From positions 186,001-250,000 of the forward strand of contig NZ_OCMS01000002.1 of the NCBI RefSeq assembly GCF_900215325.1: a stretch of DNA of 64,000 bases, given 5' to 3'. The notes under the pieces were generated by a model. The model worked only from the letters and a program-made list of their open reading frames with translations. It searched no databases and was not told the origin of the DNA. Below are positions 1 to 64,000 of the stretch, one piece after another (position 1 is the stretch's first letter; every line of letters starts with the position of its first letter). Position numbers and translations under genes: made by a program. This DNA is from Fibrobacter sp. UWB16. GTDB lineage: Bacteria > Fibrobacterota > Fibrobacteria > Fibrobacterales > Fibrobacteraceae.

Positions 1-125
1 TAAAGCCCCGGCGTATCCGGACGCAACAAGAACAATACGAATTCAATCGCAACAAGTACCGCGACGTAAACCTTGTATGCCCGCGGAAGAGATTTAAGCT
101 TGTTTAGTAACTGGTCAATGGTCAT
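1..125 (-). CDS. N-terminal fragment of a membrane-anchored protein (partial)
   Basis: Reading leftward from an ATG at 123-125, 41 codons are open to the window edge, so only the N-terminus is present. It begins MTIDQLLNKLKSLPRAYKVY and continues into a hydrophobic stretch (VAVLVAIEFVLFLLR) that looks like one transmembrane segment or signal anchor. The rest of the protein lies outside the window and no function can be given. It is on the same strand as rsmI, which lies upstream of it. Confidence 0.6.
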   Translation of the reverse strand, partial: MTIDQLLNKLKSLPRAYKVYVAVLVAIEFVLFLLRPDTPGL

Positions 126-191
126 TAGTTATTAGTTGGTAGTCGTTGGTGCATGTCATTCCGTGCTTGTCACGGAATCGCCTTTCACGAA

Positions 192-878
192 TTACAATCC
201 ACTTTTATCTTGGGGATTGAACACGAGCACAAATTCGCCTTTCGGCGGATGGGCCTTGAAGTGCGCAGAAATTTCCGTCGGCGTTCCGATGAGGTGTTCC
301 TCGAACTTCTTGGTGAGCTCGCGCATTAACGCAATCTTGATATCGCCAAAGACAAGCTTGATTTCTTCGACGAACTTGTCGATGTTGTGCGGGCTGGCGT
401 AGAAAATCTGCGTCGCTTCTTCGTCTTTCAACTTCTCGAGCAAGTGGATGCGCTGGGCGCTCTTCTTGGGAGAGAAATACTGGAACGTAAAGTGGTCGGT
501 CGGCATGCCGCAAGAGACGAGTGCCGTAATCATTGCGCACGGGCCCGGGATGGCACGCACGTCAATGCCTTCGCGGACGCATTCGCGCACGAGATTGAAT
601 GCCGGGTCTGCAACGCCGGGCGTTCCTGCATCGCTTACGAGTGCGATGTCGCCGGTGTTCTTCAAGAAGTCGACGTACTTGGGCGTGACCTTTTCTTTGT
701 TGAAGTCATGGTAGGCTTCCATCGGCGTCGTGATGCCGTAATTGTCAAAGAGAATTCTCGAATGGCGGGTGTCTTCGGCAAGGACGAGGGGAACTTCTTT
801 AAGGATGCGCACAGCGCGGTAGGTGATATCTTCCATGTTCCCGATGGGAGTCGCTACGATGTATAAAGTGTATGACAT
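192..878 (-). CDS. rsmI: 16S rRNA (cytidine1402-2'-O)-methyltransferase RsmI
   Basis: RsmI 2'-O-methylates C1402 in the decoding centre of 16S rRNA using S-adenosylmethionine. The 228-residue protein carries the family motifs in order: LYIVATPIGNMED at the N-terminus, AEDTRHS, SDAGTPGVADP, the PGP-containing loop (IPGPCAMI) and a YASPHN motif in place of the usual ESPHR. It is slightly shorter than many homologues (about 270-290 residues) and ends soon after the catalytic fold. Family identity is secure from these motifs; the product name rests on family knowledge. Confidence 0.93.
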   Translation of the reverse strand: MSYTLYIVATPIGNMEDITYRAVRILKEVPLVLAEDTRHSRILFDNYGITTPMEAYHDFNKEKVTPKYVDFLKNTGDIALVSDAGTPGVADPAFNLVRECVREGIDVRAIPGPCAMITALVSCGMPTDHFTFQYFSPKKSAQRIHLLEKLKDEEATQIFYASPHNIDKFVEEIKLVFGDIKIALMRELTKKFEEHLIGTPTEISAHFKAHPPKGEFVLVFNPQDKSGL

Positions 879-897
879 GATGTAAAAATAGATTTTA

Positions 898-927
898 GAC
901 GAGAGACGAGAGACGAAAGACGAAAGA
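898..927. repeat. Short 7-bp tandem repeat (gacgaga / gacgaaa)
   Basis: Two copies of gacgaga are followed by two of gacgaaa, directly upstream of rsmI. The same motif recurs twice inside the insertion in truB (about 47028-47042), so it belongs to the local repetitive DNA. Confidence 0.6.
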
Positions 928-974
928 AAAATAGTGATTAGCGGTTTGTAGGCGGTAGGAAGTAGGAAGAATGT

Positions 975-1113
975 GTCATCCTGAGCGAAGTCGAAGGATC
1001 TAGTTAAGTGCCGAAGTCTCTTTGTGGTATTTAGTAGTGCGTAGACAAGAATTTACTGGATTCCTCGTCCTAACGGACTCGGAATGACGTTTCTACAATT
1101 TGACTCGGAATGA
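975..1113. repeat. Pair of REP-like palindromic units in inverted orientation
   Basis: The left unit starts GTCATCCTGA and ends near GGATCTAGT (975-1004). The right unit, reverse oriented, runs from ACTGGATTCC to GGAATGAC (1055-1088) and has inner stem GTCC/GGAC. A short extra piece (ctcggaatgacg) follows. The pair lies between rsmI and the lipoprotein gene on its right. Confidence 0.8.
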
Positions 1114-1120
1114 CGAGTTG

Positions 1121-1687
1121 CTAATAATCGCTCACGCTGTTTAAATCGGTGAGTCTGTTCGCGTTAAGCTCAAATGCCAAGCGCTGAACGAGCTTGCGGT
1201 GCATTTCGCTAGAAGCCTTGTTCACGAGGTCTGTACGGAGATGCCCATATAAAATGGCGTTAATGTCTTGCTGCTCAATGAATTCCACATGGCGAACGAG
1301 CGTTCCGTTGCAAAAGACTCGGGCCGAAAGAGCGTAGGTCCAGGATTCGTTGACGGGGAGGATTGGCCACAGTGGAATGAGCAATCCGATGTTCCAGGCG
1401 GAGTTAGGCTCGTTCTGCTTTACCGTTGCCTTGATGGTCGCTTCGCCGCGGCAGGATTCTCGTGGGAAATCTTTTTCGCTTGCTGTTTTTGTGTAGGCGC
1501 GGAGCAAGTCTTGGGAGAGCTCCAGCGTGTCGCCTCTATAAACGAAGGGGATGTTCCCGAAAAAGCTGTAGCTTTCGTCGGTCAGCGGGATCCCTTCGAG
1601 GTCGCCTTGCGTGAGTTTCATGGAGCAACCCGAAAGAACCGTTGTCAAAACGGTTGCGATACACAAAAATTTGACGATGGAGCGCAT
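1121..1687 (-). CDS. Putative lipoprotein, function unknown
   Basis: A 188-residue protein with a lipoprotein signal peptide: basic start (MRSIVKF), hydrophobic core and lipobox LSGC at residues 18-21, so Cys21 is the predicted lipidated residue. The mature part contains no motif I recognise. The start codon is 52 bp from the most likely start of the divergent LpxH-like gene, so the two probably share a promoter region at 1688-1739. No enzymatic role is suggested. Confidence 0.75.
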   Translation of the reverse strand: MRSIVKFLCIATVLTTVLSGCSMKLTQGDLEGIPLTDESYSFFGNIPFVYRGDTLELSQDLLRAYTKTASEKDFPRESCRGEATIKATVKQNEPNSAWNIGLLIPLWPILPVNESWTYALSARVFCNGTLVRHVEFIEQQDINAILYGHLRTDLVNKASSEMHRKLVQRLAFELNANRLTDLNSVSDY

Positions 1688-1739
1688 GTCTCAAAGATAT
1701 AAAAAAACGAAAGCGACTGATTTTATTAAGATTGATGCT

Positions 1740-2459
1740 ATGGATTTGCCTGCTTATTTTATTAGTGACGCCCATTTGGGAATCGAGCCGCCGGGAGCAG
1801 TCCCCGACCGCGAACAGAAATTGATCCAATTGCTTTCTTCCTGGAAGGGCAAGGCGAGCCATGTCGTTGTCGTTGGCGACCTTTTTGAGTTCTGGTACGA
1901 ATACAACTACTATGTCGCATCGGCGCATTTCGACCTGTACCGTGCCTTTGCGGAACTTGTAGAATCCGGTGTCGAAGTTCACGTATTGCAGGGAAATCAC
2001 GATTTTGCGTATGGTGATTTTTTCCCGAAACGCCTCGGCGTGGCGGTCCACAAGTCCCTGGTTCTCGAAATTCAGGGCAAGCGTGTGTATTTGACCCATG
2101 GCGATGGCGTTCCGAAATCTGATCGGGGCTACCGCTTTATGCGCAAGGTTCTCGATTTGCCGCTCAACCGCTTCCTATTTAAGCAAATCCATCCGGACTG
2201 GGGCATGGCGCTAGCCCGCTTTGTCGGGCGCAACAGTCGTAAATACGGCGAGAGCCGCGTCATTAAGGTTGATGAATATCTGGAATGGGGCGACCGCATG
2301 CTTAAAAAGGAACATTGCGATTTCTGCATCCACGGGCATCACCATATTTCGGGAATCTGGAACACTCCAAACGGCATTGTCGCATCTCCCGGAGAGTTTA
2401 TAAAAAAGCCCGCCATCCTCTGCTTGGAGAATGGCGGACTGAAATTGGTTTCGCTTTAA
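1740..2459 (+). CDS. UDP-2,3-diacylglucosamine diphosphatase-like metallophosphoesterase (LpxH type)
   Basis: Calcineurin-like phosphoesterase related to LpxH, which hydrolyses UDP-2,3-diacylglucosamine to lipid X in lipid A synthesis. Metal-binding motifs are in order: ISDAHLG (DxH), VGDLFEFW (GDxxE), QGNHDF (GNHD), LTHGDG and a C-terminal GHHH. I chose the ATG at 1740 (MDLPAYFISDAHLG), giving 239 residues, the usual LpxH length. An ATG at 1686 would add 18 residues and overlap the start codon of the divergent lipoprotein gene. A general UDP-glucosamine-type phosphoesterase is the main alternative. Confidence 0.8.
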   Translation: MDLPAYFISDAHLGIEPPGAVPDREQKLIQLLSSWKGKASHVVVVGDLFEFWYEYNYYVASAHFDLYRAFAELVESGVEVHVLQGNHDFAYGDFFPKRLGVAVHKSLVLEIQGKRVYLTHGDGVPKSDRGYRFMRKVLDLPLNRFLFKQIHPDWGMALARFVGRNSRKYGESRVIKVDEYLEWGDRMLKKEHCDFCIHGHHHISGIWNTPNGIVASPGEFIKKPAILCLENGGLKLVSL

Positions 2460-2460
2460 G

Positions 2461-2892
2461 CTATTCAGAAGCTTCGCTTGCTCGGCCTTCGGTGGATTGA
2501 ACCATCTTTTTGCTGGAGTTTTCACCCCAAAGCTTTGCTACAAGGTCGATGCTTGCAAAACTCTGCCAGTATTCTTCTACCCAACACCAATGGTGGACTT
2601 CACCTTTTTCGTCGGTAATCGTCCAGTTCTTATGTACCGAGAAGGTCATTTTCTGAGCTTGCGGGGTATAGTAAGGATCGGACGACGGTTCCGGTTCGAT
2701 GGTAATTGTCCAAGTCCTGTCAGCAGTGCGCTTGTAGATAGCGACATTGAATGCTATAAGCAGGGCTAGAAAGATGAGGGTCCACTTAAAGTTCTTCTTC
2801 GTCAGCAAGTATATCACAAGGAGAACGAGTAATATACTGAGAGCTGCGAAGTTGTAATGGGTCGGATAAAACACTTTGAAGACTTCAATCAT
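2461..2892 (-). CDS. Small membrane protein, function unknown
   Basis: A 143-residue protein with two predicted membrane segments close together (about residues 15-31 and 35-53), then a soluble C-terminal part rich in Trp (HHWCWVEEYW). The start is supported by a good ribosome site (agaggtaag) about 8 bases upstream. It is convergent with the LpxH-like gene, one base after its stop, and lies downstream of the repeat-domain gene on the same strand. I do not recognise the family. Confidence 0.65.
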   Translation of the reverse strand: MIEVFKVFYPTHYNFAALSILLVLLVIYLLTKKNFKWTLIFLALLIAFNVAIYKRTADRTWTITIEPEPSSDPYYTPQAQKMTFSVHKNWTITDEKGEVHHWCWVEEYWQSFASIDLVAKLWGENSSKKMVQSTEGRASEASE

Positions 2893-2920
2893 TTTATCTT
2901 ACCTCTAGAACTTTTGAAGA

Positions 2921-3658
2921 TTACTTTTTCTTAGCGGCCTTCTGCTGTGCAACAAGGGCGGCAACGCTGAACGTGAGGACGTTCTTGTCGACCTGGCTTT
3001 CGGTACGGAAGCTCTTGAGCGGAAGAGCGATGCCGTGAGAAGAAAGCGTGCCCATGAAGGATGCATTGGCGTGGCTAGCGATGGTACGGACGTTGATGAA
3101 GCCCTTGTTCTTGCTGAAGGTAAGCTTGAAAGTCTTCTTGGCTGCATCGTATTCTGCAACCATGGTCTTGTTTTCCTTCGTGTTGAGGGCGTTCTTGGTG
3201 TTGTGGTCGAAAATGATGGTACCACGAGTGTCGATGGAAAGCATCGTCTTGTTGCCCACAGCGTTACGGCATGCGAGTGTGGTCCATTCGCCCTTCTTCT
3301 TTGCGCCCTTGGCGGTGAAGACATACTTGTTGCCTTCCTTGACGAGGGTGTAAGCACCAGTTGCTACCTGAAGACCGATAGCGTTGAATGCGCCCTTGAA
3401 GTAAAGGAACTTGGACTTGGAGCCGATGATTCCGTTAATGAAGCGGAAAGAAGTGGACTTCGGGGTCTTAATCGGCGTGATGGCAACACGCTTGCCAACC
3501 GGGTCGACTTCGACGTCAACATAAGGACCTACATCGACAGTGCGGCCATCTTCAGTCTTTGTCTGAGTGGCAAGCTTGTCGAGCTTGAGAGCCTTGACAG
3601 CTTCTTCCGGGAATCTGATGAAGCCGCGAACATCCATTTTAACGATTACGTTTTCCAT
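2921..3658 (-). CDS. Hypothetical protein with two AbrB-like beta repeats
   Basis: A 245-residue basic protein without signal peptide or membrane segment. The N-terminus (KMDVRGFIRFPEEAVKAL) resembles the start of AbrB/SpoVT swapped-hairpin domains. A second similar stretch begins near residue 140 (SIDTRGTIIFDHNTKNAL). The following strands also correspond (VDVEVDPVGKRVAITPIK against MVAEYDAAKKTFKLTFSK), which suggests an internal duplication of about 120 residues. Ribosome site agaggtg lies just upstream of the ATG. The long AT-rich region at 3659-3844 probably holds its promoter. The DNA-binding idea is inference from weak similarity. Confidence 0.6.
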   Translation of the reverse strand: MENVIVKMDVRGFIRFPEEAVKALKLDKLATQTKTEDGRTVDVGPYVDVEVDPVGKRVAITPIKTPKSTSFRFINGIIGSKSKFLYFKGAFNAIGLQVATGAYTLVKEGNKYVFTAKGAKKKGEWTTLACRNAVGNKTMLSIDTRGTIIFDHNTKNALNTKENKTMVAEYDAAKKTFKLTFSKNKGFINVRTIASHANASFMGTLSSHGIALPLKSFRTESQVDKNVLTFSVAALVAQQKAAKKK

Positions 3659-3844
3659 TTACACCTCTTTTGTTTGTTTTTTGATTGACGATAAAATAAA
3701 AATTAAAGTCTCAAATGTCAAAGATTTTCACGAAAAAAACATGTGCAAATGATAAAAATAGTTTTTTCGTAACCAATAACATTTGTTGTATAAAAAATAA
3801 TAATAAAAAAGTAAAATGTTGCAACAAATGAAAAAAAATTCTCT

Positions 3845-4621
3845 TTATTTGTTATTTATCACGTTTTGGATGGCTTCAGATAGGGTTTCTGAGGCTCGCT
3901 TTGATAAATTAACGCTCCCGAAAGCTTGTTGAACAGCGCTTGTTCTATCGTTGAATCGGGCTCTATCCGATAGGATAACTATGTTATTTGAGGTGGAAAT
4001 GTCGTTTTTTTCGATTTTTAGGTCTGATCGGACAAGGAATTTTGGGTAAAGGAGACGGTATTTGTCAGAAATGGCGTCTGCAATGCTCCAAACTGGGTCA
4101 ATCAAAAGTGTAATATTCTCCTTTTTGACCATTTTTGTCGCTAAAATGGCGCCAGTACCGCGCCCGGCGATGACTTTTGGGGCATTGCCGTTTATCTGTG
4201 TTGCGCATTCGTAGATCATTTGCGCGTCAGTGACAAATGTCTCTTGCGACGGAGTTCCTTTATTCTCGCCGCTTCCGCGGTAGTTGAATGTGGTGGCTGC
4301 GTAGCCCGGGAGGCTATCGAGTTCGGCTAGGAACTGGGCGGCGTCTTCGTCGGCGTCAGGGTAATAAAGCAGGATGTTATTCTGTTTGTTTCCGACAACA
4401 AAACCTTCGAGAACGGTGCCGTCGTCGAGTGTGCAGCTGATGCTCTTTGCCTTATCTGCAATGGCGGTGCGGGCTTCGTTGTGCGTGATGGCGCGCGGGT
4501 ATGCGTTACGGCGTTCGGTCAATGCCAGGTAAAATACCATACTTATATATATAAGGAGGAGTATTCCCGCGTAACGTAAAATGCGACTGAGTGTTCCCAA
4601 GGCAAGTTCTTTTATTTTCAT
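3845..4621 (-). CDS. Membrane-anchored alpha/beta-hydrolase-like protein lacking the nucleophile
   Basis: A 258-residue protein with an N-terminal membrane anchor (about residues 15-33) and an alpha/beta-hydrolase-like body. FNYRGSGENKGTPS matches the conserved strand-loop before the nucleophile elbow in BEM46/YfhR-type hydrolases. The elbow itself reads AGRGTGAIL where those enzymes have GRSLG, so the catalytic serine position holds glycine. DPVWSIADAISDKY corresponds to the later core. Either the protein is non-catalytic or it uses other residues. Flanking DNA is AT-rich on one side and repeat-rich on the other. Confidence 0.65.
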   Translation of the reverse strand: MKIKELALGTLSRILRYAGILLLIYISMVFYLALTERRNAYPRAITHNEARTAIADKAKSISCTLDDGTVLEGFVVGNKQNNILLYYPDADEDAAQFLAELDSLPGYAATTFNYRGSGENKGTPSQETFVTDAQMIYECATQINGNAPKVIAGRGTGAILATKMVKKENITLLIDPVWSIADAISDKYRLLYPKFLVRSDLKIEKNDISTSNNIVILSDRARFNDRTSAVQQAFGSVNLSKRASETLSEAIQNVINNK

Positions 4622-4692
4622 AGCTGATAAGATAGTAATTAGTTGACGATGTGCATTTGGCCGTCATCCTGATGCTCGTCATCCTCGACTTT

Positions 4693-5209
4693 GTCATCCT
4701 GACGCTGAAAGCGGAAGGATCCAGTGATTGTTTGCATCACCGTCATCCTGAACCCTTTAAGGGTGAAGGATCCAGTGAAGTCTTGTATATGAAATATAAC
4801 TGGATGCTTCGGCTGCGCCTCAGCATGACGAGAATCAAGATTGCCTGACGTTTTGCCGTCATCCTGATGCTCGTCATCCTCGACTTTGTCATCCTGACGC
4901 TGAAAGCGGAAGGATCCAGTAAAGTCTTGTTGTTGGTGGAGTGTGACTGGATGCTTCGCTGCGCTCAGCATGACGGGAATCGAGATTGCATGACGTTTTG
5001 CCGTCATCCTGAACCCTTTAAGGGTGAAGGATCCAGTAATGTCTTGTATTGAAATATAACTGGATGCTTCGGCTGCGCCTCAGCATGACGGGAATCAAGA
5101 TTGCATGACGTTTTGCCGTCATCCTGAACCCTTTAAGGGTGAAGGATCCAGTGAAGTCTAGTTCTTGAAATATAACTGGATGCTTCGGCTGCGCCTCAGC
5201 ATGACGAGA
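4693..5209. repeat. Array of REP-like palindromic units
   Basis: This stretch in the 853-bp gene-free gap (4622-5474) holds at least eight palindromic units in alternating orientation. Clear examples are 4696-4720 (ATCCT stem, inner CGCT/AGCG), 4745-4771 (inner ACCCT/AGGGT) and 4804-4826 (ATGCT/AGCAT, inner GGC/GCC). Blocks of roughly 120-125 bp (REP, about 20 bp, inverted REP, linker ending gattgcatgacgttttgcc) recur three or four times. No unique spacers of constant length are present. Confidence 0.85.
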
Positions 5210-5227
5210 GTCGAGCCGCCGCATTTG

Positions 5228-5289
5228 GCGTTATACGGCCGTAGGCCTATAACGCAAAAGGACTTCCGGTGGAGTACAACCGGAAGTCC
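5228..5289. repeat. Two adjacent strong hairpins
   Basis: The first hairpin pairs gcgttata-c-ggcc (5228-5240) with ggcctataacgc (5244-5255) around a 3-base loop, with one bulged base. The second pairs ggacttccggt (5260-5270) with accggaagtcc (5279-5289), a perfect 11-bp stem with an 8-base loop. On the minus strand the second stem is followed by ttttgcgtt, so it could terminate leftward transcription. On the plus strand no T-run follows. Confidence 0.7.
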
Positions 5290-5304
5290 GAGGGATGGGA
5301 TTGG

Positions 5305-5440
5305 GTGTTCCTTTAAATTAAGCAATTTTTTTTGAAAGCGTATCACCTAAAAAACAAAAAGTGTTCTCGAAGTGTTCTTTTTTGTCGAATTTAGAATGGA
5401 ATAGGGCTTTTTTTCGGTACGTTTTCAAAAATAGGTGTTC
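5305..5440 (+). promoter_or_regulatory. Four GTGTTC direct repeats upstream of the TIGR02147 gene
   Basis: GTGTTC, each time followed by two pyrimidines, occurs at 5305, 5361, 5372 and 5435, all on the plus strand and all upstream of the regulator start at 5475. The two central copies are 11 bp apart, about one helical turn. This could be an operator for the downstream HTH-like protein; that role is inference. Confidence 0.45.
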
Positions 5441-5474
5441 CCAAAAAATTCAAAAAAAATTAGATTTCTTATTG

Positions 5475-6344
5475 ATGAACGTATATGCCTACTACAATTA
5501 TCGAAAGTACCTCCAGGACTACTACGAGTACCGTAAGTCCGTGCAGAGGTATTTCTCGTACCGGTCTTTTGCAAAGAAGGCTGGGTATTCCTCGTCCGGT
5601 CTCTACCTGGATTTGATCCGCGGCCGCAAGTCGCTCACTCCGCAGATGCTCCCGAAATTTATCGCAGCACTCGGGCTTAACGAAAGGGAAGGTCGTTACT
5701 TCACCTTGATGGTGGACTTCACTCATGCGACGACCGCTTCTTCGAAGCAGCAGATCTTCGACCAGATGTCTGCGCTCCTTCCGCGTACGATCAAGAACTT
5801 GACCAAGAACCAGCAGGAATACTATAGCAAGTGGTATTACGTGGTTGCGCGCGAAGCTCTTGCCGTGTTGAAAATCAACGACAAGAACATTCAGGAGCTC
5901 GCACTCTTCTTGAATCCGAAAATTTCTCTCCCGCAGGCAAAACAGACCATCCAGCTTCTTCTGAATTTGGGACTTATAGAGCTTGGCGATGATGGATTCT
6001 ACCATTCCGTAAACAAGGCAATTACGAATGGCAGTGAAATCGCCCCGCTTTTCGTTCATCAGTTCCAAAAGCAGATGATTGATTTGGGTAAGGATGCGCT
6101 AGATCACTACAGTACGGAACGTAGAAATGTATCTTGTATGACGATGAGTGTGTCGGCGCAGGGATTGGAACGAATCATTAGCAAGATTGATCTGTTCCGT
6201 AAGGAAATCGTGGATATCGTCCGTTCGGACGAAGGTGAATCCATGGTTTGCGAACTGAACATCCAGTTCTTCCCGCTGAGCAAGGAAAAGTTGGCTCTTC
6301 CGCCTGAGGTCGATGATGGGGAGGGTGAAGATGAAGTTTGCTAA
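5475..6344 (+). CDS. TIGR02147 family protein (DUF4423), putative regulator
   Basis: A 289-residue protein of the TIGR02147/DUF4423 family, known as a Fibrobacter paralogous family. The N-terminus (NVYAYYNYRKYLQDYY, then YRSFAKKAGYSSSGLYLDLI) is the typical opening and resembles a helix-turn-helix region. FINPKISLPQAKQTI-like text in the middle (LFLNPKISLPQAKQTI) and LGLIELGDDGFY form a winged-helix-like part. I chose ATG 5475 because upstream in-frame sequence is AT-rich non-family sequence. The lipoprotein gene starts 14 bp before its stop, so the two are coupled. The family's molecular function is not established. Confidence 0.85.
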   Translation: MNVYAYYNYRKYLQDYYEYRKSVQRYFSYRSFAKKAGYSSSGLYLDLIRGRKSLTPQMLPKFIAALGLNEREGRYFTLMVDFTHATTASSKQQIFDQMSALLPRTIKNLTKNQQEYYSKWYYVVAREALAVLKINDKNIQELALFLNPKISLPQAKQTIQLLLNLGLIELGDDGFYHSVNKAITNGSEIAPLFVHQFQKQMIDLGKDALDHYSTERRNVSCMTMSVSAQGLERIISKIDLFRKEIVDIVRSDEGESMVCELNIQFFPLSKEKLALPPEVDDGEGEDEVC

Positions 6345-7737
6345 GTCGTATATAGGATTGCTTGTCGCAGTTTGCGCTTGCATGTTCGCTTGCACGAGCG
6401 AAAACGGTCAGTTGACAGGAACTGTTACGGACACGGGTAACACGATTGCGCTTGGTGGCGTGGTGACTCGTACCGATGGTTCTCGTGCTGTATCAGCCAT
6501 GGTCCGCATTGCGCGTGAACCGTCTGTTGGCGATACTCTTGCAGAAATGGATTATATCGAAACGGTGACGAACGAGCAGGGCATGTTCTCGTTTGATTCT
6601 GTAATGTCTGATACGTTCCAGCTTGCCGTAATCGATGCCGAGTACCAGGAAATCTCGTACAAGCCGCGTGCTACCGTGACGAAGGGCAAGAATGGCACAG
6701 TGTTGGATAGCATCCAGCTTGAAAAGGCTGCCGTGTTTAGCAGTGTGCTCATGTATGAAAATGTGGTCGAACCGTCTGTGGTAGTCGGGGACCATTTCAA
6801 GGTCTACATGCCGGGCACTCCGTTCTCGCAGAGCGTGTTTGCTGGTGATTCGTTCTCGATGCTTATCCCTGCCGGTGAATGGTGGCTTGGGTTCTGCCCG
6901 GGCGATCCGCAGATCGTGGCTCGTCTTGCCGATTCCGGTGTTGCCGATACGTTAATTTATCGTACATGGAACATGGATGGCGAAGTAAAGTCTGGCGATA
7001 CGATTTCTAAGGGCCCGTTCATCTGGAGTACGACGATGGAAGTCGATACTTTGATCAAGCTCGAAGAAAAGAAGAGAGAACGCGCTTACTTGTCTGGTAC
7101 GGTCTTGTGCGGTGATACGGCTTGCGCAAATGTTCAGGTCCAGATGATTACCGATTTGTACGGCTTTGAATTTGTCGAAGGCGATTCCATTGGCTTTGTG
7201 ATGCAGACGGTGACCGATGATTCTGGACGCTGGGTGATGCCTGCTCCGGAAAAGGTCCCGCACGACAGCTTGCGCATGGAATACCGCTTGCTCGATGAAG
7301 AGGGCGCCGTTGCTCTTGCCGGTGTGAGCCGTTATGTGCTTGCAACGGAATTCAAGAAAAAGGATACGCTCTCGATTGGCGAAACGAACCTCTTGAAGCC
7401 TTCTGTGCTGGTGAGCGGTGTCAAGCTTGCCTTTGACGGCACTGATACGACGCTGTCTGATAATTGCATGGCAAACAGTGTGGTTGTTGGTTTGAAGGGT
7501 ACGAGTCATTTTGTGAGAGAGATGGTCTGCAATATGTTGAAGATTGTCGATCTCCCGGCTGGCGGACATGATATAGTTCTTTATTCTGGTGACCCGAAGG
7601 TTTTGAAGGCTCTCCAGAATGCAGGTGTTGCTTTTGACGATTACGTGAGATCGGCTCATGTGCAGTTGCCGAAAAACGATACTCTCGACCAGCAATGGAT
7701 GACTTTTGAGCCAATAACTTTACAAACTGAAAAATAA
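6331..7737 (+). CDS. Lipoprotein with carboxypeptidase-regulatory-like domain
   Basis: A 468-residue lipoprotein. The start at ATG 6331 has a strong ribosome site (ggagggtga) and lies inside the end of the TIGR02147 gene. The signal peptide ends at a lipobox-like CMFAC, giving lipidation near Cys19. The following region (LGGVVTRTDGSRAVSAMVRI ... TNEQGMFSFDSV) has the pattern of a carboxypeptidase-regulatory-like beta-sandwich. A second such unit (LSGTVLCGDTACANVQVQM ... TDDSGRWVMPA) begins near residue 253. No catalytic motif was seen. Coupling to the regulator suggests a functional pair in the envelope. Confidence 0.75.
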   Translation: MKFAKSYIGLLVAVCACMFACTSENGQLTGTVTDTGNTIALGGVVTRTDGSRAVSAMVRIAREPSVGDTLAEMDYIETVTNEQGMFSFDSVMSDTFQLAVIDAEYQEISYKPRATVTKGKNGTVLDSIQLEKAAVFSSVLMYENVVEPSVVVGDHFKVYMPGTPFSQSVFAGDSFSMLIPAGEWWLGFCPGDPQIVARLADSGVADTLIYRTWNMDGEVKSGDTISKGPFIWSTTMEVDTLIKLEEKKRERAYLSGTVLCGDTACANVQVQMITDLYGFEFVEGDSIGFVMQTVTDDSGRWVMPAPEKVPHDSLRMEYRLLDEEGAVALAGVSRYVLATEFKKKDTLSIGETNLLKPSVLVSGVKLAFDGTDTTLSDNCMANSVVVGLKGTSHFVREMVCNMLKIVDLPAGGHDIVLYSGDPKVLKALQNAGVAFDDYVRSAHVQLPKNDTLDQQWMTFEPITLQTEK

Positions 7738-7793
7738 TTTTCAATAACCCCTTGCAAAAGTGAAAATTATTTTCTAAAATTGGTGCGCACTGA

Positions 7794-7864
7794 TGAGCTA
7801 TGGTGTAACGGTAGCACAACAGATTCTGACTCTGTTTGTCTAGGTTCGAATCCTGGTAGCTCAA
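7794..7864 (+). tRNA. tRNA-Gln (anticodon CTG)
   Basis: The acceptor stem TGAGCTA (7794-7800) pairs with TAGCTCA (7857-7863). The anticodon arm is ACAGA-TTCTGAC-TCTGT with anticodon CTG, reading CAG codons. The T arm contains GGTTCGAATCC. CCA is not encoded. A terminator follows immediately. Confidence 0.95.
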
Positions 7865-7866
7865 CT

Positions 7867-7912
7867 AAAAACTCTTTGCTCTTACTCCTGAGCAGAGAGT
7901 TTTTTATTTTTT
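7867..7912 (+). terminator. Rho-independent terminator after tRNA-Gln
   Basis: Stem aaactctttgctc (7869-7881) pairs with gagcagagagttt (7890-7902) with one mismatch and an 8-base loop. It is followed by a T-rich run to 7912. Confidence 0.9.
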
Positions 7913-7992
7913 GAACATGGAATTTGATGTTTGGTTTAAAACATCTCTCGTCTGTAGGCTCGCTGAGCCGTTCTTTCGTCTATATTTGTGTC

Positions 7993-8754
7993 ATGGAATT
8001 TTTCGACTACTTTGAAGAGGTTTATGGCGAACGCTGGCCTGCGTTGCTGGAATCGCTGAAGGGCGAGGGCTGTGCTACAAAGCTCCAGTTTGATGACGCC
8101 TTGGAACCGTATTTTTTGGACGAGGCTTCGGTGTTTGCGGCTAAGGCGCTTGCGGTAGAGCCTGGAATGGATGTGCTTGACATGTGCGCTGCTCCGGGCG
8201 GCAAATCGCTCGTGATTGCCTCGATGCTCAAGGGCGAAGGTTCGCTCCAGTGCAATGACCGCTCGCCGGATAGACGTCTCCGCTTGCAGCATGTGCTCGA
8301 AAATTCCTTGCCGGAGTCTTGGCGTTCGATTATCAACGTCACGGGCTACGATGGCGTGAAGTTCGGCATGCACAAGAAGGAATGCTACGACCGCATTTTG
8401 CTTGATGCGCCGTGCTCTTCGGATAGGCATGTGCTGAATTCGCCTTCGCATTTGGAGGTGTGGTCGGTGAAGCGCGTGAAGCGCTTGTCGGTGGAACAGG
8501 GCTCGCTCCTTGCATCGGCGGTGGATGCGCTTAGACCTGGAGGCGAACTGATTTACGGGACTTGTGCGCTTTCGCCTCTTGAAAACGACGCCGTGGTCGC
8601 TAAAATCTTGAAGAAACGCAAGATGATGGAGTTTGTTCGCATTGAGGACTTGCCTGAGGGCGCGGACCGCACGGAGCTCGGCGTTCACATACTGCCGGAC
8701 AAGACCCGTGGCTGCGGACCCATCTATTGCGCGAAGATGAGAAAGAAGTGTTAG
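7993..8754 (+). CDS. RNA (cytosine-5-)-methyltransferase, NOL1/NOP2/Sun family
   Basis: SAM-dependent RNA m5C methyltransferase of the RsmB/RsmF/NSUN family, most likely acting on rRNA or tRNA. Motifs: SAM-binding DMCAAPGGKS near residue 65, LLDAPCSSDRHV (motif IV with its Cys) and YGTCALSPLEND (motif VI with the catalytic Cys). At 253 residues it is short: there is no N-terminal NusB-like or C-terminal PUA domain, as in NSUN4-type enzymes. I chose ATG 7993 (MEFFDYFEEVYG), since the upstream extension runs back toward the tRNA terminator. The exact target base cannot be told from sequence. Confidence 0.85.
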   Translation: MEFFDYFEEVYGERWPALLESLKGEGCATKLQFDDALEPYFLDEASVFAAKALAVEPGMDVLDMCAAPGGKSLVIASMLKGEGSLQCNDRSPDRRLRLQHVLENSLPESWRSIINVTGYDGVKFGMHKKECYDRILLDAPCSSDRHVLNSPSHLEVWSVKRVKRLSVEQGSLLASAVDALRPGGELIYGTCALSPLENDAVVAKILKKRKMMEFVRIEDLPEGADRTELGVHILPDKTRGCGPIYCAKMRKKC

Positions 8755-8761
8755 GTGAATT

Positions 8762-8844
8762 GTCATCCTGAGTGAAACGAAAGATCCAGTAAAGTTATTT
8801 GCTAGAAATAACTGGATTCCTCGTCCTAACGGACTCGGAATGAC
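8762..8844. repeat. Complete REP-like inverted pair (BIME-like)
   Basis: The left unit runs GTCATCCTGA to GATCCAGT. After an inner palindrome (agttattt-gctag-aaataact), the right unit runs ACTGGATTCC to GGAATGAC. The right hairpin (8816-8841) is perfect: ATTCC/GGAAT outer stem, TC/TC internal loop, GTCC-TAAC-GGAC inner hairpin. Confidence 0.9.
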
Positions 8845-8908
8845 GTTGTAGTGAAAAATAATCGTTTATAATTGCTATATTTCCTACTGGTATATAGGAG
8901 AATTTTTT

Positions 8909-9232
8909 ATGGCAGCTTTGAATCTTACTGCAGAATCCTTTGACAAAGTTATTTCTTCGGGTCAGCTTGTGCTTGTTGACTTCTGGGCAACCTGGTGCCG
9001 TCCGTGCATGATGATGGGCCCGGTGGTCGAAGAACTTTCCAACGAATTCGACGGTCGCGCAATCGTTGCAAAGATCAACGTCGATGACGAAGGTGTTTCG
9101 GACATTTGCGCTCGTTTTGGCATCACGAACATTCCGAATATGAAGTTGTTCAAAAACGGTGTCGAAGTGGGTAACGTCGTCGGTGCAGTGCCGAAGAATA
9201 CGCTCAAGAACGCTATCGAAAAGAATCTCTAA
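8909..9232 (+). CDS. trxA: Thioredoxin
   Basis: A 107-residue thioredoxin, the usual length, acting as a cytoplasmic disulfide reductant. The active site is WATWCRPC with Cys30 and Cys33. The usual CGPC is CRPC here, a variation that can shift redox potential. The cis-proline motif FGITNIPNMKLF is present, with IPN where IPT is common. The ribosome site is a clear tataggag before the ATG. A hairpin terminator follows the gene, so it is probably a single-gene transcript. Confidence 0.95.
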   Translation: MAALNLTAESFDKVISSGQLVLVDFWATWCRPCMMMGPVVEELSNEFDGRAIVAKINVDDEGVSDICARFGITNIPNMKLFKNGVEVGNVVGAVPKNTLKNAIEKNL

Positions 9233-9253
9233 TCGCTTTGGAAAATGCGTTTG

Positions 9254-9290
9254 AAAGAGCTCGGTTTGATGTACCGGGCTCTTTGTTGTT
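9254..9290 (+). terminator. Terminator after trxA
   Basis: Stem aaagagctcgg (9254-9264) pairs with ccgggctcttt (9274-9284), allowing one G-T pair, and is followed by gttgtt. The T-run is imperfect. Confidence 0.7.
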
Positions 9291-9322
9291 GACGGCTTTT
9301 GCCAGTTTTCTACATTTGGAAT

Positions 9323-10114
9323 ATGCTCACGAAACGTTTAATTGTCTGCTTGGATGTCCGTAACCGCAAGGTCACGAAGGGTGTAAAGTTTAAAGGTAAT
9401 ATCGACATTGGCGATCCGGTTGAAATGGGTGCGCGTTATAGCGATGACGGTGTCGATGAACTCGTTTTTTACGATATCACGGCGAGCGCCGAAAACCGCC
9501 CGTGTGACATGGAAATGATTCGCCAGATTGCAAAGCGCGTGTTTATCCCGTTTGCAGTGGGTGGCGGTATCCGCAACTTGGACGACATGCACGAAGCGCT
9601 CCTCGCAGGGGCCGAAAAGGTGAGCGTGAACAGCCTTGCTGTGCTCCATCCGGAAATCATTGCCGAAGGCGCAAAGGCGTTTGGACGCCAGTGCATCGTG
9701 CTTGGCATGGATGCGAAGTTCGTGGGCGTTTCGGACAAGATTCCGAGCGGTTACGAAGTGTTTATTCGCGGTGGTCGCCAGGCGATGGGCATCGACGCTT
9801 TGCAGTGGGCAAAGCGCGCCGAGGAGCTCGGCGTTGGCGAAATCTGCTTGAACTCCATTGACACTGATGGCGTTAAGAACGGTTACGAACTCACGATTAC
9901 CGACATGATTGCAAAGGCGGTTCAGGTGCCTGTGATTGCAAGTGGCGGTGCTGGAACTCCGGCGCACATCGTAGACTTGTTCCGCAAGACGAGTGCCGAT
10001 GCGGCACTGGTCGCGTCGATGGTGCATTTTGGCGATTATACGGTCCCTGGTATCAAGGGCGAAATGCTTGCTGCCGGAATCCCGGTGCGCAAGAAGATGA
10101 ACGGCGAGGTGTAA
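9323..10114 (+). CDS. hisF: Imidazole glycerol phosphate synthase cyclase subunit HisF
   Basis: HisF uses ammonia delivered by HisH to turn PRFAR into imidazole glycerol phosphate and AICAR, linking histidine and purine synthesis. The start MLTKRLIVCLDVR places the catalytic aspartates exactly at Asp11 and Asp130 (VLGMD), as in characterised HisF. VGGGIRN, VIASGGAG and ASMVHFGDYT are the phosphate-binding loops of the (beta/alpha)8 barrel. Length is 263 residues. hisH and hisA are not adjacent; the next gene is tldD, one base after the stop, so the two are co-transcribed. Confidence 0.96.
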   Translation: MLTKRLIVCLDVRNRKVTKGVKFKGNIDIGDPVEMGARYSDDGVDELVFYDITASAENRPCDMEMIRQIAKRVFIPFAVGGGIRNLDDMHEALLAGAEKVSVNSLAVLHPEIIAEGAKAFGRQCIVLGMDAKFVGVSDKIPSGYEVFIRGGRQAMGIDALQWAKRAEELGVGEICLNSIDTDGVKNGYELTITDMIAKAVQVPVIASGGAGTPAHIVDLFRKTSADAALVASMVHFGDYTVPGIKGEMLAAGIPVRKKMNGEV

Positions 10115-10115
10115 G

Positions 10116-11516
10116 ATGAATCCGGAAGTTGCCGTCAAGATTTTTGAAGCCGGCAAGAGTGCAGGGGCTGACTTTGTTGAAATTTTTGAGGAAGAGACCC
10201 GCAGTTCAAGCCTCGGCTTGAAGGACCGCCAAATTGAAACCGCGACCGCGGGTACCGAGTACGGTATCGGCGTTCGCCTTTTGTACGGGACGGAAGTCCT
10301 GTACGGATTCACGAGCGACGACAGCGAAGAAGCTCTCGTGAAGCTTGTGAAGACGCTTGCGTTCGGGCGCATCGCCGCAGCAGCGGGGGCGGAAGGCTCG
10401 GCTGCAAGGCCTTTTGAATTTGCTCCTGAAAAGCGCATTTGCGATTATAATTTTGGCGCTTATCAGGATCCGCGCGTGCTCGGCCAGGCCATGAAGCAGG
10501 ACTTCTTGTTCCGTGCGGATAAGGCGGCCCGTGCGCTCTCGCCGAAGATTGCTCAGGTGGGCGCCAGCGTAACCGACAGCTGCACTTCGATTTCTCTTTT
10601 GAATAGCGAAGGCTTGCATCTGGAAATGACTCGTGGCCGCTTGCGTGTAAACGTGAACGTGACGGCAACGGACGGCACGGAACGCTTGACGACGCACGAA
10701 GCTCCGGGTGCTCTTGGCGGTTATGAACTTTTAGCAAACTATTCTCCAGAAGCTTTGGCAACGGAATGTGGCGAGCGCGTGCTGCGCATGCTCGATGCCG
10801 GTTACATCACTGGTGGCCAGATGCCGGTCGTGATGGGCAATGGCTTTGGCGGCGTGATTTTCCACGAAGCATGCGGCCATCCGCTGGAGACAGAATCTAT
10901 CCGTCGCAATGCAAGCCCGTTCTGCGGAAAGCTTGGTGAAGCGATTGGCCAGCCCTGCCTTACGGCCATTGACGATGGTACGATGGACGGCGTGTGGGGT
11001 AGCCTCAAGTACGATGACGAAGGAACGCCGACGCAGCGCACGACGCTTATCGAAAACGGCATCTTGAAAACGTACATGAGCGACCGTGTGGGTGCTATGG
11101 AAGTGGGTGTGGAACGCACCGGAAGTGCTCGCCGTGAAAGCTACAAGTACGCACCTGTAAGCCGTATGCGCAATACGTTTATCGCTCCGGGCAAGGATAC
11201 GCTCGATTCCATGATTGCAAGTGTGGATAATGGTCTCTATGCAGCCCGCATGGCTGGCGGTTCTGTGAACCCGGCAACGGGTGAATTCAACTTTGCCGTC
11301 GATGAAGGTTACGTCATTCGTAATGGCAAGATTTGCGAGCCGGTTCGCGGTGCAACGCTTATCGGTAAAGGCCACGAAATCATGCCGCGCATTAGCATGG
11401 TCGGTACGGACTTTGAACAGGCTGCAGGCGTTTGTGGAGCCTCTTCGGGACACGTGCCGGTGACCGTCGGCCAGCCCTCCATTAAGGTGGACCAAATTCT
11501 CGTCGGTGGACGATAA
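10116..11516 (+). CDS. tldD: Metalloprotease TldD
   Basis: TldD is the zinc-protease half of the TldD/PmbA (TldE) heterodimer that processes unfolded peptides and some modified peptides such as microcin B17. The zinc motif HEACGH is at residues 250-255 (HExxxH). A conserved C-terminal Cys region (AGVCGASSGHVPVTVGQPSIK) provides the third ligand. Length is 466 residues, normal for TldD. No tldE/pmbA partner is next to it. It starts directly after hisF. It lies about 0.6 kb from the peptide-export cluster, but repeats and terminators separate them, so any functional link is speculation. Confidence 0.9.
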   Translation: MNPEVAVKIFEAGKSAGADFVEIFEEETRSSSLGLKDRQIETATAGTEYGIGVRLLYGTEVLYGFTSDDSEEALVKLVKTLAFGRIAAAAGAEGSAARPFEFAPEKRICDYNFGAYQDPRVLGQAMKQDFLFRADKAARALSPKIAQVGASVTDSCTSISLLNSEGLHLEMTRGRLRVNVNVTATDGTERLTTHEAPGALGGYELLANYSPEALATECGERVLRMLDAGYITGGQMPVVMGNGFGGVIFHEACGHPLETESIRRNASPFCGKLGEAIGQPCLTAIDDGTMDGVWGSLKYDDEGTPTQRTTLIENGILKTYMSDRVGAMEVGVERTGSARRESYKYAPVSRMRNTFIAPGKDTLDSMIASVDNGLYAARMAGGSVNPATGEFNFAVDEGYVIRNGKICEPVRGATLIGKGHEIMPRISMVGTDFEQAAGVCGASSGHVPVTVGQPSIKVDQILVGGR

Positions 11517-11527
11517 TACAAGACTTG

Positions 11528-11826
11528 ACTGGGTTGGGCTAAAGCCCCCAACTCTTTGGCTCGGTTATAAAAATGAGCCAGCTCATTTTTGCAACACTCG
11601 CCTTCTGAGTTGTCCTCACTTCGTTCGGAATGACGGTGAAGCATCGTCATCCTGAACGGCAAAACTGCTCGTCATCCTGAACGCGAAGCGTGAAGGATCC
11701 AGTTATATCTAGTTTGTAGAACAAGATTTAACTGGGTTCTTCGCTGCGCTCAGAACGACGAGATTATAACTTTAACTGGATTCCTCACTTCGTTCGGAAT
11801 GACGGAGATGCTACGGAATGACAGAG
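11528..11826. repeat. Mixed REP-like units and a second repeat type
   Basis: This occupies half of the 632-bp gap before the nucleotidyltransferase cluster. 11528-11634 is a composite: ACTGGG, a GGGCTAAAGCCC hairpin, GGCTCGGTTAT, a variable hairpin (aaatgag/ctcattt) and GCAACACTCGCC, ending as a REP unit (GGAATGAC). 11674-11698 is a perfect REP hairpin (inner ACGC/GCGT). 11736-11756 has GTTCT/AGAAC with inner GC/GC. A third unit ends near 11803. Confidence 0.8.
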
Positions 11827-11837
11827 TGCATAATGGA

Positions 11838-11859
11838 AAAGCCCTCGCAAGAGGGCTTT
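11838..11859 (+). terminator. Hairpin with GCAA tetraloop
   Basis: aaagccctc (11838-11846) and gagggcttt (11851-11859) form a perfect 9-bp stem with a GNRA-type GCAA loop. It could end transcription from tldD and the repeats. The T-run is short. Confidence 0.55.
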
Positions 11860-11933
11860 GGAGTATTATGGGTTGTCAATACAAGTAAAGTACAAAACCA
11901 TTTCGAATAAAACAAGAAAAGCATGTAAAAAAG

Positions 11934-11968
11934 AAACAACGGCATCTCGTGAGAGGTGCCGTTGTTTT
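11934..11968. terminator. Strong bidirectional terminator-like hairpin
   Basis: aaacaacggcatctc (11934-11948) pairs with gaggtgccgttgttt (11953-11967) through a GTGA tetraloop, a 15-bp stem with one G-T pair. An A-rich stretch precedes it and T residues follow. With the hairpin at 11838 it brackets about 75 bp without a recognisable gene, possibly a small RNA. Confidence 0.7.
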
Positions 11969-12057
11969 GGTGTATGGGATGTTTGGTTTTGTATCCATAA
12001 AATAGTTTAAATTGGAGTATTAGTGGTGTTTTTTGGAACATTTCCGATGTAAAGGTT

Positions 12058-12085
12058 TACAACACTTACAACGGCCTACAACACT
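12058..12085 (+). promoter_or_regulatory. Three phased TACAAC repeats upstream of the first nucleotidyltransferase
   Basis: TACAAC occurs at 12058, 12067 and 12077, spaced 9 and 10 bp, so all face the same side of the helix. The array ends about 64 bp before the ATG at 12149. Such phasing is typical of sites for an activator or repressor; no binding protein is identified. Confidence 0.45.
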
Positions 12086-12148
12086 GATTTTTCGGCGATT
12101 TTTGGGTAAAAAACGATGATTTTGCCATATATTTTCTAATTTGAGGCA

Positions 12149-13282
12149 ATGAATTCATTTGAAAAAGAGGCTTTGTACGAGCTTTTGCGGATTGCCGTTG
12201 GTGCAAACGACGCTACTCACTGCTTGACGCATACGCTTGATGCGGAACAGTGGCTTGAATTGCATTCTGTGTGCCTGAAGCAGCAGATTGTTGCCGTTGT
12301 CTACCATGCGATTTGCCGTTTGCCCAAGGAACAGCAGCCCCCGCTGGATATTGCGTTTCAGTGGGCGAGCGAAGCGGAGACGGTTAAAGGGCATAACCAG
12401 CATTTGAATGCCGAAACAGCTCGTCTTACGGGGCTTTTTACGGCACAGGGGTGTAAAATGGCCGTGCTTAAAGGCCCTGCCAATGCAAGGCTTTACCCCG
12501 AACCTGCGATGCGCCATGCCGGCGATATCGACTTGTGGGTCGAGGGCGGCCGCAAAAAGATTCTGGAGCTGTTGCCCAAGATGGGCTTTGCGATTAACCC
12601 CAAAGACCTGCTTTCGGAACACCATATCCATTTGAATTGCAAGAATCGTAGTGTCACCGTCGAAATCCACTACAAGCCTTGTTCCGGTAACTTTAATCCG
12701 TTCTCGACGAGCCGCCTCCTCCGCTTTTTGGACCGTGAAATCCAGGATGTAGAGCTGGTGCCCGAAGGTTTTTACGTGCCGTCGATGAAATTTGCGCTTA
12801 CGATGCAGCTTGCGCATATTCAAAAGCATTTTTTGAAAAACGGCATCGGGTTTAAGCAGATTCTCGATTACTATATACTCCTGAAGCATTCCTCCGTGCA
12901 AGACCGGCGTGATGTGAATGCGCTGCTGTCTTCTTTAGGGCTGTTGCGGTCTGCGGGCGCCTTGATGTGGGTCTTGGAGCGCGTCTGGGGGCTGGGTGAA
13001 TCGGAAATGATTTGTGCGCCAGACCGAAAGCGTGGCGAAAGGATGCTCGACGAAATTTTCAATGGGGCGAATTTTGGCAAGTACCGCAAATTGGAGCGGC
13101 GCGAAGTGCAAGTCCACTTTTTGGTACGGTGGCTAAAGCGCAAATCGCGTGATTTTAGTTTGTTCTGGTTTGCGCCGTCCGAAGTCGCCTGGATCTTTTT
13201 TGACTACCTGAGGTCTTTTTTCCGGTCTGTTCCGGTCCGCATCAAGATGCGGCGTCTCTCGCTGTGGGATGTTTTCCATTAG
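12149..13282 (+). CDS. Nucleotidyltransferase family protein (NTP_transf_5), copy 1
   Basis: A 377-residue protein of the NTP_transf_5 type (uncharacterised nucleotidyltransferase). The core is LKGPANARLYPEP followed by GDIDLWV, with the metal-binding aspartates at 126 and 128. A third acidic residue is likely in VEIHYKP. It is a clear paralogue of the gene at 14491: both share LPKE.QPP, LKG.ANARLYP, GDID and PEGFY.PS. In characterised lasso-peptide loci such enzymes accompany kinases that modify the precursor. Here the substrate is unknown. A weak hairpin follows, so it may be transcribed apart from the rest of the cluster. Confidence 0.8.
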   Translation: MNSFEKEALYELLRIAVGANDATHCLTHTLDAEQWLELHSVCLKQQIVAVVYHAICRLPKEQQPPLDIAFQWASEAETVKGHNQHLNAETARLTGLFTAQGCKMAVLKGPANARLYPEPAMRHAGDIDLWVEGGRKKILELLPKMGFAINPKDLLSEHHIHLNCKNRSVTVEIHYKPCSGNFNPFSTSRLLRFLDREIQDVELVPEGFYVPSMKFALTMQLAHIQKHFLKNGIGFKQILDYYILLKHSSVQDRRDVNALLSSLGLLRSAGALMWVLERVWGLGESEMICAPDRKRGERMLDEIFNGANFGKYRKLERREVQVHFLVRWLKRKSRDFSLFWFAPSEVAWIFFDYLRSFFRSVPVRIKMRRLSLWDVFH

Positions 13283-13300
13283 GCTTTTTAAAATACGACT

Positions 13301-13320
13301 GGAACTTTTTGTTCCGTTTT
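13301..13320 (+). terminator. Weak terminator-like hairpin
   Basis: ggaac (13301-13305), ttttt loop and gttcc (13311-13315), followed by gtttt. Five pairs only. It lies between the first nucleotidyltransferase gene and the promoter region of the secreted-protein gene. Confidence 0.35.
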
Positions 13321-13438
13321 GCGAGGGGTAAAGAAAAAAAACTTACAAAAAGAGTACGTAAATACGTGTTTTATATTGCAAGTAAGAATATTTTAAACTA
13401 TTTTTCTTGCTAGAATTTCAAAAGAAGGATGAAAAACA

Positions 13439-14308
13439 ATGAAAAAAATACATCTGACACGTTTTGCCGCTATGGCAACAGTCGCTCTGATGGGTTCAAC
13501 CGCAGCCTGGGCTGCATCCGGTACTGGCTGGAGCACCAGCGAAAGCACGTTGACGTTGCAATCGAACACTAATGATGCAGTCTCGATTTCAGGAGGTGAG
13601 TTCTCAGGGATAAACAAAATTATTGTGGCCCGTGGCGCGGCATCTGCAGAGTACTCAACTCTTATGCTTCCGGCAGAAGTCAATATTAGTGAAAGCGATG
13701 AAATTACAGATGTTTATGTCCCGACTGGCTATGTAATGGATGACAAAACATTGGACTTTTCACGAGTAGAATCGGGTACGATTAGTGCCAATACGCCCTA
13801 CCTTGTACATGTTACAGGTTCGCCTGAATCCTTTACATTTACAAAGTCCTCTGGCACCTATAACATAGTGGCTCCAGAAAAAAACGAATATTCTACCACA
13901 TTGGAACGTTCTTGCTGGGATTTCACTGGCTCTTATGCAAAAAAATATTGGGCAACAGCACCTGCTAATATTTATGGATATGCTGCAGCGGCAGGTGAAA
14001 ATTATGGTGCCGGTCAGTTTGTAAAAGTTGGTGAGAATGTGACTCTTCCTCCGTTGCGTGCATACTTGACTTGTACAAATAAAGGTTTTGGTAAGTCCTC
14101 TACAGATAACGTTTATGATAATCTTCCTGACGTCATCAAAGTTCGCTTGCTGGACAAGAGTGGCGAAACGTTGTCCATCGGTACGATGAACACCAGAACC
14201 GGTGAAATCCAGATGCAGGACCGCTATTACGATCTCAAGGGCCGCAAGCTTAACGGCAAGCCTCAGAACAAGATCATGTATGTCAACAAGAAAGTCATTA
14301 AGCACTAA
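13439..14308 (+). CDS. Secreted protein with type IX secretion-like C-terminal tail
   Basis: A 289-residue exported protein. The signal peptide has a basic start (MKKIHLTRF), a hydrophobic core and an AWA-AS cleavage site near residue 25. The body is Ser/Thr/Gly-rich and beta-like, and I do not recognise a fold. The last about 30 residues (DRYYDLKGRKLNGKPQNK, then MYVNKKVIKH) closely resemble Bacteroidota tails of the form YDLxGRxL..GxYIxNGKKVxxK, which act as or resemble type IX secretion sorting signals. The gene has its own upstream region with a short inverted repeat (acgta-aa-tacgt, 13357-13368) and is followed 17 bp later by the small peptide gene. Confidence 0.7.
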   Translation: MKKIHLTRFAAMATVALMGSTAAWAASGTGWSTSESTLTLQSNTNDAVSISGGEFSGINKIIVARGAASAEYSTLMLPAEVNISESDEITDVYVPTGYVMDDKTLDFSRVESGTISANTPYLVHVTGSPESFTFTKSSGTYNIVAPEKNEYSTTLERSCWDFTGSYAKKYWATAPANIYGYAAAAGENYGAGQFVKVGENVTLPPLRAYLTCTNKGFGKSSTDNVYDNLPDVIKVRLLDKSGETLSIGTMNTRTGEIQMQDRYYDLKGRKLNGKPQNKIMYVNKKVIKH

Positions 14309-14325
14309 TCCAAAGGAGATTTATC

Positions 14326-14487
14326 ATGAAAAAGCAATACGAAACTCCTAAGATGAACACCATCGATTTTGAATGCAAAACAAACCTTTTGGCAGGTTCT
14401 TGCGGTGGTCAGACTATTGATGCTCCGACAATTAGTAATGGACTCCTGGGTCTGAATCTCGACGAAATCGACAATAACAAGGCTTAA
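14326..14487 (+). CDS. Small peptide, putative modified-peptide precursor (53 aa)
   Basis: This 53-residue gene has one of the best ribosome sites in the region (aaaggag, then 8 bases, then ATG). The sequence begins MKKQYETPKMNTIDFECKTN and continues LLAGSCGG, then a 25-residue hydrophilic tail (QTIDAPTISN ... DNNKA). An N-terminal K.Y..PK....DFE...LLAGS pattern recalls small leader-bearing peptides of Bacteroidota. The GG could mark a leader/core junction, with cysteines at 17 and 26. It lies 3 bp before a TTG-started nucleotidyltransferase and upstream of PqqD-like, peptidase and exporter genes. The precursor role is inference. Confidence 0.7.
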   Translation: MKKQYETPKMNTIDFECKTNLLAGSCGGQTIDAPTISNGLLGLNLDEIDNNKA

Positions 14488-14490
14488 GCC

Positions 14491-15591
14491 TTGAATCAAA
14501 CAGTCAACGGAATGTTCTGTGAACTCCTGCGAGTCGCTCTCGGGCTCTCGCAGGTTTTTCCGTATATACCGACCGACAAGGAATGGCAATCGCTCTATAC
14601 AATGGCGCATCGCCAAACACTGTTAGGGGTCGCTTATAACGCCATAGCGCGTTTACCCAAGGAATCTCAACCGCCACGTTTGTTAATGTTGCTTTGGGCA
14701 AGAGATGCCGAAGCTATCCGCGGCAAGAACCGCCTTTTCTATCAGGAATCGGCCCGTTACACGCAGCTGTTTGCTGAACGTGGGTTCCGCAGCGCCATCT
14801 TGAAAGGCCAAGCCAACGCGCGCCTGTACCCAGATCCGCTTTCAAGGCAGCCCGGCGATATCGACATCTATGTTCCTGGCGGTTTCGACAAGGTCCTAGA
14901 GTTATTGCACAGTCTAGGGATTCAAAACCTTGAACATGTAACTCCAAATTATCACGACATTGAATTTGTAGACGAAAAAGGCGTGCTTGTAGAAGTCCAT
15001 CACAAGCCCACGTCTGCAACATATGCCGTCCGCTTGAACAAAACCTACGACGAAATCCTGAAAGTCCTCGAACCAGAGCTTGAGAACCTGACGCTTACGC
15101 CCGAAGGCTTTTACAGCCCAAGTATCCGTTTTGCGCTACTGATGCAGCTCGTTCATTTGTACAAACACGCCTTGCTTTCTGGAGTAAGCCTTAGGCAGTA
15201 CATGGATTACTATATGCTGCTGACGCACTCGACCGAGGCGGACCGTCAATACACATGGGAATTTGCCAAAAAAATCGGTATGCGGCAGGGTTGTGCTGCT
15301 ATTATGGGTGTCTTGGGGCGTGTTTTCAAGTTGCCACAGGATAAAATGCTTTGCAAGCCCAGCAAATTCTTTAGCCGAATCCTGTACCGCGCGACATTTG
15401 CCGAAGGCGACTTTGGAGCTAAAAAAACATACAAACGCAATGTGTTCAAACGCTGGATCAGCGACCGTTTTAATAACTTGCGCATATTGCCCATAGCTCC
15501 TCAATATTATATTTACAAAGAATCTAAATATTGGATCAATACCATTTCGCTTATTCCCGAGCGTATCCGGCGTCGGAAAATTGCTCTTTAG
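14491..15591 (+). CDS. Nucleotidyltransferase family protein (NTP_transf_5), copy 2
   Basis: A 366-residue paralogue of the protein encoded at 12149. Core motifs are LKGQANARLYPDP and GDIDIYV with aspartates at 123 and 125; VLVEVHHKP probably supplies the third carboxylate. The start is a TTG three bases after the peptide stop codon, so translation is probably coupled to the peptide gene. No stronger start lies nearby. The C-terminus is basic (RIRRRKIAL). By analogy with lasso-peptide tailoring enzymes it may transfer a nucleotide or nucleotide-derived group to the peptide, but this is untested. Confidence 0.8.
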   Translation: MNQTVNGMFCELLRVALGLSQVFPYIPTDKEWQSLYTMAHRQTLLGVAYNAIARLPKESQPPRLLMLLWARDAEAIRGKNRLFYQESARYTQLFAERGFRSAILKGQANARLYPDPLSRQPGDIDIYVPGGFDKVLELLHSLGIQNLEHVTPNYHDIEFVDEKGVLVEVHHKPTSATYAVRLNKTYDEILKVLEPELENLTLTPEGFYSPSIRFALLMQLVHLYKHALLSGVSLRQYMDYYMLLTHSTEADRQYTWEFAKKIGMRQGCAAIMGVLGRVFKLPQDKMLCKPSKFFSRILYRATFAEGDFGAKKTYKRNVFKRWISDRFNNLRILPIAPQYYIYKESKYWINTISLIPERIRRRKIAL

Positions 15592-15639
15592 TTTTCTTGA
15601 TAGCTCGGAAACGATTCGGTTAAGCTGTGAAGATTACTA

Positions 15640-16548
15640 ATGAATAAGAAATTTTTTAAAGTTGCTGACCATGTTTTTTGTGTCGAGGCTTGCGATGAAT
15701 TGCTCTCGCAAATGAGCAATTATGCGCCTTTTGAGGTGGATTTTTGCGATGCGAGCTGTGAAAAGCCTGTGTTTTCGCTTGCTGTGCAAGAGGCTTCTGC
15801 GCCAGCGTTTACCGAGGAAACCCGCCAAGAAGATGAGGGCCAGTCCATTGTATGTGGGCGTACGGCAGAAGGCTTGCCGGTATTTGACTTTTGGCTTTTG
15901 GATAAGTCGACGGGCGTGCTTGTTTGTGAAAAGGATTTTAAGCACGCGGTACTGTTTTTAGGCGAGAAATGCGATGGTGCGGCGATTACCGGAATGCGCC
16001 AGTTTGCGCTGAACAATGCGATTATGGTCTTGTATGCTCTTGCGACTGCGGGGCTTGACACTGCGTTGTTCCATGCGGCGTGCGTGTGCTACAAGGGGCG
16101 TGGCTATTTGTTCTTGGGCAAGAGCGGTACGGGCAAAAGTACGCATGCAAGGCTTTGGCTCAAGTACATTGAGGGTACGGAGCTGTTCAATGACGATAAC
16201 CCTGTAGTGCGTTTGTTCGAAAAAGACGGCAAAAAGGTTGCGATAGCTTATGGCTCGCCGTGGAGCGGTAAAACGCCTTGCTACAAGAATGTCAAATTTG
16301 AACTGGGCGGTTTTGTGCTTTTGTCGCAGGCTCCGTTCAACAAGATTTCCCCGTTGAAAGGTGTGTCTGCGTATGCGGCGATTATGCCGGGAATTTCGGG
16401 AATGCGCTGGGACAAGAAAATTGCCGATGGTTTGCACCTCACGCAAAACGGGCTTGCCTCGAATGTACCGATATGGCATTTGGAATGCTTGCCGGATGAA
16501 GAGGCTGCAAAGCTTTGCTGCCAGACGATTGCTCGTGAGATTCAATGA
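15640..16548 (+). CDS. HPr kinase-like P-loop protein
   Basis: A 302-residue protein related to the kinase domain of HPr kinase/phosphorylase but lacking its N-terminal domain. FHAACV precedes the P-loop GKSGTGKST (160-168). FNDDNPVV (about 187-194) and AYGSPWSGKTP follow, typical of the HPrK-like proteins found in peptide-modification loci. One characterised relative phosphorylates the C-terminal serine of the lasso precursor paeninodin. The 53-residue peptide here does not end in serine, so the target differs or lies elsewhere. The stop overlaps the next start (ATGA). Confidence 0.8.
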   Translation: MNKKFFKVADHVFCVEACDELLSQMSNYAPFEVDFCDASCEKPVFSLAVQEASAPAFTEETRQEDEGQSIVCGRTAEGLPVFDFWLLDKSTGVLVCEKDFKHAVLFLGEKCDGAAITGMRQFALNNAIMVLYALATAGLDTALFHAACVCYKGRGYLFLGKSGTGKSTHARLWLKYIEGTELFNDDNPVVRLFEKDGKKVAIAYGSPWSGKTPCYKNVKFELGGFVLLSQAPFNKISPLKGVSAYAAIMPGISGMRWDKKIADGLHLTQNGLASNVPIWHLECLPDEEAAKLCCQTIAREIQ

Positions 16549-17024
16549 TGGATTCCGCGAAAAAAAGTGATGCGCTCATCATGGCCGAGGCGATTCGCCT
16601 AGTGGGCGAGGGCGTGAGCGTTACGTTCCCGGTGAACGGTCGTAGCATGTTGCCGTTTATCGTGGGCGGCCGCGATAGCGTGATTCTGGAAAAGCCTGTG
16701 GACCTGCGCGTAGGCGATGTGGTGCTGGCGCATGCAATCCCGGATAATGTCGCGCATTTGGAAAATGCTGAAAAACATTATGTTATCCATAGAATCGTTG
16801 CACTCTCGGGTGATGATGTGGTCCTCATGGGTGATGGAAACCTGGTGCAGCGGGAATACTGCAAGCGGTCTGAGGTCTATGCCAAGGTGGTTTGCGTGGT
16901 CAAGCCGAACGGAAAAAAATGCTTGCAGAGCGCGTGGCGTTCTCGGATTGCATCTAAAATATGGTATATTCTTTTGCCAGTGAGAAATTATTTACTTTGG
17001 ATTTATAGAAAGGTGAAAAAATGA
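16545..17024 (+). CDS. S26-type signal peptidase-like protein (S24/S26 family)
   Basis: A 159-residue peptidase-like protein. NGRSMLPFI carries the nucleophile Ser34. HYVIHRIV supplies His82 where bacterial type I signal peptidases have Lys, as in SipW and eukaryotic signal peptidases. DVVLMGDGN and a DLRVGDVVLAH strand complete the fold. Only the C-terminus is hydrophobic (WYILLPVRNYLLWIY), so any anchoring is C-terminal. The start overlaps the kinase gene and the end overlaps the PqqD-like gene. A likely job is cleavage of the leader from the cluster's peptide; this is inference. Confidence 0.78.
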   Translation: MMDSAKKSDALIMAEAIRLVGEGVSVTFPVNGRSMLPFIVGGRDSVILEKPVDLRVGDVVLAHAIPDNVAHLENAEKHYVIHRIVALSGDDVVLMGDGNLVQREYCKRSEVYAKVVCVVKPNGKKCLQSAWRSRIASKIWYILLPVRNYLLWIYRKVKK

Positions 17025-17290
17025 AAATTAAGAACGGTTTTGTATTGCGCGATGTGTGCGGTGAACAGGTTATCATGGGCGAGGGCATTGGTGCCTTGGA
17101 TTTTGGCCGCCTTTTGTGTTTGAACGAAACGGCTGCATGGCTTTGGAAACAGGCCGAACAGCAAGGTGATTTTACTGTGGAATCGCTTGCTCAGGTGCTT
17201 TGCAACGAATATGACGTGAGCGAAGAACAGGCCAGGGTCGATGTCGCTGCGATTGTCGGTGAATGGCAAAAGGTGAACGTGCTCGAATGA
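17021..17290 (+). CDS. PqqD-like peptide-binding protein (RRE fold)
   Basis: An 89-residue protein of the PqqD family, the winged-helix RiPP recognition element that binds leader peptides for modifying enzymes. Features are an N-terminal beta hairpin (FVLRDVCGEQVIM), RLLCLNETAAWLWKQ (the LN..A..iW motif of PqqD) and a helical end with VDVAAIVGEWQKVNVLE. It is encoded with ATGA overlaps on both sides, which implies fixed co-production with the peptidase and the exporter. It is the strongest indicator that the cluster handles a leader-bearing peptide. Confidence 0.82.
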   Translation: MKIKNGFVLRDVCGEQVIMGEGIGALDFGRLLCLNETAAWLWKQAEQQGDFTVESLAQVLCNEYDVSEEQARVDVAAIVGEWQKVNVLE

Positions 17291-18957
17291 AGTATGTCGC
17301 TTGGCTGTGGCGCGGAACAAAAGATGTTCGCGTAAATATCGTCATCCGCATTTTGGCGGGGACCGCGCGCGTAGCGTGTGGCCTTTTGATGATATGGCTC
17401 AGCAAGCGGTTTATCGACGAGACGATTCGCACCGGGACGCAAGACGACATTTTGCAGATGATTTTGTTCTTGGTGCTTACGGTTGTGGGGACGATTGTCC
17501 TTAGGCTTCTGTATTACTACATGACGGCCGCTGCGACGGTCAAAAAGACGAATGCGCTTAGGCTGTTCTATTTTGGTACGCTGTTCAGGCGTAAGCTTTT
17601 TGATGGCCATGAACTGCATTCGGGCGATGTGTCTTCGAGGCTTTCGAAGGATATCGAAACGGTATCGACTTCTATTATCGATACGATTCCGCAGATGGCG
17701 GTGACCGGAATCCAGCTTGTGGGCGCGTTTTTGCTGATGCGCTGGTTCGATGCGCGGTTGGCGTGGGCGCTGTTGCTGCTGACCCCTGTGCTGGTCGTGG
17801 TAGGGAAGCTGATTTCTCGGCGCTTGCGTAATATGACGCTTGAAATTCGCGAAGGCGAAAGCCGCATCCAGATGCAGGTGCAGGAGGGCGTGGAATACAA
17901 CGCCGTGTTGCGCTCGCTCGAAAGCGAAAACTGGGTGCTGGAACGCCTTGGTTTAAAACAAAATAAGCTTGAAGGCGATGTCCTGCGCCGGACGCGTTTT
18001 ACGGCGGTGGCTCGGTTTGCGATTGGCTCTGCGTTTGGGCTTGGGTACTTGCTTGCCTTTATTTGGGGCGGCCTTGGGTTGCGCAATGGGACGATTACGT
18101 TTGGCGTGATGACGTCTTTTTTGCAGCTGGTCGGGCAAATCCAGCACCCGATTTTGACGTTGCTTGGGATGGTGCCGCAGCTGGTGCATTCGACGGCTAG
18201 CATTGACCGCTTGGATGAACTGGAAAAAGGCGCTGACGAGACTCCGGGGGAATCGCGCGCGGAAGAGCATTTGGGAGTGCGCGCGGAATCGCTGTCGGGA
18301 ATGTGCCCTGAAATGCGCGCGCGGCTCGGGTTGCGCTTGGACAACGTAAGTTTTGGGTATAAGGGTGGGGACCGCGAAGTGGTATGCGGGTTCTCGCACG
18401 ATTTTAAGCCGGGGAGCAAAAACGCTATCATGGGCGAGACGGGCAAGGGCAAGACGACGTTGTTTAGGCTTTTGCTTGGGTTTATCAAGCCCGATTTTGG
18501 TAGGATTGAACTTTATACGGAACGCGAGAATGTGGCTGTTTCGGAGGCGACCCGTTCGAATTTTGTGTACGTGCCTCAGGGCAATACGCTGATGAACGGC
18601 TCCGTGCGCTATAATCTGCAACTTGCAAAACCGGCTGCGACCGATGACGAGATGAAGCGTGTCTTGCATATTGCCTGCGCTGAATTTGTGAATGATTTGC
18701 CGAACGGGCTGGACTGCGAAATCGGCGAACGCGGGCATGGACTTAGCGAAGGCCAGGCTCAGCGTATTGCGATTGCTCGTGGGCTTTTGCGCCCGGGCAG
18801 CATTTTGCTTTTTGATGAAATCAGCTCGTCGCTGGACGAGGCGACCGAGGCGGAGCTTTACCGTCGGCTGTTCGAGGCCTTCCCGGAAAAGACTATGCTT
18901 TTTGTGACGCACAGGACCGCCGTTTGCGAAATGTGTGACGAAACCGTAAGGTTATAA
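17287..18957 (+). CDS. ABC transporter, fused permease and ATPase (peptide exporter type)
   Basis: A 556-residue half-transporter with an N-terminal six-helix membrane domain and a C-terminal ATPase. Walker A is GETGKGKTT (about 382-390), the Q-loop region is VYVPQGNTLMNGSV, the signature is LSEGQAQR (about 485) and Walker B is ILLFDEISSSLD (about 506), followed by the H-loop FVTHRTA. No C39 peptidase domain is present at the N-terminus, so leader removal would need a separate enzyme, fitting the S26-like gene upstream. A linker rich in Arg/Glu (about 318-345) sits between the domains. The start overlaps the PqqD-like stop (ATGA). Confidence 0.88.
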   Translation: MKYVAWLWRGTKDVRVNIVIRILAGTARVACGLLMIWLSKRFIDETIRTGTQDDILQMILFLVLTVVGTIVLRLLYYYMTAAATVKKTNALRLFYFGTLFRRKLFDGHELHSGDVSSRLSKDIETVSTSIIDTIPQMAVTGIQLVGAFLLMRWFDARLAWALLLLTPVLVVVGKLISRRLRNMTLEIREGESRIQMQVQEGVEYNAVLRSLESENWVLERLGLKQNKLEGDVLRRTRFTAVARFAIGSAFGLGYLLAFIWGGLGLRNGTITFGVMTSFLQLVGQIQHPILTLLGMVPQLVHSTASIDRLDELEKGADETPGESRAEEHLGVRAESLSGMCPEMRARLGLRLDNVSFGYKGGDREVVCGFSHDFKPGSKNAIMGETGKGKTTLFRLLLGFIKPDFGRIELYTERENVAVSEATRSNFVYVPQGNTLMNGSVRYNLQLAKPAATDDEMKRVLHIACAEFVNDLPNGLDCEIGERGHGLSEGQAQRIAIARGLLRPGSILLFDEISSSLDEATEAELYRRLFEAFPEKTMLFVTHRTAVCEMCDETVRL

Positions 18958-18984
18958 GTCTGCTGTGATAAGTGTGTAAGGAGG

Positions 18985-19006
18985 TTCCCGCTTTCGCGGG
19001 AATGAC
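18985..19006. repeat. Short palindromic repeat (TTCCCGC/GCGGGAA ... GAC)
   Basis: Stem ttcccgc (18985-18991) and gcgggaa (18996-19002), followed by tgac. It is a sister of the units at 47729 and 60046: the same GTC flank with a single longer stem. Confidence 0.75.
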
Positions 19007-19090
19007 AGAAAGGGTTGTTTCAAAAAAATCCTCTGAATCGTTGCTTTTGAAACGCTGGCGTGTTATTTTTTGAATAGGGATGGTTTTTGG

Positions 19091-19114
19091 AACGGCTGAA
19101 AAAGCCGTTTTTTC
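19091..19114 (+). terminator. Terminator ending the peptide/ABC cluster
   Basis: aacggct (19091-19097), gaaaa loop, agccgtt (19103-19109), then TTTT. It lies downstream of the ABC gene and upstream of the sigma-54 promoter of clpB, so it separates the two transcripts. Confidence 0.8.
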
Positions 19115-19150
19115 GCTGAAAATCGCGATTTTAGGGAGCTAGGGGCGTTT

Positions 19151-19166
19151 TGGCACGCCATTTGCA
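19151..19166 (+). promoter_or_regulatory. Sigma-54 (RpoN) promoter of clpB
   Basis: TGGCACGCCATTTGCA matches the -24/-12 consensus TGGCACG-N4-TTGCA exactly. GG is at 19152-19153 and GC at 19164-19165, with the required 10 bp between. The predicted start is near 19177, about 25 bases before the clpB ATG. Sigma-54 promoters need an activator ATPase; no binding site for one was identified upstream. Confidence 0.85.
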
Positions 19167-19201
19167 TAGGGTAAGGCGTAAAAAAAGAAAGAAGGTCTAT
19201 T

Positions 19202-21769
19202 ATGTCAGATTTTACTAACGATGCAGAAAAGGTCTTGGCCAAGGCGCAGAGCTTGCGCGACCGCTGTTCGCACTCCTATTTGGGTGCGGCTCATTTGGCC
19301 GTTGGTCTTGTTGAAGGCCCTGATGCAACCCTGAAGAAACTCTATAAATCTAAAGGGGTGAAGACCTCGGAACTCCGAGGCCGTTTGGAACCGTTTGTCC
19401 AGAAAATCCCGCGCATGGAAGGCGTAAACCCGGATGTGGAACCGGATAGCGACTTGAACCGTATTTTGCGTGCCGCTGTGCAGGCGGCTCGTCAGGTCAG
19501 CCGTATGGTAACGCCGGGCGATTTGCTCGTGGCTTTGATGAAGTTCTCGGGCGACCGTGGACTGGCGAAGGTCTTTGAAGATGCTCTTGGCTCGACCGAA
19601 GTGGTGGAAACTTGGCTTTCAGATCCGTTTGCGGGTGCCGCAAATGCCGAAGAACAGTCTCCGCTGAAACTTTATGGCCGTGAACTCGTGGAAATGGCGG
19701 CTGATGGAAAGCTCTCGCCGGTGATTGGCCGTGAAGAAGAAATCCGCCGTGTGATTTTGATTTTGAGCCGTAAGACAAAGAACAATCCGTGCTTGGTCGG
19801 TGAACCGGGCGTGGGTAAGACGGCTATTGTTGAAGGCCTTGCCGAACGTATTTACCGCGGCGACGTGCCGGATGCGTTGAAGGGCAAGAAGGTCTTTGCA
19901 CTTGATTTGTCTGCCTTGATGGCGGGCGCCAAGTACCGTGGCGACTTTGAAGAACGTCTCAAATCTGTGATTGATGCTATCGAAGAAGATGGCAACACGC
20001 TTATGTTCATCGACGAACTCCACAACATTGTGGGGGCGGGCAAGACCGAAGGCTCGATGGACTTGGGCAATATGCTTAAGCCGAAACTTGCTCGTGGCGA
20101 ACTCCATTGCATTGGTGCAACGACGACTCAGGAATACCGCAAGTACATCGAAAAGGATTCCGCTTTGGAACGTCGATTCCAGCCGGTGCAGGTCTCTGAA
20201 CCGAGCGAAGACGAAGCAATTTCCATCTTGCGTGGCATTAAGGATGGCTTTGATGCGCACCATGGCGTGCGTCTGCACGATAACGCGCTCGTGGCTGCTG
20301 TGAAGCTTTCGAACCGTTACATCAGTGACCGATTCCTCCCGGATAAGGCCATTGACTTGATCGACGAGGCGGCAAGCCTTGTGAAAACGCAGATGGATAC
20401 GGTCCCGGAAGCGCTTGATACCTTACAGCGTAAGGAACTCCAGATGAAGATCGAAGAGCAGGCGCTTTCGAAGGAAACGGATGAAGCGAGCGTCAAGCGC
20501 TTGAAAGAACTCCGTGAAGACCTTGCCGTGACCGACGCTGCCGTCAAGCAGATGCAGGAACGTTGGCAGGACCGCCGTGCCGCATTTGCCGAAGTACAGG
20601 ACTTGAAGAAATCCTTGAAGGCTGCAAAGGACGAGATGGAACAGGCCGAAGCCCGTTACGACTTGAACCGTGCTGCTGAACTCAAGTACAACAAGATCGT
20701 GAACATCGAAAAGGAACTGGCTCAAAAGACCGAAGCGCTCCGCAAGAGTGCCGAAGAAGGTGGCTTGAGCGAAGAAGTGACCGAAGAGACGATTGCGCTT
20801 GTGGTGAGCCGTTGGACAGGCATTCCGGTGACAAAGCTTTGCGAAGGCGAAAAGGCAAAGTTGTTGCACTTGGACGAACGTCTGCATGCTCGCGTGATTG
20901 GCCAGGACGAAGCTGTTGAAGCCGTGTCCGAAGCGATTTTGCGTAACCGTAGCGGCCTCTCCCGTGAAAATGCGCCGATTGGAAGCTTCCTCTTCTTGGG
21001 TCCGACGGGCGTGGGTAAGACGGAACTTGCAAAGGCATTGGCTGTGGAACTTTTCGATAGCGAAAACGCACTTGTCCGTATCGACATGAGCGAATACATG
21101 GAAAAACATAGCGTTAGCCGTTTGATCGGTGCTCCTCCGGGATACGTGGGCTATGAAGAAGGCGGTCAGCTGACCGAAGCTGTGCGTACGCATCCGTACT
21201 GCGTGATTTTGCTCGACGAAATCGAAAAGGCGCACCCGGACGTGTTCAATACGCTGTTGCAGGTGCTCGATGACGGTCGTTTGACGGACGGCAAGGGTCG
21301 TACGGTGAACTTCAAGAACACCTTGATTTTGATGACCTCGAATCTGGGTGCCGAGAAGTTCCGCTTGAGTGCGGCTAACGCCAAGAACGGTGAACCGCCG
21401 CAGGTTGCGCTTGCGGATGTCGAAGCCGACTTGCATGCATTCTTCCGCCCGGAATTCTTGAACCGTTTGGACGAAGTGCTTGTGTTCCAGAGCCTCTCGA
21501 AGAAGCAAATTCGCGAAATCGTGAAACTCAAATTTGCGGATTTGGCGAACCGCGCTGCCCGTCAGGACTTGGTGCTTACGCTTTCGGATGCGGCACTTGA
21601 TGCAATTGCGGAAGGTGCTTACCAGCCGGAATTTGGCGCACGCCCGATTCAGCGTTACATCGAACGCAACATTGAACGTCCGTTGAGCCACGCTATACTC
21701 TCGGGAACCGTGAGTGCGGCAAAGCCTGCCGTGGTGGACTACAAGGACGGAATGTTTGTAGTGAAGTAA
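19202..21769 (+). CDS. clpB: ATP-dependent disaggregase ClpB
   Basis: ClpB rescues aggregated proteins with DnaK. The 855-residue protein has all domains in order: N-domain, first AAA+ module ([28 protein letters not shown]), a coiled-coil M domain (about 400-520, the mark of ClpB against ClpA/ClpC), second AAA+ module ([40 protein letters not shown]) and the ClpB-type C-terminus ([17 protein letters not shown]). The ribosome site gaaggtc precedes the ATG. An exact sigma-54 promoter upstream points to RpoN-dependent rather than the usual heat-shock sigma control. Confidence 0.96.
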
Positions 21770-21787
21770 TAGGTGGTAGACAGAGGC

Positions 21788-21887
21788 GTCATCCTGAGTG
21801 AAGAACCGTTAGGTTCGTATCGAAGGATCCAGTAAAATTATTCGCTAGAAATAACTGGATTCCTCGTCCTAACGGACTCGGAATGAC
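21788..21887. repeat. REP-like inverted pair
   Basis: The left unit has an enlarged inner hairpin (GAACC-GTTA-GGTTC). The right unit is the ATTCC/GGAAT hairpin with inner GTCC/GGAC. The centre (ttattcgctagaaataa) is nearly the same as in the pair at 8762. It separates clpB from the convergent barrel-like gene. Confidence 0.88.
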
Positions 21888-21912
21888 GTTGCTGCTCACT
21901 GCGGCGAAGTTG

Positions 21913-22611
21913 CTATAAAGCTGTCATAACGTAAAGAGCAATGGTCTTACGATCATTGTTCTTTTCTTGCATGACGCCCACGTCGAAGTCGATACGGACG
22001 TGCGTACCGCCAAAGGTAAGTTCAATCTTCGGGATAATGTCAACCATGAAGTCGTCCTTGAGGTTACCCACGCTAGCCGATGAGGTGACTTCAAGGAACA
22101 TGCGGAGAACTTGTCCGAACACGATTGTCGGAATCATGGATGCCGAGAACTTTACGTAGCCGTCTTTGCCGGTTGCACCGTCAAGGAAACCTGCGCGGAG
22201 TTCGTAGTAGTTTGCGAAGCACTTCGCGATAAACTGTTGCGTGCCGATGGTGAATGCCAAGGCGCTTTGGCTTGTTTCACTCAAGTCGAGATAGCCGTCA
22301 AATGCGATGAAAGAGCTTGGCTTGTAGCGGTAACGGACGCCAATGTCCAAGGCGGTGTTGATTTCTTCGAGCTGACCATAAGTGTTGATGTCGAGTTTTG
22401 CACCGACGTCGAATTCTTTGTTGAGTCTAGTCGTGAAGTTGATGGGGAAAAGCACATCGGAATTGAACGGAGAGCGGATGCCGACACCGACGCCAATCTT
22501 TGGGGATGGGCGGCTTTCGGGGCCAAAGTTGTAGCGCATGTCCCAGAAATGGTCCACTGCAAAAGCATTTGTTACTAAAATCGCAAATAGCAGGCAAAGA
22601 ATGTGTTTCAT
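21913..22611 (-). CDS. Exported protein, probable outer-membrane beta-barrel
   Basis: About 232 residues with a signal peptide (MKHILCLLFAILVTNAFA) and a body of alternating strands (GVGVGIRSPF, RLNKEFDVGAKLDIN, DIGVRYRYKPSSFIAFDGYLDL) that end in aromatic residues, as in small barrels. I placed the start at ATG 22611, directly before the basic signal start; an ATG at 22617 and a TTG at 22620 are alternatives. The gene is divergent from hisC, with about 65 bp between starts. No family identified. Confidence 0.65.
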   Translation of the reverse strand: MKHILCLLFAILVTNAFAVDHFWDMRYNFGPESRPSPKIGVGVGIRSPFNSDVLFPINFTTRLNKEFDVGAKLDINTYGQLEEINTALDIGVRYRYKPSSFIAFDGYLDLSETSQSALAFTIGTQQFIAKCFANYYELRAGFLDGATGKDGYVKFSASMIPTIVFGQVLRMFLEVTSSASVGNLKDDFMVDIIPKIELTFGGTHVRIDFDVGVMQEKNNDRKTIALYVMTAL

Positions 22612-22677
22612 GTCCATCAAAGTTAGATAAATCGTTTGGTAAAAGCTAAATTTACACGCGTTAAAATGGAGGTATTT

Positions 22678-23763
22678 GTGGTCGAACCGCGTCCAGAACT
22701 TTCAAAACTTTCCGATTACGTCCCGGGCAAGTCCATCGACGAAATTCGTGAACGTTATGGTCTTAAGAATGTTGTAAAGCTTGCGTCTAACGAAAACCCG
22801 TTAGGTGCTTCCCCGAAGGCGGTGGAAGCGTTCCACGAAATTGCAAATTCGTTGCACTTGTACCCGCGCGGCGATGCTCCGAAGCTCATTGATGCCATTG
22901 CAAAGATGTATGGCGTTTCTACCAACCAGATTGTGATTGGTAACGGTTCCGATGAAATCATCGATATGGTGGGCAAGGCTTTTATCCGCCAGGGTGACAA
23001 TTGCGTGGGCATCACGCCGACGTTCTCCGTGTACAAGTTTACGACGCTTTCGAACGGTGCTGATTTTATTGGTGTTGGCGAAGGTGACGAAAAGGCTTCG
23101 CTGGATAAGCTCGCTGCTGCAGTCAATGATAAGACTCGCGTGGCTTTCATTTGCAACCCGAACAACCCGACCGGTCACTATTACACCGAAGCAGAAATTC
23201 GCAGCTTCCTTGATAAAGTGCCGTCGAGCGTTCTCGTGTTCTTGGATGAAGCTTACGCTGAATTTGCTACGGCTGCAGATTATCCGAAGATGGCTCCGCT
23301 GCTTTCGGAATACCCGAACTTGTTCCTCAACCGCACTTTCAGCAAAATTTACGGTTTGGCTGGGCTCCGCGTGGGTTATGCGATGGCAAGTGTTGAAGTT
23401 GTCCGCGCCATGTGGAAAATTAAGCCGCCGTTTGACGTGAACCAGGCTGCTCAGGTGGCTGCTGTGGCTGCTCTTTCTGATACGGCTCACGTTGAAACGA
23501 CTCGCAAGAACAACGCTATTGGCTTTGAATACTTGAATCGCGAACTTAGTGCGCTTGGCTTCAAGGTTCTCCCGACGCAGGCAAACTTTATTTGCGTGCA
23601 CATCGGTGAACGTGCTAAGGAACTCGTTTCGTTCTTGGAACAGAACGGTATGATCGTTCGTGGCCTTACGAGCTTTGGCATGCCGGAACACATCCGCATC
23701 ACGGTCGGCAAGCCCGAAGAAAACGAACTCCTCGTTTCGCTTGTCAAGAAGTGGGTCGGCTAG
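22678..23763 (+). CDS. hisC: Histidinol-phosphate aminotransferase HisC
   Basis: PLP enzyme of histidine synthesis that interconverts imidazole acetol phosphate and histidinol phosphate. Motifs are KLASNENPLGASP, CNPNNPTGHYY, FLDEAYAEF and the PLP lysine in RTFSKIYGLAGLRVGY (Lys223). I chose the GTG at 22678 because a ggaggt ribosome site lies 4-5 bases upstream and it gives 361 residues beginning MVEPRPELSKL, a typical HisC start. An in-frame ATG at 22666 overlaps that ribosome site. hisN follows 9 bp later, so the pair provides two consecutive histidine steps. Confidence 0.94.
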   Translation: MVEPRPELSKLSDYVPGKSIDEIRERYGLKNVVKLASNENPLGASPKAVEAFHEIANSLHLYPRGDAPKLIDAIAKMYGVSTNQIVIGNGSDEIIDMVGKAFIRQGDNCVGITPTFSVYKFTTLSNGADFIGVGEGDEKASLDKLAAAVNDKTRVAFICNPNNPTGHYYTEAEIRSFLDKVPSSVLVFLDEAYAEFATAADYPKMAPLLSEYPNLFLNRTFSKIYGLAGLRVGYAMASVEVVRAMWKIKPPFDVNQAAQVAAVAALSDTAHVETTRKNNAIGFEYLNRELSALGFKVLPTQANFICVHIGERAKELVSFLEQNGMIVRGLTSFGMPEHIRITVGKPEENELLVSLVKKWVG

Positions 23764-23772
23764 GAGCTTGCT

Positions 23773-24612
23773 ATGGAAAATCGCGAAATTGCAAAGGCCG
23801 GTGTCTCTCCCGAGAATCTGGAACTCTTGAAGATTGCGCTCAAGACGGCGGAACTTGCCGAAGAGAATATCCTCAAGTTTTACCAGAACGATGTTGGTGT
23901 CGAATGGAAGGCGGATAAGACTCCCGTGACGATTGCGGACAAGGGAACGGAAGAACTCGCCCGCAAATTCTGGGCGAAGGAAACTCCCGGCTTTGGCGTC
24001 ATTGGCGAAGAATTCGGTATTGAAAGCCCAGATGCGGAATACCAGTGGGTGATTGACCCGATTGACGGCACCAAGTCGTTTATCCATGGTGTGCCTTTGT
24101 TCGGAACGCTGATTGGCCTTTATCACAAGAATGTCCCCATTGCGAGCGTGATTCGTTTACCGGCAATGAAGAGCGCTGTGTGGGCGGTGAATGGCGGCGG
24201 TGCATTCTTGGACGGTCGCGAAGTTCATGCTTCGAAAGTTTCGCAGTTGAGTGATGCGCTAGTGCTTTCGGGAACGGTAAACACGATGGAAGATAAGGGC
24301 TTTGGCGAAGGCTTTACGAAACTCCGCCGCAGTGCCCGCTTGCATCGCGGTTGGGGTGATTGTTACGGCTATTACCTTGTGGCTGCTGGCCGTGCCGAAA
24401 TCATGGTGGATCCGGTTGTTTCGCTGTGGGACATTGCTCCGTTCCCGCTCTTGATGAAGGAAGCGGGCGGTAAGTTCAGTACCATTGACGGTAAGACCGA
24501 GCTCTTTGATGCCAACGGCAAGCCGACGGCTCCGATTTACGAGGGTTTCACGAGCATCGCGACGAACGGGCTGTTGCACGACGTTGCACTGGATTGCCTT
24601 ACACGTCATTGA
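23773..24612 (+). CDS. hisN: Histidinol-phosphatase of the inositol monophosphatase family (HisN type)
   Basis: A 279-residue Mg-dependent phosphatase of the IMPase fold. GEEFGIE and WVIDPIDGTKSFIHGVPLFG hold the metal ligands. RGWGDCYGYYLVAAGRAEIM and the second metal site SLWDIAPFPLLMKEAGG follow. The KSFIHG and GDCYGY signatures are typical of HisN histidinol-phosphate phosphatases rather than inositol phosphatases. Position directly behind hisC supports conversion of histidinol phosphate to histidinol. A general inositol monophosphatase is the alternative. Confidence 0.88.
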   Translation: MENREIAKAGVSPENLELLKIALKTAELAEENILKFYQNDVGVEWKADKTPVTIADKGTEELARKFWAKETPGFGVIGEEFGIESPDAEYQWVIDPIDGTKSFIHGVPLFGTLIGLYHKNVPIASVIRLPAMKSAVWAVNGGGAFLDGREVHASKVSQLSDALVLSGTVNTMEDKGFGEGFTKLRRSARLHRGWGDCYGYYLVAAGRAEIMVDPVVSLWDIAPFPLLMKEAGGKFSTIDGKTELFDANGKPTAPIYEGFTSIATNGLLHDVALDCLTRH

Positions 24613-24644
24613 GCAACCATGTTTCTGCATCACTCGGCTTCTTC

Positions 24645-24809
24645 GTCATTCCCCTAACGGGGCTTGACTGCTGCGGTTATCCAATACGAACGCAAGCGTT
24701 CGTGCTGTTCTAACCTTGCATGTCATTCTGAAGGCTGAAAGCCTGAAGAATCTAGTTAAATTAAGTAACCACAAGATTTGACTGGATCCTTCGCTTTGCT
24801 CAGGATGAC
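24645..24809. repeat. Palindromic repeats after hisN
   Basis: 24645-24663 is a short unit (gtcatt, cccc-taac-gggg). 24722-24809 is a REP-like pair. Its left hairpin is ATTCT/AGAAT with inner AGGCT/AGCCT, and its right hairpin is ATCCT/AGGAT with inner GC/GC. Different stems with the same layout show compensatory change. Nothing else is seen in the 251-bp gap before comEC. Confidence 0.85.
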
Positions 24810-24863
24810 GGTGAGTGAGGTGTTTCGGGATGACGAAGTGCAAAGCGTGTCAGTATGATGTCT

Positions 24864-27263
24864 TTACCACATCGTTGTATAGCTTACTGAATCAGGGACG
24901 AACGTGAATGTTATCGTCCCTTTTTTGGCGGTGTTGATGTAGGGAATGTGGAGCGAATCGAGGCGGTCGGTCACTTGCTTGTGCGGGTGTCGGAACCTGT
25001 TCTTGCGGCCACTCGGGATGATGGCGTACGTGGGGGAAACTGCTGTCACGAACGGCACGCTGCTGGATGTTTTGGAGCCGTGATGCCCAAGCTTTAGCAC
25101 GTCGCTTTTCAGATAAGCGTCTGTTTTCAGAATTTCTTTTTCGCCTTTGACGGTGAGGTCACCGGTGAGGACGGCGGAATGCCCAAGCCCCTTGAGCCGA
25201 AGCGTGATGCTCCCTTCGTTGGCTTCGACGCAGATGTCGTTTCGCGGGTGGAGCGTTCGCATTTCAAAGTAGTTTTCTTTCCACAGAATGCCGCGATGGA
25301 TGTTGCGGATGGGGACGTTCCTTTTGCGGGCTTCGCTGAGGACTTGTTGCCAGTCGGGTTTGCTTTCTTTCATAGAACAATCGCTTGTCCAGAGTTCCTT
25401 GACGGGGAACATTTTCAAAATAGATTTGGCACCGCCGAAATGATCCTTGTCGGGGTGCGTGATGATGAGTGCGTCAAGTTCGCTTACGCCGATGTGGTGC
25501 AAAAACGGAACGATAATGTCTTTGCCGGAATCTTGGCGGCTGTTGTCGCCTGCATCGATGAGAAAATGTCTGCCAGATGGCGTTTTGACGAGGTGGCTAT
25601 CGCCTTGCCCGACATCAATGGTCGTGAGCGTCCACGACGGGTGCAGAACTTCGCAGTAGCTTTCAAATGCAAATAATGTGGCGGCGACTAAAACGCATAA
25701 AAATGCATACTTGCGGGCGATGTAATTCTTGTTGCAAACCGGCAAAAGCAGAATTAAGAATCCGAGCGCGAGCAGTACCGCAGGCGAGAATGGCCCGACG
25801 GTCATCGATGCGGCTGCAGAATCCGAGAGTATTCGCGTCAATAGCGAGGCCAATCGCAAAAAGAATCTCGCGGCTGCACAGAATGTTCCGCAAATAAAGT
25901 CGATGGGCGAGAGCTGTGCGAAAAGCCCCGCCTGCATGCCGAGCGAAATGGCAGGCACAACGATAATGTTTCCGAACCATGCGAATGGCGAAAGCGTCTT
26001 GAAATGGTGAATGAGGAATGGCGCTGTGGCAAGCGTTGCACAAAGCGTCACATACGTGGGGTCGATGGCGAACGCTTGAACCTTTTGCCAAAGCTTGTTT
26101 TGCTTGAAACTGTCGTGCAAAAGCTTTGTCGGGTTGTGCGGTGTGCCGATGATAATTCCTGCGGTGGCGGCAAAAGAAAGTTGGAATCCCGGATTCCAGA
26201 TGACGCTTGGCTCTGGCAAGATGATGAGGAGCAACGCGACACCCAAGCTGTTAAGTGTATTCGCGGGTTTCCCGAATAAAGTGCCAATTTGCGGAATGGC
26301 GAACATCATGACCGCACGGCGAACAGCTGGCGAACCTCCCGTGACGGGAACGTAAATCGCGAGAAGCGTCACGGCGATGATGATGACGATTTTATGCGGA
26401 AGTCCTGTCGCTTTCAAGAAAATCATGAGCATTCCTGCGAGCAAAACGACGTGAAAGCCGCTAATCGCAAGCACGTGCACAAGGCCTGACCGCTGAAAAT
26501 CACTCCGCAGCACTTCTGGAATGCCCGAGCGGTCACCCGCCAATAGCCCCATCAAGAGTCCTGTTTCGGCAGGGTCGAGGAACTTTGCAAATCTCGCCTG
26601 CATAAATTGCCGGAACTTAAAAAAGCTCCGTTCAAACGTCCAATTGCCGGGATACGCTTTCCAATGCTTGAATTTGCCATAAGCGGCCAAATTTTGCGAT
26701 TTTAGCCAGTTTTGCGTATCAAAAGCACCGGGCACGCTCGGTGGCGTCACGGGGTACCATGAAGCCTCAAAACAGATGGAATCCCCCGGCAAGGGGAGGT
26801 CCGGCAAGTTCCGCTTCTCGGTCAGGCGCACTTTATACTCCCCGCGCGCACTCTCGCGAGCTATTTCCTCGGCATTTGCTGAAACATTGATAATAAACGC
26901 TGTCCCTTTGGGCCGTGGGAGCCTAGATTCGACTTTCCCGCACCCGGAACTACCGATTGCGTCGATTTTGCTAACTATCTCACTAGTAAATTGCTCGTTC
27001 GATGACCCTAAAATCCCCGGAATTCCCTCGTGAGCGATAATTCCTGCTGCCAAAGACACAAAAATCACCCATTGGATGTGCCGCCTAAAGAAATGTGTGA
27101 ATAAAAGCACTATTCCAAGTAGGAATGTGGCGAAATTTGGCTTGTCTATGGAGACGATGGTTGATATGACGGTGATGGCGCTTATTAATGCGGGTTTCCC
27201 GTCAAGAGGGGCTAAAAGGTCCTTAAATGCGAAAAATATTTTTTCTTTGATATTTTTTTTCAT
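24864..27263 (-). CDS. comEC: DNA uptake channel protein ComEC/Rec2
   Basis: A 799-residue integral membrane protein that forms the inner-membrane channel for DNA in natural transformation. An N-terminal membrane and DUF4131-like part comes first. The Competence domain follows, with SGFHVVLLAGM and SPAVRRAVMMF (about 270-330). A C-terminal metallo-beta-lactamase-like domain (DVGQGDSHLVKTPSG, ITHPDKDHFGG near residue 600, LKLGHHGS) probably degrades the non-transported strand. Full length and undisrupted, so transformation may be possible, but no other competence gene is present here. Confidence 0.92.
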   Translation of the reverse strand: MKKNIKEKIFFAFKDLLAPLDGKPALISAITVISTIVSIDKPNFATFLLGIVLLFTHFFRRHIQWVIFVSLAAGIIAHEGIPGILGSSNEQFTSEIVSKIDAIGSSGCGKVESRLPRPKGTAFIINVSANAEEIARESARGEYKVRLTEKRNLPDLPLPGDSICFEASWYPVTPPSVPGAFDTQNWLKSQNLAAYGKFKHWKAYPGNWTFERSFFKFRQFMQARFAKFLDPAETGLLMGLLAGDRSGIPEVLRSDFQRSGLVHVLAISGFHVVLLAGMLMIFLKATGLPHKIVIIIAVTLLAIYVPVTGGSPAVRRAVMMFAIPQIGTLFGKPANTLNSLGVALLLIILPEPSVIWNPGFQLSFAATAGIIIGTPHNPTKLLHDSFKQNKLWQKVQAFAIDPTYVTLCATLATAPFLIHHFKTLSPFAWFGNIIVVPAISLGMQAGLFAQLSPIDFICGTFCAAARFFLRLASLLTRILSDSAAASMTVGPFSPAVLLALGFLILLLPVCNKNYIARKYAFLCVLVAATLFAFESYCEVLHPSWTLTTIDVGQGDSHLVKTPSGRHFLIDAGDNSRQDSGKDIIVPFLHHIGVSELDALIITHPDKDHFGGAKSILKMFPVKELWTSDCSMKESKPDWQQVLSEARKRNVPIRNIHRGILWKENYFEMRTLHPRNDICVEANEGSITLRLKGLGHSAVLTGDLTVKGEKEILKTDAYLKSDVLKLGHHGSKTSSSVPFVTAVSPTYAIIPSGRKNRFRHPHKQVTDRLDSLHIPYINTAKKGTITFTFVPDSVSYTTMW

Positions 27264-27340
27264 TTTCGTATAACTTTTGTATTTTAAGTGGGTCTCTACT
27301 TTTTATACACGCATTAAAGGTGTTGTTGGGTTCGCTGTTT

Positions 27341-28645
27341 ATGAAAATTCTTTGTAAAAAAGTGTGGATATTGGGGCTTTTGTGCATTTTATGGACAAGC
27401 TTTTTTACATCATGTTCTGAAACAGTTGAAGCAAGTGGCGAAAGTACCTTGTTCCCAGCGGTAAACCAGTCGATTGATTTTAAACTATATCCCAATGACA
27501 TGGCCAAAAATGATTCTGCCGCGGCGCATCTTGCCCGTGGTGTCATGTTGATGGTTCACCCTGAAGCCGCTTATACGCTATCTTTTGATATCGATCCGAC
27601 CCAACCGACGCCAGAATTGCAATTGTTCCGTACATACGAAGTGAATGGTCGCGAAGGTTACGTGAATTTCACAAAAGTCCGTACTTTGATGCCTACAGTT
27701 GTCGGAAACCGCTATGTCTATTCGTTTACTTGTCATGAAAACAAGATGTCGATATGGGCTACGACGCTTGGTGTCGATGGAAAGTATTACGAAGGAAAAG
27801 TGGAAAATGTCCGTTTAAATGGTGTCGGCACGAATAGCACTCATTTTTCGATCAACTTAATTGTCGTGGGAGCCATGGAAAAGACCAAGGACGGGTTGAG
27901 CATAGAAGAATTTTCGAGCTATTTGTTAAGCGCTTTCCGTGAGAAGTATTATGGTGTAACGATTGATACGCTCTATGTCCGCTATGCCAATACTCATCCG
28001 ACTTTAGGGTATAAGTACCCGGCTGAGATTCCGTGGGTTGCTGGAGAAAGTTCGGAGGATATGTTTGTCAGCGAACTTGCTGGATGGCCTGAGGATAACC
28101 TCCGCAATGCGTTGAATATCATCATGGTGCATAGCATTAGCAAAAATGAAATTATGGGTTTTGCGCACCTGTTTTCGGGAGTGCTTGGCTCGGGCGATGA
28201 AAGTTCTGTTGTAATTGGCGAGCATGTTCGAAAGACGGGTGGCGGCCTTGAGTTGCTTTCTGCCTATACTATTGCAATGACGGCGATCCATGAATCGGGG
28301 CATTTCTTTGGGCTCAGACACACTTCTACGACAAGAAGGGATTTGAGCCATGAGACGGAAAGCGGTTTAATGGTGTTGTCTGGAGACTTGTCGAATATGG
28401 AAGATGGTCTGACGGATACGCCGTTTTGCATAGATGTCTTCCGTAGCACCCTTTATAAGACTGCGGGTGTTGGCGATGCCGTTTACAGGAACAGTATTGG
28501 GTGCTTGGCGAAATCCGGCATTGAAACTTGCCCTGATGTGAATAATATTATGTTCCCGATAACGGTTAGCGACACGATAGATGTTATATTTACGGAACAG
28601 CAAATGGAAATAATTCGCTCTTCTTTGATGATTTTCCCGCACTAA
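27341..28645 (+). CDS. Lipoprotein with metzincin-type zinc protease motif
   Basis: A 434-residue lipoprotein: ATG 27341, hydrophobic signal and lipobox FTSC. Near the C-terminal third is HESGHFFGLRH (residues 317-327), the full metzincin motif HExxHxxGxxH, so zinc-dependent proteolysis is likely. Downstream LMVLSGDLSNMEDGLTDTPFC may provide the Met-turn region. The N-terminal 150 residues are beta-rich and unrecognised. The gene is divergent from comEC; the DUF4416 gene starts 3 bp after its stop. Substrate and family within the metzincins are unknown. Confidence 0.78.
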   Translation: MKILCKKVWILGLLCILWTSFFTSCSETVEASGESTLFPAVNQSIDFKLYPNDMAKNDSAAAHLARGVMLMVHPEAAYTLSFDIDPTQPTPELQLFRTYEVNGREGYVNFTKVRTLMPTVVGNRYVYSFTCHENKMSIWATTLGVDGKYYEGKVENVRLNGVGTNSTHFSINLIVVGAMEKTKDGLSIEEFSSYLLSAFREKYYGVTIDTLYVRYANTHPTLGYKYPAEIPWVAGESSEDMFVSELAGWPEDNLRNALNIIMVHSISKNEIMGFAHLFSGVLGSGDESSVVIGEHVRKTGGGLELLSAYTIAMTAIHESGHFFGLRHTSTTRRDLSHETESGLMVLSGDLSNMEDGLTDTPFCIDVFRSTLYKTAGVGDAVYRNSIGCLAKSGIETCPDVNNIMFPITVSDTIDVIFTEQQMEIIRSSLMIFPH

Positions 28646-28648
28646 AAA

Positions 28649-29185
28649 ATGAAAGCTTCTCAATTTTCTGAAAATGCGCAACTGATTGCGTTTGTGTTGC
28701 AGAAAGGGTCTGAATGGAACCCGGACGTTATTGAACTTCTTGAAAAGACTTGGGGACCGATCCGCCATAAGGGTCGCCTTTTTGCTTTTGACAAGACGGA
28801 TTACTACAAGCCTGAAATGGGCGATGACTTGTATCGCGGGGTTGTTTCTTTTGAAAAGGAAATCCCGCCGGAGACGATTGCCGAAGAGAAAGAACGCAGC
28901 AATGCGCTTGAACTTACGACCGCTTCGGCCGAAGCTCCTGAACTTCGCCATGTAAACATTGATATCGGCTACATGGATATGGATAAAGTCGTGCTGCCGA
29001 GCTACAAGCGTGGCCCTTTCAAGCTTTATGCGGGCAAGGGCGTGTGGCTTGATATGCTTTTGACGTATGCCAAGGGCGTTTTCCACTCGACTGCTTGGGC
29101 GTTTGATGATTTTGTACGAAATCCCTATCAGCACGATTTGCAACTTATCCGCGAAAAGTTCAAGAAAGCGCGTAAGAGCGCGTAG
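28649..29185 (+). CDS. DUF4416 family protein
   Basis: A 178-residue cytoplasmic protein with the DUF4416 pattern: WGPIRHKGRLFAFDKTDYY, KPEMGDDLYRGVVSFEKEI, LRHVNIDIGYMDMDKVVLPS and KGVWLDMLLTYAKGVFHSTAWAF-type text near the C-terminus. The family is widespread but has no assigned function. The start follows the protease gene by 3 bp, so it is probably co-transcribed. No membrane segment or signal. Confidence 0.85.
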   Translation: MKASQFSENAQLIAFVLQKGSEWNPDVIELLEKTWGPIRHKGRLFAFDKTDYYKPEMGDDLYRGVVSFEKEIPPETIAEEKERSNALELTTASAEAPELRHVNIDIGYMDMDKVVLPSYKRGPFKLYAGKGVWLDMLLTYAKGVFHSTAWAFDDFVRNPYQHDLQLIREKFKKARKSA

Positions 29186-29202
29186 TCGCCCAAACGTCAT
29201 TA

Positions 29203-29440
29203 CGCAATCGAATAACGTCATTCCAAGTTCAGTTGGTAAAACGTCATTCCGAGTTCTGTTATTAAAACGTCATTCCGAGTCCGTCAGGACGAGGAATCCA
29301 GTTATTTCTAGTGAATAATTTTTACTGGATGGGGCTAAAGCCCCAACTCCTTGGCTCGGTTATGCCCATGCAAGCATGGACGCAACACTCACTTTCTGAG
29401 TAGTCTTCGACTTCGGGCAAAGCCCTTCGCTTAGGATGAC
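29203..29440. repeat. Tandem partial REP units and a composite repeat
   Basis: This covers most of the 322-bp gap. Four starts of acgtcatt occur at 29204-29268, the middle ones as 26-bp imperfect tandem copies. A complete hairpin follows at 29272-29297 (ATTCC/GGAAT, inner GTCC/GGAC, CCAGT after it). 29324-29440 repeats the composite seen at 11528: gggctaaagcccc, GGCTCGGTTAT, a variable hairpin (ccatgc-aa-gcatgg), GCAACACTC, then a REP end (AGGATGAC). Confidence 0.85.
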
Positions 29441-29507
29441 GTCTAAATTCGAACTTCTAAAAAACTCTTTAAATTCTCATCTCTAAATCTTTTTATATTG
29501 CTCTTTG

Positions 29508-30713
29508 ATGAAAAAGAAGCCTTTACTCTTGGGCCTTTTGGCCTTTTCGTTTATTGCATGCTATTCTCCTGATCCGTTCAAGGCGGATTCTTCTGACGAT
29601 TCGGATTCCAGTTCGGAATCTGCTGTCGGAAAAATTTATCCTGTAGATGGAAACAAGAATGAAAGCGAGCAGGTCTGCAATCCGTCTGTCAGTAACGATA
29701 CGGTGAATTTCCCGGGATCGATGCTTTGGCTTAACTTTGATGAACTTAAAGTGAAAAAGCATGATGATGGCTATTCTTTAACCGATGTGGCGGTTCATGA
29801 CCGCTTGACTGTGTCTGATACGGCAAATAATGTGGTGTGGTATTTGATGCGCGATCTCTCCAAGGGAGAATGCCAGTTCCAGGATCCGGAATGGACGACT
29901 CATGCCGATTACATTGTGGCTTTGCGTGGCTATGATATTCATGGCAGTAAGGCTTGCGAAGATTTGGACTACGGTATTTTTGCGGTTCGCACGTCGGACA
30001 AGGAAAAGTTCTGGTTCTACGAAAAAGGCAATGTTGTCGATGCGGCTCCGCATGTGTGGGTTGAACCATCCGCAAAAGCGGACGAAGATGGCGACGTGAA
30101 AACGGTCGAAGGTTTCTTTGGCACGAAGAATGTTCGCCTCACGTATGTTGACGGCGAAGGCGGCGCACAAGAAATCGTCTATGTCGATTATTCCAAGGGC
30201 TCCAAGTCCAAGGCCGTTCGCCTCGAAAAGCCGGAAGGCCGCGAAGACTGGAAAATTGACAGTCCTTTAATTTCGCCGGATGGCAAGTTTGTCGTTTATA
30301 ACATGTACGAAGGTGTATTTAGCTGGGAAGCCTATATTCAGGAACTTCCGACATCGACGTCTTCGACTAAGGCTATTAAGATTCCGCGCACGAAGGACAT
30401 GATGTCCGAGCCTGCACAGCCGCACTGGTTTGAATGGAATGGCCGTCTTTTTGTGCTGTGGGCTGAATTCCCGCAGGGTTCCCAGATGCTGAACACGAAC
30501 AACTTGACGAACCCGTCTGTCCAGGATGGTTCTGTGGGCCGCACGGTCATGCGTGAAATCCGTTTGACGGCGGGCGCTCCTGCGGACCTCGCTGCAGAAT
30601 GGGTTGGCGAAAATCGCGTGGTGGCGACGATTCCTATGACGGGTGGCCGTTCTCCCGATGGCGCGTTCTTGGCGACTGGTACTAACAACGCATATTTGCT
30701 TAAGCTCCCGTGA
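29508..30713 (+). CDS. Lipoprotein with TolB/WD-like repeats
   Basis: A 401-residue lipoprotein with lipobox FIAC near residue 19 (start ATG 29508; an in-frame TTG lies directly before). After an acidic Ser/Asp linker, the body contains blade-like motifs (LISPDGKFVVYNMYEG, GGRSPDGAFLATGTNN) as found in TolB-type or WD-like beta-propellers. No catalytic residues identified. The barrel-like gene follows with 8 bp between, so the two are likely an outer-membrane pair: a lipoprotein on the membrane and its partner within it. Confidence 0.68.
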   Translation: MKKKPLLLGLLAFSFIACYSPDPFKADSSDDSDSSSESAVGKIYPVDGNKNESEQVCNPSVSNDTVNFPGSMLWLNFDELKVKKHDDGYSLTDVAVHDRLTVSDTANNVVWYLMRDLSKGECQFQDPEWTTHADYIVALRGYDIHGSKACEDLDYGIFAVRTSDKEKFWFYEKGNVVDAAPHVWVEPSAKADEDGDVKTVEGFFGTKNVRLTYVDGEGGAQEIVYVDYSKGSKSKAVRLEKPEGREDWKIDSPLISPDGKFVVYNMYEGVFSWEAYIQELPTSTSSTKAIKIPRTKDMMSEPAQPHWFEWNGRLFVLWAEFPQGSQMLNTNNLTNPSVQDGSVGRTVMREIRLTAGAPADLAAEWVGENRVVATIPMTGGRSPDGAFLATGTNNAYLLKLP

Positions 30714-30721
30714 GGTTCGAC

Positions 30722-31843
30722 ATGAAAAAGAATTTTTGGATTGAAGGCTGTTCTTTAGTCGCGCTTGTTGCGGTTGCTTTTTATGCTGGCTTTAATTCTC
30801 CTGTGGCGCCTGCGACTCCGTGGCAGTCCATTGGCGGTTGCGGTGCTGGCGGTTCCGGTGGCGGTTCTGGCGATGGCATCAAGTGGATTGGCCAGGGCGT
30901 TTCGGGTGGTTACCTCGAAGCCGAAGTCTTTACGAAGTACAACGTGGGGCAGAATTTCTCGGCCCTCTCGGTGAATCCGCACTTTTCGGTCAAGCCGACC
31001 TGGGATACGAAGGTGGGTGTCTCGATTCCGCTCATGAGCCATCAGGGTGAAGTGCAGTACCGCAGTAACCGTGCTCCGGTGGACCGCAGTACGGGCGGCC
31101 TTGGCGATATCTCGTTTGATTTTTCAAAGACTATCGGCAGTGGCGGTGCGGCTTCGCTTTCGGCGTCGCTTACGATTCCGACGGGCCAGTACGATATCAA
31201 GCGCGGTACGGACGCTTCTCAGGAAATTTTGCCGAGCAGCTTCCAGAAGGGTAGCGGGCTTTACTCGCTCACGCTTGGCTGGGACTATAGCCGTGATACG
31301 GACAAGGGCATTTGGCTCTATAGCTTGAGCTATACGCACCCGTTTGCAATGCATCTGATCTCGGGTGAAAATGAATTCAACGATAGCTACTGGAAAAACA
31401 CCAAGAAGCATGGCGACCGCTTCAAGTATCGCTTTAAGCCGTATGGCGAAAATGACCTTGGCGCGTTTACGCCTCCGTCTATTGGTGGTTCCATTGCTTA
31501 TGGCTATCGCGGTCGCGAAGGGATTGTGCAGTCGTTTGGCTTGAACTTCTCGGTGCCGCTTGGCGTAGCCTGGATATCCTCTGAAAAGGAGGGCGTCTAC
31601 GACCCAAAGCCGGATCCGGATCACCAGGCATGGTCTGTTTCTCTCGTGTATGGCTTGGAATTCTCGAACCCGGATTTCCCGGTGTTCTTAGCGTTCTCGT
31701 TGCCGATTCATGATAAGGCGGGTGGCGCAAATGCCAAGAATGAATACGACGAAAGCCCGATGAAAAAGTGGAACGCTCCGGACTGGAAGGACTTTGGACA
31801 ACAGTGGACTATCGCTGTTGGCGTGAAGGGAAGCTTCTTCTAA
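30722..31843 (+). CDS. Probable outer-membrane beta-barrel protein
   Basis: A 373-residue exported protein. The signal region (residues 1-25) is followed by a glycine-rich stretch (IGGCGAGGSGGGSGDG). The remainder alternates amphipathic strands with aromatic ends (YLEAEVFTKYNVG, TWDTKVGVSIPLM, LYSLTLGWDYSRDTDKG, IWLYSLSYTHPF) and the last residue is Phe (VGVKGSFF), the usual C-terminal signal for barrel assembly. Similar to transporter or porin-like proteins of the phenol-degradation (MetA) type, but I cannot assign a substrate. It is cotranscribed with the lipoprotein before it. Confidence 0.72.
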   Translation: MKKNFWIEGCSLVALVAVAFYAGFNSPVAPATPWQSIGGCGAGGSGGGSGDGIKWIGQGVSGGYLEAEVFTKYNVGQNFSALSVNPHFSVKPTWDTKVGVSIPLMSHQGEVQYRSNRAPVDRSTGGLGDISFDFSKTIGSGGAASLSASLTIPTGQYDIKRGTDASQEILPSSFQKGSGLYSLTLGWDYSRDTDKGIWLYSLSYTHPFAMHLISGENEFNDSYWKNTKKHGDRFKYRFKPYGENDLGAFTPPSIGGSIAYGYRGREGIVQSFGLNFSVPLGVAWISSEKEGVYDPKPDPDHQAWSVSLVYGLEFSNPDFPVFLAFSLPIHDKAGGANAKNEYDESPMKKWNAPDWKDFGQQWTIAVGVKGSFF

Positions 31844-31848
31844 TTGCG

Positions 31849-32745
31849 TTACGCCCTTGGGTGGGTTTTCTTGAAGGCTTGTTTGAGGCGTTCGGCGTTC
31901 ACGTGCGTGTAGATTTGCGTGGTGGAAATGTTCGAATGCCCGAGCATTTCCTTGACGCTCATAATCTCGGCGCCGTTCTCTAGCAAGTGCGTGGCAAAGC
32001 TGTGGCGCAGTACGTGCGGGCTTGCTTTGCCTTCCCAGCCGATTTCACGGAGCAGGTCGTGGATATCGTTTCTTAAAGTGCGGATGTCGTAGGGCTTGCC
32101 GCCTTCGCTCAAGAATACAAAGCTTGTAGCGCTTGGGGCGTGCCCGGCTTCGATTTCTGCTGCTTTGAATTTTTCAAGCCATAAGGTGAGCGCATCTGTA
32201 ATGGGGACGATTCGCTCCTTGTTGCCTTTACCGATGACGCGGACTAGTTTTTCTTTTATCTGTAATTGATTCCAGCAGAGGCTTTGGCATTCCGAAATGC
32301 GGAGCCCCGAGCCGTAAATGAGCTCGAGTAAGAGCCTTGCGCGGACTTGTTTCAGTGTCGGCTTTTCGGGCAATTCAGGGAATTTTTCTTCGGCGAGGTC
32401 CTTTTGCCCGAGAAACTGCACAAGGCGTTTGGGGCGCTTGGGCATGGGGACTGCTTCGGCGGGATTTTTCTGCAAAATCTTGGAACGCACGAGGTACTTG
32501 CCAAAGCTTTTCAATGCGGCGAGGTGCTCGCAGATGCTTGTGGGCGCGAGTTTCTGCTTGATCTTAAGTTCCCAAACAAAATTCTTGACGCTCATTTCGG
32601 TGAATGCTTCGAGTGGAGTGTTGTCGGCAAGTGTTGCAAGGTATTTTTCAAGCGATTTTCGGTATGTATCGACAGTCCTTTCGGAATACCTGCGCTGTGT
32701 TTGCAGGTATATCAAAAAATTTTGGATGTATTCGTCTAAAAGCAT
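31849..32745 (-). CDS. xerC: Tyrosine recombinase XerC/XerD
   Basis: A 298-residue tyrosine recombinase of the Xer type, which resolves chromosome dimers at dif. The N-terminal SAM-like core-binding domain (YIQNFLIYLQTQRRYSERTVDTY) is followed by the catalytic domain with all residues: Arg in GSGLRISE, Lys in GKGNKER, HVLRH, GHSNISTTQIYTHV with the nucleophile Tyr. I placed the start at ATG 32745, since this gives the standard Xer length; 17 more codons are open upstream. Whether it is XerC or XerD, or the sole Xer, cannot be told here. No dif-like site was found in the window. Confidence 0.87.
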   Translation of the reverse strand: MLLDEYIQNFLIYLQTQRRYSERTVDTYRKSLEKYLATLADNTPLEAFTEMSVKNFVWELKIKQKLAPTSICEHLAALKSFGKYLVRSKILQKNPAEAVPMPKRPKRLVQFLGQKDLAEEKFPELPEKPTLKQVRARLLLELIYGSGLRISECQSLCWNQLQIKEKLVRVIGKGNKERIVPITDALTLWLEKFKAAEIEAGHAPSATSFVFLSEGGKPYDIRTLRNDIHDLLREIGWEGKASPHVLRHSFATHLLENGAEIMSVKEMLGHSNISTTQIYTHVNAERLKQAFKKTHPRA

Positions 32746-32796
32746 TGTTCTTCGCTGTTTCCAAAAAGAAAAATAATCTATCTTAGTTGTCACCAA

Positions 32797-34062
32797 ATGT
32801 CTTTTTTGAAAAATTTTATATCTCTGCGGACTTGTTTCCTTGCCTGTGCGTTTGTGTCATCGGCTTTTGCTGCTGACCGCGTTGTGGGCGCGAATGCGAC
32901 TCTTGATATGGAGCCGGGTGCTCGCTCTGCGGCCTTGGGTTCTGCAACCTTGGCTGTCGAAGGGGATTACCTGGGCCTCGGCACGAATGCTTACCAGCTT
33001 TCGCTGGCGAAGTACATGTGGGCTTCGTTCTCGCATACGGCTTATTACGAAGATACCAAGTACGATTACGCGTCGATGGTCATTCCGCTCCCGAAAAAAC
33101 AGGGTATAGGAGTTTCGTTCTCCAGATTCGGTGCCGATGATATCCCGTATATCAGGGATGGCGAACCTGTGCCCGAGGGCTCGAACTACAATACGCTTTC
33201 TATTGCGGACTGGGTGTTTTCTGTGGCCTGGGGTCGTCGGTTTATAGACCGCCTCGACTTGGGTATTGCGTTCCATGTGCTTTACCGTGATATGGACCAA
33301 ACCGGCTGGGGTTTCCGTGGCGATGCTAGTGCGCGTTACCAGATCATGGACGATTTTTACGTATCCGGTCTTTTGAAGGGCTGGACATCGTCTGCGGCGA
33401 CTTGGGAATCGGGGGAGTTCGAATATTCTGCTCCTGAATTCTATTTGGCTTTGAGCTACGGCTTGCCGGTGGAATACCTCTATGGCAAGTTCAATTTCTA
33501 TTGGCAGAGTGCTGGGCTTTTCCATCACGAAGCAAGAGATCTTGATTTTGACGAAGACACTCACGGTGGCGAGCGCATTTGGGAAGACCCTCTGGATTGG
33601 CTGTCTGGTGGTCGTGGTGGTGTCGAATTTGCCTTTGACTTTGGACTCAAGCTGCGAGTCGGTCTCAGTAGCTTTACGACTTTCAAGAGTGTAACGGCGG
33701 GTGCCGGTCTTACGATTGCAAATTTCCTTGTGGTGGATTACGCGTTTGAATCGCATCCGGTGTTTTCGCCAGTGCATCGCGTGAGCATTAGCTTTAGCCC
33801 TTACCTCTTTGGCCATAAGCCGAGAGAAGAAGGTCACTTGAGCAAGACCGATGCCGCAAAGAAGCTTGTAACGGAAGAACCGGAATATTTGCCGGCAGAA
33901 GAATACGTGGAAGAACGTATTCAGGAAACGCCAGTTCCGGTTGAACAGACGCCGAAGGCTCCCGTGAATCAGTCCGTTCCGGCTCCTGAAAAACCGGCTG
34001 TGACGGCCCCTACAGCGCCTGCAACTCCGATTGTAGAAACTGACGATGAAATATTGGAATAG
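32797..34062 (+). CDS. PorV/PorQ-like outer-membrane protein with proline-rich tail
   Basis: A 421-residue protein with a signal peptide ending near SAFAAD. It then shows GARSAALGSATLAVEGDYLG, which resembles the N-terminus of PorV/PorQ (UPF0164) barrels of the type IX secretion system; there the motif is GARS.aMG.A..A..D......NPA. Strands continue to about residue 340. A Pro/Ala/Glu-rich tail (about 365-421) follows, which PorV does not have. It heads a tight operon of five genes. The PorV link is inference from the N-terminal motif and predicted barrel. Confidence 0.62.
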   Translation: MSFLKNFISLRTCFLACAFVSSAFAADRVVGANATLDMEPGARSAALGSATLAVEGDYLGLGTNAYQLSLAKYMWASFSHTAYYEDTKYDYASMVIPLPKKQGIGVSFSRFGADDIPYIRDGEPVPEGSNYNTLSIADWVFSVAWGRRFIDRLDLGIAFHVLYRDMDQTGWGFRGDASARYQIMDDFYVSGLLKGWTSSAATWESGEFEYSAPEFYLALSYGLPVEYLYGKFNFYWQSAGLFHHEARDLDFDEDTHGGERIWEDPLDWLSGGRGGVEFAFDFGLKLRVGLSSFTTFKSVTAGAGLTIANFLVVDYAFESHPVFSPVHRVSISFSPYLFGHKPREEGHLSKTDAAKKLVTEEPEYLPAEEYVEERIQETPVPVEQTPKAPVNQSVPAPEKPAVTAPTAPATPIVETDDEILE

Positions 34063-34070
34063 AGGACTAC

Positions 34071-34643
34071 ATGATGACTGAATCAAAAAATGTGGGTTTA
34101 TTCCTTTTGCTTCCGGCTCCGCTCAATCCGATTGGAGCTTTTGATGCAGAATCTTTCAAGGCAATTTTCCGTACGGCAATGGCGGAAAATGATGAAGTCA
34201 AGTTTATTGGCGTAGACCTGTCTGGCATTGATTTTGTTTATAGCGATGCGTACAATGCCTTTATGCAGTTCCATCAGGAACTTTCCAAACGGAACGGGAC
34301 GTTTGCCGTGCTCGCAGACAAGGAATCGCTTGCAAAAAGTCTCAGGAAGGTTGGGCTCGAACGCTTTATCCGCATTTTCATGAGTGCAGATGAAATGGCT
34401 GCGTATGCACCTGTTTCTGAAACTCCTGTCGCACCGGCTGCTGTCGAGGCACCTGTGGCATCGCAGCCTGCTCCGGCACCTGTTCCCGAAGCTCCGGTTG
34501 TTCCGCAACCGCAGCCGCCTGAACCGAAAATTCTGGATTCCAATCCGCTTGTGGATGAGGCTCCGTCTTCGAAGGGAACTCTCATTGCCGTAGTCGTCTT
34601 GTTGCTGATTGCTGCTGCAGTTGTTTCTTATCTGGTCTTGTAA
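34071..34643 (+). CDS. Tail-anchored STAS domain protein
   Basis: A 190-residue protein. Residues about 1-105 form a STAS-like domain: VKFIGVDLSGIDFVYSDAYNAF corresponds to the conserved strand-loop that carries the phosphorylatable serine in anti-sigma-factor antagonists. A Pro/Ala-rich linker (about 115-160) leads to a single C-terminal membrane helix (LIAVVVLLLIAAAVVSYLVL). This puts a STAS domain in the cytoplasm, tethered at its C-terminus. Two ATG codons stand at the start; gagg precedes them. The third gene starts 3 bp after the stop. Confidence 0.72.
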   Translation: MMTESKNVGLFLLLPAPLNPIGAFDAESFKAIFRTAMAENDEVKFIGVDLSGIDFVYSDAYNAFMQFHQELSKRNGTFAVLADKESLAKSLRKVGLERFIRIFMSADEMAAYAPVSETPVAPAAVEAPVASQPAPAPVPEAPVVPQPQPPEPKILDSNPLVDEAPSSKGTLIAVVVLLLIAAAVVSYLVL

Positions 34644-34646
34644 TCG

Positions 34647-35561
34647 ATGGCTGTAGAATTTTCAGAATATCAGGGCAAGCGAAAGAGAAAGCGTGAACAC
34701 CGTAGATTCCCGCTAATCCGAATTATCATTGTCTTTGCCTTGATCATTGCCGCCTATACGAATGGCTGGTTCCGTATGCTGGTGGATAAACTTCCACTGC
34801 CCGGAAACGAAGAACCTGTTGCTCCGGTTGTCGAAGACTGGATTGCAGGCTGTACAGCGTATGACGGAACGCCTTTTGAACTCAAGGATGGCTTTGCACA
34901 GTGTTCGTGGATTGTAACGGATTCTCTTGCGCTCCCGAATACGTTCTTGCGCTACGTGAAGAATTTGTCGGGTGATGGCGCCAAGATTCATTGGGTTGCC
35001 TCCAAGAAGGACTTTGGCGATGCGCTCCTTGTCGTTCTTGAAGATTCGACGCGCAATGTGTTCTTGCATATGACTCGGGAAGATTCCTCGAAGGTCTGGA
35101 TTTCGAGTAAGACCGGTTGCCTTTTCCCTGGGCCGTGTCCCGATGTCCCGCTTGGATGGTCGGCTCTTTCGATTGTAGACAACTTTGACTTTGAAGGCCA
35201 GGAAGCGTTAATTTCTGCTGATGTATTCAGTGGCCTTGGCGAAGCTCCTGTTTATCCTGTGCTTCCGGGGATTGTTCTTGAGGCTGGGCGCGATTCGCTT
35301 GGCATGTTCGTGGAACTGAATCACGGGAACGGAATTACGTCTCGTATGTTTGGCATTGGTTCATGGAAAATGGCGCCTGTTGTCGGCAAGACTCTTGGAG
35401 TCAAGGATGCGGTTGGTCGCCTTTCTCCGCAGGATAGTTCTTCGTTCTTCTTGACCATTCGGCAGAATGGATTGTTTGTTCGCTGGAGAGATTTCTATAA
35501 ATCGACTCATCCGGTGGACTCCGCCCAAATTGCCAACTTCAAAAAGAATTTGCCGTTTTGA
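34647..35561 (+). CDS. Membrane-anchored M23 (LytM)-like protein with degenerate metal site
   Basis: A 304-residue protein with a basic N-terminus (GKRKRKREHRRF), one membrane anchor (about 24-42) and an extracytoplasmic domain. The C-terminal 100 residues follow the LytM/M23 pattern: YPVLPGIVLEAGRDSLGMFV, LNHGNGITSRM, GKTLGVKDAVG, FLTIRQNGLFVRW. The first zinc ligand region (HxxxD) and the HxH pair are not recognisable, with SSSFFLTI where HLHFEI is expected. It is probably a non-catalytic, EnvC/NlpD-like relative. The fold assignment is inferred from motif order. Confidence 0.6.
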   Translation: MAVEFSEYQGKRKRKREHRRFPLIRIIIVFALIIAAYTNGWFRMLVDKLPLPGNEEPVAPVVEDWIAGCTAYDGTPFELKDGFAQCSWIVTDSLALPNTFLRYVKNLSGDGAKIHWVASKKDFGDALLVVLEDSTRNVFLHMTREDSSKVWISSKTGCLFPGPCPDVPLGWSALSIVDNFDFEGQEALISADVFSGLGEAPVYPVLPGIVLEAGRDSLGMFVELNHGNGITSRMFGIGSWKMAPVVGKTLGVKDAVGRLSPQDSSSFFLTIRQNGLFVRWRDFYKSTHPVDSAQIANFKKNLPF

Positions 35562-35571
35562 GTGAGTTTGT

Positions 35572-36696
35572 ATGAATCGTAAACCTGTGGCGTTGAAATT
35601 CCCTGCTTGCTTGTTGTTCCTTTTGGTGTCTTCGATATTGGCGCTTTTTTCGTCGTGCGCGCAGGATGGCGATGGCCCTCTCGACGTGATGCCGAATGGA
35701 AAATCCGTATCTGGCGAGGGATTTTTCCTTGGTGCGACACTTGACTCGGGCAAGACGGTTCACCTGATTTCGGATACGCTTTACATTACGCTTTCGCAAA
35801 TTTGGTCTTTTTCAAATTGCTCGTTGACCTCGATTGACTTGAATTATTCTTTCGAGGATTCGGTGCTCGTCTTTTTGCCGAAGGTGAATATCAAGGTGAA
35901 TACGGATGACTGCCCGTCGCCAATGTACCGCCCGGATTCGACTTTTAAAATGTTGACGGGTCGCGGCATTTCGCCGAACATTACAAACATCATCATTAAA
36001 AATCACTTGGATTCGCTCTTGGATTCCATCAAGCTCCGCCGTGGAACCATTGAACGCGACACGTTTAAAATCTTTGTGGATTCTGCTTTTGCGAAACCTT
36101 CCGAGTTGCCGCTGCGAACAAAGAAGTCTCCTTCGATTGTCCGTGTGCTGGATTCGCTTACGCCGCAAAAGTTTTACTGGAGAACGCTCCGTGCAAACTG
36201 CACCATGCGTGTAGACATGTGCAATGATGTTGTTGCCGATACGGTTTACCCCACAAGTTGGAGAGAATCGGATACGGCACTTGTGCCGGTGCGTTATGCT
36301 TGTGCTTCTGAAGATTCCACGTACTGCCTGAATTCTAAATGGGAATACGATTCGACATCGCTTGGCAAGGTGAAGGAACGTCTCGATACGGTATGGCATA
36401 TGAGCACGTACTACGTTGAAGACATTCCCTCATGTGCGATGGTGAATAAATTCTCGCATACGGCGCTTCTTTATAAGGGCGATATGACTTTTATTCGAGA
36501 GCTTTTTGTTCCCGATGAAAATGAACGCTCTTGCGGCCCTTCGACAAAGAAGGACTGGGTTGCATTTGACCTGGCGACAGATAGCCTTGTGGTTGAATCT
36601 GAAGAAGGTCCTTCGATAGATAGTTTGTATAAAGTTTGGAAATCGGCGACTGTCGCGCGTGATACGCTTGAAGCCGAATCGACGGAGTCAAAATGA
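35572..36696 (+). CDS. Lipoprotein, function unknown
   Basis: A 374-residue lipoprotein with a long signal peptide and lipobox LFSSC near residue 29. The mature part contains several cysteines (NCSLTS, DDCPSPMY, NCTMRVDMCND, CASEDSTYC) that could form disulfides outside the cytoplasm. No family recognised. It is the fourth gene of the envelope operon. Its stop overlaps the Nudix start (ATGA), so the two are translationally coupled even though one is exported and the other is cytoplasmic. Confidence 0.68.
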   Translation: MNRKPVALKFPACLLFLLVSSILALFSSCAQDGDGPLDVMPNGKSVSGEGFFLGATLDSGKTVHLISDTLYITLSQIWSFSNCSLTSIDLNYSFEDSVLVFLPKVNIKVNTDDCPSPMYRPDSTFKMLTGRGISPNITNIIIKNHLDSLLDSIKLRRGTIERDTFKIFVDSAFAKPSELPLRTKKSPSIVRVLDSLTPQKFYWRTLRANCTMRVDMCNDVVADTVYPTSWRESDTALVPVRYACASEDSTYCLNSKWEYDSTSLGKVKERLDTVWHMSTYYVEDIPSCAMVNKFSHTALLYKGDMTFIRELFVPDENERSCGPSTKKDWVAFDLATDSLVVESEEGPSIDSLYKVWKSATVARDTLEAESTESK

Positions 36697-37415
36697 TTGA
36701 ATATACCTTTGTTGCTGAAATCCCTGAAGAAGATAAGCCGATAATTCTCGGAAGTAAGATTTATAAGCAGTGGCTTGAAGCTTCAGAGAAAAAGTTCAAG
36801 ATTACAAAGGTGCATTTTGCTTCGGTCGATTACTTTAGCAAGCGCCATGAACCGCTGTTTATCAAGCTGAATGCGACGGCCTTTTTGCCGGATGGAAAGC
36901 CGGTTCACGGAATTGTGCTTGTGCGCGGCCATGCTGTGGGCGTGCTTGTTGTGCTCCATTGCGAAGGCAAGCGTTATTTGCTCTTGGTGCGTCAGCCGCG
37001 ATTTGCAATCTCGGAAACGGATTCACTTGAAATCCCGGCGGGGATTCTCGACTGGTCGGGCGATTTCCGCAAGGTGGCTCTCTCGGAACTCGAAGAAGAA
37101 GCGCAAATCAAGGCGAAGGACTCCGAACTGATTGACTTGATGGACTTCTGGTATAAGGGCAAGAGCGAAGGCTTTGCCGGAAGCTGCGGCCTGTTGGATG
37201 AACGCATTCGCCTTTATGCGATTGAACGTAGCGTGACGCGCGAAGAGCTTAATGCGATGGATGGCAGGAACCAGACCTACACGGATGAAAACGAATGGAT
37301 CCGTACGGAAGTTTTGCCTTACGAAGAAGCCGCTCACCAGTTTATCGACGGAAAGAACTTTATTGCTCTGTTCCTCTACGAACGCTGGCTTGAAGCGCAG
37401 AAAGTGTACTACTAA
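36693..37415 (+). CDS. Nudix hydrolase, ADP-sugar diphosphatase-like
   Basis: A 240-residue Nudix protein. The Nudix box is GILDWSGDFRKVALSELEEEAQI, shown here only as the key GILD...SELEEEAQ core. Against GX5EX7REUXEEXGU it keeps the EE pair but has Gly for the first Glu and Ser for Arg. The preceding VRQPRFAISETDSLEIPAG is typical of ADP-ribose/ADP-sugar diphosphatases of the NUDX14 type, which also have the PAGxLDxxxGDF pattern. The substrate is probably a nucleotide sugar. Coupled to the lipoprotein gene upstream. Confidence 0.82.
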   Translation: MIEYTFVAEIPEEDKPIILGSKIYKQWLEASEKKFKITKVHFASVDYFSKRHEPLFIKLNATAFLPDGKPVHGIVLVRGHAVGVLVVLHCEGKRYLLLVRQPRFAISETDSLEIPAGILDWSGDFRKVALSELEEEAQIKAKDSELIDLMDFWYKGKSEGFAGSCGLLDERIRLYAIERSVTREELNAMDGRNQTYTDENEWIRTEVLPYEEAAHQFIDGKNFIALFLYERWLEAQKVYY

Positions 37416-37429
37416 TTAGTCGCTAATTA

Positions 37430-37639
37430 CTAAAAAATCGTATTGTTAATTGTAAGTCCTGCGAAGAACAGGATCAAGTAGCCGTACCAAAGGCCCGTTG
37501 TTACGTAATTCAGTACGCGCTTGTACTTTTTCGGCTCGTCCTTATTCTTTTCCTTGATTCGGATAATGTTCTTTTTGAGATAAAAAACGCAGAGTGCAAG
37601 TCCGCCGATGCTGATAAGGATGAGAAGTACGTAAGCCAT
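37430..37639 (-). CDS. Small two-helix membrane protein
   Basis: A 69-residue protein with two predicted membrane helices (about 3-21 and 48-67) joined by a highly basic loop (KKNIIRIKEKNKDEPKKYKR). The start region ATGGCTTACG lies close to the divergent fibro-slime gene, about 95 bp away. No family recognised. The length and topology suggest a genuine small membrane protein rather than chance, but the evidence is limited. Confidence 0.5.
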   Translation of the reverse strand: MAYVLLILISIGGLALCVFYLKKNIIRIKEKNKDEPKKYKRVLNYVTTGLWYGYLILFFAGLTINNTIF

Positions 37640-37676
37640 ATTTTAAATATAGCATAATGTGAGAGTCAACGAGAGG

Positions 37677-37706
37677 CGCGTCAACAAGTTTGGCGTTTTT
37701 GACGCG
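37677..37706. promoter_or_regulatory. Inverted repeat in the divergent promoter region
   Basis: cgcgtcaa (37677-37684) and ttgacgcg (37699-37706) are perfect 8-bp arms with 14 bases between. The repeat lies between the small membrane gene and the fibro-slime gene. It may be an operator; there is no T-run. Confidence 0.4.
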
Positions 37707-37733
37707 TGTTTATAAAAAAGCTAATTTTTGGAT

Positions 37734-39791
37734 ATGAAACGATTACTTTTGATTTTGCCTATTTTATTGTTCTTCTATTCATGCGCTGATAACGGTGCAC
37801 AAGCGGAGGATAAATCCGATAAAAAATCCCGCTTTCAGAAATATACTGACTGTGTGCCTCGTTCCCTTAAAAAGAGTTCTGCGCTTGCTAAGGAGGGCGG
37901 GTATACTGGCGCCTTGACATTGGATGTCGTTATTCGTGATTTTCAATCGAATCATCCGGACTTTGAAAACTTTTCAGAAGTGGCTGCTGAACATTTGGAT
38001 GATGTTTATAATTACAAGACTTCAACTGGTACGGCGATGAACCTTAATGGTTATGATGTTACGTGGTACAGTAATGCCCCGTATCATTATACCTGTGGTA
38101 ATGCTTTGCTTGGTAGTGGGGTGCAGATTGGTGCTGATGGTCTTCCGATGATGGTAAATCCTGCGTTGCCTGCGTACTTGCAGACGGTTTCTTCGGAAAA
38201 GGCCTTGGAGTATGGTGATTGTACACGACATAATCTGGGATCTTTTCAGCAAGGTTACAAGAATGCAACGGATGATGTAAGTGGTTATAAGTGTGTCGCA
38301 GGGGATATGACTTGGTCAAATCCGGTTATTTATACGCCGGGAATGGTCTCTCCGCATTTGGCTTTTGCTCCAGGTGCTAGTAGCGAAATTGATATGCTGA
38401 ATGACGTGAAAATTTTAAAAGCGACGGAGGCATGTGATAACCAGTACTTTGAACAGTGGTATGCTGATGTTCCTGGTGTAAACAAGCGTATCAACACGAC
38501 AATGGATATACCGAAAGATCCAAATGGCACCAAATACTTTATTTTTGAACAAAATTACAACAATGGTGGTTTCTTTCCGCTGGATAGCATTGATCCTGTG
38601 ACAAGGTCATGGATTAGTGCCAAATATCCGGATCAGTTTGACCCTCAGTCGCTTTCTATTTATTGCCCGCCTTTTGACTATCAGTATGCGCATACTCAGC
38701 AGGATGCGTGGGGACAAAATACGTATAAGCTTTGCCAGTCTTGGCTGAATTATGGTGGACCGCGTGCTGTAAATTCAGCGGGATCGGGCCTAAGTGCTGC
38801 TGCTCTGGCAGCTGCGGAAAATGGTAAGCTTGGCTTACAGCACTTGCGTAATTATGGATTTACCATGATGGGGTATGCTAAATTTAAGTACAAATTATCG
38901 AATCAGGTTCCGTTGCCAGAAACATTTGAATTTGTCGGTGATGATGATATGTGGATTTTTGTGGATGGCGTGCTCGTTGTGGACTTGGGCGGAACGCATG
39001 CGCCTGCCCCAGGTAAGGTTGATATTAAAGTCCTTGCCTATAATAACCACGGTTGCCATGCGGGTGAGCCTTTAGCCGCTTACTCCAATTGCGCTGGTGC
39101 CTCTGATGTTACTGGCTGGGCCGATGATACTTGGCATCACTTGCATATTTTCTATGCAAATCGTCAGTCCGATGGTTCTAATGTTTATATCCGTTCTTCT
39201 TTGGCCGAAGTCGCTCCGACTCGTTTTGGCTATCCCACGATAAATAATGTTGTTACGAAAGTTGATAAGAATGGTAGTGCCGTAAATTCGATGTACCTGA
39301 ATACGCCATTGAGTGACGCTAGTGTAGCAAATATTATGAGTTTGGGGTCGCCGTCGTTGCTGGTGATGCGCGAGACCAATGTGAATGGCAAAATGCAGAC
39401 TGTTGTGAATGGTTTTTATATCACTTCCATAAAGGATCCGATTGATAAGGGAGCCGATGGTTTTATGTATCAGTTTACGGGAGTCTTGAAGGATGCTGCA
39501 GGTAACGTCGTTGATGGTGGACTCTTGGCAGATGACCGCATCGCTTTTAATGTGCCGTATAGCAAGGGCCTTGATGATGATGGCAATGGCGGAAACTTCT
39601 CTAATGATGTCTGGAACCAGATTATGTCCTGGAGCAAGCTCATGACTTTCGTTGTAACATCGTCGTCTGGGCAGCAAGTGGAACGTTTTGAAGAAATGGA
39701 ATGGTGGGCCGAAAATCTCTATTCCTCAGAACGTGTGGATAATCCAAAGAAACCTGAAGAAAATCCAGAAATTGAATACTGTGAAGATTGA
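37734..39791 (+). CDS. Fibro-slime domain lipoprotein
   Basis: A 685-residue lipoprotein (lipobox FYSC, Cys19). The hallmark of the fibro-slime domain (TIGR02148), shared by Fibrobacter and some slime-mould proteins, is FEFVGDDDMWIFVDGVLVVD with LGGTHAPAPG and WHHLHIFYANRQSDGS after it, a PA14-like beta module. In Fibrobacter these proteins are linked to the outer membrane and to cellulose binding. The C-terminus is acidic (PEENPEIEYCED). Start is ATG 37734; an in-frame TTG lies six bases upstream. The gene is followed by a terminator. Confidence 0.9.
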   Translation: MKRLLLILPILLFFYSCADNGAQAEDKSDKKSRFQKYTDCVPRSLKKSSALAKEGGYTGALTLDVVIRDFQSNHPDFENFSEVAAEHLDDVYNYKTSTGTAMNLNGYDVTWYSNAPYHYTCGNALLGSGVQIGADGLPMMVNPALPAYLQTVSSEKALEYGDCTRHNLGSFQQGYKNATDDVSGYKCVAGDMTWSNPVIYTPGMVSPHLAFAPGASSEIDMLNDVKILKATEACDNQYFEQWYADVPGVNKRINTTMDIPKDPNGTKYFIFEQNYNNGGFFPLDSIDPVTRSWISAKYPDQFDPQSLSIYCPPFDYQYAHTQQDAWGQNTYKLCQSWLNYGGPRAVNSAGSGLSAAALAAAENGKLGLQHLRNYGFTMMGYAKFKYKLSNQVPLPETFEFVGDDDMWIFVDGVLVVDLGGTHAPAPGKVDIKVLAYNNHGCHAGEPLAAYSNCAGASDVTGWADDTWHHLHIFYANRQSDGSNVYIRSSLAEVAPTRFGYPTINNVVTKVDKNGSAVNSMYLNTPLSDASVANIMSLGSPSLLVMRETNVNGKMQTVVNGFYITSIKDPIDKGADGFMYQFTGVLKDAAGNVVDGGLLADDRIAFNVPYSKGLDDDGNGGNFSNDVWNQIMSWSKLMTFVVTSSSGQQVERFEEMEWWAENLYSSERVDNPKKPEENPEIEYCED

Positions 39792-39924
39792 TAGTTTTTG
39801 GTGAGAATAACATTAATTTGAATATGAAATCTCTAGCGAAAAGTGGCACACGGGATTCCCGCAGGCCTTGATCTTTTGATAATATGGATAAAGTTTTTCT
39901 GTAATTAAAGTATTAGCTTAAACG

Positions 39925-39950
39925 AAAAGACCCCTTTCGGGGTCTTTTTT
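39925..39950 (+). terminator. Terminator after the fibro-slime gene
   Basis: aaaagacccc, tttc loop, ggggtcttttttt. A GC-rich 7-bp stem extended by A-T pairs, with a clear T-run. It may serve both this gene and, on the other strand, the convergent Rpn gene. Confidence 0.92.
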
Positions 39951-39970
39951 TGTGTATTGAAAAAACTTTG

Positions 39971-40978
39971 TTACTTGCTTTGCGCGAGGCTTTCCTTGAG
40001 TGCTAGAATCTCGGCTTCAGGAAGCTTGGATATGCGTACGACCTTTTCAACGGAGTCGCCTTCTGCAAGCATGGCTTTTGCCATTTCACGACGTTCTTCG
40101 TCTGCTCTTTTGCGTTCTTCGGCTACTCCTTCAGAATGACCTTCTGCACGGCCTTCTGCAAATCCTTCGGAATGTCCTTCTGCACGGGCGTGCTTCTTTT
40201 CAACGTACATTTCGTAAAGACGGTCGCTCATAGCCATAGCCTCACTTACAAGAAATTCTTCTGTAAAGATACTCAATTCGGCCTTTTTCTGCAATAGAGC
40301 GAATATGGATTCACTTGGAACAGCAATAGGGTTTTCGTTGTTGAGTCCATCTATAACTCGAAGCCATTGTGCGAGGAGGCTTTGGTCTGAAGCATAGTTC
40401 CCTTTTATGAATTTGGGAATTTCAACAAGCGTGACTGTCTGTTTCTTGAAAAATTCTTCGTTATCTTGGTTTTTAAGCCTGATGCTATGTCGATAATTTT
40501 TAGAATCGGGGAAACCGTTGAACATTTGCAGACTAATGAGGTTTAAATCGCGAAGCCAGTAGCTATCTCCGCGAACCTTGCTTGCTATTGTATGTTTTGC
40601 GGTATAGAAAACAAGTCGATCGCTGTATGTTTCGTCTTCTACGTGCTGGACCTCAAGAACGATGCGCTCAAGACGCTGGTTTTCTGCAACAATATCTGAG
40701 GTTGTTGTTTTGCTGAAAGCGCTATTTACGGCTGGGTTTACGAAGGTGAGGTTGTCGATACAGTCTCCGCCATCCAACTTGAGAATTGCATTCAGGAAGT
40801 TTGCTGTCATTTCCATGTTTTCGGGATTTCCGAAAATCATCTTGAAAATCGTGTCGTTGTAAATATAGGCGTACTTGTATTTTTCACGGTATTCCATAAT
40901 GCACTTATGGGTGTCGCCTCCTTGCTTATGTGTTTCGCTGATGTCTTTGAGCATTGCTGCGTATTGTTCTTTATTCAT
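39971..40978 (-). CDS. Rpn/YhgA-like PD-(D/E)XK nuclease family protein
   Basis: A 335-residue member of the Rpn/YhgA-like family, often annotated as PD-(D/E)XK nuclease family transposase. The N-terminal part has YIYNDTIFKMIFGNPENME (the D...F..iFg signature) and RIVLEVQHVEDETYSDRLVFY, where the E.Q pair forms the nuclease site. The C-terminal tail has a short Gly-Glu repeat (GHSEGFAEGRAEGHSEG) common in this family, then a helical end. Rpn proteins promote RecA-independent recombination; recently they have also been proposed as defence-related. The gene is alone between a terminator and a palindromic promoter region. Confidence 0.85.
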   Translation of the reverse strand: MNKEQYAAMLKDISETHKQGGDTHKCIMEYREKYKYAYIYNDTIFKMIFGNPENMEMTANFLNAILKLDGGDCIDNLTFVNPAVNSAFSKTTTSDIVAENQRLERIVLEVQHVEDETYSDRLVFYTAKHTIASKVRGDSYWLRDLNLISLQMFNGFPDSKNYRHSIRLKNQDNEEFFKKQTVTLVEIPKFIKGNYASDQSLLAQWLRVIDGLNNENPIAVPSESIFALLQKKAELSIFTEEFLVSEAMAMSDRLYEMYVEKKHARAEGHSEGFAEGRAEGHSEGVAEERKRADEERREMAKAMLAEGDSVEKVVRISKLPEAEILALKESLAQSK

Positions 40979-41364
40979 AGGACTCCAAATTCGCTATATA
41001 GCGGAGGATATGTGTACGCTAAAAAACGTACACGCTTTGTGTATTGTTATTGGTTAGTTTATTTCAAAGCCGACAATCTTTATAACGGTCGGGATATGTA
41101 TCGCAGCGTATTCCGCATGGGTTTTCCAAGGCAGGGGTGGTCAAGCCGCCGCTTCCGTCAATACCGGACCTACGACTGCGAGAAGGAATGTTCCCGCCCG
41201 TGGATGCGTACGCCTCTGTCAGCGGGTCTTTCTCGTCGTAATAGTGAAAATAGATAAAGCGGAGTAGACGTGCAATAGGTCGCGTTGCGGGGCCTTATAC
41301 CCCCTAATTCATATAATTGCAGTTGCCTAAGGGCAAAAAAATTTCTCTATTTGGTGTGTACTGA
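40979..41364. other. Intergenic region with two palindromes, no supported gene
   Basis: First part of the 464-bp gap between the Rpn gene and rimP. A perfect 12-bp palindrome CGCTATATAGCG lies at 40992-41003, just upstream of the Rpn start. A hairpin gtgtacg/cgtacac lies at 41012-41033. An open frame of about 80 codons crosses 41010-41257 but has no ribosome site and no recognisable composition, so I do not call it. 41258-41364 holds no gene that I can see. Confidence 0.6.
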
Positions 41365-41420
41365 CGTTCGTGGGTTCAAATTTGGCTTGAACGAGCCGGA
41401 TTCGGGTCCGAATACGAACG
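41365..41420 (+). promoter_or_regulatory. Possible structured leader (three-way junction) of the rimP-nusA-infB operon
   Basis: Outer stem cgttcgt (41365-41371) pairs with acgaacg (41414-41420). Inside, gttcaa/ttgaac (41374-41379 with 41387-41392) and attcg-GGTC-cgaat (41400-41413 region) form two further hairpins. The ribosome site agaggt (41433) and TTG start (41443) follow directly. A structured 5' region could serve regulation by NusA or IF2 levels; no known RNA family was recognised. Confidence 0.45.
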
Positions 41421-41442
41421 CCGTTTATTGTAAGAGGTTTAT

Positions 41443-41895
41443 TTGGTCGCCCAAGAAAAACTGAATTCTCTCATTGCCGATGCATGCAAGTCCGCATCTG
41501 TTACGCTTGTGGAAGCTGATGTGTTCCGTGCTGGCAAACGCAAGACATTGCGAATCTTTATCGACAAGCCCGAAGGTGTTACTATCGATGACTGCACGAA
41601 CGTGAGTCATTTCCTTTCGGATGCGCTGGACCTGGATCCCGAGTTGATCGAGGGCGCTTATACGCTTGAAGTTTCTTCTCCGGGAATAGACCGCCCCCTC
41701 AAGTCTATGGCGGACTTTGAACGCAACAAGGGGCGCCTGCTCCGTGTGACACGCTCGACGGGCAAGCCAGTGACTGGTGAACTTTTGAATGCCGACGAAG
41801 AAAATCTGACGCTCAAGCTCAAGGGCAATGCCGGCGAAATCGTCATACCGCGGTCCGAAGTGCTTTCGGCCAAGGTCGAAGTAGAAATTAAATAG
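41443..41895 (+). CDS. rimP: Ribosome maturation factor RimP
   Basis: RimP helps assemble the 30S subunit. The 150-residue protein has the N-terminal alpha/beta domain (LVEADVFRAGKRKTLRIFIDKP, then DDCTNVSHFLSDALD) and the signature YTLEVSSPGIDRPLKS, followed by the SH3-like C-terminal domain. The start is TTG at 41443 behind the ribosome site agaggt. It begins the classical rimP-nusA-infB-rbfA-truB-ribF operon. Confidence 0.93.
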   Translation: MVAQEKLNSLIADACKSASVTLVEADVFRAGKRKTLRIFIDKPEGVTIDDCTNVSHFLSDALDLDPELIEGAYTLEVSSPGIDRPLKSMADFERNKGRLLRVTRSTGKPVTGELLNADEENLTLKLKGNAGEIVIPRSEVLSAKVEVEIK

Positions 41896-41908
41896 GAAGG
41901 TCAACTAT

Positions 41909-43132
41909 ATGAAGAACGAACCGAAAGTAAACTTGCTCGACGTACTCAAGGAAGTCGTTGAAGACAAGAGTGTCGATGATTCCGTGATTTTGGACGCCCT
42001 CAAGAAGGCTCTTATTTCTGCGGCCCGCAAGTATCTGCACATCGAAAAGAAGATCAACGTCGATATCGACATGGAAACCAACGAAGTCCATGTGTTCTTG
42101 AACGTCGAAGTTGTCGATGACTATCCGGACTACGACCCGAACATGACTGCCGAAGAAGTTGCTGAAATGGACGAAGGCTATATGCTCGTCGATGAAGCTC
42201 GCGACTTCAACGAAGATGCTCAGGCAGGCGACAGCCTTTATATGGAACTCCCGACCTCCTCCTTTGGTCGTCAGGCTATCCAGACTGCAAAGCAGCTCTT
42301 GACCCAGCACATCCGCAGTGCCGAATGCCAGCGCATCATGGACATCTACCGCAGCCGCATCGGTACGATCATCAACGGTACGGTGCTCCGTTTGGAACAA
42401 CGTAATGTTATCGTTGACCTTGGCAACAAGATTGAAGCTGAACTCCCGGCTCGCGAACAGATCCCGCACGAACGCTTGACTCAGGGCGCTTCTGTGAAGG
42501 CTGTGATTGCACGCGTGGAAGAATCTACGAAGAGCGGTGCTCAGGTTATTTTGTCTAGATCCAACGCTGACTTCCTCAAGGCTTTGCTCCGTCAGGAAGT
42601 TCCGGAAATCTACGAAGGCACTGTCGAAATCAAGGCTGTTGCCCGTGACTCCAAGAATCGCCGTGCAAAGATCGCTGTTTACTCTCGCGATGAGAAGATT
42701 GACCCGGTTGGCGCTTGCGTCGGCATGAAGGGTGCTCGCGTACAGACGATTGTCCGCGAACTTGGCAACGAACGTATCGACATCGTTCATTGGGACGAAA
42801 ACTTCGACGTGTTCGTTCAGCGTTCCTTGGCTCCGGCATCTGTCCTCAAGATGTTCCCGGTTCCGGATACGGACCGTATCGTGATCATCGTGGATGACGA
42901 AAACCTCGCTCAGGCTATCGGTAAGGGTGGCCAGAACGTGGAACTCGCCGGCCGTTTGGTGGATCGCAAGCTTGACGTTCATGGAGAACAGGAATGGTCT
43001 CAGATGGACGAAGAAGCCAAGAACAACATCCTCGCTCCGAACTATGAGGATGAAAGAAGAATGAGAGCGAAGCGTATGGACGAAGACAGAAAGGCAAAGG
43101 CCGCAGCTGTCAAGAAGGACGTGAACGCTTAA
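41909..43132 (+). CDS. nusA: Transcription termination/antitermination factor NusA
   Basis: A 407-residue NusA that binds RNA polymerase and controls pausing, termination and antitermination. The N-terminal polymerase-binding domain is followed by S1 (RIGTIINGTVLRLEQRNVIVDLG), then KH1 (DPVGACVGMKGARVQTIVREL) and KH2 (DENLAQAIGKGGQNVELAGRL). The C-terminal acidic repeats of E. coli NusA are absent; instead there is a basic, Lys/Arg-rich tail (MRAKRMDEDRKAKAAAVKK). An aggaag ribosome site precedes the ATG. A 63-bp gap leads to infB. Confidence 0.95.
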   Translation: MKNEPKVNLLDVLKEVVEDKSVDDSVILDALKKALISAARKYLHIEKKINVDIDMETNEVHVFLNVEVVDDYPDYDPNMTAEEVAEMDEGYMLVDEARDFNEDAQAGDSLYMELPTSSFGRQAIQTAKQLLTQHIRSAECQRIMDIYRSRIGTIINGTVLRLEQRNVIVDLGNKIEAELPAREQIPHERLTQGASVKAVIARVEESTKSGAQVILSRSNADFLKALLRQEVPEIYEGTVEIKAVARDSKNRRAKIAVYSRDEKIDPVGACVGMKGARVQTIVRELGNERIDIVHWDENFDVFVQRSLAPASVLKMFPVPDTDRIVIIVDDENLAQAIGKGGQNVELAGRLVDRKLDVHGEQEWSQMDEEAKNNILAPNYEDERRMRAKRMDEDRKAKAAAVKKDVNA

Positions 43133-43195
43133 AAACTTTTGCGCAGGGCAAATAGTTTAACGGAAGAATAAGAAAAGGAATTGAATAGGCTATTC

Positions 43196-46100
43196 ATGAC
43201 GAATGAATCTCAAATGAAACCTAAGGATTGGGCAGATGCTCATGGATTGAAGGTTGATGTGGTGATGAAGCTGCTCCGCGATGCAGGCGTTGCAGTTCGT
43301 ACCCATATGTCCAAATTGGATATGGCAGACTTTGCTAAAATCGAGGATGCTGCCGCTGCCGAAAAACAGAAGCAGGATGCCCGCAACAAGAATCTCAAGA
43401 GGCCTACAGCTTCTGAATCTGATTCTTCCGCTTCCGCTCCTGCAAAGAAGAAGGAAACGTCGGTTGCGACGAACAGACTTGGCTTGAAGGTGAGCCTCAA
43501 GAAAGGCCCGGGCGCCCGCAAGGATGCTCCGAAGCCTGTCGCTAAACAGGATCCGAAGTCCCCGGTCGCAAAGCCCGCTGCTCCGGCTGCCGTAAAACCG
43601 GCCGCCCCGGCACCTGCACAAGTTGCTCCGAAGCCTGCCGCACCTGCTCCGGCTCAAGTCGCTCCTGCCGCTCCGGCACCGAAGCCGGCAGCACCTGCTC
43701 CCGCACCTGCCGCAGCACCTGCTGCTCCAGCCGCACCGGCTGTAAAGCCCGCCGCTCCTGCACCGGCCCCGGCACCTCAGGCAAAGCCTGCCGCCCCGGC
43801 GCCTGCACAAGCAGCTCCGAAGCCTGCTGCTCCTGCTCCGGCTGTAAAGCCTGCCGCTCCGGCCGTCGCAAAGCCCGCTGCTCCGCAGCCGACAATGATG
43901 TCTGCTACGACAGAACTCAAGCAGCCGCCGATGAAGGCTCAGGTCTTCAAGCCCGATGCTGCAATCCTTGCCCGTATCGAAAAGTCTCGCCAGCAGGCTC
44001 AGGCCGCTCGCAACAACCACCGTCCGAATGGTGGAAACCGCAATGGCGGCAATGGCCAGGGTTACACGGGTACGTTTGGCCGTCTCTCGAACAACGGCAA
44101 TGGCGGTAACGATAACCGCAACAATAACAACAATAATCGTCGCCCGAACGGCGGTAACGCTAGCAGCAGTAGCCGCGGCTATACCGGTCGTAACGGTGGA
44201 TTCTCCAGCGGTTCCATGCAGGAAGCTTTCAACGCTTCCAACAACAATAACCAGTCTCTCGGTCAGAACAACCAGAACGGCAAGGGCAATGGCAAGGGCC
44301 AGAACGGCCGCCATGGCAACGACAAGAACCGCCGTAGCAATACTAAGGACCGTCAGGAAATGCAGAGGGAACAGCAGCAGGAAGCCGTTCGTCAGAACGT
44401 CTCCCGCGTGATGGCATCCCTCTCCAAGAACCCGGTCAAGAAAGTTTATCACAAGGAACATTCCGAAAACAACTCGGGTGAAGAAAAGAAGATCCTCAAG
44501 ACTTCTGACTTCATTACCGTGGGCGAACTCGCAGGCCTCATGGACCAGATGCCGGCACGCGTCATTGCAAAGTGCATGGAAATGGGCATGATGGTGACCA
44601 TTAACGCTCGCCTTGATTTCGAAACGATCCAAATTTTGGCTGATGAATTCGGTTACGAAGCTCAGCTGATGGAAGAATACGAAGAAGAAGCTCTCGGCAT
44701 CGAGGAAGAATCTCAGGAAAATCTCCAGCCGCGTCATCCGGTGGTTACCGTCATGGGCCACGTTGACCACGGTAAGACTTCTCTCCTCGACTGGATTCGT
44801 AAGACCCACGTGGTGTCCGGCGAATCGGGTGGCATTACGCAGCACATCGGTGCATACGAAGTCACCACCAAGCAGGGCAAGGTTACCTTCCTCGATACTC
44901 CGGGTCACGAAGCCTTCAGTGCTATGCGTGCTCGTGGTTCCCAGGTGACCGACGTTATCGTTCTCGTCGTGGCTGCTGACTCCATGGTGATGCCGCAGAC
45001 GGTTGAATGTATTGAACTTGCCAAGCGCGAAAATGTGCCGATGGTCGTCGCCATTACAAAGATGGACCTTCCGACCGCAAACCCGGACAAGATTCGCGCC
45101 CAGCTCGCAGAACGCGGTGTGGAAGTCGAACAGTGGGGTGGTCAGACCAGCTGTATCGAAGTTTCTGCACGTACGGGTCAGGGCATGGATGTCCTCCTCG
45201 AAACGCTCGCTCTCGAAGCTGAAATTCTTGAACTCAAGGCCAATCCGGATACGCACGCCCGTGGTGCTGTCGTTGAATCCAAGCTCGACGTGGGTAAGGG
45301 TTCCATGGCTACGATCCTCGTGCAGAACGGTACGCTCCATGTGGGTGACCCGTTTGTTTGCGGTATCTACGCAGGTCGTGTCCGTGCCATGTTTAACGAA
45401 CGCGGTGAACAGATGAAGGAAGCTCCTCCGTCTGCTCCGTGCCAGGTGCTCGGCTTTGACGGTACTCCGCAGGCCGGTGACGAACTTGTCGTGGTGGAAG
45501 ACGAAAAGACCGCACGTGAAATTGCTTCCAAGCGCCGTATGGCCGCTCGTGAACGCGATCTCCGCGCCCGTAAGACGGTCTCTCTTGAAAACTCCTTCAA
45601 CGCAAAGAAGGAAGGTACGCTCTCCGAACTCAACCTTATCGTCAAGGCCGACGTGGGTGGTTCTGCAGAAGCTTTGGCCGCTTCCCTCGAAAAGCTTACC
45701 AACAAGGAAGTCCGCGTCAACATCATCCGCAAGGGTGTGGGTACGATTACGGAATCCGATATCCTGTTTGCAACGACCGCACAGGCTATCATTATTTCCT
45801 TCCACCTTATGCCGTCTCTCGCTGTCCGCGAAATGGCCCAGAAGGAAGGCATCGAAATCCGCAACTACCGCGTGATTTACGACTGCATTGAAGATATCAA
45901 GAACGCTGTGGAAGGCCTCCTCAAGCCGATCATGCGCGAAGAACTCGTTGGCGAAGCCGAAATCCGCCAGGTGTTCAAGGTCCCGAAGGTTGGTCTCATC
46001 GCTGGCTGTATGGTTACCGACGGCGAAGTCGACCGCACGAGCCATGTCCGCGTTTACCGCAACGGTATCGAACTCGGTACGACCGTGGTCCAGTCCTTGA

Positions 46101-46312
46101 AGCGCATGAAGGACGACGTCAAGTCTGTCGCTCGTGGCTTTGAATGCGGTATCGGCCTCAAGGGTTACGACGATATCAAGGAAGGCGACAGCCTCATCTT
46201 CTTCAAGGAAGTCAAGGTCGCCCGTACGTTGGAAGACGTTGCCCGCGAAGAAGCTGAAGAAAAGGCAAAGAAGGCTGCTGAAGAAGCTGCCGCAGCGAAG
46301 GAAAACGCTTAA
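43196..46312 (+). CDS. infB: Translation initiation factor IF-2
   Basis: IF-2 places fMet-tRNA on the 30S subunit and promotes subunit joining. The 1038-residue protein has an N-terminal IF2_N motif (DWADAHGLKVDVVMKLLRDAG). A 120-residue Ala/Pro/Lys low-complexity region (about 120-240) and an Asn/Gly-rich region (about 270-400) follow. The GTPase domain has GHVDHGKTSLLDW near residue 521, DTPGHE and TKMD, and domains 2-4 complete the protein. I chose ATG 43196 with an atagg ribosome site; a TTG at 43181 is the alternative. rbfA overlaps the stop. Confidence 0.96.
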   Translation: MTNESQMKPKDWADAHGLKVDVVMKLLRDAGVAVRTHMSKLDMADFAKIEDAAAAEKQKQDARNKNLKRPTASESDSSASAPAKKKETSVATNRLGLKVSLKKGPGARKDAPKPVAKQDPKSPVAKPAAPAAVKPAAPAPAQVAPKPAAPAPAQVAPAAPAPKPAAPAPAPAAAPAAPAAPAVKPAAPAPAPAPQAKPAAPAPAQAAPKPAAPAPAVKPAAPAVAKPAAPQPTMMSATTELKQPPMKAQVFKPDAAILARIEKSRQQAQAARNNHRPNGGNRNGGNGQGYTGTFGRLSNNGNGGNDNRNNNNNNRRPNGGNASSSSRGYTGRNGGFSSGSMQEAFNASNNNNQSLGQNNQNGKGNGKGQNGRHGNDKNRRSNTKDRQEMQREQQQEAVRQNVSRVMASLSKNPVKKVYHKEHSENNSGEEKKILKTSDFITVGELAGLMDQMPARVIAKCMEMGMMVTINARLDFETIQILADEFGYEAQLMEEYEEEALGIEEESQENLQPRHPVVTVMGHVDHGKTSLLDWIRKTHVVSGESGGITQHIGAYEVTTKQGKVTFLDTPGHEAFSAMRARGSQVTDVIVLVVAADSMVMPQTVECIELAKRENVPMVVAITKMDLPTANPDKIRAQLAERGVEVEQWGGQTSCIEVSARTGQGMDVLLETLALEAEILELKANPDTHARGAVVESKLDVGKGSMATILVQNGTLHVGDPFVCGIYAGRVRAMFNERGEQMKEAPPSAPCQVLGFDGTPQAGDELVVVEDEKTAREIASKRRMAARERDLRARKTVSLENSFNAKKEGTLSELNLIVKADVGGSAEALAASLEKLTNKEVRVNIIRKGVGTITESDILFATTAQAIIISFHLMPSLAVREMAQKEGIEIRNYRVIYDCIEDIKNAVEGLLKPIMREELVGEAEIRQVFKVPKVGLIAGCMVTDGEVDRTSHVRVYRNGIELGTTVVQSLKRMKDDVKSVARGFECGIGLKGYDDIKEGDSLIFFKEVKVARTLEDVAREEAEEKAKKAAEEAAAAKENA

Positions 46313-46665
46313 TGACTCGTAGAACCGATAGATTAGGCGAGCAGTTCCGCGAAGAGATCTCCAAGCTCATCCAGAAGGGCTTGAAGGATCCGCGCGTGAG
46401 CACTCTCGCGAGCATTACCCGTGTGGACATTACCGAAGACCTGAGCTATGCAAAGGCCCTCGTCTCGGTGATGGGTTCCGATAAAGAAAAGCGCGATACG
46501 CTTGTCGGACTCAACAATTCCGCCGGCTTTATCCGTGGCGTCTTGGGCAAGGCCTTGAAGATTTTCAAGGTTCCGGAGCTCAAGTTCGTTCTTGACGAAA
46601 ATCTCGAACATGCCATGCACATTGAAGAAATCCTTGCAGAACTGAAGCAGAAAGGGGAACTTTAA
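46312..46665 (+). CDS. rbfA: Ribosome-binding factor A
   Basis: A 117-residue RbfA, a KH-fold cold-adaptation and 16S rRNA maturation factor. Typical segments are RLGEQFREEISKLIQKGLKDPRV, ITRVDITEDLSYAKALVSVMG and the C-terminal LDENLEHAMHIEEIL. The ATG shares its A with the infB stop codon (taATG), so translation is coupled. The TTG of truB follows the stop immediately. Confidence 0.95.
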   Translation: MTRRTDRLGEQFREEISKLIQKGLKDPRVSTLASITRVDITEDLSYAKALVSVMGSDKEKRDTLVGLNNSAGFIRGVLGKALKIFKVPELKFVLDENLEHAMHIEEILAELKQKGEL

Positions 46666-47721
46666 TTGTCCTCTTCCGGCTTCGTCCTCTTGGACAAAAT
46701 TGCAGGTGAAACATCTTTTAAGGCCCTTTTCCCTCTGAAAAGGGTCTTTTGTACTAAACGCGTGGGCCATGCAGGTACGCTCGATTTGCGTGCAAGCGGG
46801 CTCATTATTGCCGCTACGGGTCGTGCAACGCGCCTTTTGCCTTACATTGAGGCGAAGGACAAGTGCTATACGTTCAGGCTCCACCTTGGCTATGAAACCG
46901 ATACCTTGGAATGGGACGGGGAAGTGGTTAAGGTAGACGACAAATGCGTGGGGCGAGAGTCGCAGCCATGCTTGCATGGATATGACCGAGCCCAGCATTT
47001 GGGACTTGAGCAAAGCGAAAGTCCAAAGACGAGAGACGAGAGTGGTTGTCATCCTGGAGCCGAAGGCGATAGGATCCAGTGCGGAGTGCCTTCGGTGACG
47101 CGCGCGGACCTCGAAGCTGTTCTCTCGCAGTTCATTGGCGACATTGACCAGGTTCCGCCCAATTACAGTGCTGTGAAAATCGATGGCCATCGCGCAAGCG
47201 ACTTGGCGAATCGTGGTCGTGAAATTGAACTCAAGCCTCGCCGCATTCATATCGAATCGCTCAAAGTCGTGGACGAGGGCAAGGTTACGGAAGGCTGTAC
47301 CGGCAAGTGCTTTGCCACGTTTGATTTGGAATGCAATTGCAGCAAGGGAACGTACATCCGTTCGCTCGGTCGTGATTTGGCTCGTGCGCTTGGTACGTGC
47401 GGCTGCGTCTCGATGATCCGTCGCCACCGCATTGGTGATGTGACTGTGGATCGCGCTGTTCGTGGGGACGCTCTCACGCCGGAACATTTGCTCCCTGTAG
47501 ACCAGGTGCTTGATTTCCCGGTTGTCCGCTTGAATGACGACCAGGTGAAAGCAATTCGTTTAGGAAATTGGGTGCCGTGGCGCACTCCTGTTGAAAATTT
47601 AAGCACAACGCCTGGGGCGGAAAAGTTTGTCTTTACCGCCGATAAGGATGGCGCTGTGATTGGGCTTGGGGTTTATGACCCGGGCCGCATTTGCCCCAAG
47701 TTCTTTTTAGGTGATGATTAA
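46666..47721 (+). CDS. truB: tRNA pseudouridine(55) synthase TruB, with in-frame repeat insertion
   Basis: TruB makes pseudouridine 55 in the T loop of tRNAs. The 351-residue protein starts at TTG 46666, right after rbfA. The catalytic Asp40 lies in GHAGTLDLRASGLI, where PLATG is usual. LGYETDTLEWDGEVV, QVPPNYSAVKIDGHRASDLANRG and KGTYIRSLGRDLA complete the core. Between the DGEVV strand and VTRADLEAVL, where homologues have a few residues, about 45-50 extra residues occur (about 93-142). Their DNA holds gacgaga motifs, a fragment of the composite repeat and a full REP-like hairpin (47048-47080). The frame is kept throughout. Confidence 0.92.
   Translation: MSSSGFVLLDKIAGETSFKALFPLKRVFCTKRVGHAGTLDLRASGLIIAATGRATRLLPYIEAKDKCYTFRLHLGYETDTLEWDGEVVKVDDKCVGRESQPCLHGYDRAQHLGLEQSESPKTRDESGCHPGAEGDRIQCGVPSVTRADLEAVLSQFIGDIDQVPPNYSAVKIDGHRASDLANRGREIELKPRRIHIESLKVVDEGKVTEGCTGKCFATFDLECNCSKGTYIRSLGRDLARALGTCGCVSMIRRHRIGDVTVDRAVRGDALTPEHLLPVDQVLDFPVVRLNDDQVKAIRLGNWVPWRTPVENLSTTPGAEKFVFTADKDGAVIGLGVYDPGRICPKFFLGDD
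47048..47080 (+). repeat. REP-like unit inside truB
   Basis: GTC, ATCCT (47051-47055), gga, inner GCC-GAA-GGC, gat, AGGAT (47071-47075), CCAGT. It is the GGA/GAT subtype shared with 59118 and 60095. Upstream, 46962-46996 resembles the composite element (GGCTCGG, ATGCAAGCAT) in reverse orientation. Confidence 0.88.
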
Positions 47722-47728
47722 AAAGGTG

Positions 47729-47752
47729 ATTCCCGATCAAGTCGGGAATGAC
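47729..47752. repeat. Short palindromic repeat between truB and ribF
   Basis: attcccga (47729-47736), tcaag loop, tcgggaat (47742-47749), then gac. A single-stem relative of the REP-like units, lying in the 49-bp gap of the operon. It could alter ribF expression. Confidence 0.8.
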
Positions 47753-47770
47753 AGATAAGGTGATGATTAA

Positions 47771-48664
47771 ATGAAACGCGCTGTGACAATGGGTAATTTT
47801 GATGGATGCCATTTGGGGCATCAGGCGCTTTTTCGCACGCTCAAGGCGGTTGCCGAAGTGAACCATTTGCAGCCAACGGTCATCAGCTTTGAACCCCATT
47901 CTAATTACGTCTTGCGTGGGCCGGGCGATCCGTTGCTCCTCACGACGACCGAAGAAAAACGCGAATTTGTCGAGAGCCTTGGCATTGAATTTTTGGTATT
48001 GCCGTTCACGCACGAATTGGCAAAACTCCCGTTTGATAAATTTGTCCGCACGGAACTGATTGAAAAGCGCGAAGTCGTTTCGATGTTCTTTGGACACGAC
48101 CATTGCTTCGGTGCCGGCGGCAAAGGCAATTACGAGACGATTACCGCTGCGTTCCCGGAACTCTCGACGCAGATGCTTTCAATGGTTTTGCACAAGGGCG
48201 AACGCGTGAGCTCTTCTGCAGTGCGCAATGCGCTTTTGAACGGCGATGTGGACCGCGCGCAGACTTATCTGGGGCGCCCGTATCGCTTGTCTGGAACGGT
48301 TGTGGTTGGCAAACGCCTTGGTCATACGATTGGATTCCCGACGGCGAATGTGCAGATGGAACAGTTCAAGTTCTTGCCGAAAGGCGGTGTGTATGTTGCA
48401 AGTGCAAGACTCTCGGATGGTCGCATTTATCGCTCTGTCGTGAACATCGGAACGCAACCGACAACGCCCGGAACGCATAACCTTGCGGTCGAAGCGTATC
48501 TGCTTGACTTTAACGAAGACATTTACGGCCAGCATTTAGCGCTGGACTTGCTCGCCTTCTTGCGCCCCGAAAAAAAATTCGCAAGCATCGAAGATTTGGT
48601 CCGCCAGATTGGCATGGACGCCGACACCGCCAAAAATTATAACGGAAATCACTGGGCGGAGTAA
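47771..48664 (+). CDS. ribF: Bifunctional riboflavin kinase / FAD synthetase RibF
   Basis: RibF phosphorylates riboflavin to FMN and adenylylates FMN to FAD. The N-terminal nucleotidylyltransferase has MGNFDGCHLGHQAL (usual GxFDGvHlGHq), FGHDHCFGAGGKGNYE and VSSSAVRNALLNGDV. The C-terminal kinase has GKRLGHTIGFPTANV and a metal-binding PTAN-type loop, then AEAYLLDFNEDIYG-like text (EAYLLDFNEDIYGQ). The 297 residues match the family. Its place at the end of the rimP-truB operon is widespread in bacteria. Confidence 0.95.
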   Translation: MKRAVTMGNFDGCHLGHQALFRTLKAVAEVNHLQPTVISFEPHSNYVLRGPGDPLLLTTTEEKREFVESLGIEFLVLPFTHELAKLPFDKFVRTELIEKREVVSMFFGHDHCFGAGGKGNYETITAAFPELSTQMLSMVLHKGERVSSSAVRNALLNGDVDRAQTYLGRPYRLSGTVVVGKRLGHTIGFPTANVQMEQFKFLPKGGVYVASARLSDGRIYRSVVNIGTQPTTPGTHNLAVEAYLLDFNEDIYGQHLALDLLAFLRPEKKFASIEDLVRQIGMDADTAKNYNGNHWAE

Positions 48665-48680
48665 GGGAACTAGCATGAGC

Positions 48681-48705
48681 AACTTGTAAATACTTTTTAC
48701 AAGTT
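48681..48705. terminator. Terminator between convergent ribF and flavin-binding gene
   Basis: aacttgtaaa (48681-48690), tactt loop, tttacaagtt (48696-48705). A perfect 10-bp stem, followed by gacttttc on the plus strand. It can serve both directions. Confidence 0.75.
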
Positions 48706-48712
48706 GACTTTT

Positions 48713-49261
48713 CTAGCATTTTTGAGTTTTGTCGTTTTTTGCTTTACCGGTAAAGTTGGTGCTCGTAATTTTGAAGACGGTCACGGTGGTGGCTTGTTCG
48801 GGCGTGAATTCGAACTTGTGCGGGATCGCTGATTGCGAGGAACGCGCGGAATCTGGGTGGTGCGTGGAACCTGTTGCCTGACGTTCCATTAGGAGCGAGA
48901 GTCCGCGGCATTTTTCAGTCACGTCTTCGACGATTTCGGCTTTGCCTTGCCCGACAACGCTTGCGTAAAAGCGCCCGCTTTTGCAATAGGCTTCTTCGTG
49001 AATCTCGATGCGGTTTTCAACGCACATGCTAAATGCGACATTCGGATTTTTGCGGATGCAGTCAAGTTTTTTTCCGACATGAGCACAATGGAAATACAGT
49101 TCCAGAACGCCGCTGTTTAGGCTGTATCCGAATGACAACGGAATTACGTAGGGTAGGCCTGCGTTTGTGTCATCCACCATCGCGACATGGCATGTTGTGC
49201 ACTGTTCGATAATCTTCGCGATGTTTTCATCGCCTAAAACTTCTCTGTCCTTGCGCCGCAT
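48713..49261 (-). CDS. Pyridoxamine 5'-phosphate oxidase-like flavin-binding protein (NimA type)
   Basis: A 182-residue split-barrel flavoprotein. MRRKDREV at the start, CHVAMVDDTNAGLPYVIPLSFGY, VGKKLDCIRKNPNVAFSM and YASVVGQGKAEIVED follow the pattern of NimA-related and heme/flavin-binding proteins, some of which reduce nitroimidazoles. Between LLMERQATG and KFEFTPEQ there is an 18-residue hydrophilic stretch (STHHPDSARSSQSAIPH) that I would not expect in the family. It could be a small insertion, but it does not match the repeat units here. The substrate is unknown. Confidence 0.8.
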   Translation of the reverse strand: MRRKDREVLGDENIAKIIEQCTTCHVAMVDDTNAGLPYVIPLSFGYSLNSGVLELYFHCAHVGKKLDCIRKNPNVAFSMCVENRIEIHEEAYCKSGRFYASVVGQGKAEIVEDVTEKCRGLSLLMERQATGSTHHPDSARSSQSAIPHKFEFTPEQATTVTVFKITSTNFTGKAKNDKTQKC

Positions 49262-49323
49262 ATTACCTCAACTTTTTTTACGCTGTTTGAATTTAAATAT
49301 AATATAGGCTTCGATTTAAATTT

Positions 49324-52300
49324 CTACACAATTGTGTTGTCCAGGCAGAAGACTTCGGCGAGTTGCTTGTCGTCCATGTCGGCGAGCCATGTTTCGCCGG
49401 CGTTCACGGTCAAGTTGGCTATAGCTTTTTTGGTTTCGAGGAGTGAATTGATTTTCTCTTCGAAGGTGCCTTTGGTGATAAAGCGGTGGACTTGGACGTT
49501 GCGCTTTTGGCCGATACGGAAGGCGCGGTCGGTGGCTTGCGCTTCGATGGCGGGGTTCCACCACAAATCGTAATGGATGACTTGCGAGGCGGCGACGAGG
49601 TTGAGGCCGGTGCCACCAGCCTTGAGCGAGAGAATGAGGACTTTGCAATCCGGATTTTCTTGGAAATCCTGGATCATTTCGGAGCGCTGCGTTTGTGTGC
49701 AACCGCCGTGATAGAAATGCGTGCGGAGACCGAGTTCACTTTCGATGGTGGATTTGAGCAAGTGGCCCATTTCGGCAAATTGCGTAAATATGAGCGTCTT
49801 TTCGCCTTGTTCTTGGATGGAGGTGAGAAGGTCCAAGAGCATTTGCATCTTGCCGGATTCGAGCTTGCTGGACTTTTGGGACGCGGCGTTGTCGTCTAAC
49901 CCTTTCAGGAATGTGGCGGGGTGGTTGCAGATTTGCTTGAGGGCAAGAATCATCTGCAAAATAATGCCCTTGCGCTTGAATAGTGCGTGGGCATCGTTTG
50001 CCTTTTCGCTGAGGGACTGCTCCATCTCAAGCTCTTGCATAAAGTGTTCGAGCGTTTTTTGATAAAGGGCGGCTTGCGAGCGAGTGAGTTCGGCGTATTC
50101 GTCCTGGATGATTTTGTCGGGCAAGTCGCTGATAATGCTCTTGTCGGTCTTGAGGCGGCGCAGCATGAACGGCGCTGTGATTTTGCGGAATGTTTCGGCA
50201 ACAATCTGGTTGCCGTTCTTTTGAATCGGCGTTTCGAACTTTTCTCGGAATTCGCTTGCGCTCGGGAAGAACCCGTGGTTCGCAAAATCCATGATGGTCC
50301 AAAATTCCATCAGGCGGTTTTCGACTGGAGTGCCGCTCATCGCAATTTTCATGGGCGCACGCATCCGGCGGAGCAATTTGCTCTGTTCGCTATCGGCGTT
50401 TTTGATGTTTTGAGCTTCGTCGATGATAATCGTTTGCCATTCGTGTTTGTCGAGTTCGGCAAAGTCCTTGCGGAACGTAGCATACGTCGTGAGCAATACG
50501 TCGGCGTTGAACTTTTGCAAGTTGCGGCGGCCTCCGTGGTACGCAAAGAACGTGAGTTCCGGTGCGAACTTCTTGATTTCGACTTGCCAGTTGCAAAGGA
50601 GGCCGGCGGGCATTACGACAATGGCTTTTTTCTCCGCGAATTTGCCCTCTTGTTTCATCTTGAGGAGGAACGTAATGACTTGTAGCGTCTTGCCGAGGCC
50701 CATGTCATCGGCGAGAATGCAACCGAATCCGATTTCCAGATTCTTGTACATCCAGGAGTAGCCGCGCATTTGGTAGGGGCGGAGAGTTGCGTTTAGATTC
50801 GCGGGCAAAGGAATGTCTGTTTCGGCGCGCCAGGCATCGAACTGCTGCTTGAAATCGCTCGCCATTTCGACCGGGATGTTGTCGCATTCGCCGGTGAAGC
50901 AAGCTTGCACAAGCTTGGCCTGCGTGATTTCTGGAACGGAATCTTCTTCGAGAATTTCGCCTTCGTTTTCGCCATTTTTCGCGGAGCTTTCGGCGTCTGT
51001 TCCATTCGCTTCTCTGACGGCTTTTTTGCCTTTGGCGTCTGCGCCAGACTTGCCTTCAATTTTATCGCGGATGGATTGCAAATCCTGTTCGGTAATTTGC
51101 ACGTAACTGGACTTGTATTTTAAAAGTCCGTCCGCTTGCTCTGCAAGTTCCAAAAATTCCTTTGCCGAAATGTTTTCATCGCCGATGGCGATTTCCCAAT
51201 CAAAGTCGAGCAGGTCGCCGGCTGTAAATGCACCAAAGCTCATGCTGCCTTGCAAACGCATCTTGGGTTTCGGTTTTCCGATGTTCAAAAGGTTCTTTGG
51301 AATTTCTGTCTGGATGCCAAACAGTTGGAGCTTTTTAAGGCAATCCTGCAAAAATTCGAGGAGTTCGGCGCCTCGCATCAAAATCGGTTCGCTCGCACGG
51401 CGTTCCAAATAGGCATCGAGCGGCTTGAAGCCATCGGCAATGCCGTTCAGAACGCTCATAATCGAGAGTAGTCGCGAGTCGTTGTTTTCGAATAGTTCCG
51501 AAAGTGGCGTGCGTCTCGCAGCATCTTCATCAAGTACAAAAACGTCCAGCGCTACATCTTCATCCATTTCGCTACAGACAAAGAGAATCTGCGTGCGGCA
51601 ACCGAGGCAAGAATATACCGAAAGCCATTGCTGGATTTTCCCCGGAATGGCGTGAGCGTTGTTCGCGAGCTTCCCTGAAACGCTATCGAAAAAGAACGAG
51701 AGCAAATTGCCATGATTCGTCTTGAGCGGCGTCTTGTATTTGCGTGCAAATTTCAGGAGCTGCGAGATGAACAACGAAAGAATATGTTCGGCGGGTTCCG
51801 CAATTTCAAAGAAGGCTTCTTCTTTGCTTGTCCACGCAAGTTCTCGCGGAGCGGTGACTTCGAGATCGGCAACAATGTAGAGAATCTCGGGAAGCATTTC
51901 GGCGGGGAGCCAGCGCATTTGCGCTACGTCTTTCCCGATCCAGAAAACTTGCGGATAAATCGCTCCGGTGCGCACAAGGTAAAATGCCACTTGCAACATC
52001 AAGTGCAAGTAACGCACGGAGTAATGGTGCCACGAAAAATTCCCGGCGCTCAGGCAGCAAAGTGCGCCCATCACGTTTGTGACGGTGAGGTTGCTATTGA
52101 TGACTTTGTCGGCCATGGACTGCTCGAAATTCCAATGCCATCCGGGCTTGTGGAATAGTCGCAGTTGCTCGTTTTCCATCAGGAACGTCTTCGCATTATT
52201 CACGCGGAACTGTTCCGAGAACGCATCAAAATTCTCGAAGTCGGTAAAGAACTTGTGGCACGATTCTAGTTCATCCGTAAAACTCTTGCGAAAATTTCCG

Positions 52301-53199
52301 GCGGGGCAGAACTTGGGGAAGTTTTGCAACATCGCGGGAAGAATGTGCGAGTAGTCTTTCCAACTCTTGAAATCGAATGTGGGCAGTTGCTTGGGAGGGA
52401 TGCTGTTTTGCGATTCGCGGCCCGAACCCTTATACCCACCAAATAAACTAGCGCTCACGTCTTCCGCATGAGAAAGTTCGGCGGCGTGCCTTGCTTCTTG
52501 TTCAGCACGTTCGTCGCTGTCCCCGGCGCTTCTCGTAGTAGTGGCATCTCCGGCGCGCTTTTCGTCTGCATTTTCCGAAATACCAGCATTATTCCCGGTT
52601 TCATTTTCGGCACTAGAGCCTACGAGTCTTGTTGCCTTGCTGAACGACCTCACGAGATTAGTTTCGCTGGGCGCTTCCATTTCCATCGCATCCGGCTTGT
52701 AGTCTTTGATAAATTCCAGGTCGAGTCCGTGAATTTTGAATAGAACGTTGGGTTCTTTGTCAGCTTGTTCTGCGATTTTCAAAAATGTGGCGACGAGGTA
52801 TTTGCACGGGCGTTCGTCGCGACAGTCGCAGCCCATGTTGACTTTGACCGGATCGTCAAAAAGCTGGAGACCGCTTTTGCTCATTAAAAGTTCAAGCGAA
52901 GGGCTAAGCGCCTTGTTGTTTAACGCCAAAAGTTCTGCAGGCTGCTGCTTCAAAAAGCTCACGAAAATTTCGGAAGATTCTTTTGAAAATTTCGGGAAGA
53001 CGATGTAGTTGTTGTGGAGGCCGCCATTCGGGCCTTTTACCACGGAAATCACGCGGTTATCGACGATGTCGATGCTTGTGACCTGGCCACGTGCGGCAAA
53101 CTTGAGCCCCTGCAAAACCGCTTGCTCGCTTGCCGTTGCAAGAATCGAGCTAAGCCACTTATTTGCCCACCAAGTCTTTCCGTAACTTCCAAAATCCAT
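49324..53199 (-). CDS. SNF2-family ATP-dependent helicase with SWIM-like zinc motif
   Basis: A 1291-residue SNF2/Rad54-type DNA translocase. Residues near 122 contain CDCRDERPCKY, a SWIM-like CxC..C motif with Tyr where the last His is usual. A long central region (about 250-750) is unique. The helicase core has DDMGLGKTLQ (about 832), IIDEAQNIKN (about 927), MSGTPVENRLMEFW (about 958), LSLKAGGTGLNL (about 1197) and QATDRAFRIGQKRNVQVHR (about 1221). A low-complexity charged stretch near 200-260 is a linker. Bacterial relatives of this layout are common, but their DNA substrates are poorly known. No nuclease or methyltransferase partner is adjacent. Confidence 0.9.
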   Translation of the reverse strand: MDFGSYGKTWWANKWLSSILATASEQAVLQGLKFAARGQVTSIDIVDNRVISVVKGPNGGLHNNYIVFPKFSKESSEIFVSFLKQQPAELLALNNKALSPSLELLMSKSGLQLFDDPVKVNMGCDCRDERPCKYLVATFLKIAEQADKEPNVLFKIHGLDLEFIKDYKPDAMEMEAPSETNLVRSFSKATRLVGSSAENETGNNAGISENADEKRAGDATTTRSAGDSDERAEQEARHAAELSHAEDVSASLFGGYKGSGRESQNSIPPKQLPTFDFKSWKDYSHILPAMLQNFPKFCPAGNFRKSFTDELESCHKFFTDFENFDAFSEQFRVNNAKTFLMENEQLRLFHKPGWHWNFEQSMADKVINSNLTVTNVMGALCCLSAGNFSWHHYSVRYLHLMLQVAFYLVRTGAIYPQVFWIGKDVAQMRWLPAEMLPEILYIVADLEVTAPRELAWTSKEEAFFEIAEPAEHILSLFISQLLKFARKYKTPLKTNHGNLLSFFFDSVSGKLANNAHAIPGKIQQWLSVYSCLGCRTQILFVCSEMDEDVALDVFVLDEDAARRTPLSELFENNDSRLLSIMSVLNGIADGFKPLDAYLERRASEPILMRGAELLEFLQDCLKKLQLFGIQTEIPKNLLNIGKPKPKMRLQGSMSFGAFTAGDLLDFDWEIAIGDENISAKEFLELAEQADGLLKYKSSYVQITEQDLQSIRDKIEGKSGADAKGKKAVREANGTDAESSAKNGENEGEILEEDSVPEITQAKLVQACFTGECDNIPVEMASDFKQQFDAWRAETDIPLPANLNATLRPYQMRGYSWMYKNLEIGFGCILADDMGLGKTLQVITFLLKMKQEGKFAEKKAIVVMPAGLLCNWQVEIKKFAPELTFFAYHGGRRNLQKFNADVLLTTYATFRKDFAELDKHEWQTIIIDEAQNIKNADSEQSKLLRRMRAPMKIAMSGTPVENRLMEFWTIMDFANHGFFPSASEFREKFETPIQKNGNQIVAETFRKITAPFMLRRLKTDKSIISDLPDKIIQDEYAELTRSQAALYQKTLEHFMQELEMEQSLSEKANDAHALFKRKGIILQMILALKQICNHPATFLKGLDDNAASQKSSKLESGKMQMLLDLLTSIQEQGEKTLIFTQFAEMGHLLKSTIESELGLRTHFYHGGCTQTQRSEMIQDFQENPDCKVLILSLKAGGTGLNLVAASQVIHYDLWWNPAIEAQATDRAFRIGQKRNVQVHRFITKGTFEEKINSLLETKKAIANLTVNAGETWLADMDDKQLAEVFCLDNTIV

Positions 53200-53240
53200 G
53201 GGCGCAAATATAGTAAAAAGTGCTCAAATGAACAAAAGAA

Positions 53241-53260
53241 CGCCCGGCATAAACCGGGCG
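53241..53260 (-). terminator. Terminator of the MMPL/LTA-synthase-like operon
   Basis: cgcccgg (53241-53247) and ccgggcg (53254-53260) form a GC-rich 7-bp stem with a 6-base loop. On the minus strand it is followed by ttcttttg. It sits 30 bp after the exporter stop. Confidence 0.75.
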
Positions 53261-53289
53261 CCTTAATCGTAATTATGCTTTAATCGCAA

Positions 53290-55875
53290 TTATTTTTTCT
53301 TGAGCCAGGCTCCGCACAAGTACATGGTAAAGATGATGCTTGTGACAAGGAACATCGCAATGCCGATGCAGGCGAGGTCGCCAATGCCCTTGAGGCCGCG
53401 GTGTGTCGTGAACAGGAATCCAACAAAGCCTGCAATTGTCGTGGTAGAGCTTGCCATTACGTTACGGCCTGTCGTATCCATCAATTGACGCAGGGTAAGG
53501 TTCTTATCGGATACCCAGGAGGTAATCATGTGGATGGTTGCATCGATTCCGATACCGAGAGTCATTGGGATGACAATCACGTTGTAGATGCTGATTTTGC
53601 CGAACTCAAACGTGGCGGTCAGGTATCCGAGGAGCCCGAGTGTGAGGAGAACGCCCATGCCAAATGAAATACTGCCGGCGAGGAAAAGCTTCGGCTTGCG
53701 GAAAGAGATAATCAGCGTGCCGATAATCACGAGAATGATGACGAGGGCGAGTCTGAAACTGTCTTGCTTGACGGAATCAATCACGTCGGAGAGGATGAAC
53801 TGCGATGAGAATGTGCGAAGGTCTTCGCCATCGAAATTCCAACGACCATAACGCCTCTGGAATCTGTGCAGGGCATTTGCATCCCAGCTCGGGAAGTCGC
53901 CGTAGATAAAGCCGATTTTACCGTAGCTGCCGTCTTTTTCACGGAGCAGGTCCAAAGCCCATCCCGGAATGTCTTCTGCAGTAAAGGTGCTTTCGACATT
54001 GGCGAGCTTGCGCAAGTTTGCAATGTTTGTGGAATCTTCACCTTCGGCCTTGTCGAACACACGTGCTTCGACAAGATCACGGATTTCTTCGATGATTTCC
54101 AGACGTTGCTTTTGCGAATCCTGTGCCGGGACGAATGTCTTTAAAGTGAGGAAGCTTCTTAATGTGGAATCTTTTTCTGTGTGCAGCCTGATCATCAAGG
54201 TATCGTATAGCTTGTCGAGCTGTTCGGGCTTGCTACCCATGACTGCAGCAGGTGTTGATGTTGCGCGGTTATCGACATACGTCACGCTAGTTGCAATTTT
54301 GTTTGTCTTTTGCTGCTTGACGGTTGCGACACGGCGGAGGTTGCGCAGGTTGTGCTCAAAGTCTACATCTTGAGCGTACCAGAGCGATACGGCACCCAGT
54401 GCAAAACCAGCAAAGGCGACGTACTTGAAAAACTTGAGAATCTTGGCTTCGTCCCAGGACTTGGGCAAAAGGGTATTGTCCGGGGCCTTCGGGATGCCGC
54501 CCATGCACTTGATGAACACCGGGAGCACCAAGACGGACGTGAGCATACTGAAAAGCACACCCATCGATGCGACCACGCCGAATTCATAGAAACCGCGGAA
54601 GTGGGCGGCGAGGAGCGTGAGGAATGCTGCAATGGTTGTAAAGCTTGCCAGAATGAATGGCTTGAGCATCTTGCGCTGGGCTGTTTCGAGAACTTCTTCA
54701 AGTGTTGCATACTTGCTCATCAGTTTTTGCGAAGTTCCCAAAATGTGGATGGCGTAGTCGATGCCGATACCCAAAATAATGGATGCGACGAACACCGTAA
54801 ACGGATTGAGCTTGCCGTAGAAAATCGCTGTAAATGCAAGTGTCGGGAGGCAGGCGTAAAGCACTGTCGAGGTCACAAGGATAGGACCCTTGACGCTTCT
54901 GAAGAAGAACATCGTGAGCAAAATAATCAGCACAAGGCTAATGCCGAACGAGAAAATGGAATCGTTGGCAACTTCGTCGACTTCCTTAAGGCCTTCATAG
55001 GTGCCTTCGACGGTAAAGCGAGTCGGTACCGGGTAGGTCTTACTGTTAAAGTAAGCGAGCAGGGAATCGGTGCGAGAAAGAATATGGGTTACAAATTCGT
55101 AGTCTGTCGAGGGCTTGATAAGCTTTGCGCGGACGGCTCCGTTAAACAGAATCTTTCCTGTGCTGTCGGGGCGGGGGGAACCAATCAAACGGCTCTTGAG
55201 ATTGTCGGGGAGTGTTGATTTCGGATCCCACTTGTTTGACTTTTTGCCGTTGTTTGTCGTTTTCTTTTTGAAGAATGAATCGAATGCGCTTGCGGCTTCG
55301 TCGGGCAAACCGAGTTCCTGCGGAATGTCTGCGCTGAACCATACGCGTTCTTTCTTTTCCGTGGTCGAGGAATCTGTGGATGAAGATTCCAGCAAGTCGA
55401 CAACTAAAGGACCGTTCTTGCGGCCGATTTCGAGTTGCAAATCTTCAAGATTGTCTCGGATCCTTTCGAGATGCTTGACCGGCAAATAAAGTAAGGCGTT
55501 GTCCTTGAAAAACTGGTTTTCGTTATCGACCTGAGTCGAAACGTAATCGCCTTTCCAGTTCTTGTGGATAAAATCACTGATGGAATCCTGCAGGGCGGCG
55601 ACCAGATTTGCGTCTTCGCTCTGGATGGCTATCATGAAACGGTCTGTAGAACCGAATCTCTGGTAAGATTCTTCGAGCGCCTTGACGCTAGGAGTGTCTT
55701 CGGGCAAAAGGTGCGATAGGTCTGCATCGAGTTTAAGCCCTGGCTTGAAAAGAATAGGGATTGCACAGAGGAGTGCAAGTAACAGGTAGAATGCAAGAGC
55801 CTTGTACTGGTGCCTACAGATAAGTGGAATGTACCAGTTCGAAAAACGTTCTATCAGGCTTTTTTTATTGTTCAT
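53290..55875 (-). CDS. RND superfamily exporter (MMPL type)
   Basis: An 861-residue membrane protein of the RND/MMPL superfamily with about 12 membrane helices in two homologous halves. Each half has a large extracytoplasmic loop after its first helix. Typical features are LDADLSHLLPEDTPSVKALEE, the repeated sterol-sensing-like membrane blocks (ILGIGIDYAIHILG and MTLGIGIDATIHMI, with the conserved GIGxDxxIH motif). I chose the second ATG (55875), which has better spacing to the ggag site. Such proteins export lipids or hydrophobic compounds. Encoded 18 bp after the sulfatase-like gene, so the substrate may be an envelope lipid or polymer. Confidence 0.87.
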   Translation of the reverse strand: MNNKKSLIERFSNWYIPLICRHQYKALAFYLLLALLCAIPILFKPGLKLDADLSHLLPEDTPSVKALEESYQRFGSTDRFMIAIQSEDANLVAALQDSISDFIHKNWKGDYVSTQVDNENQFFKDNALLYLPVKHLERIRDNLEDLQLEIGRKNGPLVVDLLESSSTDSSTTEKKERVWFSADIPQELGLPDEAASAFDSFFKKKTTNNGKKSNKWDPKSTLPDNLKSRLIGSPRPDSTGKILFNGAVRAKLIKPSTDYEFVTHILSRTDSLLAYFNSKTYPVPTRFTVEGTYEGLKEVDEVANDSIFSFGISLVLIILLTMFFFRSVKGPILVTSTVLYACLPTLAFTAIFYGKLNPFTVFVASIILGIGIDYAIHILGTSQKLMSKYATLEEVLETAQRKMLKPFILASFTTIAAFLTLLAAHFRGFYEFGVVASMGVLFSMLTSVLVLPVFIKCMGGIPKAPDNTLLPKSWDEAKILKFFKYVAFAGFALGAVSLWYAQDVDFEHNLRNLRRVATVKQQKTNKIATSVTYVDNRATSTPAAVMGSKPEQLDKLYDTLMIRLHTEKDSTLRSFLTLKTFVPAQDSQKQRLEIIEEIRDLVEARVFDKAEGEDSTNIANLRKLANVESTFTAEDIPGWALDLLREKDGSYGKIGFIYGDFPSWDANALHRFQRRYGRWNFDGEDLRTFSSQFILSDVIDSVKQDSFRLALVIILVIIGTLIISFRKPKLFLAGSISFGMGVLLTLGLLGYLTATFEFGKISIYNVIVIPMTLGIGIDATIHMITSWVSDKNLTLRQLMDTTGRNVMASSTTTIAGFVGFLFTTHRGLKGIGDLACIGIAMFLVTSIIFTMYLCGAWLKKK

Positions 55876-55893
55876 CATTGCTCCTATATATCA

Positions 55894-57864
55894 TTAATTC
55901 TTGTTGTCAGGCATCAGGTGATTCGTGTGGACGGTGTATTCCCACGCTTTGGCTGCGGCTTGCATTTGTTTTACGATCTTTTGACGTTCGTCAGTTGAAA
56001 GGTCAATTGCTTTTCCGGAAGTGTAGCCAGATACCGGTTTGTTCGTATCCCATGAGGGCTCCAACAAAGCTCGATAGGCGATGATTGATGTCGACTTTGA
56101 AAATTGCGGGAAAAAGTAAGTCGTGGAATCCTCACGCATGCTCATATCGCCAAATCTAAATGCGAAAACGGGCGTGCTTCTGTTCGAAAGAGACGAATCC
56201 TGTTGCAACAAGTTGAATCCCATAAAGTGGTTTGAAATGTTCAAATGGAGGTAGCCCAATATGGAAGGTGCAATGTCGACCTGGGAAACTGGATTTCTGT
56301 TTATACTAGGAGCAATGCCCGGACCATTGAACATCAGGGAAATCCAGGTGTTGCCATCCGTGACTTTCCCAAGTTTTTCATTTTGACGGCTATGGGCGTC
56401 GTTGGGGAGCGAGTGGTCCCCTGTCAGAACGATTAAGGTCTGGTTTGCACGTGGGCTAATGGCGATTTCGTTCATGATGATGCCAAGAGCGCTATCCATA
56501 TAGGCTTCGGCACGGATGTAGGCGGAATCGGGATTGCTTGGCTTTGGGCCCATGTCTTCGGGAAGGTCGAAGGATACGTGCATGCTTCGGCTGAGCCAGT
56601 GGTAGAACACGGGCTTGTCCTTTGGGCGTTCACGATATCTTTCAACAAAACGGTTGGCGAGGGCGACGTCGTTTTCGTTATCGGGATTGTATTCGTTATA
56701 GTCAAACCATTTTTTGAACCAAATGTGACTGTTGTCGAATTTGGGGTCTGATCCGATGAGAACTTCTGTGTAGTATCCTGCGTCAGAAAGAATCTCGGAA
56801 ATGGAACGCATTCGCAGATTTGGATAGCTGTTTAAGAGGATCCCCTGCGGAAAACTGTAAACACCTTCCATGATCCCGAGCATCCCTTCAATGGACGGGA
56901 ACCCGACGCTGTGGGCATTGGGGAAGTAGAGGCCGCCTTGGGCTAGCTTGCAAAGATTGGGGAATCGATTGCAGTTGGCTTTAACGCGCATGTCGCTTGT
57001 CCAGCCACGCAAACTTTCTATGGTCAGCAAAATGATGTCGGGGCGCTGATCTAGGGAGCGTTGCTTGAATGCATTTAGCGAGTCCGTCTCGTTTTCGACT
57101 TCTTTCCAGAAGGGGTATTCTTTAGAAGGAATGCCGCCTAAAGATTGAATGCCTTCGTCGTAATTGTCGCTCTTTTTGCCCATTTCGAAGTTGCTAAGAA
57201 CATTATCGAGCAATGTGTAGAATACGGGGCGAATCTTGTCCCAACGGCGGGCCGATGGGTTAAACCACGTGTGACTTGTCGAGCCGACAATGGCAAGTGC
57301 CAAAAGAACGATGATGTAGATGCGATTTTTTTTAGCGGTGGGAACAAAAATCTTATGGGAAGAAAACTTGAATGAAAGCAGGCATATGCCAACGATTGTA
57401 GCAATAGCGATACCCGCAGTCAGTAAAAAGTGGAATGCATCACCTAGAAAAATGGATTTAGACAGCCCAAGGTCTGTTGCTGCAAAAATATAAGTCTGTA
57501 TATACGAAATAGTCAGTTGCTGGTTTAGCCAGCGCATGATTTCGTCATTGGTACCGCTTAAGATGATGTAAATGCTTGCAATTGCGATGGAGACAATTTT
57601 TATGATTTTTGTGCCTTTACCACGCGCAATCAGGGATATTATAGCGAATACAAACGCAATTGAGGTGGTTAGTCCGATTTCGGCGTATAGGGCGTACCAG
57701 ATAAACCTATTGAAATTTGAAACTAGAGGTCCTCCAAAAGGAGTGTCTAGCATGTAAAGGGAACATAAAAGTGCAAAACGGCCCAAAATAAGGATTAGCG
57801 CAAAAACGAACCAATAAAGCGGTGAAATGCAATCAAAAAACCTATTTTTTCCGTTCTTAATCAT
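55894..57864 (-). CDS. LTA-synthase-like membrane sulfatase/phosphotransferase
   Basis: A 656-residue protein with five predicted N-terminal membrane helices (within about 1-200) and an extracytoplasmic alkaline-phosphatase-superfamily domain. PDIILLTIESLRGWTSD is the first metal-site strand. NAHSVGFPSIEGMLGIMEG probably carries the nucleophile, a serine where lipoteichoic-acid synthases have threonine. SMHVSFDLPE and LTGDHSLPND are the later metal ligands. Members transfer glycerol-phosphate or phosphoethanolamine groups to lipids or glycans. In a Gram-negative, OpgB-like or related head-group transfer is likely. First gene of an operon with the MMPL exporter. Confidence 0.85.
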   Translation of the reverse strand: MIKNGKNRFFDCISPLYWFVFALILILGRFALLCSLYMLDTPFGGPLVSNFNRFIWYALYAEIGLTTSIAFVFAIISLIARGKGTKIIKIVSIAIASIYIILSGTNDEIMRWLNQQLTISYIQTYIFAATDLGLSKSIFLGDAFHFLLTAGIAIATIVGICLLSFKFSSHKIFVPTAKKNRIYIIVLLALAIVGSTSHTWFNPSARRWDKIRPVFYTLLDNVLSNFEMGKKSDNYDEGIQSLGGIPSKEYPFWKEVENETDSLNAFKQRSLDQRPDIILLTIESLRGWTSDMRVKANCNRFPNLCKLAQGGLYFPNAHSVGFPSIEGMLGIMEGVYSFPQGILLNSYPNLRMRSISEILSDAGYYTEVLIGSDPKFDNSHIWFKKWFDYNEYNPDNENDVALANRFVERYRERPKDKPVFYHWLSRSMHVSFDLPEDMGPKPSNPDSAYIRAEAYMDSALGIIMNEIAISPRANQTLIVLTGDHSLPNDAHSRQNEKLGKVTDGNTWISLMFNGPGIAPSINRNPVSQVDIAPSILGYLHLNISNHFMGFNLLQQDSSLSNRSTPVFAFRFGDMSMREDSTTYFFPQFSKSTSIIAYRALLEPSWDTNKPVSGYTSGKAIDLSTDERQKIVKQMQAAAKAWEYTVHTNHLMPDNKN

Positions 57865-58022
57865 ACCTGTGCAATATAGAATTATTCGAAATCGCTGTCG
57901 GCTGTGGTTGGCTGAAAACAGATGATCGGTGGAATCTTTTGGATGGAGTGTAACGAACCTTAGATAAAAATTGTATCTTTTGGGCGTTAAGATTCGGCCA
58001 ATTATAAATAGATAGATGAATT

Positions 58023-58931
58023 ATGAGTAAGATCAATACAATAGTCGTAGCCGGTGGAACGCATGGCAATGAACGAACAGGGGTGAGTCTGGTCGAAAAG
58101 TGGATGGCTCATCCGGAATGCTATAATACGCTTTGTAGAAGCGCCAAGGTAGATGTTGTCCTTGGCAATCCCGAGGCGGTGCGCCTTAATCGACGTTATC
58201 GCGATCATGACTTGAATCGCGCTTTTTCGCAGACTTGCCTGGATGTGAGTGTAGAACCTGCGCAGTATGAATTCCGTCGCGCTCGTGAACTCAATAAGAT
58301 TTATGGACCCAAGGGCGAAAATACACGTACCGACTTGATTCTGGACGTGCACAACACGGGCTCGAACATGGGCTATTGCCTGATTCTTTCGACACGTGAT
58401 CCGTTTACGATGAAGGCATCGGCAGTGCTCACGCAAGAATTTGAGGACGCTTGGATTTATTACCAGCCCGAAGAACGTAGCGCTTCGCCGTACTTTGGAA
58501 CGGTCGCCAAGGCGGACGTATGCATTGAAATTGGCCCGCAGCAGCATGGAACGCTGAACGCCGCCATTTTTGAACGCTCCGAGAAGCTCGTGAAACGTTA
58601 TTTGGAACTTGCCGAGGAATGGAACCGTGGCGAGTTGCAAAAGCGCGCCCCGATTAAGGTTGAAGTTTATACGCAATTACGAGACTTGGGCTACCCGAAG
58701 CCGCAGGGTGGTGGTGCCATACAGGCGATGATCCACCCGGAATTGGATGGTCACGATTACCGCGAACTCAGACAAGGCGATAAACTTTTCCGTACGTTTG
58801 ATGGCAAGGACATCTTGTTCGAGGGCGAATCGGACGGACGCTCGGTCTACCCGATATTCATCAACGAACCTGCGTACTACGAGAAAGACATTGCCATGAG
58901 CCTCACGGTGAAAACCGTGGAAGAATGGTAA
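58023..58931 (+). CDS. Aspartoacylase / succinylglutamate desuccinylase family zinc deacylase
   Basis: A 302-residue zinc carboxypeptidase-like deacylase. GGTHGNERTG supplies two zinc ligands (His, Glu). RDHDLNRAF binds the substrate carboxylate. LDVHNTGSNMGYCLI carries the third zinc His. CIEIGPQQHG has the catalytic Glu. The DVHNTGSNMG and IGPQ text is of the aspartoacylase type, which cleaves N-acetyl-aspartate and related N-acyl amino acids, rather than the AstE type. No arginine-catabolism genes are near. The gene is divergent from the LTA-like gene. Confidence 0.85.
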   Translation: MSKINTIVVAGGTHGNERTGVSLVEKWMAHPECYNTLCRSAKVDVVLGNPEAVRLNRRYRDHDLNRAFSQTCLDVSVEPAQYEFRRARELNKIYGPKGENTRTDLILDVHNTGSNMGYCLILSTRDPFTMKASAVLTQEFEDAWIYYQPEERSASPYFGTVAKADVCIEIGPQQHGTLNAAIFERSEKLVKRYLELAEEWNRGELQKRAPIKVEVYTQLRDLGYPKPQGGGAIQAMIHPELDGHDYRELRQGDKLFRTFDGKDILFEGESDGRSVYPIFINEPAYYEKDIAMSLTVKTVEEW

Positions 58932-58934
58932 GTT

Positions 58935-59157
58935 CGCATTGTCATGCCGGACTCCGTTCTCTTTGACCACTTAGAACTTTGACGCTTTGCGTCAGCATCT
59001 TCGGCTCAATCATGACAGTCTGCAAGCAGCCTGTCGCGACACTCGCCTTGAATGCAACTAGCTCTTATGTGGTCATGATCCGCGAATGGGGACGGCATCG
59101 CCTTTTATTTAGAATTCGTCATCCTGGAGGGTGCGCAAGCGACCGATAGGATCCAGT
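58935..59157. repeat. Remnants of composite repeat and one REP-like unit
   Basis: 58978-58992 has a tgacgc-ttt-gcgtca hairpin. 58998-59056 resembles the composite element (cggctcaatcatgacag ... cgacactcgcctt), with a variable hairpin gacag/ctgtc. 59118-59157 is a clear REP-like unit, GTC, ATCCT, gga, inner GGGT/ACC with GC-GCAA-GC, gat, AGGAT, CCAGT. The 288-bp gap holds no gene that I can see. Confidence 0.75.
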
Positions 59158-59219
59158 GAAGTCTAGTTTTGGATCGTAGATACTTTTCTACATTTATTGC
59201 GTAAAAACAGAGGTCTGAT

Positions 59220-59864
59220 ATGGCAGAAAACGAAGAAGAATTGAAGTCTATCACGGGCGAAGAAAGCCTGAACAGTTTTATGGAACTCGTGCAGAAGTTG
59301 AAGGACGAACCTTGGACTTCCCGTTTGAACGATATTCTGGATGCCTTTGAAGACTTCTTGACGATTCGCCCGGAACCGCCTCAGTCTTGGCAGGACAACT
59401 ATGCCACTAGCGGTAAAAAGTTTGACTATTACCAGATTGTGCTGCCCGAAGATTTCCAGGACCCGTACGAAGACGATCTTGGAAACATCAACCGTCTGCG
59501 TGGTGAATTTGCTCGCGTGCCGAGTACGATGGCTCTTGAACATGAACTCGTGAGCCGCAATTACTTTATTTTTGAAAACGGCCATGCCGAACCGATTCCT
59601 GCACCGCGCCCGATTCTGATGCTCGAAAGCAAGGACCGTGCCGATGACGAACAGCCGCAGGAAGGCGATATCACGTGGGATTGCTGCATCTCGATTTTTG
59701 CGGATGGTAGCTACGTTGCCTACAATCTCGATCACGATGACGAAGAAGAACTTGGCGAAGATTTCAAGGTCGTCTTTGAAAAGCATATCGATACGCTTTC
59801 GAAGTTGCAGCTCGTGATTCCCGTAGAAGGTCGCGATTACGGCATCCTCCGTAGCGACGCATAA
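59220..59864 (+). CDS. Acidic cytoplasmic protein, function unknown
   Basis: A 214-residue strongly acidic protein (for example YNLDHDDEEELGEDF) without signal peptide or membrane helix. The ribosome site gaggtctgat precedes the ATG. A central part (DYYQIVLPEDFQDPYEDDLG, then PAPRPILMLESK) may form a small beta domain (ITWDCCISIFADGSYVAYNL). No family recognised. Flanked on both sides by REP-like units, so it is probably a single-gene transcript. Confidence 0.65.
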   Translation: MAENEEELKSITGEESLNSFMELVQKLKDEPWTSRLNDILDAFEDFLTIRPEPPQSWQDNYATSGKKFDYYQIVLPEDFQDPYEDDLGNINRLRGEFARVPSTMALEHELVSRNYFIFENGHAEPIPAPRPILMLESKDRADDEQPQEGDITWDCCISIFADGSYVAYNLDHDDEEELGEDFKVVFEKHIDTLSKLQLVIPVEGRDYGILRSDA

Positions 59865-59881
59865 TCGCTTATCGCGCACTT

Positions 59882-59910
59882 GTCATCCTGAGCATCGCGA
59901 AGGATCCAGT
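59882..59910 (+). repeat. REP-like unit
   Basis: GTC, ATCCT, GA, inner GC-ATC-GC, GA, AGGAT, CCAGT. One of the shortest inner hairpins in the window. Confidence 0.88.
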
Positions 59911-59969
59911 CAAATCTAGAGTTTAAGAATCATCTTTCTCGCTAAGATGATGGTCAAAAGCGAATTTTA

Positions 59970-61058
59970 ATGGAACAATTTGAAACAGAAATTTATCTGC
60001 GTTACAAGCAAATTATTGAATCGCAAAAGGCGTGCTCCTTTACATGTCATCCCGGATTAGTTCCGGGATCTCCATTTCTTTGCAAAACTGAATTGTCATC
60101 CTGGAGGGCTCTGCCCGATAGGATCCAGGGCGATTCCTGTGCAGTCCCTCGCCGTGTTTACATGGCGGATTTGCTGGACCGTTATGATGTTTTTTGCTTT
60201 GACGGCTACGGCACACTCTACAATCGCGATAGATTTGTTTATCCCGGCGCTATGGAATGGTTCCAGATGCTTCGCCGTGCTGGTAAAATCCTCCGCTTGG
60301 TGACAAATGCCGCTTCCGATGTGGATGGCGTCTTGGCTCGTGCTGCAGAAAAGCGTGGCTTTGACTTTTCGACGGAAGAAACGATTTCGTCGGGAAGCTT
60401 GCTGCCGAAACTCGTGGAACGTCTGCGTTCGGGTATCGCGAAAAATACGGCTGCCGGAATTGTGAACGAAACTGCGGGTGGAATTTTCGCGAAACCGCTT
60501 GAATTGCGCGAAGTCTATTACATTGGCCGCGAGACTGGCAAGAATGTTTTGGAAGCCTGCGGAATTACTGCAGTTGCGATGGATGCAGAACCTGCCGAGC
60601 CGATAGTCGCGATTTCTTCGGCAAAAGATACGCCAGAAACTTATGCGCGTGCGGTCAAGATTTTGCAGAAGCCGGGTGCAATCCTTCTTGTGCTGAATTC
60701 GGATGCTTGGGCTCCGAAAGCCCCTGATGAAAATGGCGAGACTGAACGCGAGCCTGTTTCGGGCGCACTCTCGGAACGTTTGCGCCGTGATTCCATGTGC
60801 GACGCTAATGGGGGAATGGGTTGCGAAACTTATTACTTGGGCAAGCCTTTCCCGCAAATTTGGGAACGTGTTAAAGCATCGATCCCGGCGGGCTCTCGCG
60901 TGCTGATGATTGGCGATACGCTTGGAACGGACGTGTATGGTGCGAAAATTGCGGGCTTTGATTCGGCGCTTGTTGTCGGTCGAAATGTTCCTGCCGCAGA
61001 ATTAGATGCAGATGAAGCTGCGCTTGGAATCCGCCCGGATTATTATTTGGAACCGTAA
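59970..61058 (+). CDS. HAD-superfamily phosphatase (subfamily IIA, NagD-like) with repeat-derived N-terminal segment
   Basis: A HAD hydrolase with motif I FCFDGYGTLYN (Asp nucleophile region; the second Asp of DxD is Tyr in this reading, DGYG), motif II LVTNAAS, and C-terminal motifs LGKPFPQIWERV and MIGDTLGTDVYGAKIAGFDSALV. This is the NagD/IIA arrangement acting on small phosphate esters. From ATG 59970 the protein has 362 residues, but residues about 20-62 are encoded by two palindromic repeats (60046-60129). MADLLDRYDVF at 60162 is an alternative start that would exclude them; a weaker ribosome site there makes the choice uncertain. Confidence 0.82.
   Translation: MEQFETEIYLRYKQIIESQKACSFTCHPGLVPGSPFLCKTELSSWRALPDRIQGDSCAVPRRVYMADLLDRYDVFCFDGYGTLYNRDRFVYPGAMEWFQMLRRAGKILRLVTNAASDVDGVLARAAEKRGFDFSTEETISSGSLLPKLVERLRSGIAKNTAAGIVNETAGGIFAKPLELREVYYIGRETGKNVLEACGITAVAMDAEPAEPIVAISSAKDTPETYARAVKILQKPGAILLVLNSDAWAPKAPDENGETEREPVSGALSERLRRDSMCDANGGMGCETYYLGKPFPQIWERVKASIPAGSRVLMIGDTLGTDVYGAKIAGFDSALVVGRNVPAAELDADEAALGIRPDYYLEP
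60046..60129 (+). repeat. Two palindromic repeats inside the HAD reading frame
   Basis: 60046-60069 is a single-stem unit (GTC, ATCCCGG, attagtt, CCGGGAT). 60095-60129 is a REP-like unit of the GGA/GAT subtype (ATCCT, gga, GGGC-TCT-GCCC, gat, AGGAT, CCAGG). Both are open in the HAD frame. Confidence 0.88.
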
Positions 61059-61082
61059 AATAAAAGAACCAAGCTTGCGCAT

Positions 61083-63221
61083 TTATTTTATCACAAAAAA
61101 TTCGCCCATCGTTTCTTTATAGATGTTTCCGTAATTTTTTACGTTATACAGTTGTACGTGAGAACCTGAAATCTTACTTGCAATCTCGATATACATATCT
61201 CTTAAGGAGGCGTCGGGCGCTTCATTCAATAGCTCCGTAAAGCCACGAGTAAAACTGTTAGTCAAGTAGACTCCCATTTCTTCGTTTCGTTCATCGGCCT
61301 TGCTTGTTTCATAAGGTGATGCCGCAGTCAAAAAAATGATACCAGGGAGCTTTGCTTGTTCCGCTGTTTCTCCGAGACCTCCACTATAGCAGGCTTCTAC
61401 GGCAACTAGTACCTTGCGGTGCGGAATCTGTTTTATCAGAGAAATAATCTGTTCGTAACTGATTTTATTTTTGCCATATTCCAAATAACCAGGAATTCCG
61501 TGTCCACTCCAGAATACAAAAACATTGTCAGTTGATTTGGCCTGAATTACCTTGGGTAAACTTTTGCTTGATTTCCCTGTTAGAACATCCTTCATTTTTT
61601 GTGGATCAAGTGAACTTAATTTGTAATCAATCACGTTGGGCTCATACACGTTGCCGCCATCTAAGCGGACAAATAATTCTCCGGGGTAGGGGTTCTGTTC
61701 ATGATTCACAAGATCGTCTTCGGCAATCACGATAATGTGGTCATCATCGTAACCCATTTTTTTGAGTTTTTGGTAAAAGGCAAAGATGTCTGCTTGGAAA
61801 CGGTAATTCGCCCAGCCAGAAGATGCCGCCACCAAAAGCGCCCAGCGTTTTGAAACATCTGCATAAGAAATATTCGTATCCGCATTATTGAAAAAACTCG
61901 TATCCACATTGGCTTTAAAAATTTCCAGCCAATTGTCCTGCGGATTCACCGAATGCTTTGAATTATCGTTGCTGGTAAAATCATTTGTCACATATTTATG
62001 ATTAGCAATATTCCACCCACGATATACGGAACCGCTTACGCTGTTGTCCCTATTTTGGAAAGTCCATGAACTTGACACACCCGCTAAATCAGGCAAGTGG
62101 CCGTTTTGCAGCGCCAAGAAGTTTTCCTGCATTCCTGCAACCATCCAATCGCCACCGACACCATCTCTTCCTTCTAGCACCGCTCTAATGGATTCGTTCA
62201 ACTCTAGACCCGACGAAATGGAATAAGAAGCTGCATATGCTAAGATATACAGGGCGTCAAAGAAATGAGCCTCGCCATTGAGGATTCCTTCGTTGAAGTG
62301 TTCATGATAAGCTTGAGCAAAACCCGATTCGGGCCTTGCATATAAATCAAAACCACGGTAAAAATCATAGTGAAGTTTATTCACGATAGAATCTGAGACG
62401 AAGTTGCTGGAACATATCATGCGAATTCCTCCGTGTGAATCCACATTTTGTCGATATAGTTCATCATCGAGGGCTAGTGCCATTTTGTCATTGTAAGGCT
62501 CGAACAGCAGAACGCTGTACTGGTTTTTACGGTCCAGATATTTTTGCACAAGCGTTCTCAATTCAGTCTCGTCATTATAAAGGAAAATCCTATCAATTTT
62601 CAAGTCAAATTCTTCGGCCATAAAGCCAAGCCAGTCCACATAAGAACTGACAAGGTTCCCGTTCAATTCGCTAGAGGGCGCCAAAAGAGTAAGCTCTATT
62701 TTTTCTGCAAACGCACCTATTGAAAAGCTCGCCAAATGCGAGAATGCCGATTCTATCAGCATAAAATCATTTTCGACTAAGTTCCACAGGTTCGGCATAT
62801 TGGCAAAGGTTCGCTGGTATTCCACATTCGAGGACTTCGGTGATAGAATCGGTTTTGTACTTTGTTTCAAAAGTTCCGCCATGCGGTACGCCTTGTCCGA
62901 TTGCGTAGGGCCAACAATGGCCACATAGTCCGTGTCGTGCGCAATCTTTTCCATGTAGGAGTCGATATCGGCATCATCCTGGTTTTTAAATTCCAGCTGT
63001 AGTTTTACTTTTTGGTCAAGTCCAGCCTGAGCTTTGTCAATATTTTCCAAAGCCCACTTGGCGCAGCGTTTCCAGCGGGGCATTTCAGAAGTCGTAGCCA
63101 TGACGGCGACTTTAAACTTTTGCGTATTGACATCGGACTTGGCCGAGGATGAATTGTCGGAGCACGCACAAAGACAAAGCAATGTAACAAACAATAACGA
63201 AAGAAGACTATTTCTTGGCAT
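61083..63221 (-). CDS. Lipoprotein fusing a periplasmic-binding-protein domain to a legumain-like (C13) protease domain
   Basis: A 712-residue lipoprotein (lipobox LCAC, Cys20; start ATG 63221). Residues about 35-380 look like a type I periplasmic ligand-binding domain (KVAVMATTSEMPRW, YVAIVGPTQSDKAYRMAELL, KPILSPKSSNVEYQ). Residues about 460-712 match peptidase C13, the legumain family: WALLVAASSGWANYRFQAD, LKKMGYDDDHIIVIAEDD, NPYPGELF, VFVFWSGHG (His574) and VLVAVEACYSGG (Cys611) give the catalytic dyad. Legumains cleave after Asn, but specificity here is unknown. The start overlaps the upstream BMP-type gene by 14 bp. Confidence 0.85.
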   Translation of the reverse strand: MPRNSLLSLLFVTLLCLCACSDNSSSAKSDVNTQKFKVAVMATTSEMPRWKRCAKWALENIDKAQAGLDQKVKLQLEFKNQDDADIDSYMEKIAHDTDYVAIVGPTQSDKAYRMAELLKQSTKPILSPKSSNVEYQRTFANMPNLWNLVENDFMLIESAFSHLASFSIGAFAEKIELTLLAPSSELNGNLVSSYVDWLGFMAEEFDLKIDRIFLYNDETELRTLVQKYLDRKNQYSVLLFEPYNDKMALALDDELYRQNVDSHGGIRMICSSNFVSDSIVNKLHYDFYRGFDLYARPESGFAQAYHEHFNEGILNGEAHFFDALYILAYAASYSISSGLELNESIRAVLEGRDGVGGDWMVAGMQENFLALQNGHLPDLAGVSSSWTFQNRDNSVSGSVYRGWNIANHKYVTNDFTSNDNSKHSVNPQDNWLEIFKANVDTSFFNNADTNISYADVSKRWALLVAASSGWANYRFQADIFAFYQKLKKMGYDDDHIIVIAEDDLVNHEQNPYPGELFVRLDGGNVYEPNVIDYKLSSLDPQKMKDVLTGKSSKSLPKVIQAKSTDNVFVFWSGHGIPGYLEYGKNKISYEQIISLIKQIPHRKVLVAVEACYSGGLGETAEQAKLPGIIFLTAASPYETSKADERNEEMGVYLTNSFTRGFTELLNEAPDASLRDMYIEIASKISGSHVQLYNVKNYGNIYKETMGEFFVIK

Positions 63222-64000
63222 GGCGAGCCTCCTCGCTAACAGCTTCATCATAATACTTGTCATGGCGGGCTTCAAAGTTTTTCGTATCGCCAAAATTTTT
63301 GTTGAATACAATCGCCGTGGCGCCATCCCCCAGGCCCAAAGAACGGAAACGTGGCCATTCCTTACCCGAAAGCCATTCTTCCAGATAGCGCACCACGATT
63401 TCCTTGATGGAAATCGTCAGCGTAAAAGGCACCTTGGGCAAAACCCCGCTCTGGTCAACATCCATTCCAATCATGAAATGACCCGTATTCGGTAAATCAA
63501 TCATTGCACGGCGCGCCCCCTTGATGGCTCCCCCTAGCAGCGGAAATATGGCTGAAGGTCTATCAGCGTCTAGAAAAAAATTCAGGACCGAGTATGTTGC
63601 CATGTAGGCGAATTCGATGTTGTTAAAAGCTGCTTCGTCATTTTCTGTTTCTGACACATAAACCAGCTGTAGCGAATCTTTCACCGTCTTATGTGCTTCA
63701 TAACCTTTCTTAAAGCCGTTTATGGATGTTTCGAGGGTCGCAAATCCAGGAGCCGCCGCCAAAATGAGACATGGGTTTATGCCTAAAATCGCACCGGACA
63801 AGTAACTAGCCCCGTAGCGGTCGATAGAAAAGGAATAGACGTTTTGCGGGAGTTTCGCAGAATCGGCTTCAAATAGTAAGATTTTGTTTCCATCCCCCGT
63901 AAAGTGGGCGTTGAGCTTTTGCGCTAACCCCATGTATTCCGAAGAAGCTAATATGAGCAGCGAGGAATCTGTATCGGCATTTTTTTTGAGCCACGATTTT
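63208..64000 (-). CDS. BMP-family periplasmic binding protein (partial, runs off the window)
   Basis: The reading frame is open from 63208 to the right edge (at least 263 codons), so the N-terminus is missing. YSFSIDRYGASYLSGAILG, NGFKKGYEAHK and FPLLGGAIKGARRAMID are typical of the BMP/Med (PnrA, TmpC) family of nucleoside-binding lipoproteins, as is FMIGMDVDQSG. LILASSEYMGLAQ lies close to the edge. An ATG at 63933 is internal, since family-like sequence continues upstream of it. It is co-transcribed with the C13 fusion gene, and both contain ligand-binding folds. Confidence 0.8.
   Translation of the reverse strand, partial: KSWLKKNADTDSSLLILASSEYMGLAQKLNAHFTGDGNKILLFEADSAKLPQNVYSFSIDRYGASYLSGAILGINPCLILAAAPGFATLETSINGFKKGYEAHKTVKDSLQLVYVSETENDEAAFNNIEFAYMATYSVLNFFLDADRPSAIFPLLGGAIKGARRAMIDLPNTGHFMIGMDVDQSGVLPKVPFTLTISIKEIVVRYLEEWLSGKEWPRFRSLGLGDGATAIVFNKNFGDTKNFEARHDKYYDEAVSEEARHAKK

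Follow-up and report, generated by a model that had tools for sequence, protein, structure and literature searches.

The gene at positions 14326..14487 of the analyzed window, a stretch of 64,000 nucleotides from Fibrobacter sp. UWB16, is likely to encode the precursor of a linear RiPP made by a pathway resembling that of the linear polyphosphorylated peptides (LPPs): the peptide would be cut near L22/A23, phosphorylated at Ser25, and co-transcribed with and act together with an exported protein. It belongs to a large family of small Fibrobacter peptides that very probably share one enzyme set for phosphorylation, trimming and export. All features of the locus described below lie on the plus strand of the window.

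A family of small peptides with a conserved leader and a variable tail

The gene encodes a peptide of 53 amino acids, MKKQYETPKMNTIDFECKTNLLAGSCGGQTIDAPTISNGLLGLNLDEIDNNKA, and is preceded by a ribosome binding site, AAGGAG (14313..14318), 7 nt 5' of the ATG. The original prediction had placed a 53-residue gene with a strong ribosome site here, and its coordinates, length and translation are exact. As it had also stated, LLAGSCGG occupies residues 21-28 and the stretch from residue 29 to 53 starts with Gln and lacks Cys. Its remark that the gene is too short for ordinary gene callers was mistaken, since 53 codons are not under their limit.

Relatives were gathered by single-sequence search and then by a profile, which matched 76/80 genomes of the genus, including one chance match (G014, E 0.85). 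Among the good Fibrobacter genomes, 37/40 contain the family, with up to 14 copies. In G004, G064 and G095, an orthologue occupies the equivalent position, flanked by the genes of the exported protein and a nucleotidyltransferase; these three have the leader in common, not the tail, and the orthologous sequences from residue 21 onward (LLAGSVREN, LLAGSAREN) contain no GG. In the alignment of 38 members, Tyr5 and Pro8 of the YxxP motif (YETP in the window peptide, residues 5-8, 14338..14349) are invariant; variation is rare at Lys2, Met10, Leu21 and Ser25. Information content, computed for 25 relatives of equal spacing, almost reaches its maximum at Tyr, Pro, Met, Leu-Leu and Ser and drops to about 0.3-1.1 bits per column directly past Ser. 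The conserved block thus runs from Y5xxP8 to Ser25, with LLAGS (residues 21-25, 14386..14400) as its end and the candidate phosphate acceptor Ser25 (codon 14398-14400) as its last residue, followed by a variable tail of residues 26-53 (14401..14484). This Ser lies exactly 20 residues past Tyr in 43 of the 46 paired family members, and no other hydroxyl residue past the leader Tyr comes close to invariance. In the tails of the 25 equally spaced relatives, no acidic residue is conserved at a constant ring position. In 7 comparable pairs of relatives, which are not independent of each other, pN/pS amounted to 0.11 over the leader and 0.37 over the tail.

Because of the genus-wide profile matches, the syntenic orthologues and the contrast in pN/pS between leader and tail, 14326-14487 is a real gene and more than a chance ORF. 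The proposed precursor architecture, a conserved leader followed by a variable core, is borne out by information content and pN/pS alike, and the unlike rates of the two parts leave the precursor role standing. The gene also recurs in related loci as anticipated, although it is absent at the syntenic place in L033 and L034. Two further elements of that prediction have to be given up: a leader that spans residues 1-28 and is processed at GG, as the orthologues lack GG and the conserved block stops at Ser25, and an amino-acceptor Gln, as the residues at that place are variable. The locus gave no PADLOC or PHROG match, on which ground a defence or phage gene was rejected, and Rfam had no match within window 11500-19500.

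A probable operon with predicted roles in leader recognition, phosphorylation, cleavage and export

The peptide gene stands within a series of eight genes. In order, these encode a nucleotidyltransferase (PF14907, E 3e-47; 12149..13282), an exported protein of 289 aa with an N-terminal signal peptide (13439..14308), the peptide, a second nucleotidyltransferase (PF14907, E 9.7e-47; 14491..15591), an HprK-like P-loop kinase (15640..16548), an S26/archaeal-type signal-peptidase-like putative leader peptidase (16545..17024), a PqqD-type recognition protein (RRE; 17021..17290) and an MsbA-like ABC exporter (17287..18957). From the kinase to the exporter, the genes overlap by 4 bp at every junction, the ATG of the peptide lies 17 bp after the exported protein gene, and its stop 3 bp before the second nucleotidyltransferase gene, which suggests that the genes form one operon. 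In relatives, this second PF14907 copy stays with the exported protein and the peptide. A TldD/PmbA metallopeptidase gene is located upstream of the locus (window 10116-11516); a 466-aa ORF, the length of TldD/PmbA, occurs near the locus in several close relatives and not at most other Fibrobacter kinase loci; this is probably plain synteny.

The kinase has an invariant P-loop (GKSGTGKST) and invariant NDD and PWSGKTPCY motifs. Its matches to HprK models are weak (E 0.0017 and 0.066), which counts against an LPP-like assignment. It was found in 72/80 genus genomes, normally as one copy; in G029, whose peptides are retained, its match is broken into two pieces in different frames (C2:368303-369161), as a frameshift or an error of assembly would cause. 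The peptidase has Ser34 and His82 in 68/68 sequences, and Asp97 and Glu104 in 66/68 each. The PqqD-type protein matches PF05402 (E 7.9e-14), with Asn35 and Asp74 invariant in 50/50 sequences and Tyr or Phe at position 64; no solved structure matched it well. The exporter matches the MsbA model (E 2.4e-62) and has no C39 peptidase domain. The earlier view of an S26-like enzyme as the likely leader peptidase beside an exporter without C39 is supported in both parts; GG as a cut site is not. No asparagine-synthase-like cyclase was found among the eight operon proteins, and the lasso protease B2 (PF13471) is absent in 80/80 genus genomes.

Near the enzyme operon of several Fibrobacter genomes, in some directly past the exporter, we observed an ORF of 178-179 aa (L043:11620-12159, L044:12820-13359, L041:4984-5523, L045:6837-7376 and L046:9096-9632). 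Six similar ORFs form one cluster, to which those listed may belong.

Peptides are paired with exported proteins and co-occur with the kinase

The exported protein encoded directly before the peptide shares a C-terminal domain of about 220 aa with other proteins in this position (13616..14305 in the window; ending DLKGRKLNxKP...NKKVI). In the retrieved loci, 46/49 peptides lie directly behind an ORF ending in this domain, with a median gap of 18 bp. Since these loci had been chosen for peptides or kinases, the pairing test was redone on ten whole genomes with separate profiles. Here, 53/60 peptides are directly behind an exported protein with the shared domain and 42/46 shared-domain proteins carry a peptide, where about 0.02 pairs are expected by position alone. 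The remaining 7/60 peptides have no partner, which counts against the LPP-like model. The pairing repeats by position in the sister-genus genome G153 (7/7 peptides, 5/5 domains).

Partner length varies between about 290 and 2666 residues, and several large partners contain Listeria-Bacteroides repeats, InlB-type repeats or GLUG motifs, as in adhesin-like surface proteins. Over the shared domain itself, Pfam and NCBIfam gave no match in the window's exported protein and six larger partners. Structure prediction of the domain from two sequences reached a mean pLDDT of 43, and the partner tail resembles type IX sorting ends by eye alone. Distances between partner domains correlate more strongly with those between tails (Mantel r 0.49) than with those between leaders (0.22), a correlation that may in part stem from duplication of whole cassettes. 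Each precursor probably works jointly with the adhesin-like exported protein whose gene immediately precedes its own.

Peptides, kinase and full-length partner domain are present or missing together. Kinase and peptides are both found in 37 of the 40 good genus genomes, and the other three (G014, G075 and G001) lack both and have fragmentary partner domains or none; as genus genomes are related, a probability calculated from these counts would overstate the case. No peptide occurs in the 14 sister-genus genomes that lack the kinase; in G153, the sole one that has it, there are 7 peptides along with 5 partner domains. As an exception, G018 has peptides and partners and no kinase was found in it, perhaps owing to the quality of the draft (90% complete, 7% contaminated). 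One enzyme set per genome accompanies 1-14 precursors, most of which are encoded elsewhere.

The tight pairing with the surface protein, closer than that with the enzymes, and the distance of most copies from the enzyme operon would also fit an unmodified accessory peptide, serving the surface protein as chaperone, export partner or regulator, with the enzyme operon adjoining by accident. We consider this improbable, as peptides and kinase are jointly present or absent across the 40 good genomes and the sister genera, the same kinase and peptidase occur with YxxP...S peptides in Bacteroidota whose examined partners are different surface proteins, and the YxxP motif with its fixed spacing to Ser is hard to explain otherwise.

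Comparison with linear polyphosphorylated peptides

LPPs were reported by Popov et al. in May 2026 as RiPPs restricted to Bacillota, whose clusters consist of an RRE, the signal-peptidase-like LppS, the kinase LppK, the transferase LppN and the exporter LppD (PMC13381572). In this system, LppS, helped by the RRE, cuts after Thr(-1) and LppK phosphorylates the core Ser3 of LppA (F-E-T/A-Q-S), the YxxP motif is bound by PqqD-type recognition proteins (LppB residues N33, Y60 and D70), and LppN showed no activity in the host used there for expression (PMC13381572). The Fibrobacter locus has six types of part in common with LPP clusters. Features found in both include a discrete PqqD-type RRE, an archaeal-type signal-peptidase-like peptidase, an HprK-like kinase, an NTP transferase, an MsbA-like exporter and the lack of a cyclase. 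Both also have a YxxP leader, a conserved Ser just past the leader end and a variable core. Asn35, Tyr64 and Asp74 of the Fibrobacter RRE match the three LppB residues, and the two PF14907 copies represent the same type as the uncharacterised NTP transferase of LPPs. The residues of the window peptide at the places equivalent to those of LppA are L22, followed past the cut by A23, G24 and Ser25; on this comparison, the core would start near A23 and Ser25 would be its third residue.

There are also differences. The leader ends in LLxGS in Fibrobacter and in FETxxS in LPPs, and the spacing from Tyr to Ser is 20 and 18 residues, respectively. In the peptidase, a conserved Glu lies near the Asp expected from LPPs; both Asp97 and Glu104 are candidates for the counterpart of LppS D93, and the third catalytic residue may be Glu rather than Asp. 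Unlike in LPPs, a single Fibrobacter enzyme set accompanies 1-14 precursors, most of them encoded in trans, and each precursor is paired with an exported protein, whereas the LPP precursor lies in a capsule locus. Further, the hosts are Fibrobacterota (and Bacteroidota) instead of Bacillota. Of the full LPP precursor motif, YxxPxVLxHQxIxFETxxS, YxxP and the final Ser are present, and VL and FET are replaced by Mxx and LL, which counts against the LPP-like model; strict LPP membership is therefore not supported. That the locus works like an LPP is well supported by the part list, the RRE residues matching LppB, Ser34 and His82 of the peptidase and the absence of the lasso B2 protease.

In the proposed pathway, the precursor would be co-transcribed with the exported protein gene, and the PqqD protein would bind its leader at Y5xxP8. 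Ser25 would be phosphorylated by the HprK-like kinase, and its phosphate may receive an additional group from the PF14907 nucleotidyltransferase. Cleavage near L22/A23 would fall to the Ser/His signal-peptidase-like enzyme, and release of the core, A23-A53, to the ABC exporter. A single enzyme set would serve all precursors of a genome, including the majority encoded in trans. By analogy with LppA, phosphorylation of Ser25 and cleavage near L22/A23 are the most likely processing events.

A variant of this pathway would make the peptide a RiPP precursor in which the decisive step is to nucleotidylate or glycosylate a residue other than Ser25, with the kinase acting on a different target. The PF14907 nucleotidyltransferase does move with the surface protein and the peptide in L057, L060 and L062, and the inactivity of LppN cited above would be in line with this reading. 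It is nonetheless unlikely, given that no other hydroxyl side chain past the leader Tyr is nearly invariant and that Ser25 sits where LppK phosphorylates LppA (PMC13381572).

Kinase and PqqD-type protein also occur together in other systems. The HPr-rel-A system (TIGR04352/TIGR04353) combines an HprK-related kinase with a PqqD-type protein, and the window proteins score far under its curated cut-offs (13.1 vs 200 bits and 14.9 vs 35 bits). Lasso clusters of the paeninodin and pseudomycoidin type have PqqD, an HprK-like kinase, a nucleotidyltransferase and an ABC exporter in common with the Fibrobacter locus; in them, a Ser is phosphorylated or phosphoglycosylated (PMC8498205), and the paeninodins have WxxP leaders (PMC13381572). 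A lasso peptide, with its core closed into a macrolactam, would agree with these enzymes and with the YxxP leader motif, which such lasso clusters also have, and the core contains Asp. Fibrobacter has a different leader peptidase, no B2 in any of the 80 genus genomes, no operon cyclase and tails without the acidic residue a ring would need at a fixed position; with B2 missing, a lasso peptide was rejected as very improbable. Equally remote is a bacteriocin of the double-glycine type whose transporter contains a peptidase that cuts after GG28: GG is present at residues 27-28 and an ABC exporter adjoins, yet GG is not kept even in orthologues and the exporter lacks C39, and this reading was rejected too.

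A parallel system in Bacteroidota

A genome scan with the kinase yielded 508 relatives among the candidates; of these, 80 loci were kept, nearly all from Bacteroidota, and 77/80 contain an S26-like gene. Twelve aligned Bacteroidota peptides share the pattern YxxPxVExxExxVEKGFAxS. Matches to this family occur in 23 of the 24 selected kinase-bearing Bacteroidota genomes, up to 23 per genome, the weaker ones uncertain; as the kinase was the basis for selecting genomes and loci, these counts are not frequencies. Thus, a parallel system exists in Bacteroidota with the same kinase, S26-like peptidase and conserved Ser, here at Tyr+19, and its peptides are often beside surface lipoproteins. Several lie 8-57 bp before a lipoprotein gene, and 3/10 tested peptide-neighbouring proteins are fimbrillin-like. 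The peptide usually precedes the surface protein gene, whereas it stands behind it in Fibrobacter, and the examined partners lack the full Fibrobacter domain.

Some observations concern individual genomes. The Rikenellaceae draft SIG178 (G184, L125; 2.2 Mb) accounts for 23 profile matches, many of them weak. In Paraprevotella (G186; L205, L209 and L211), short YxxP peptides are nearer to the Fibrobacter form than to the KGFAxS form, and in two of them Ser comes right after an end in LL or LLC. Separately, plasmid pNP243 of Butyrivibrio fibrisolvens (L072:9479-10468) carries PqqD, S26-like peptidase and kinase beside a small YxxP peptide with a Cys-rich tail.

Possible implications for surface biology

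An earlier RiPP survey of anaerobes listed none in Fibrobacteres, and a survey of Bacteroidales did not mention the terms kinase, nucleotidyltransferase or signal peptidase. The present analysis contributes extensive collections of unannotated precursors from both Fibrobacter and Bacteroidota and places LPP-like machinery in fibre degraders of gut and rumen, against the reported restriction to Bacillota. As nearly every precursor in ten genomes is tied to a surface protein, there is a direct, testable clue to function. We tentatively suggest, as a possibility short of an even chance, that in both Fibrobacter and Bacteroidota one central RiPP enzyme set provides each of several adhesin-like surface proteins with a dedicated phosphorylated peptide. 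If this is true, the modified peptides would serve the cell surface as components or modifiers rather than being diffusible antibiotics.
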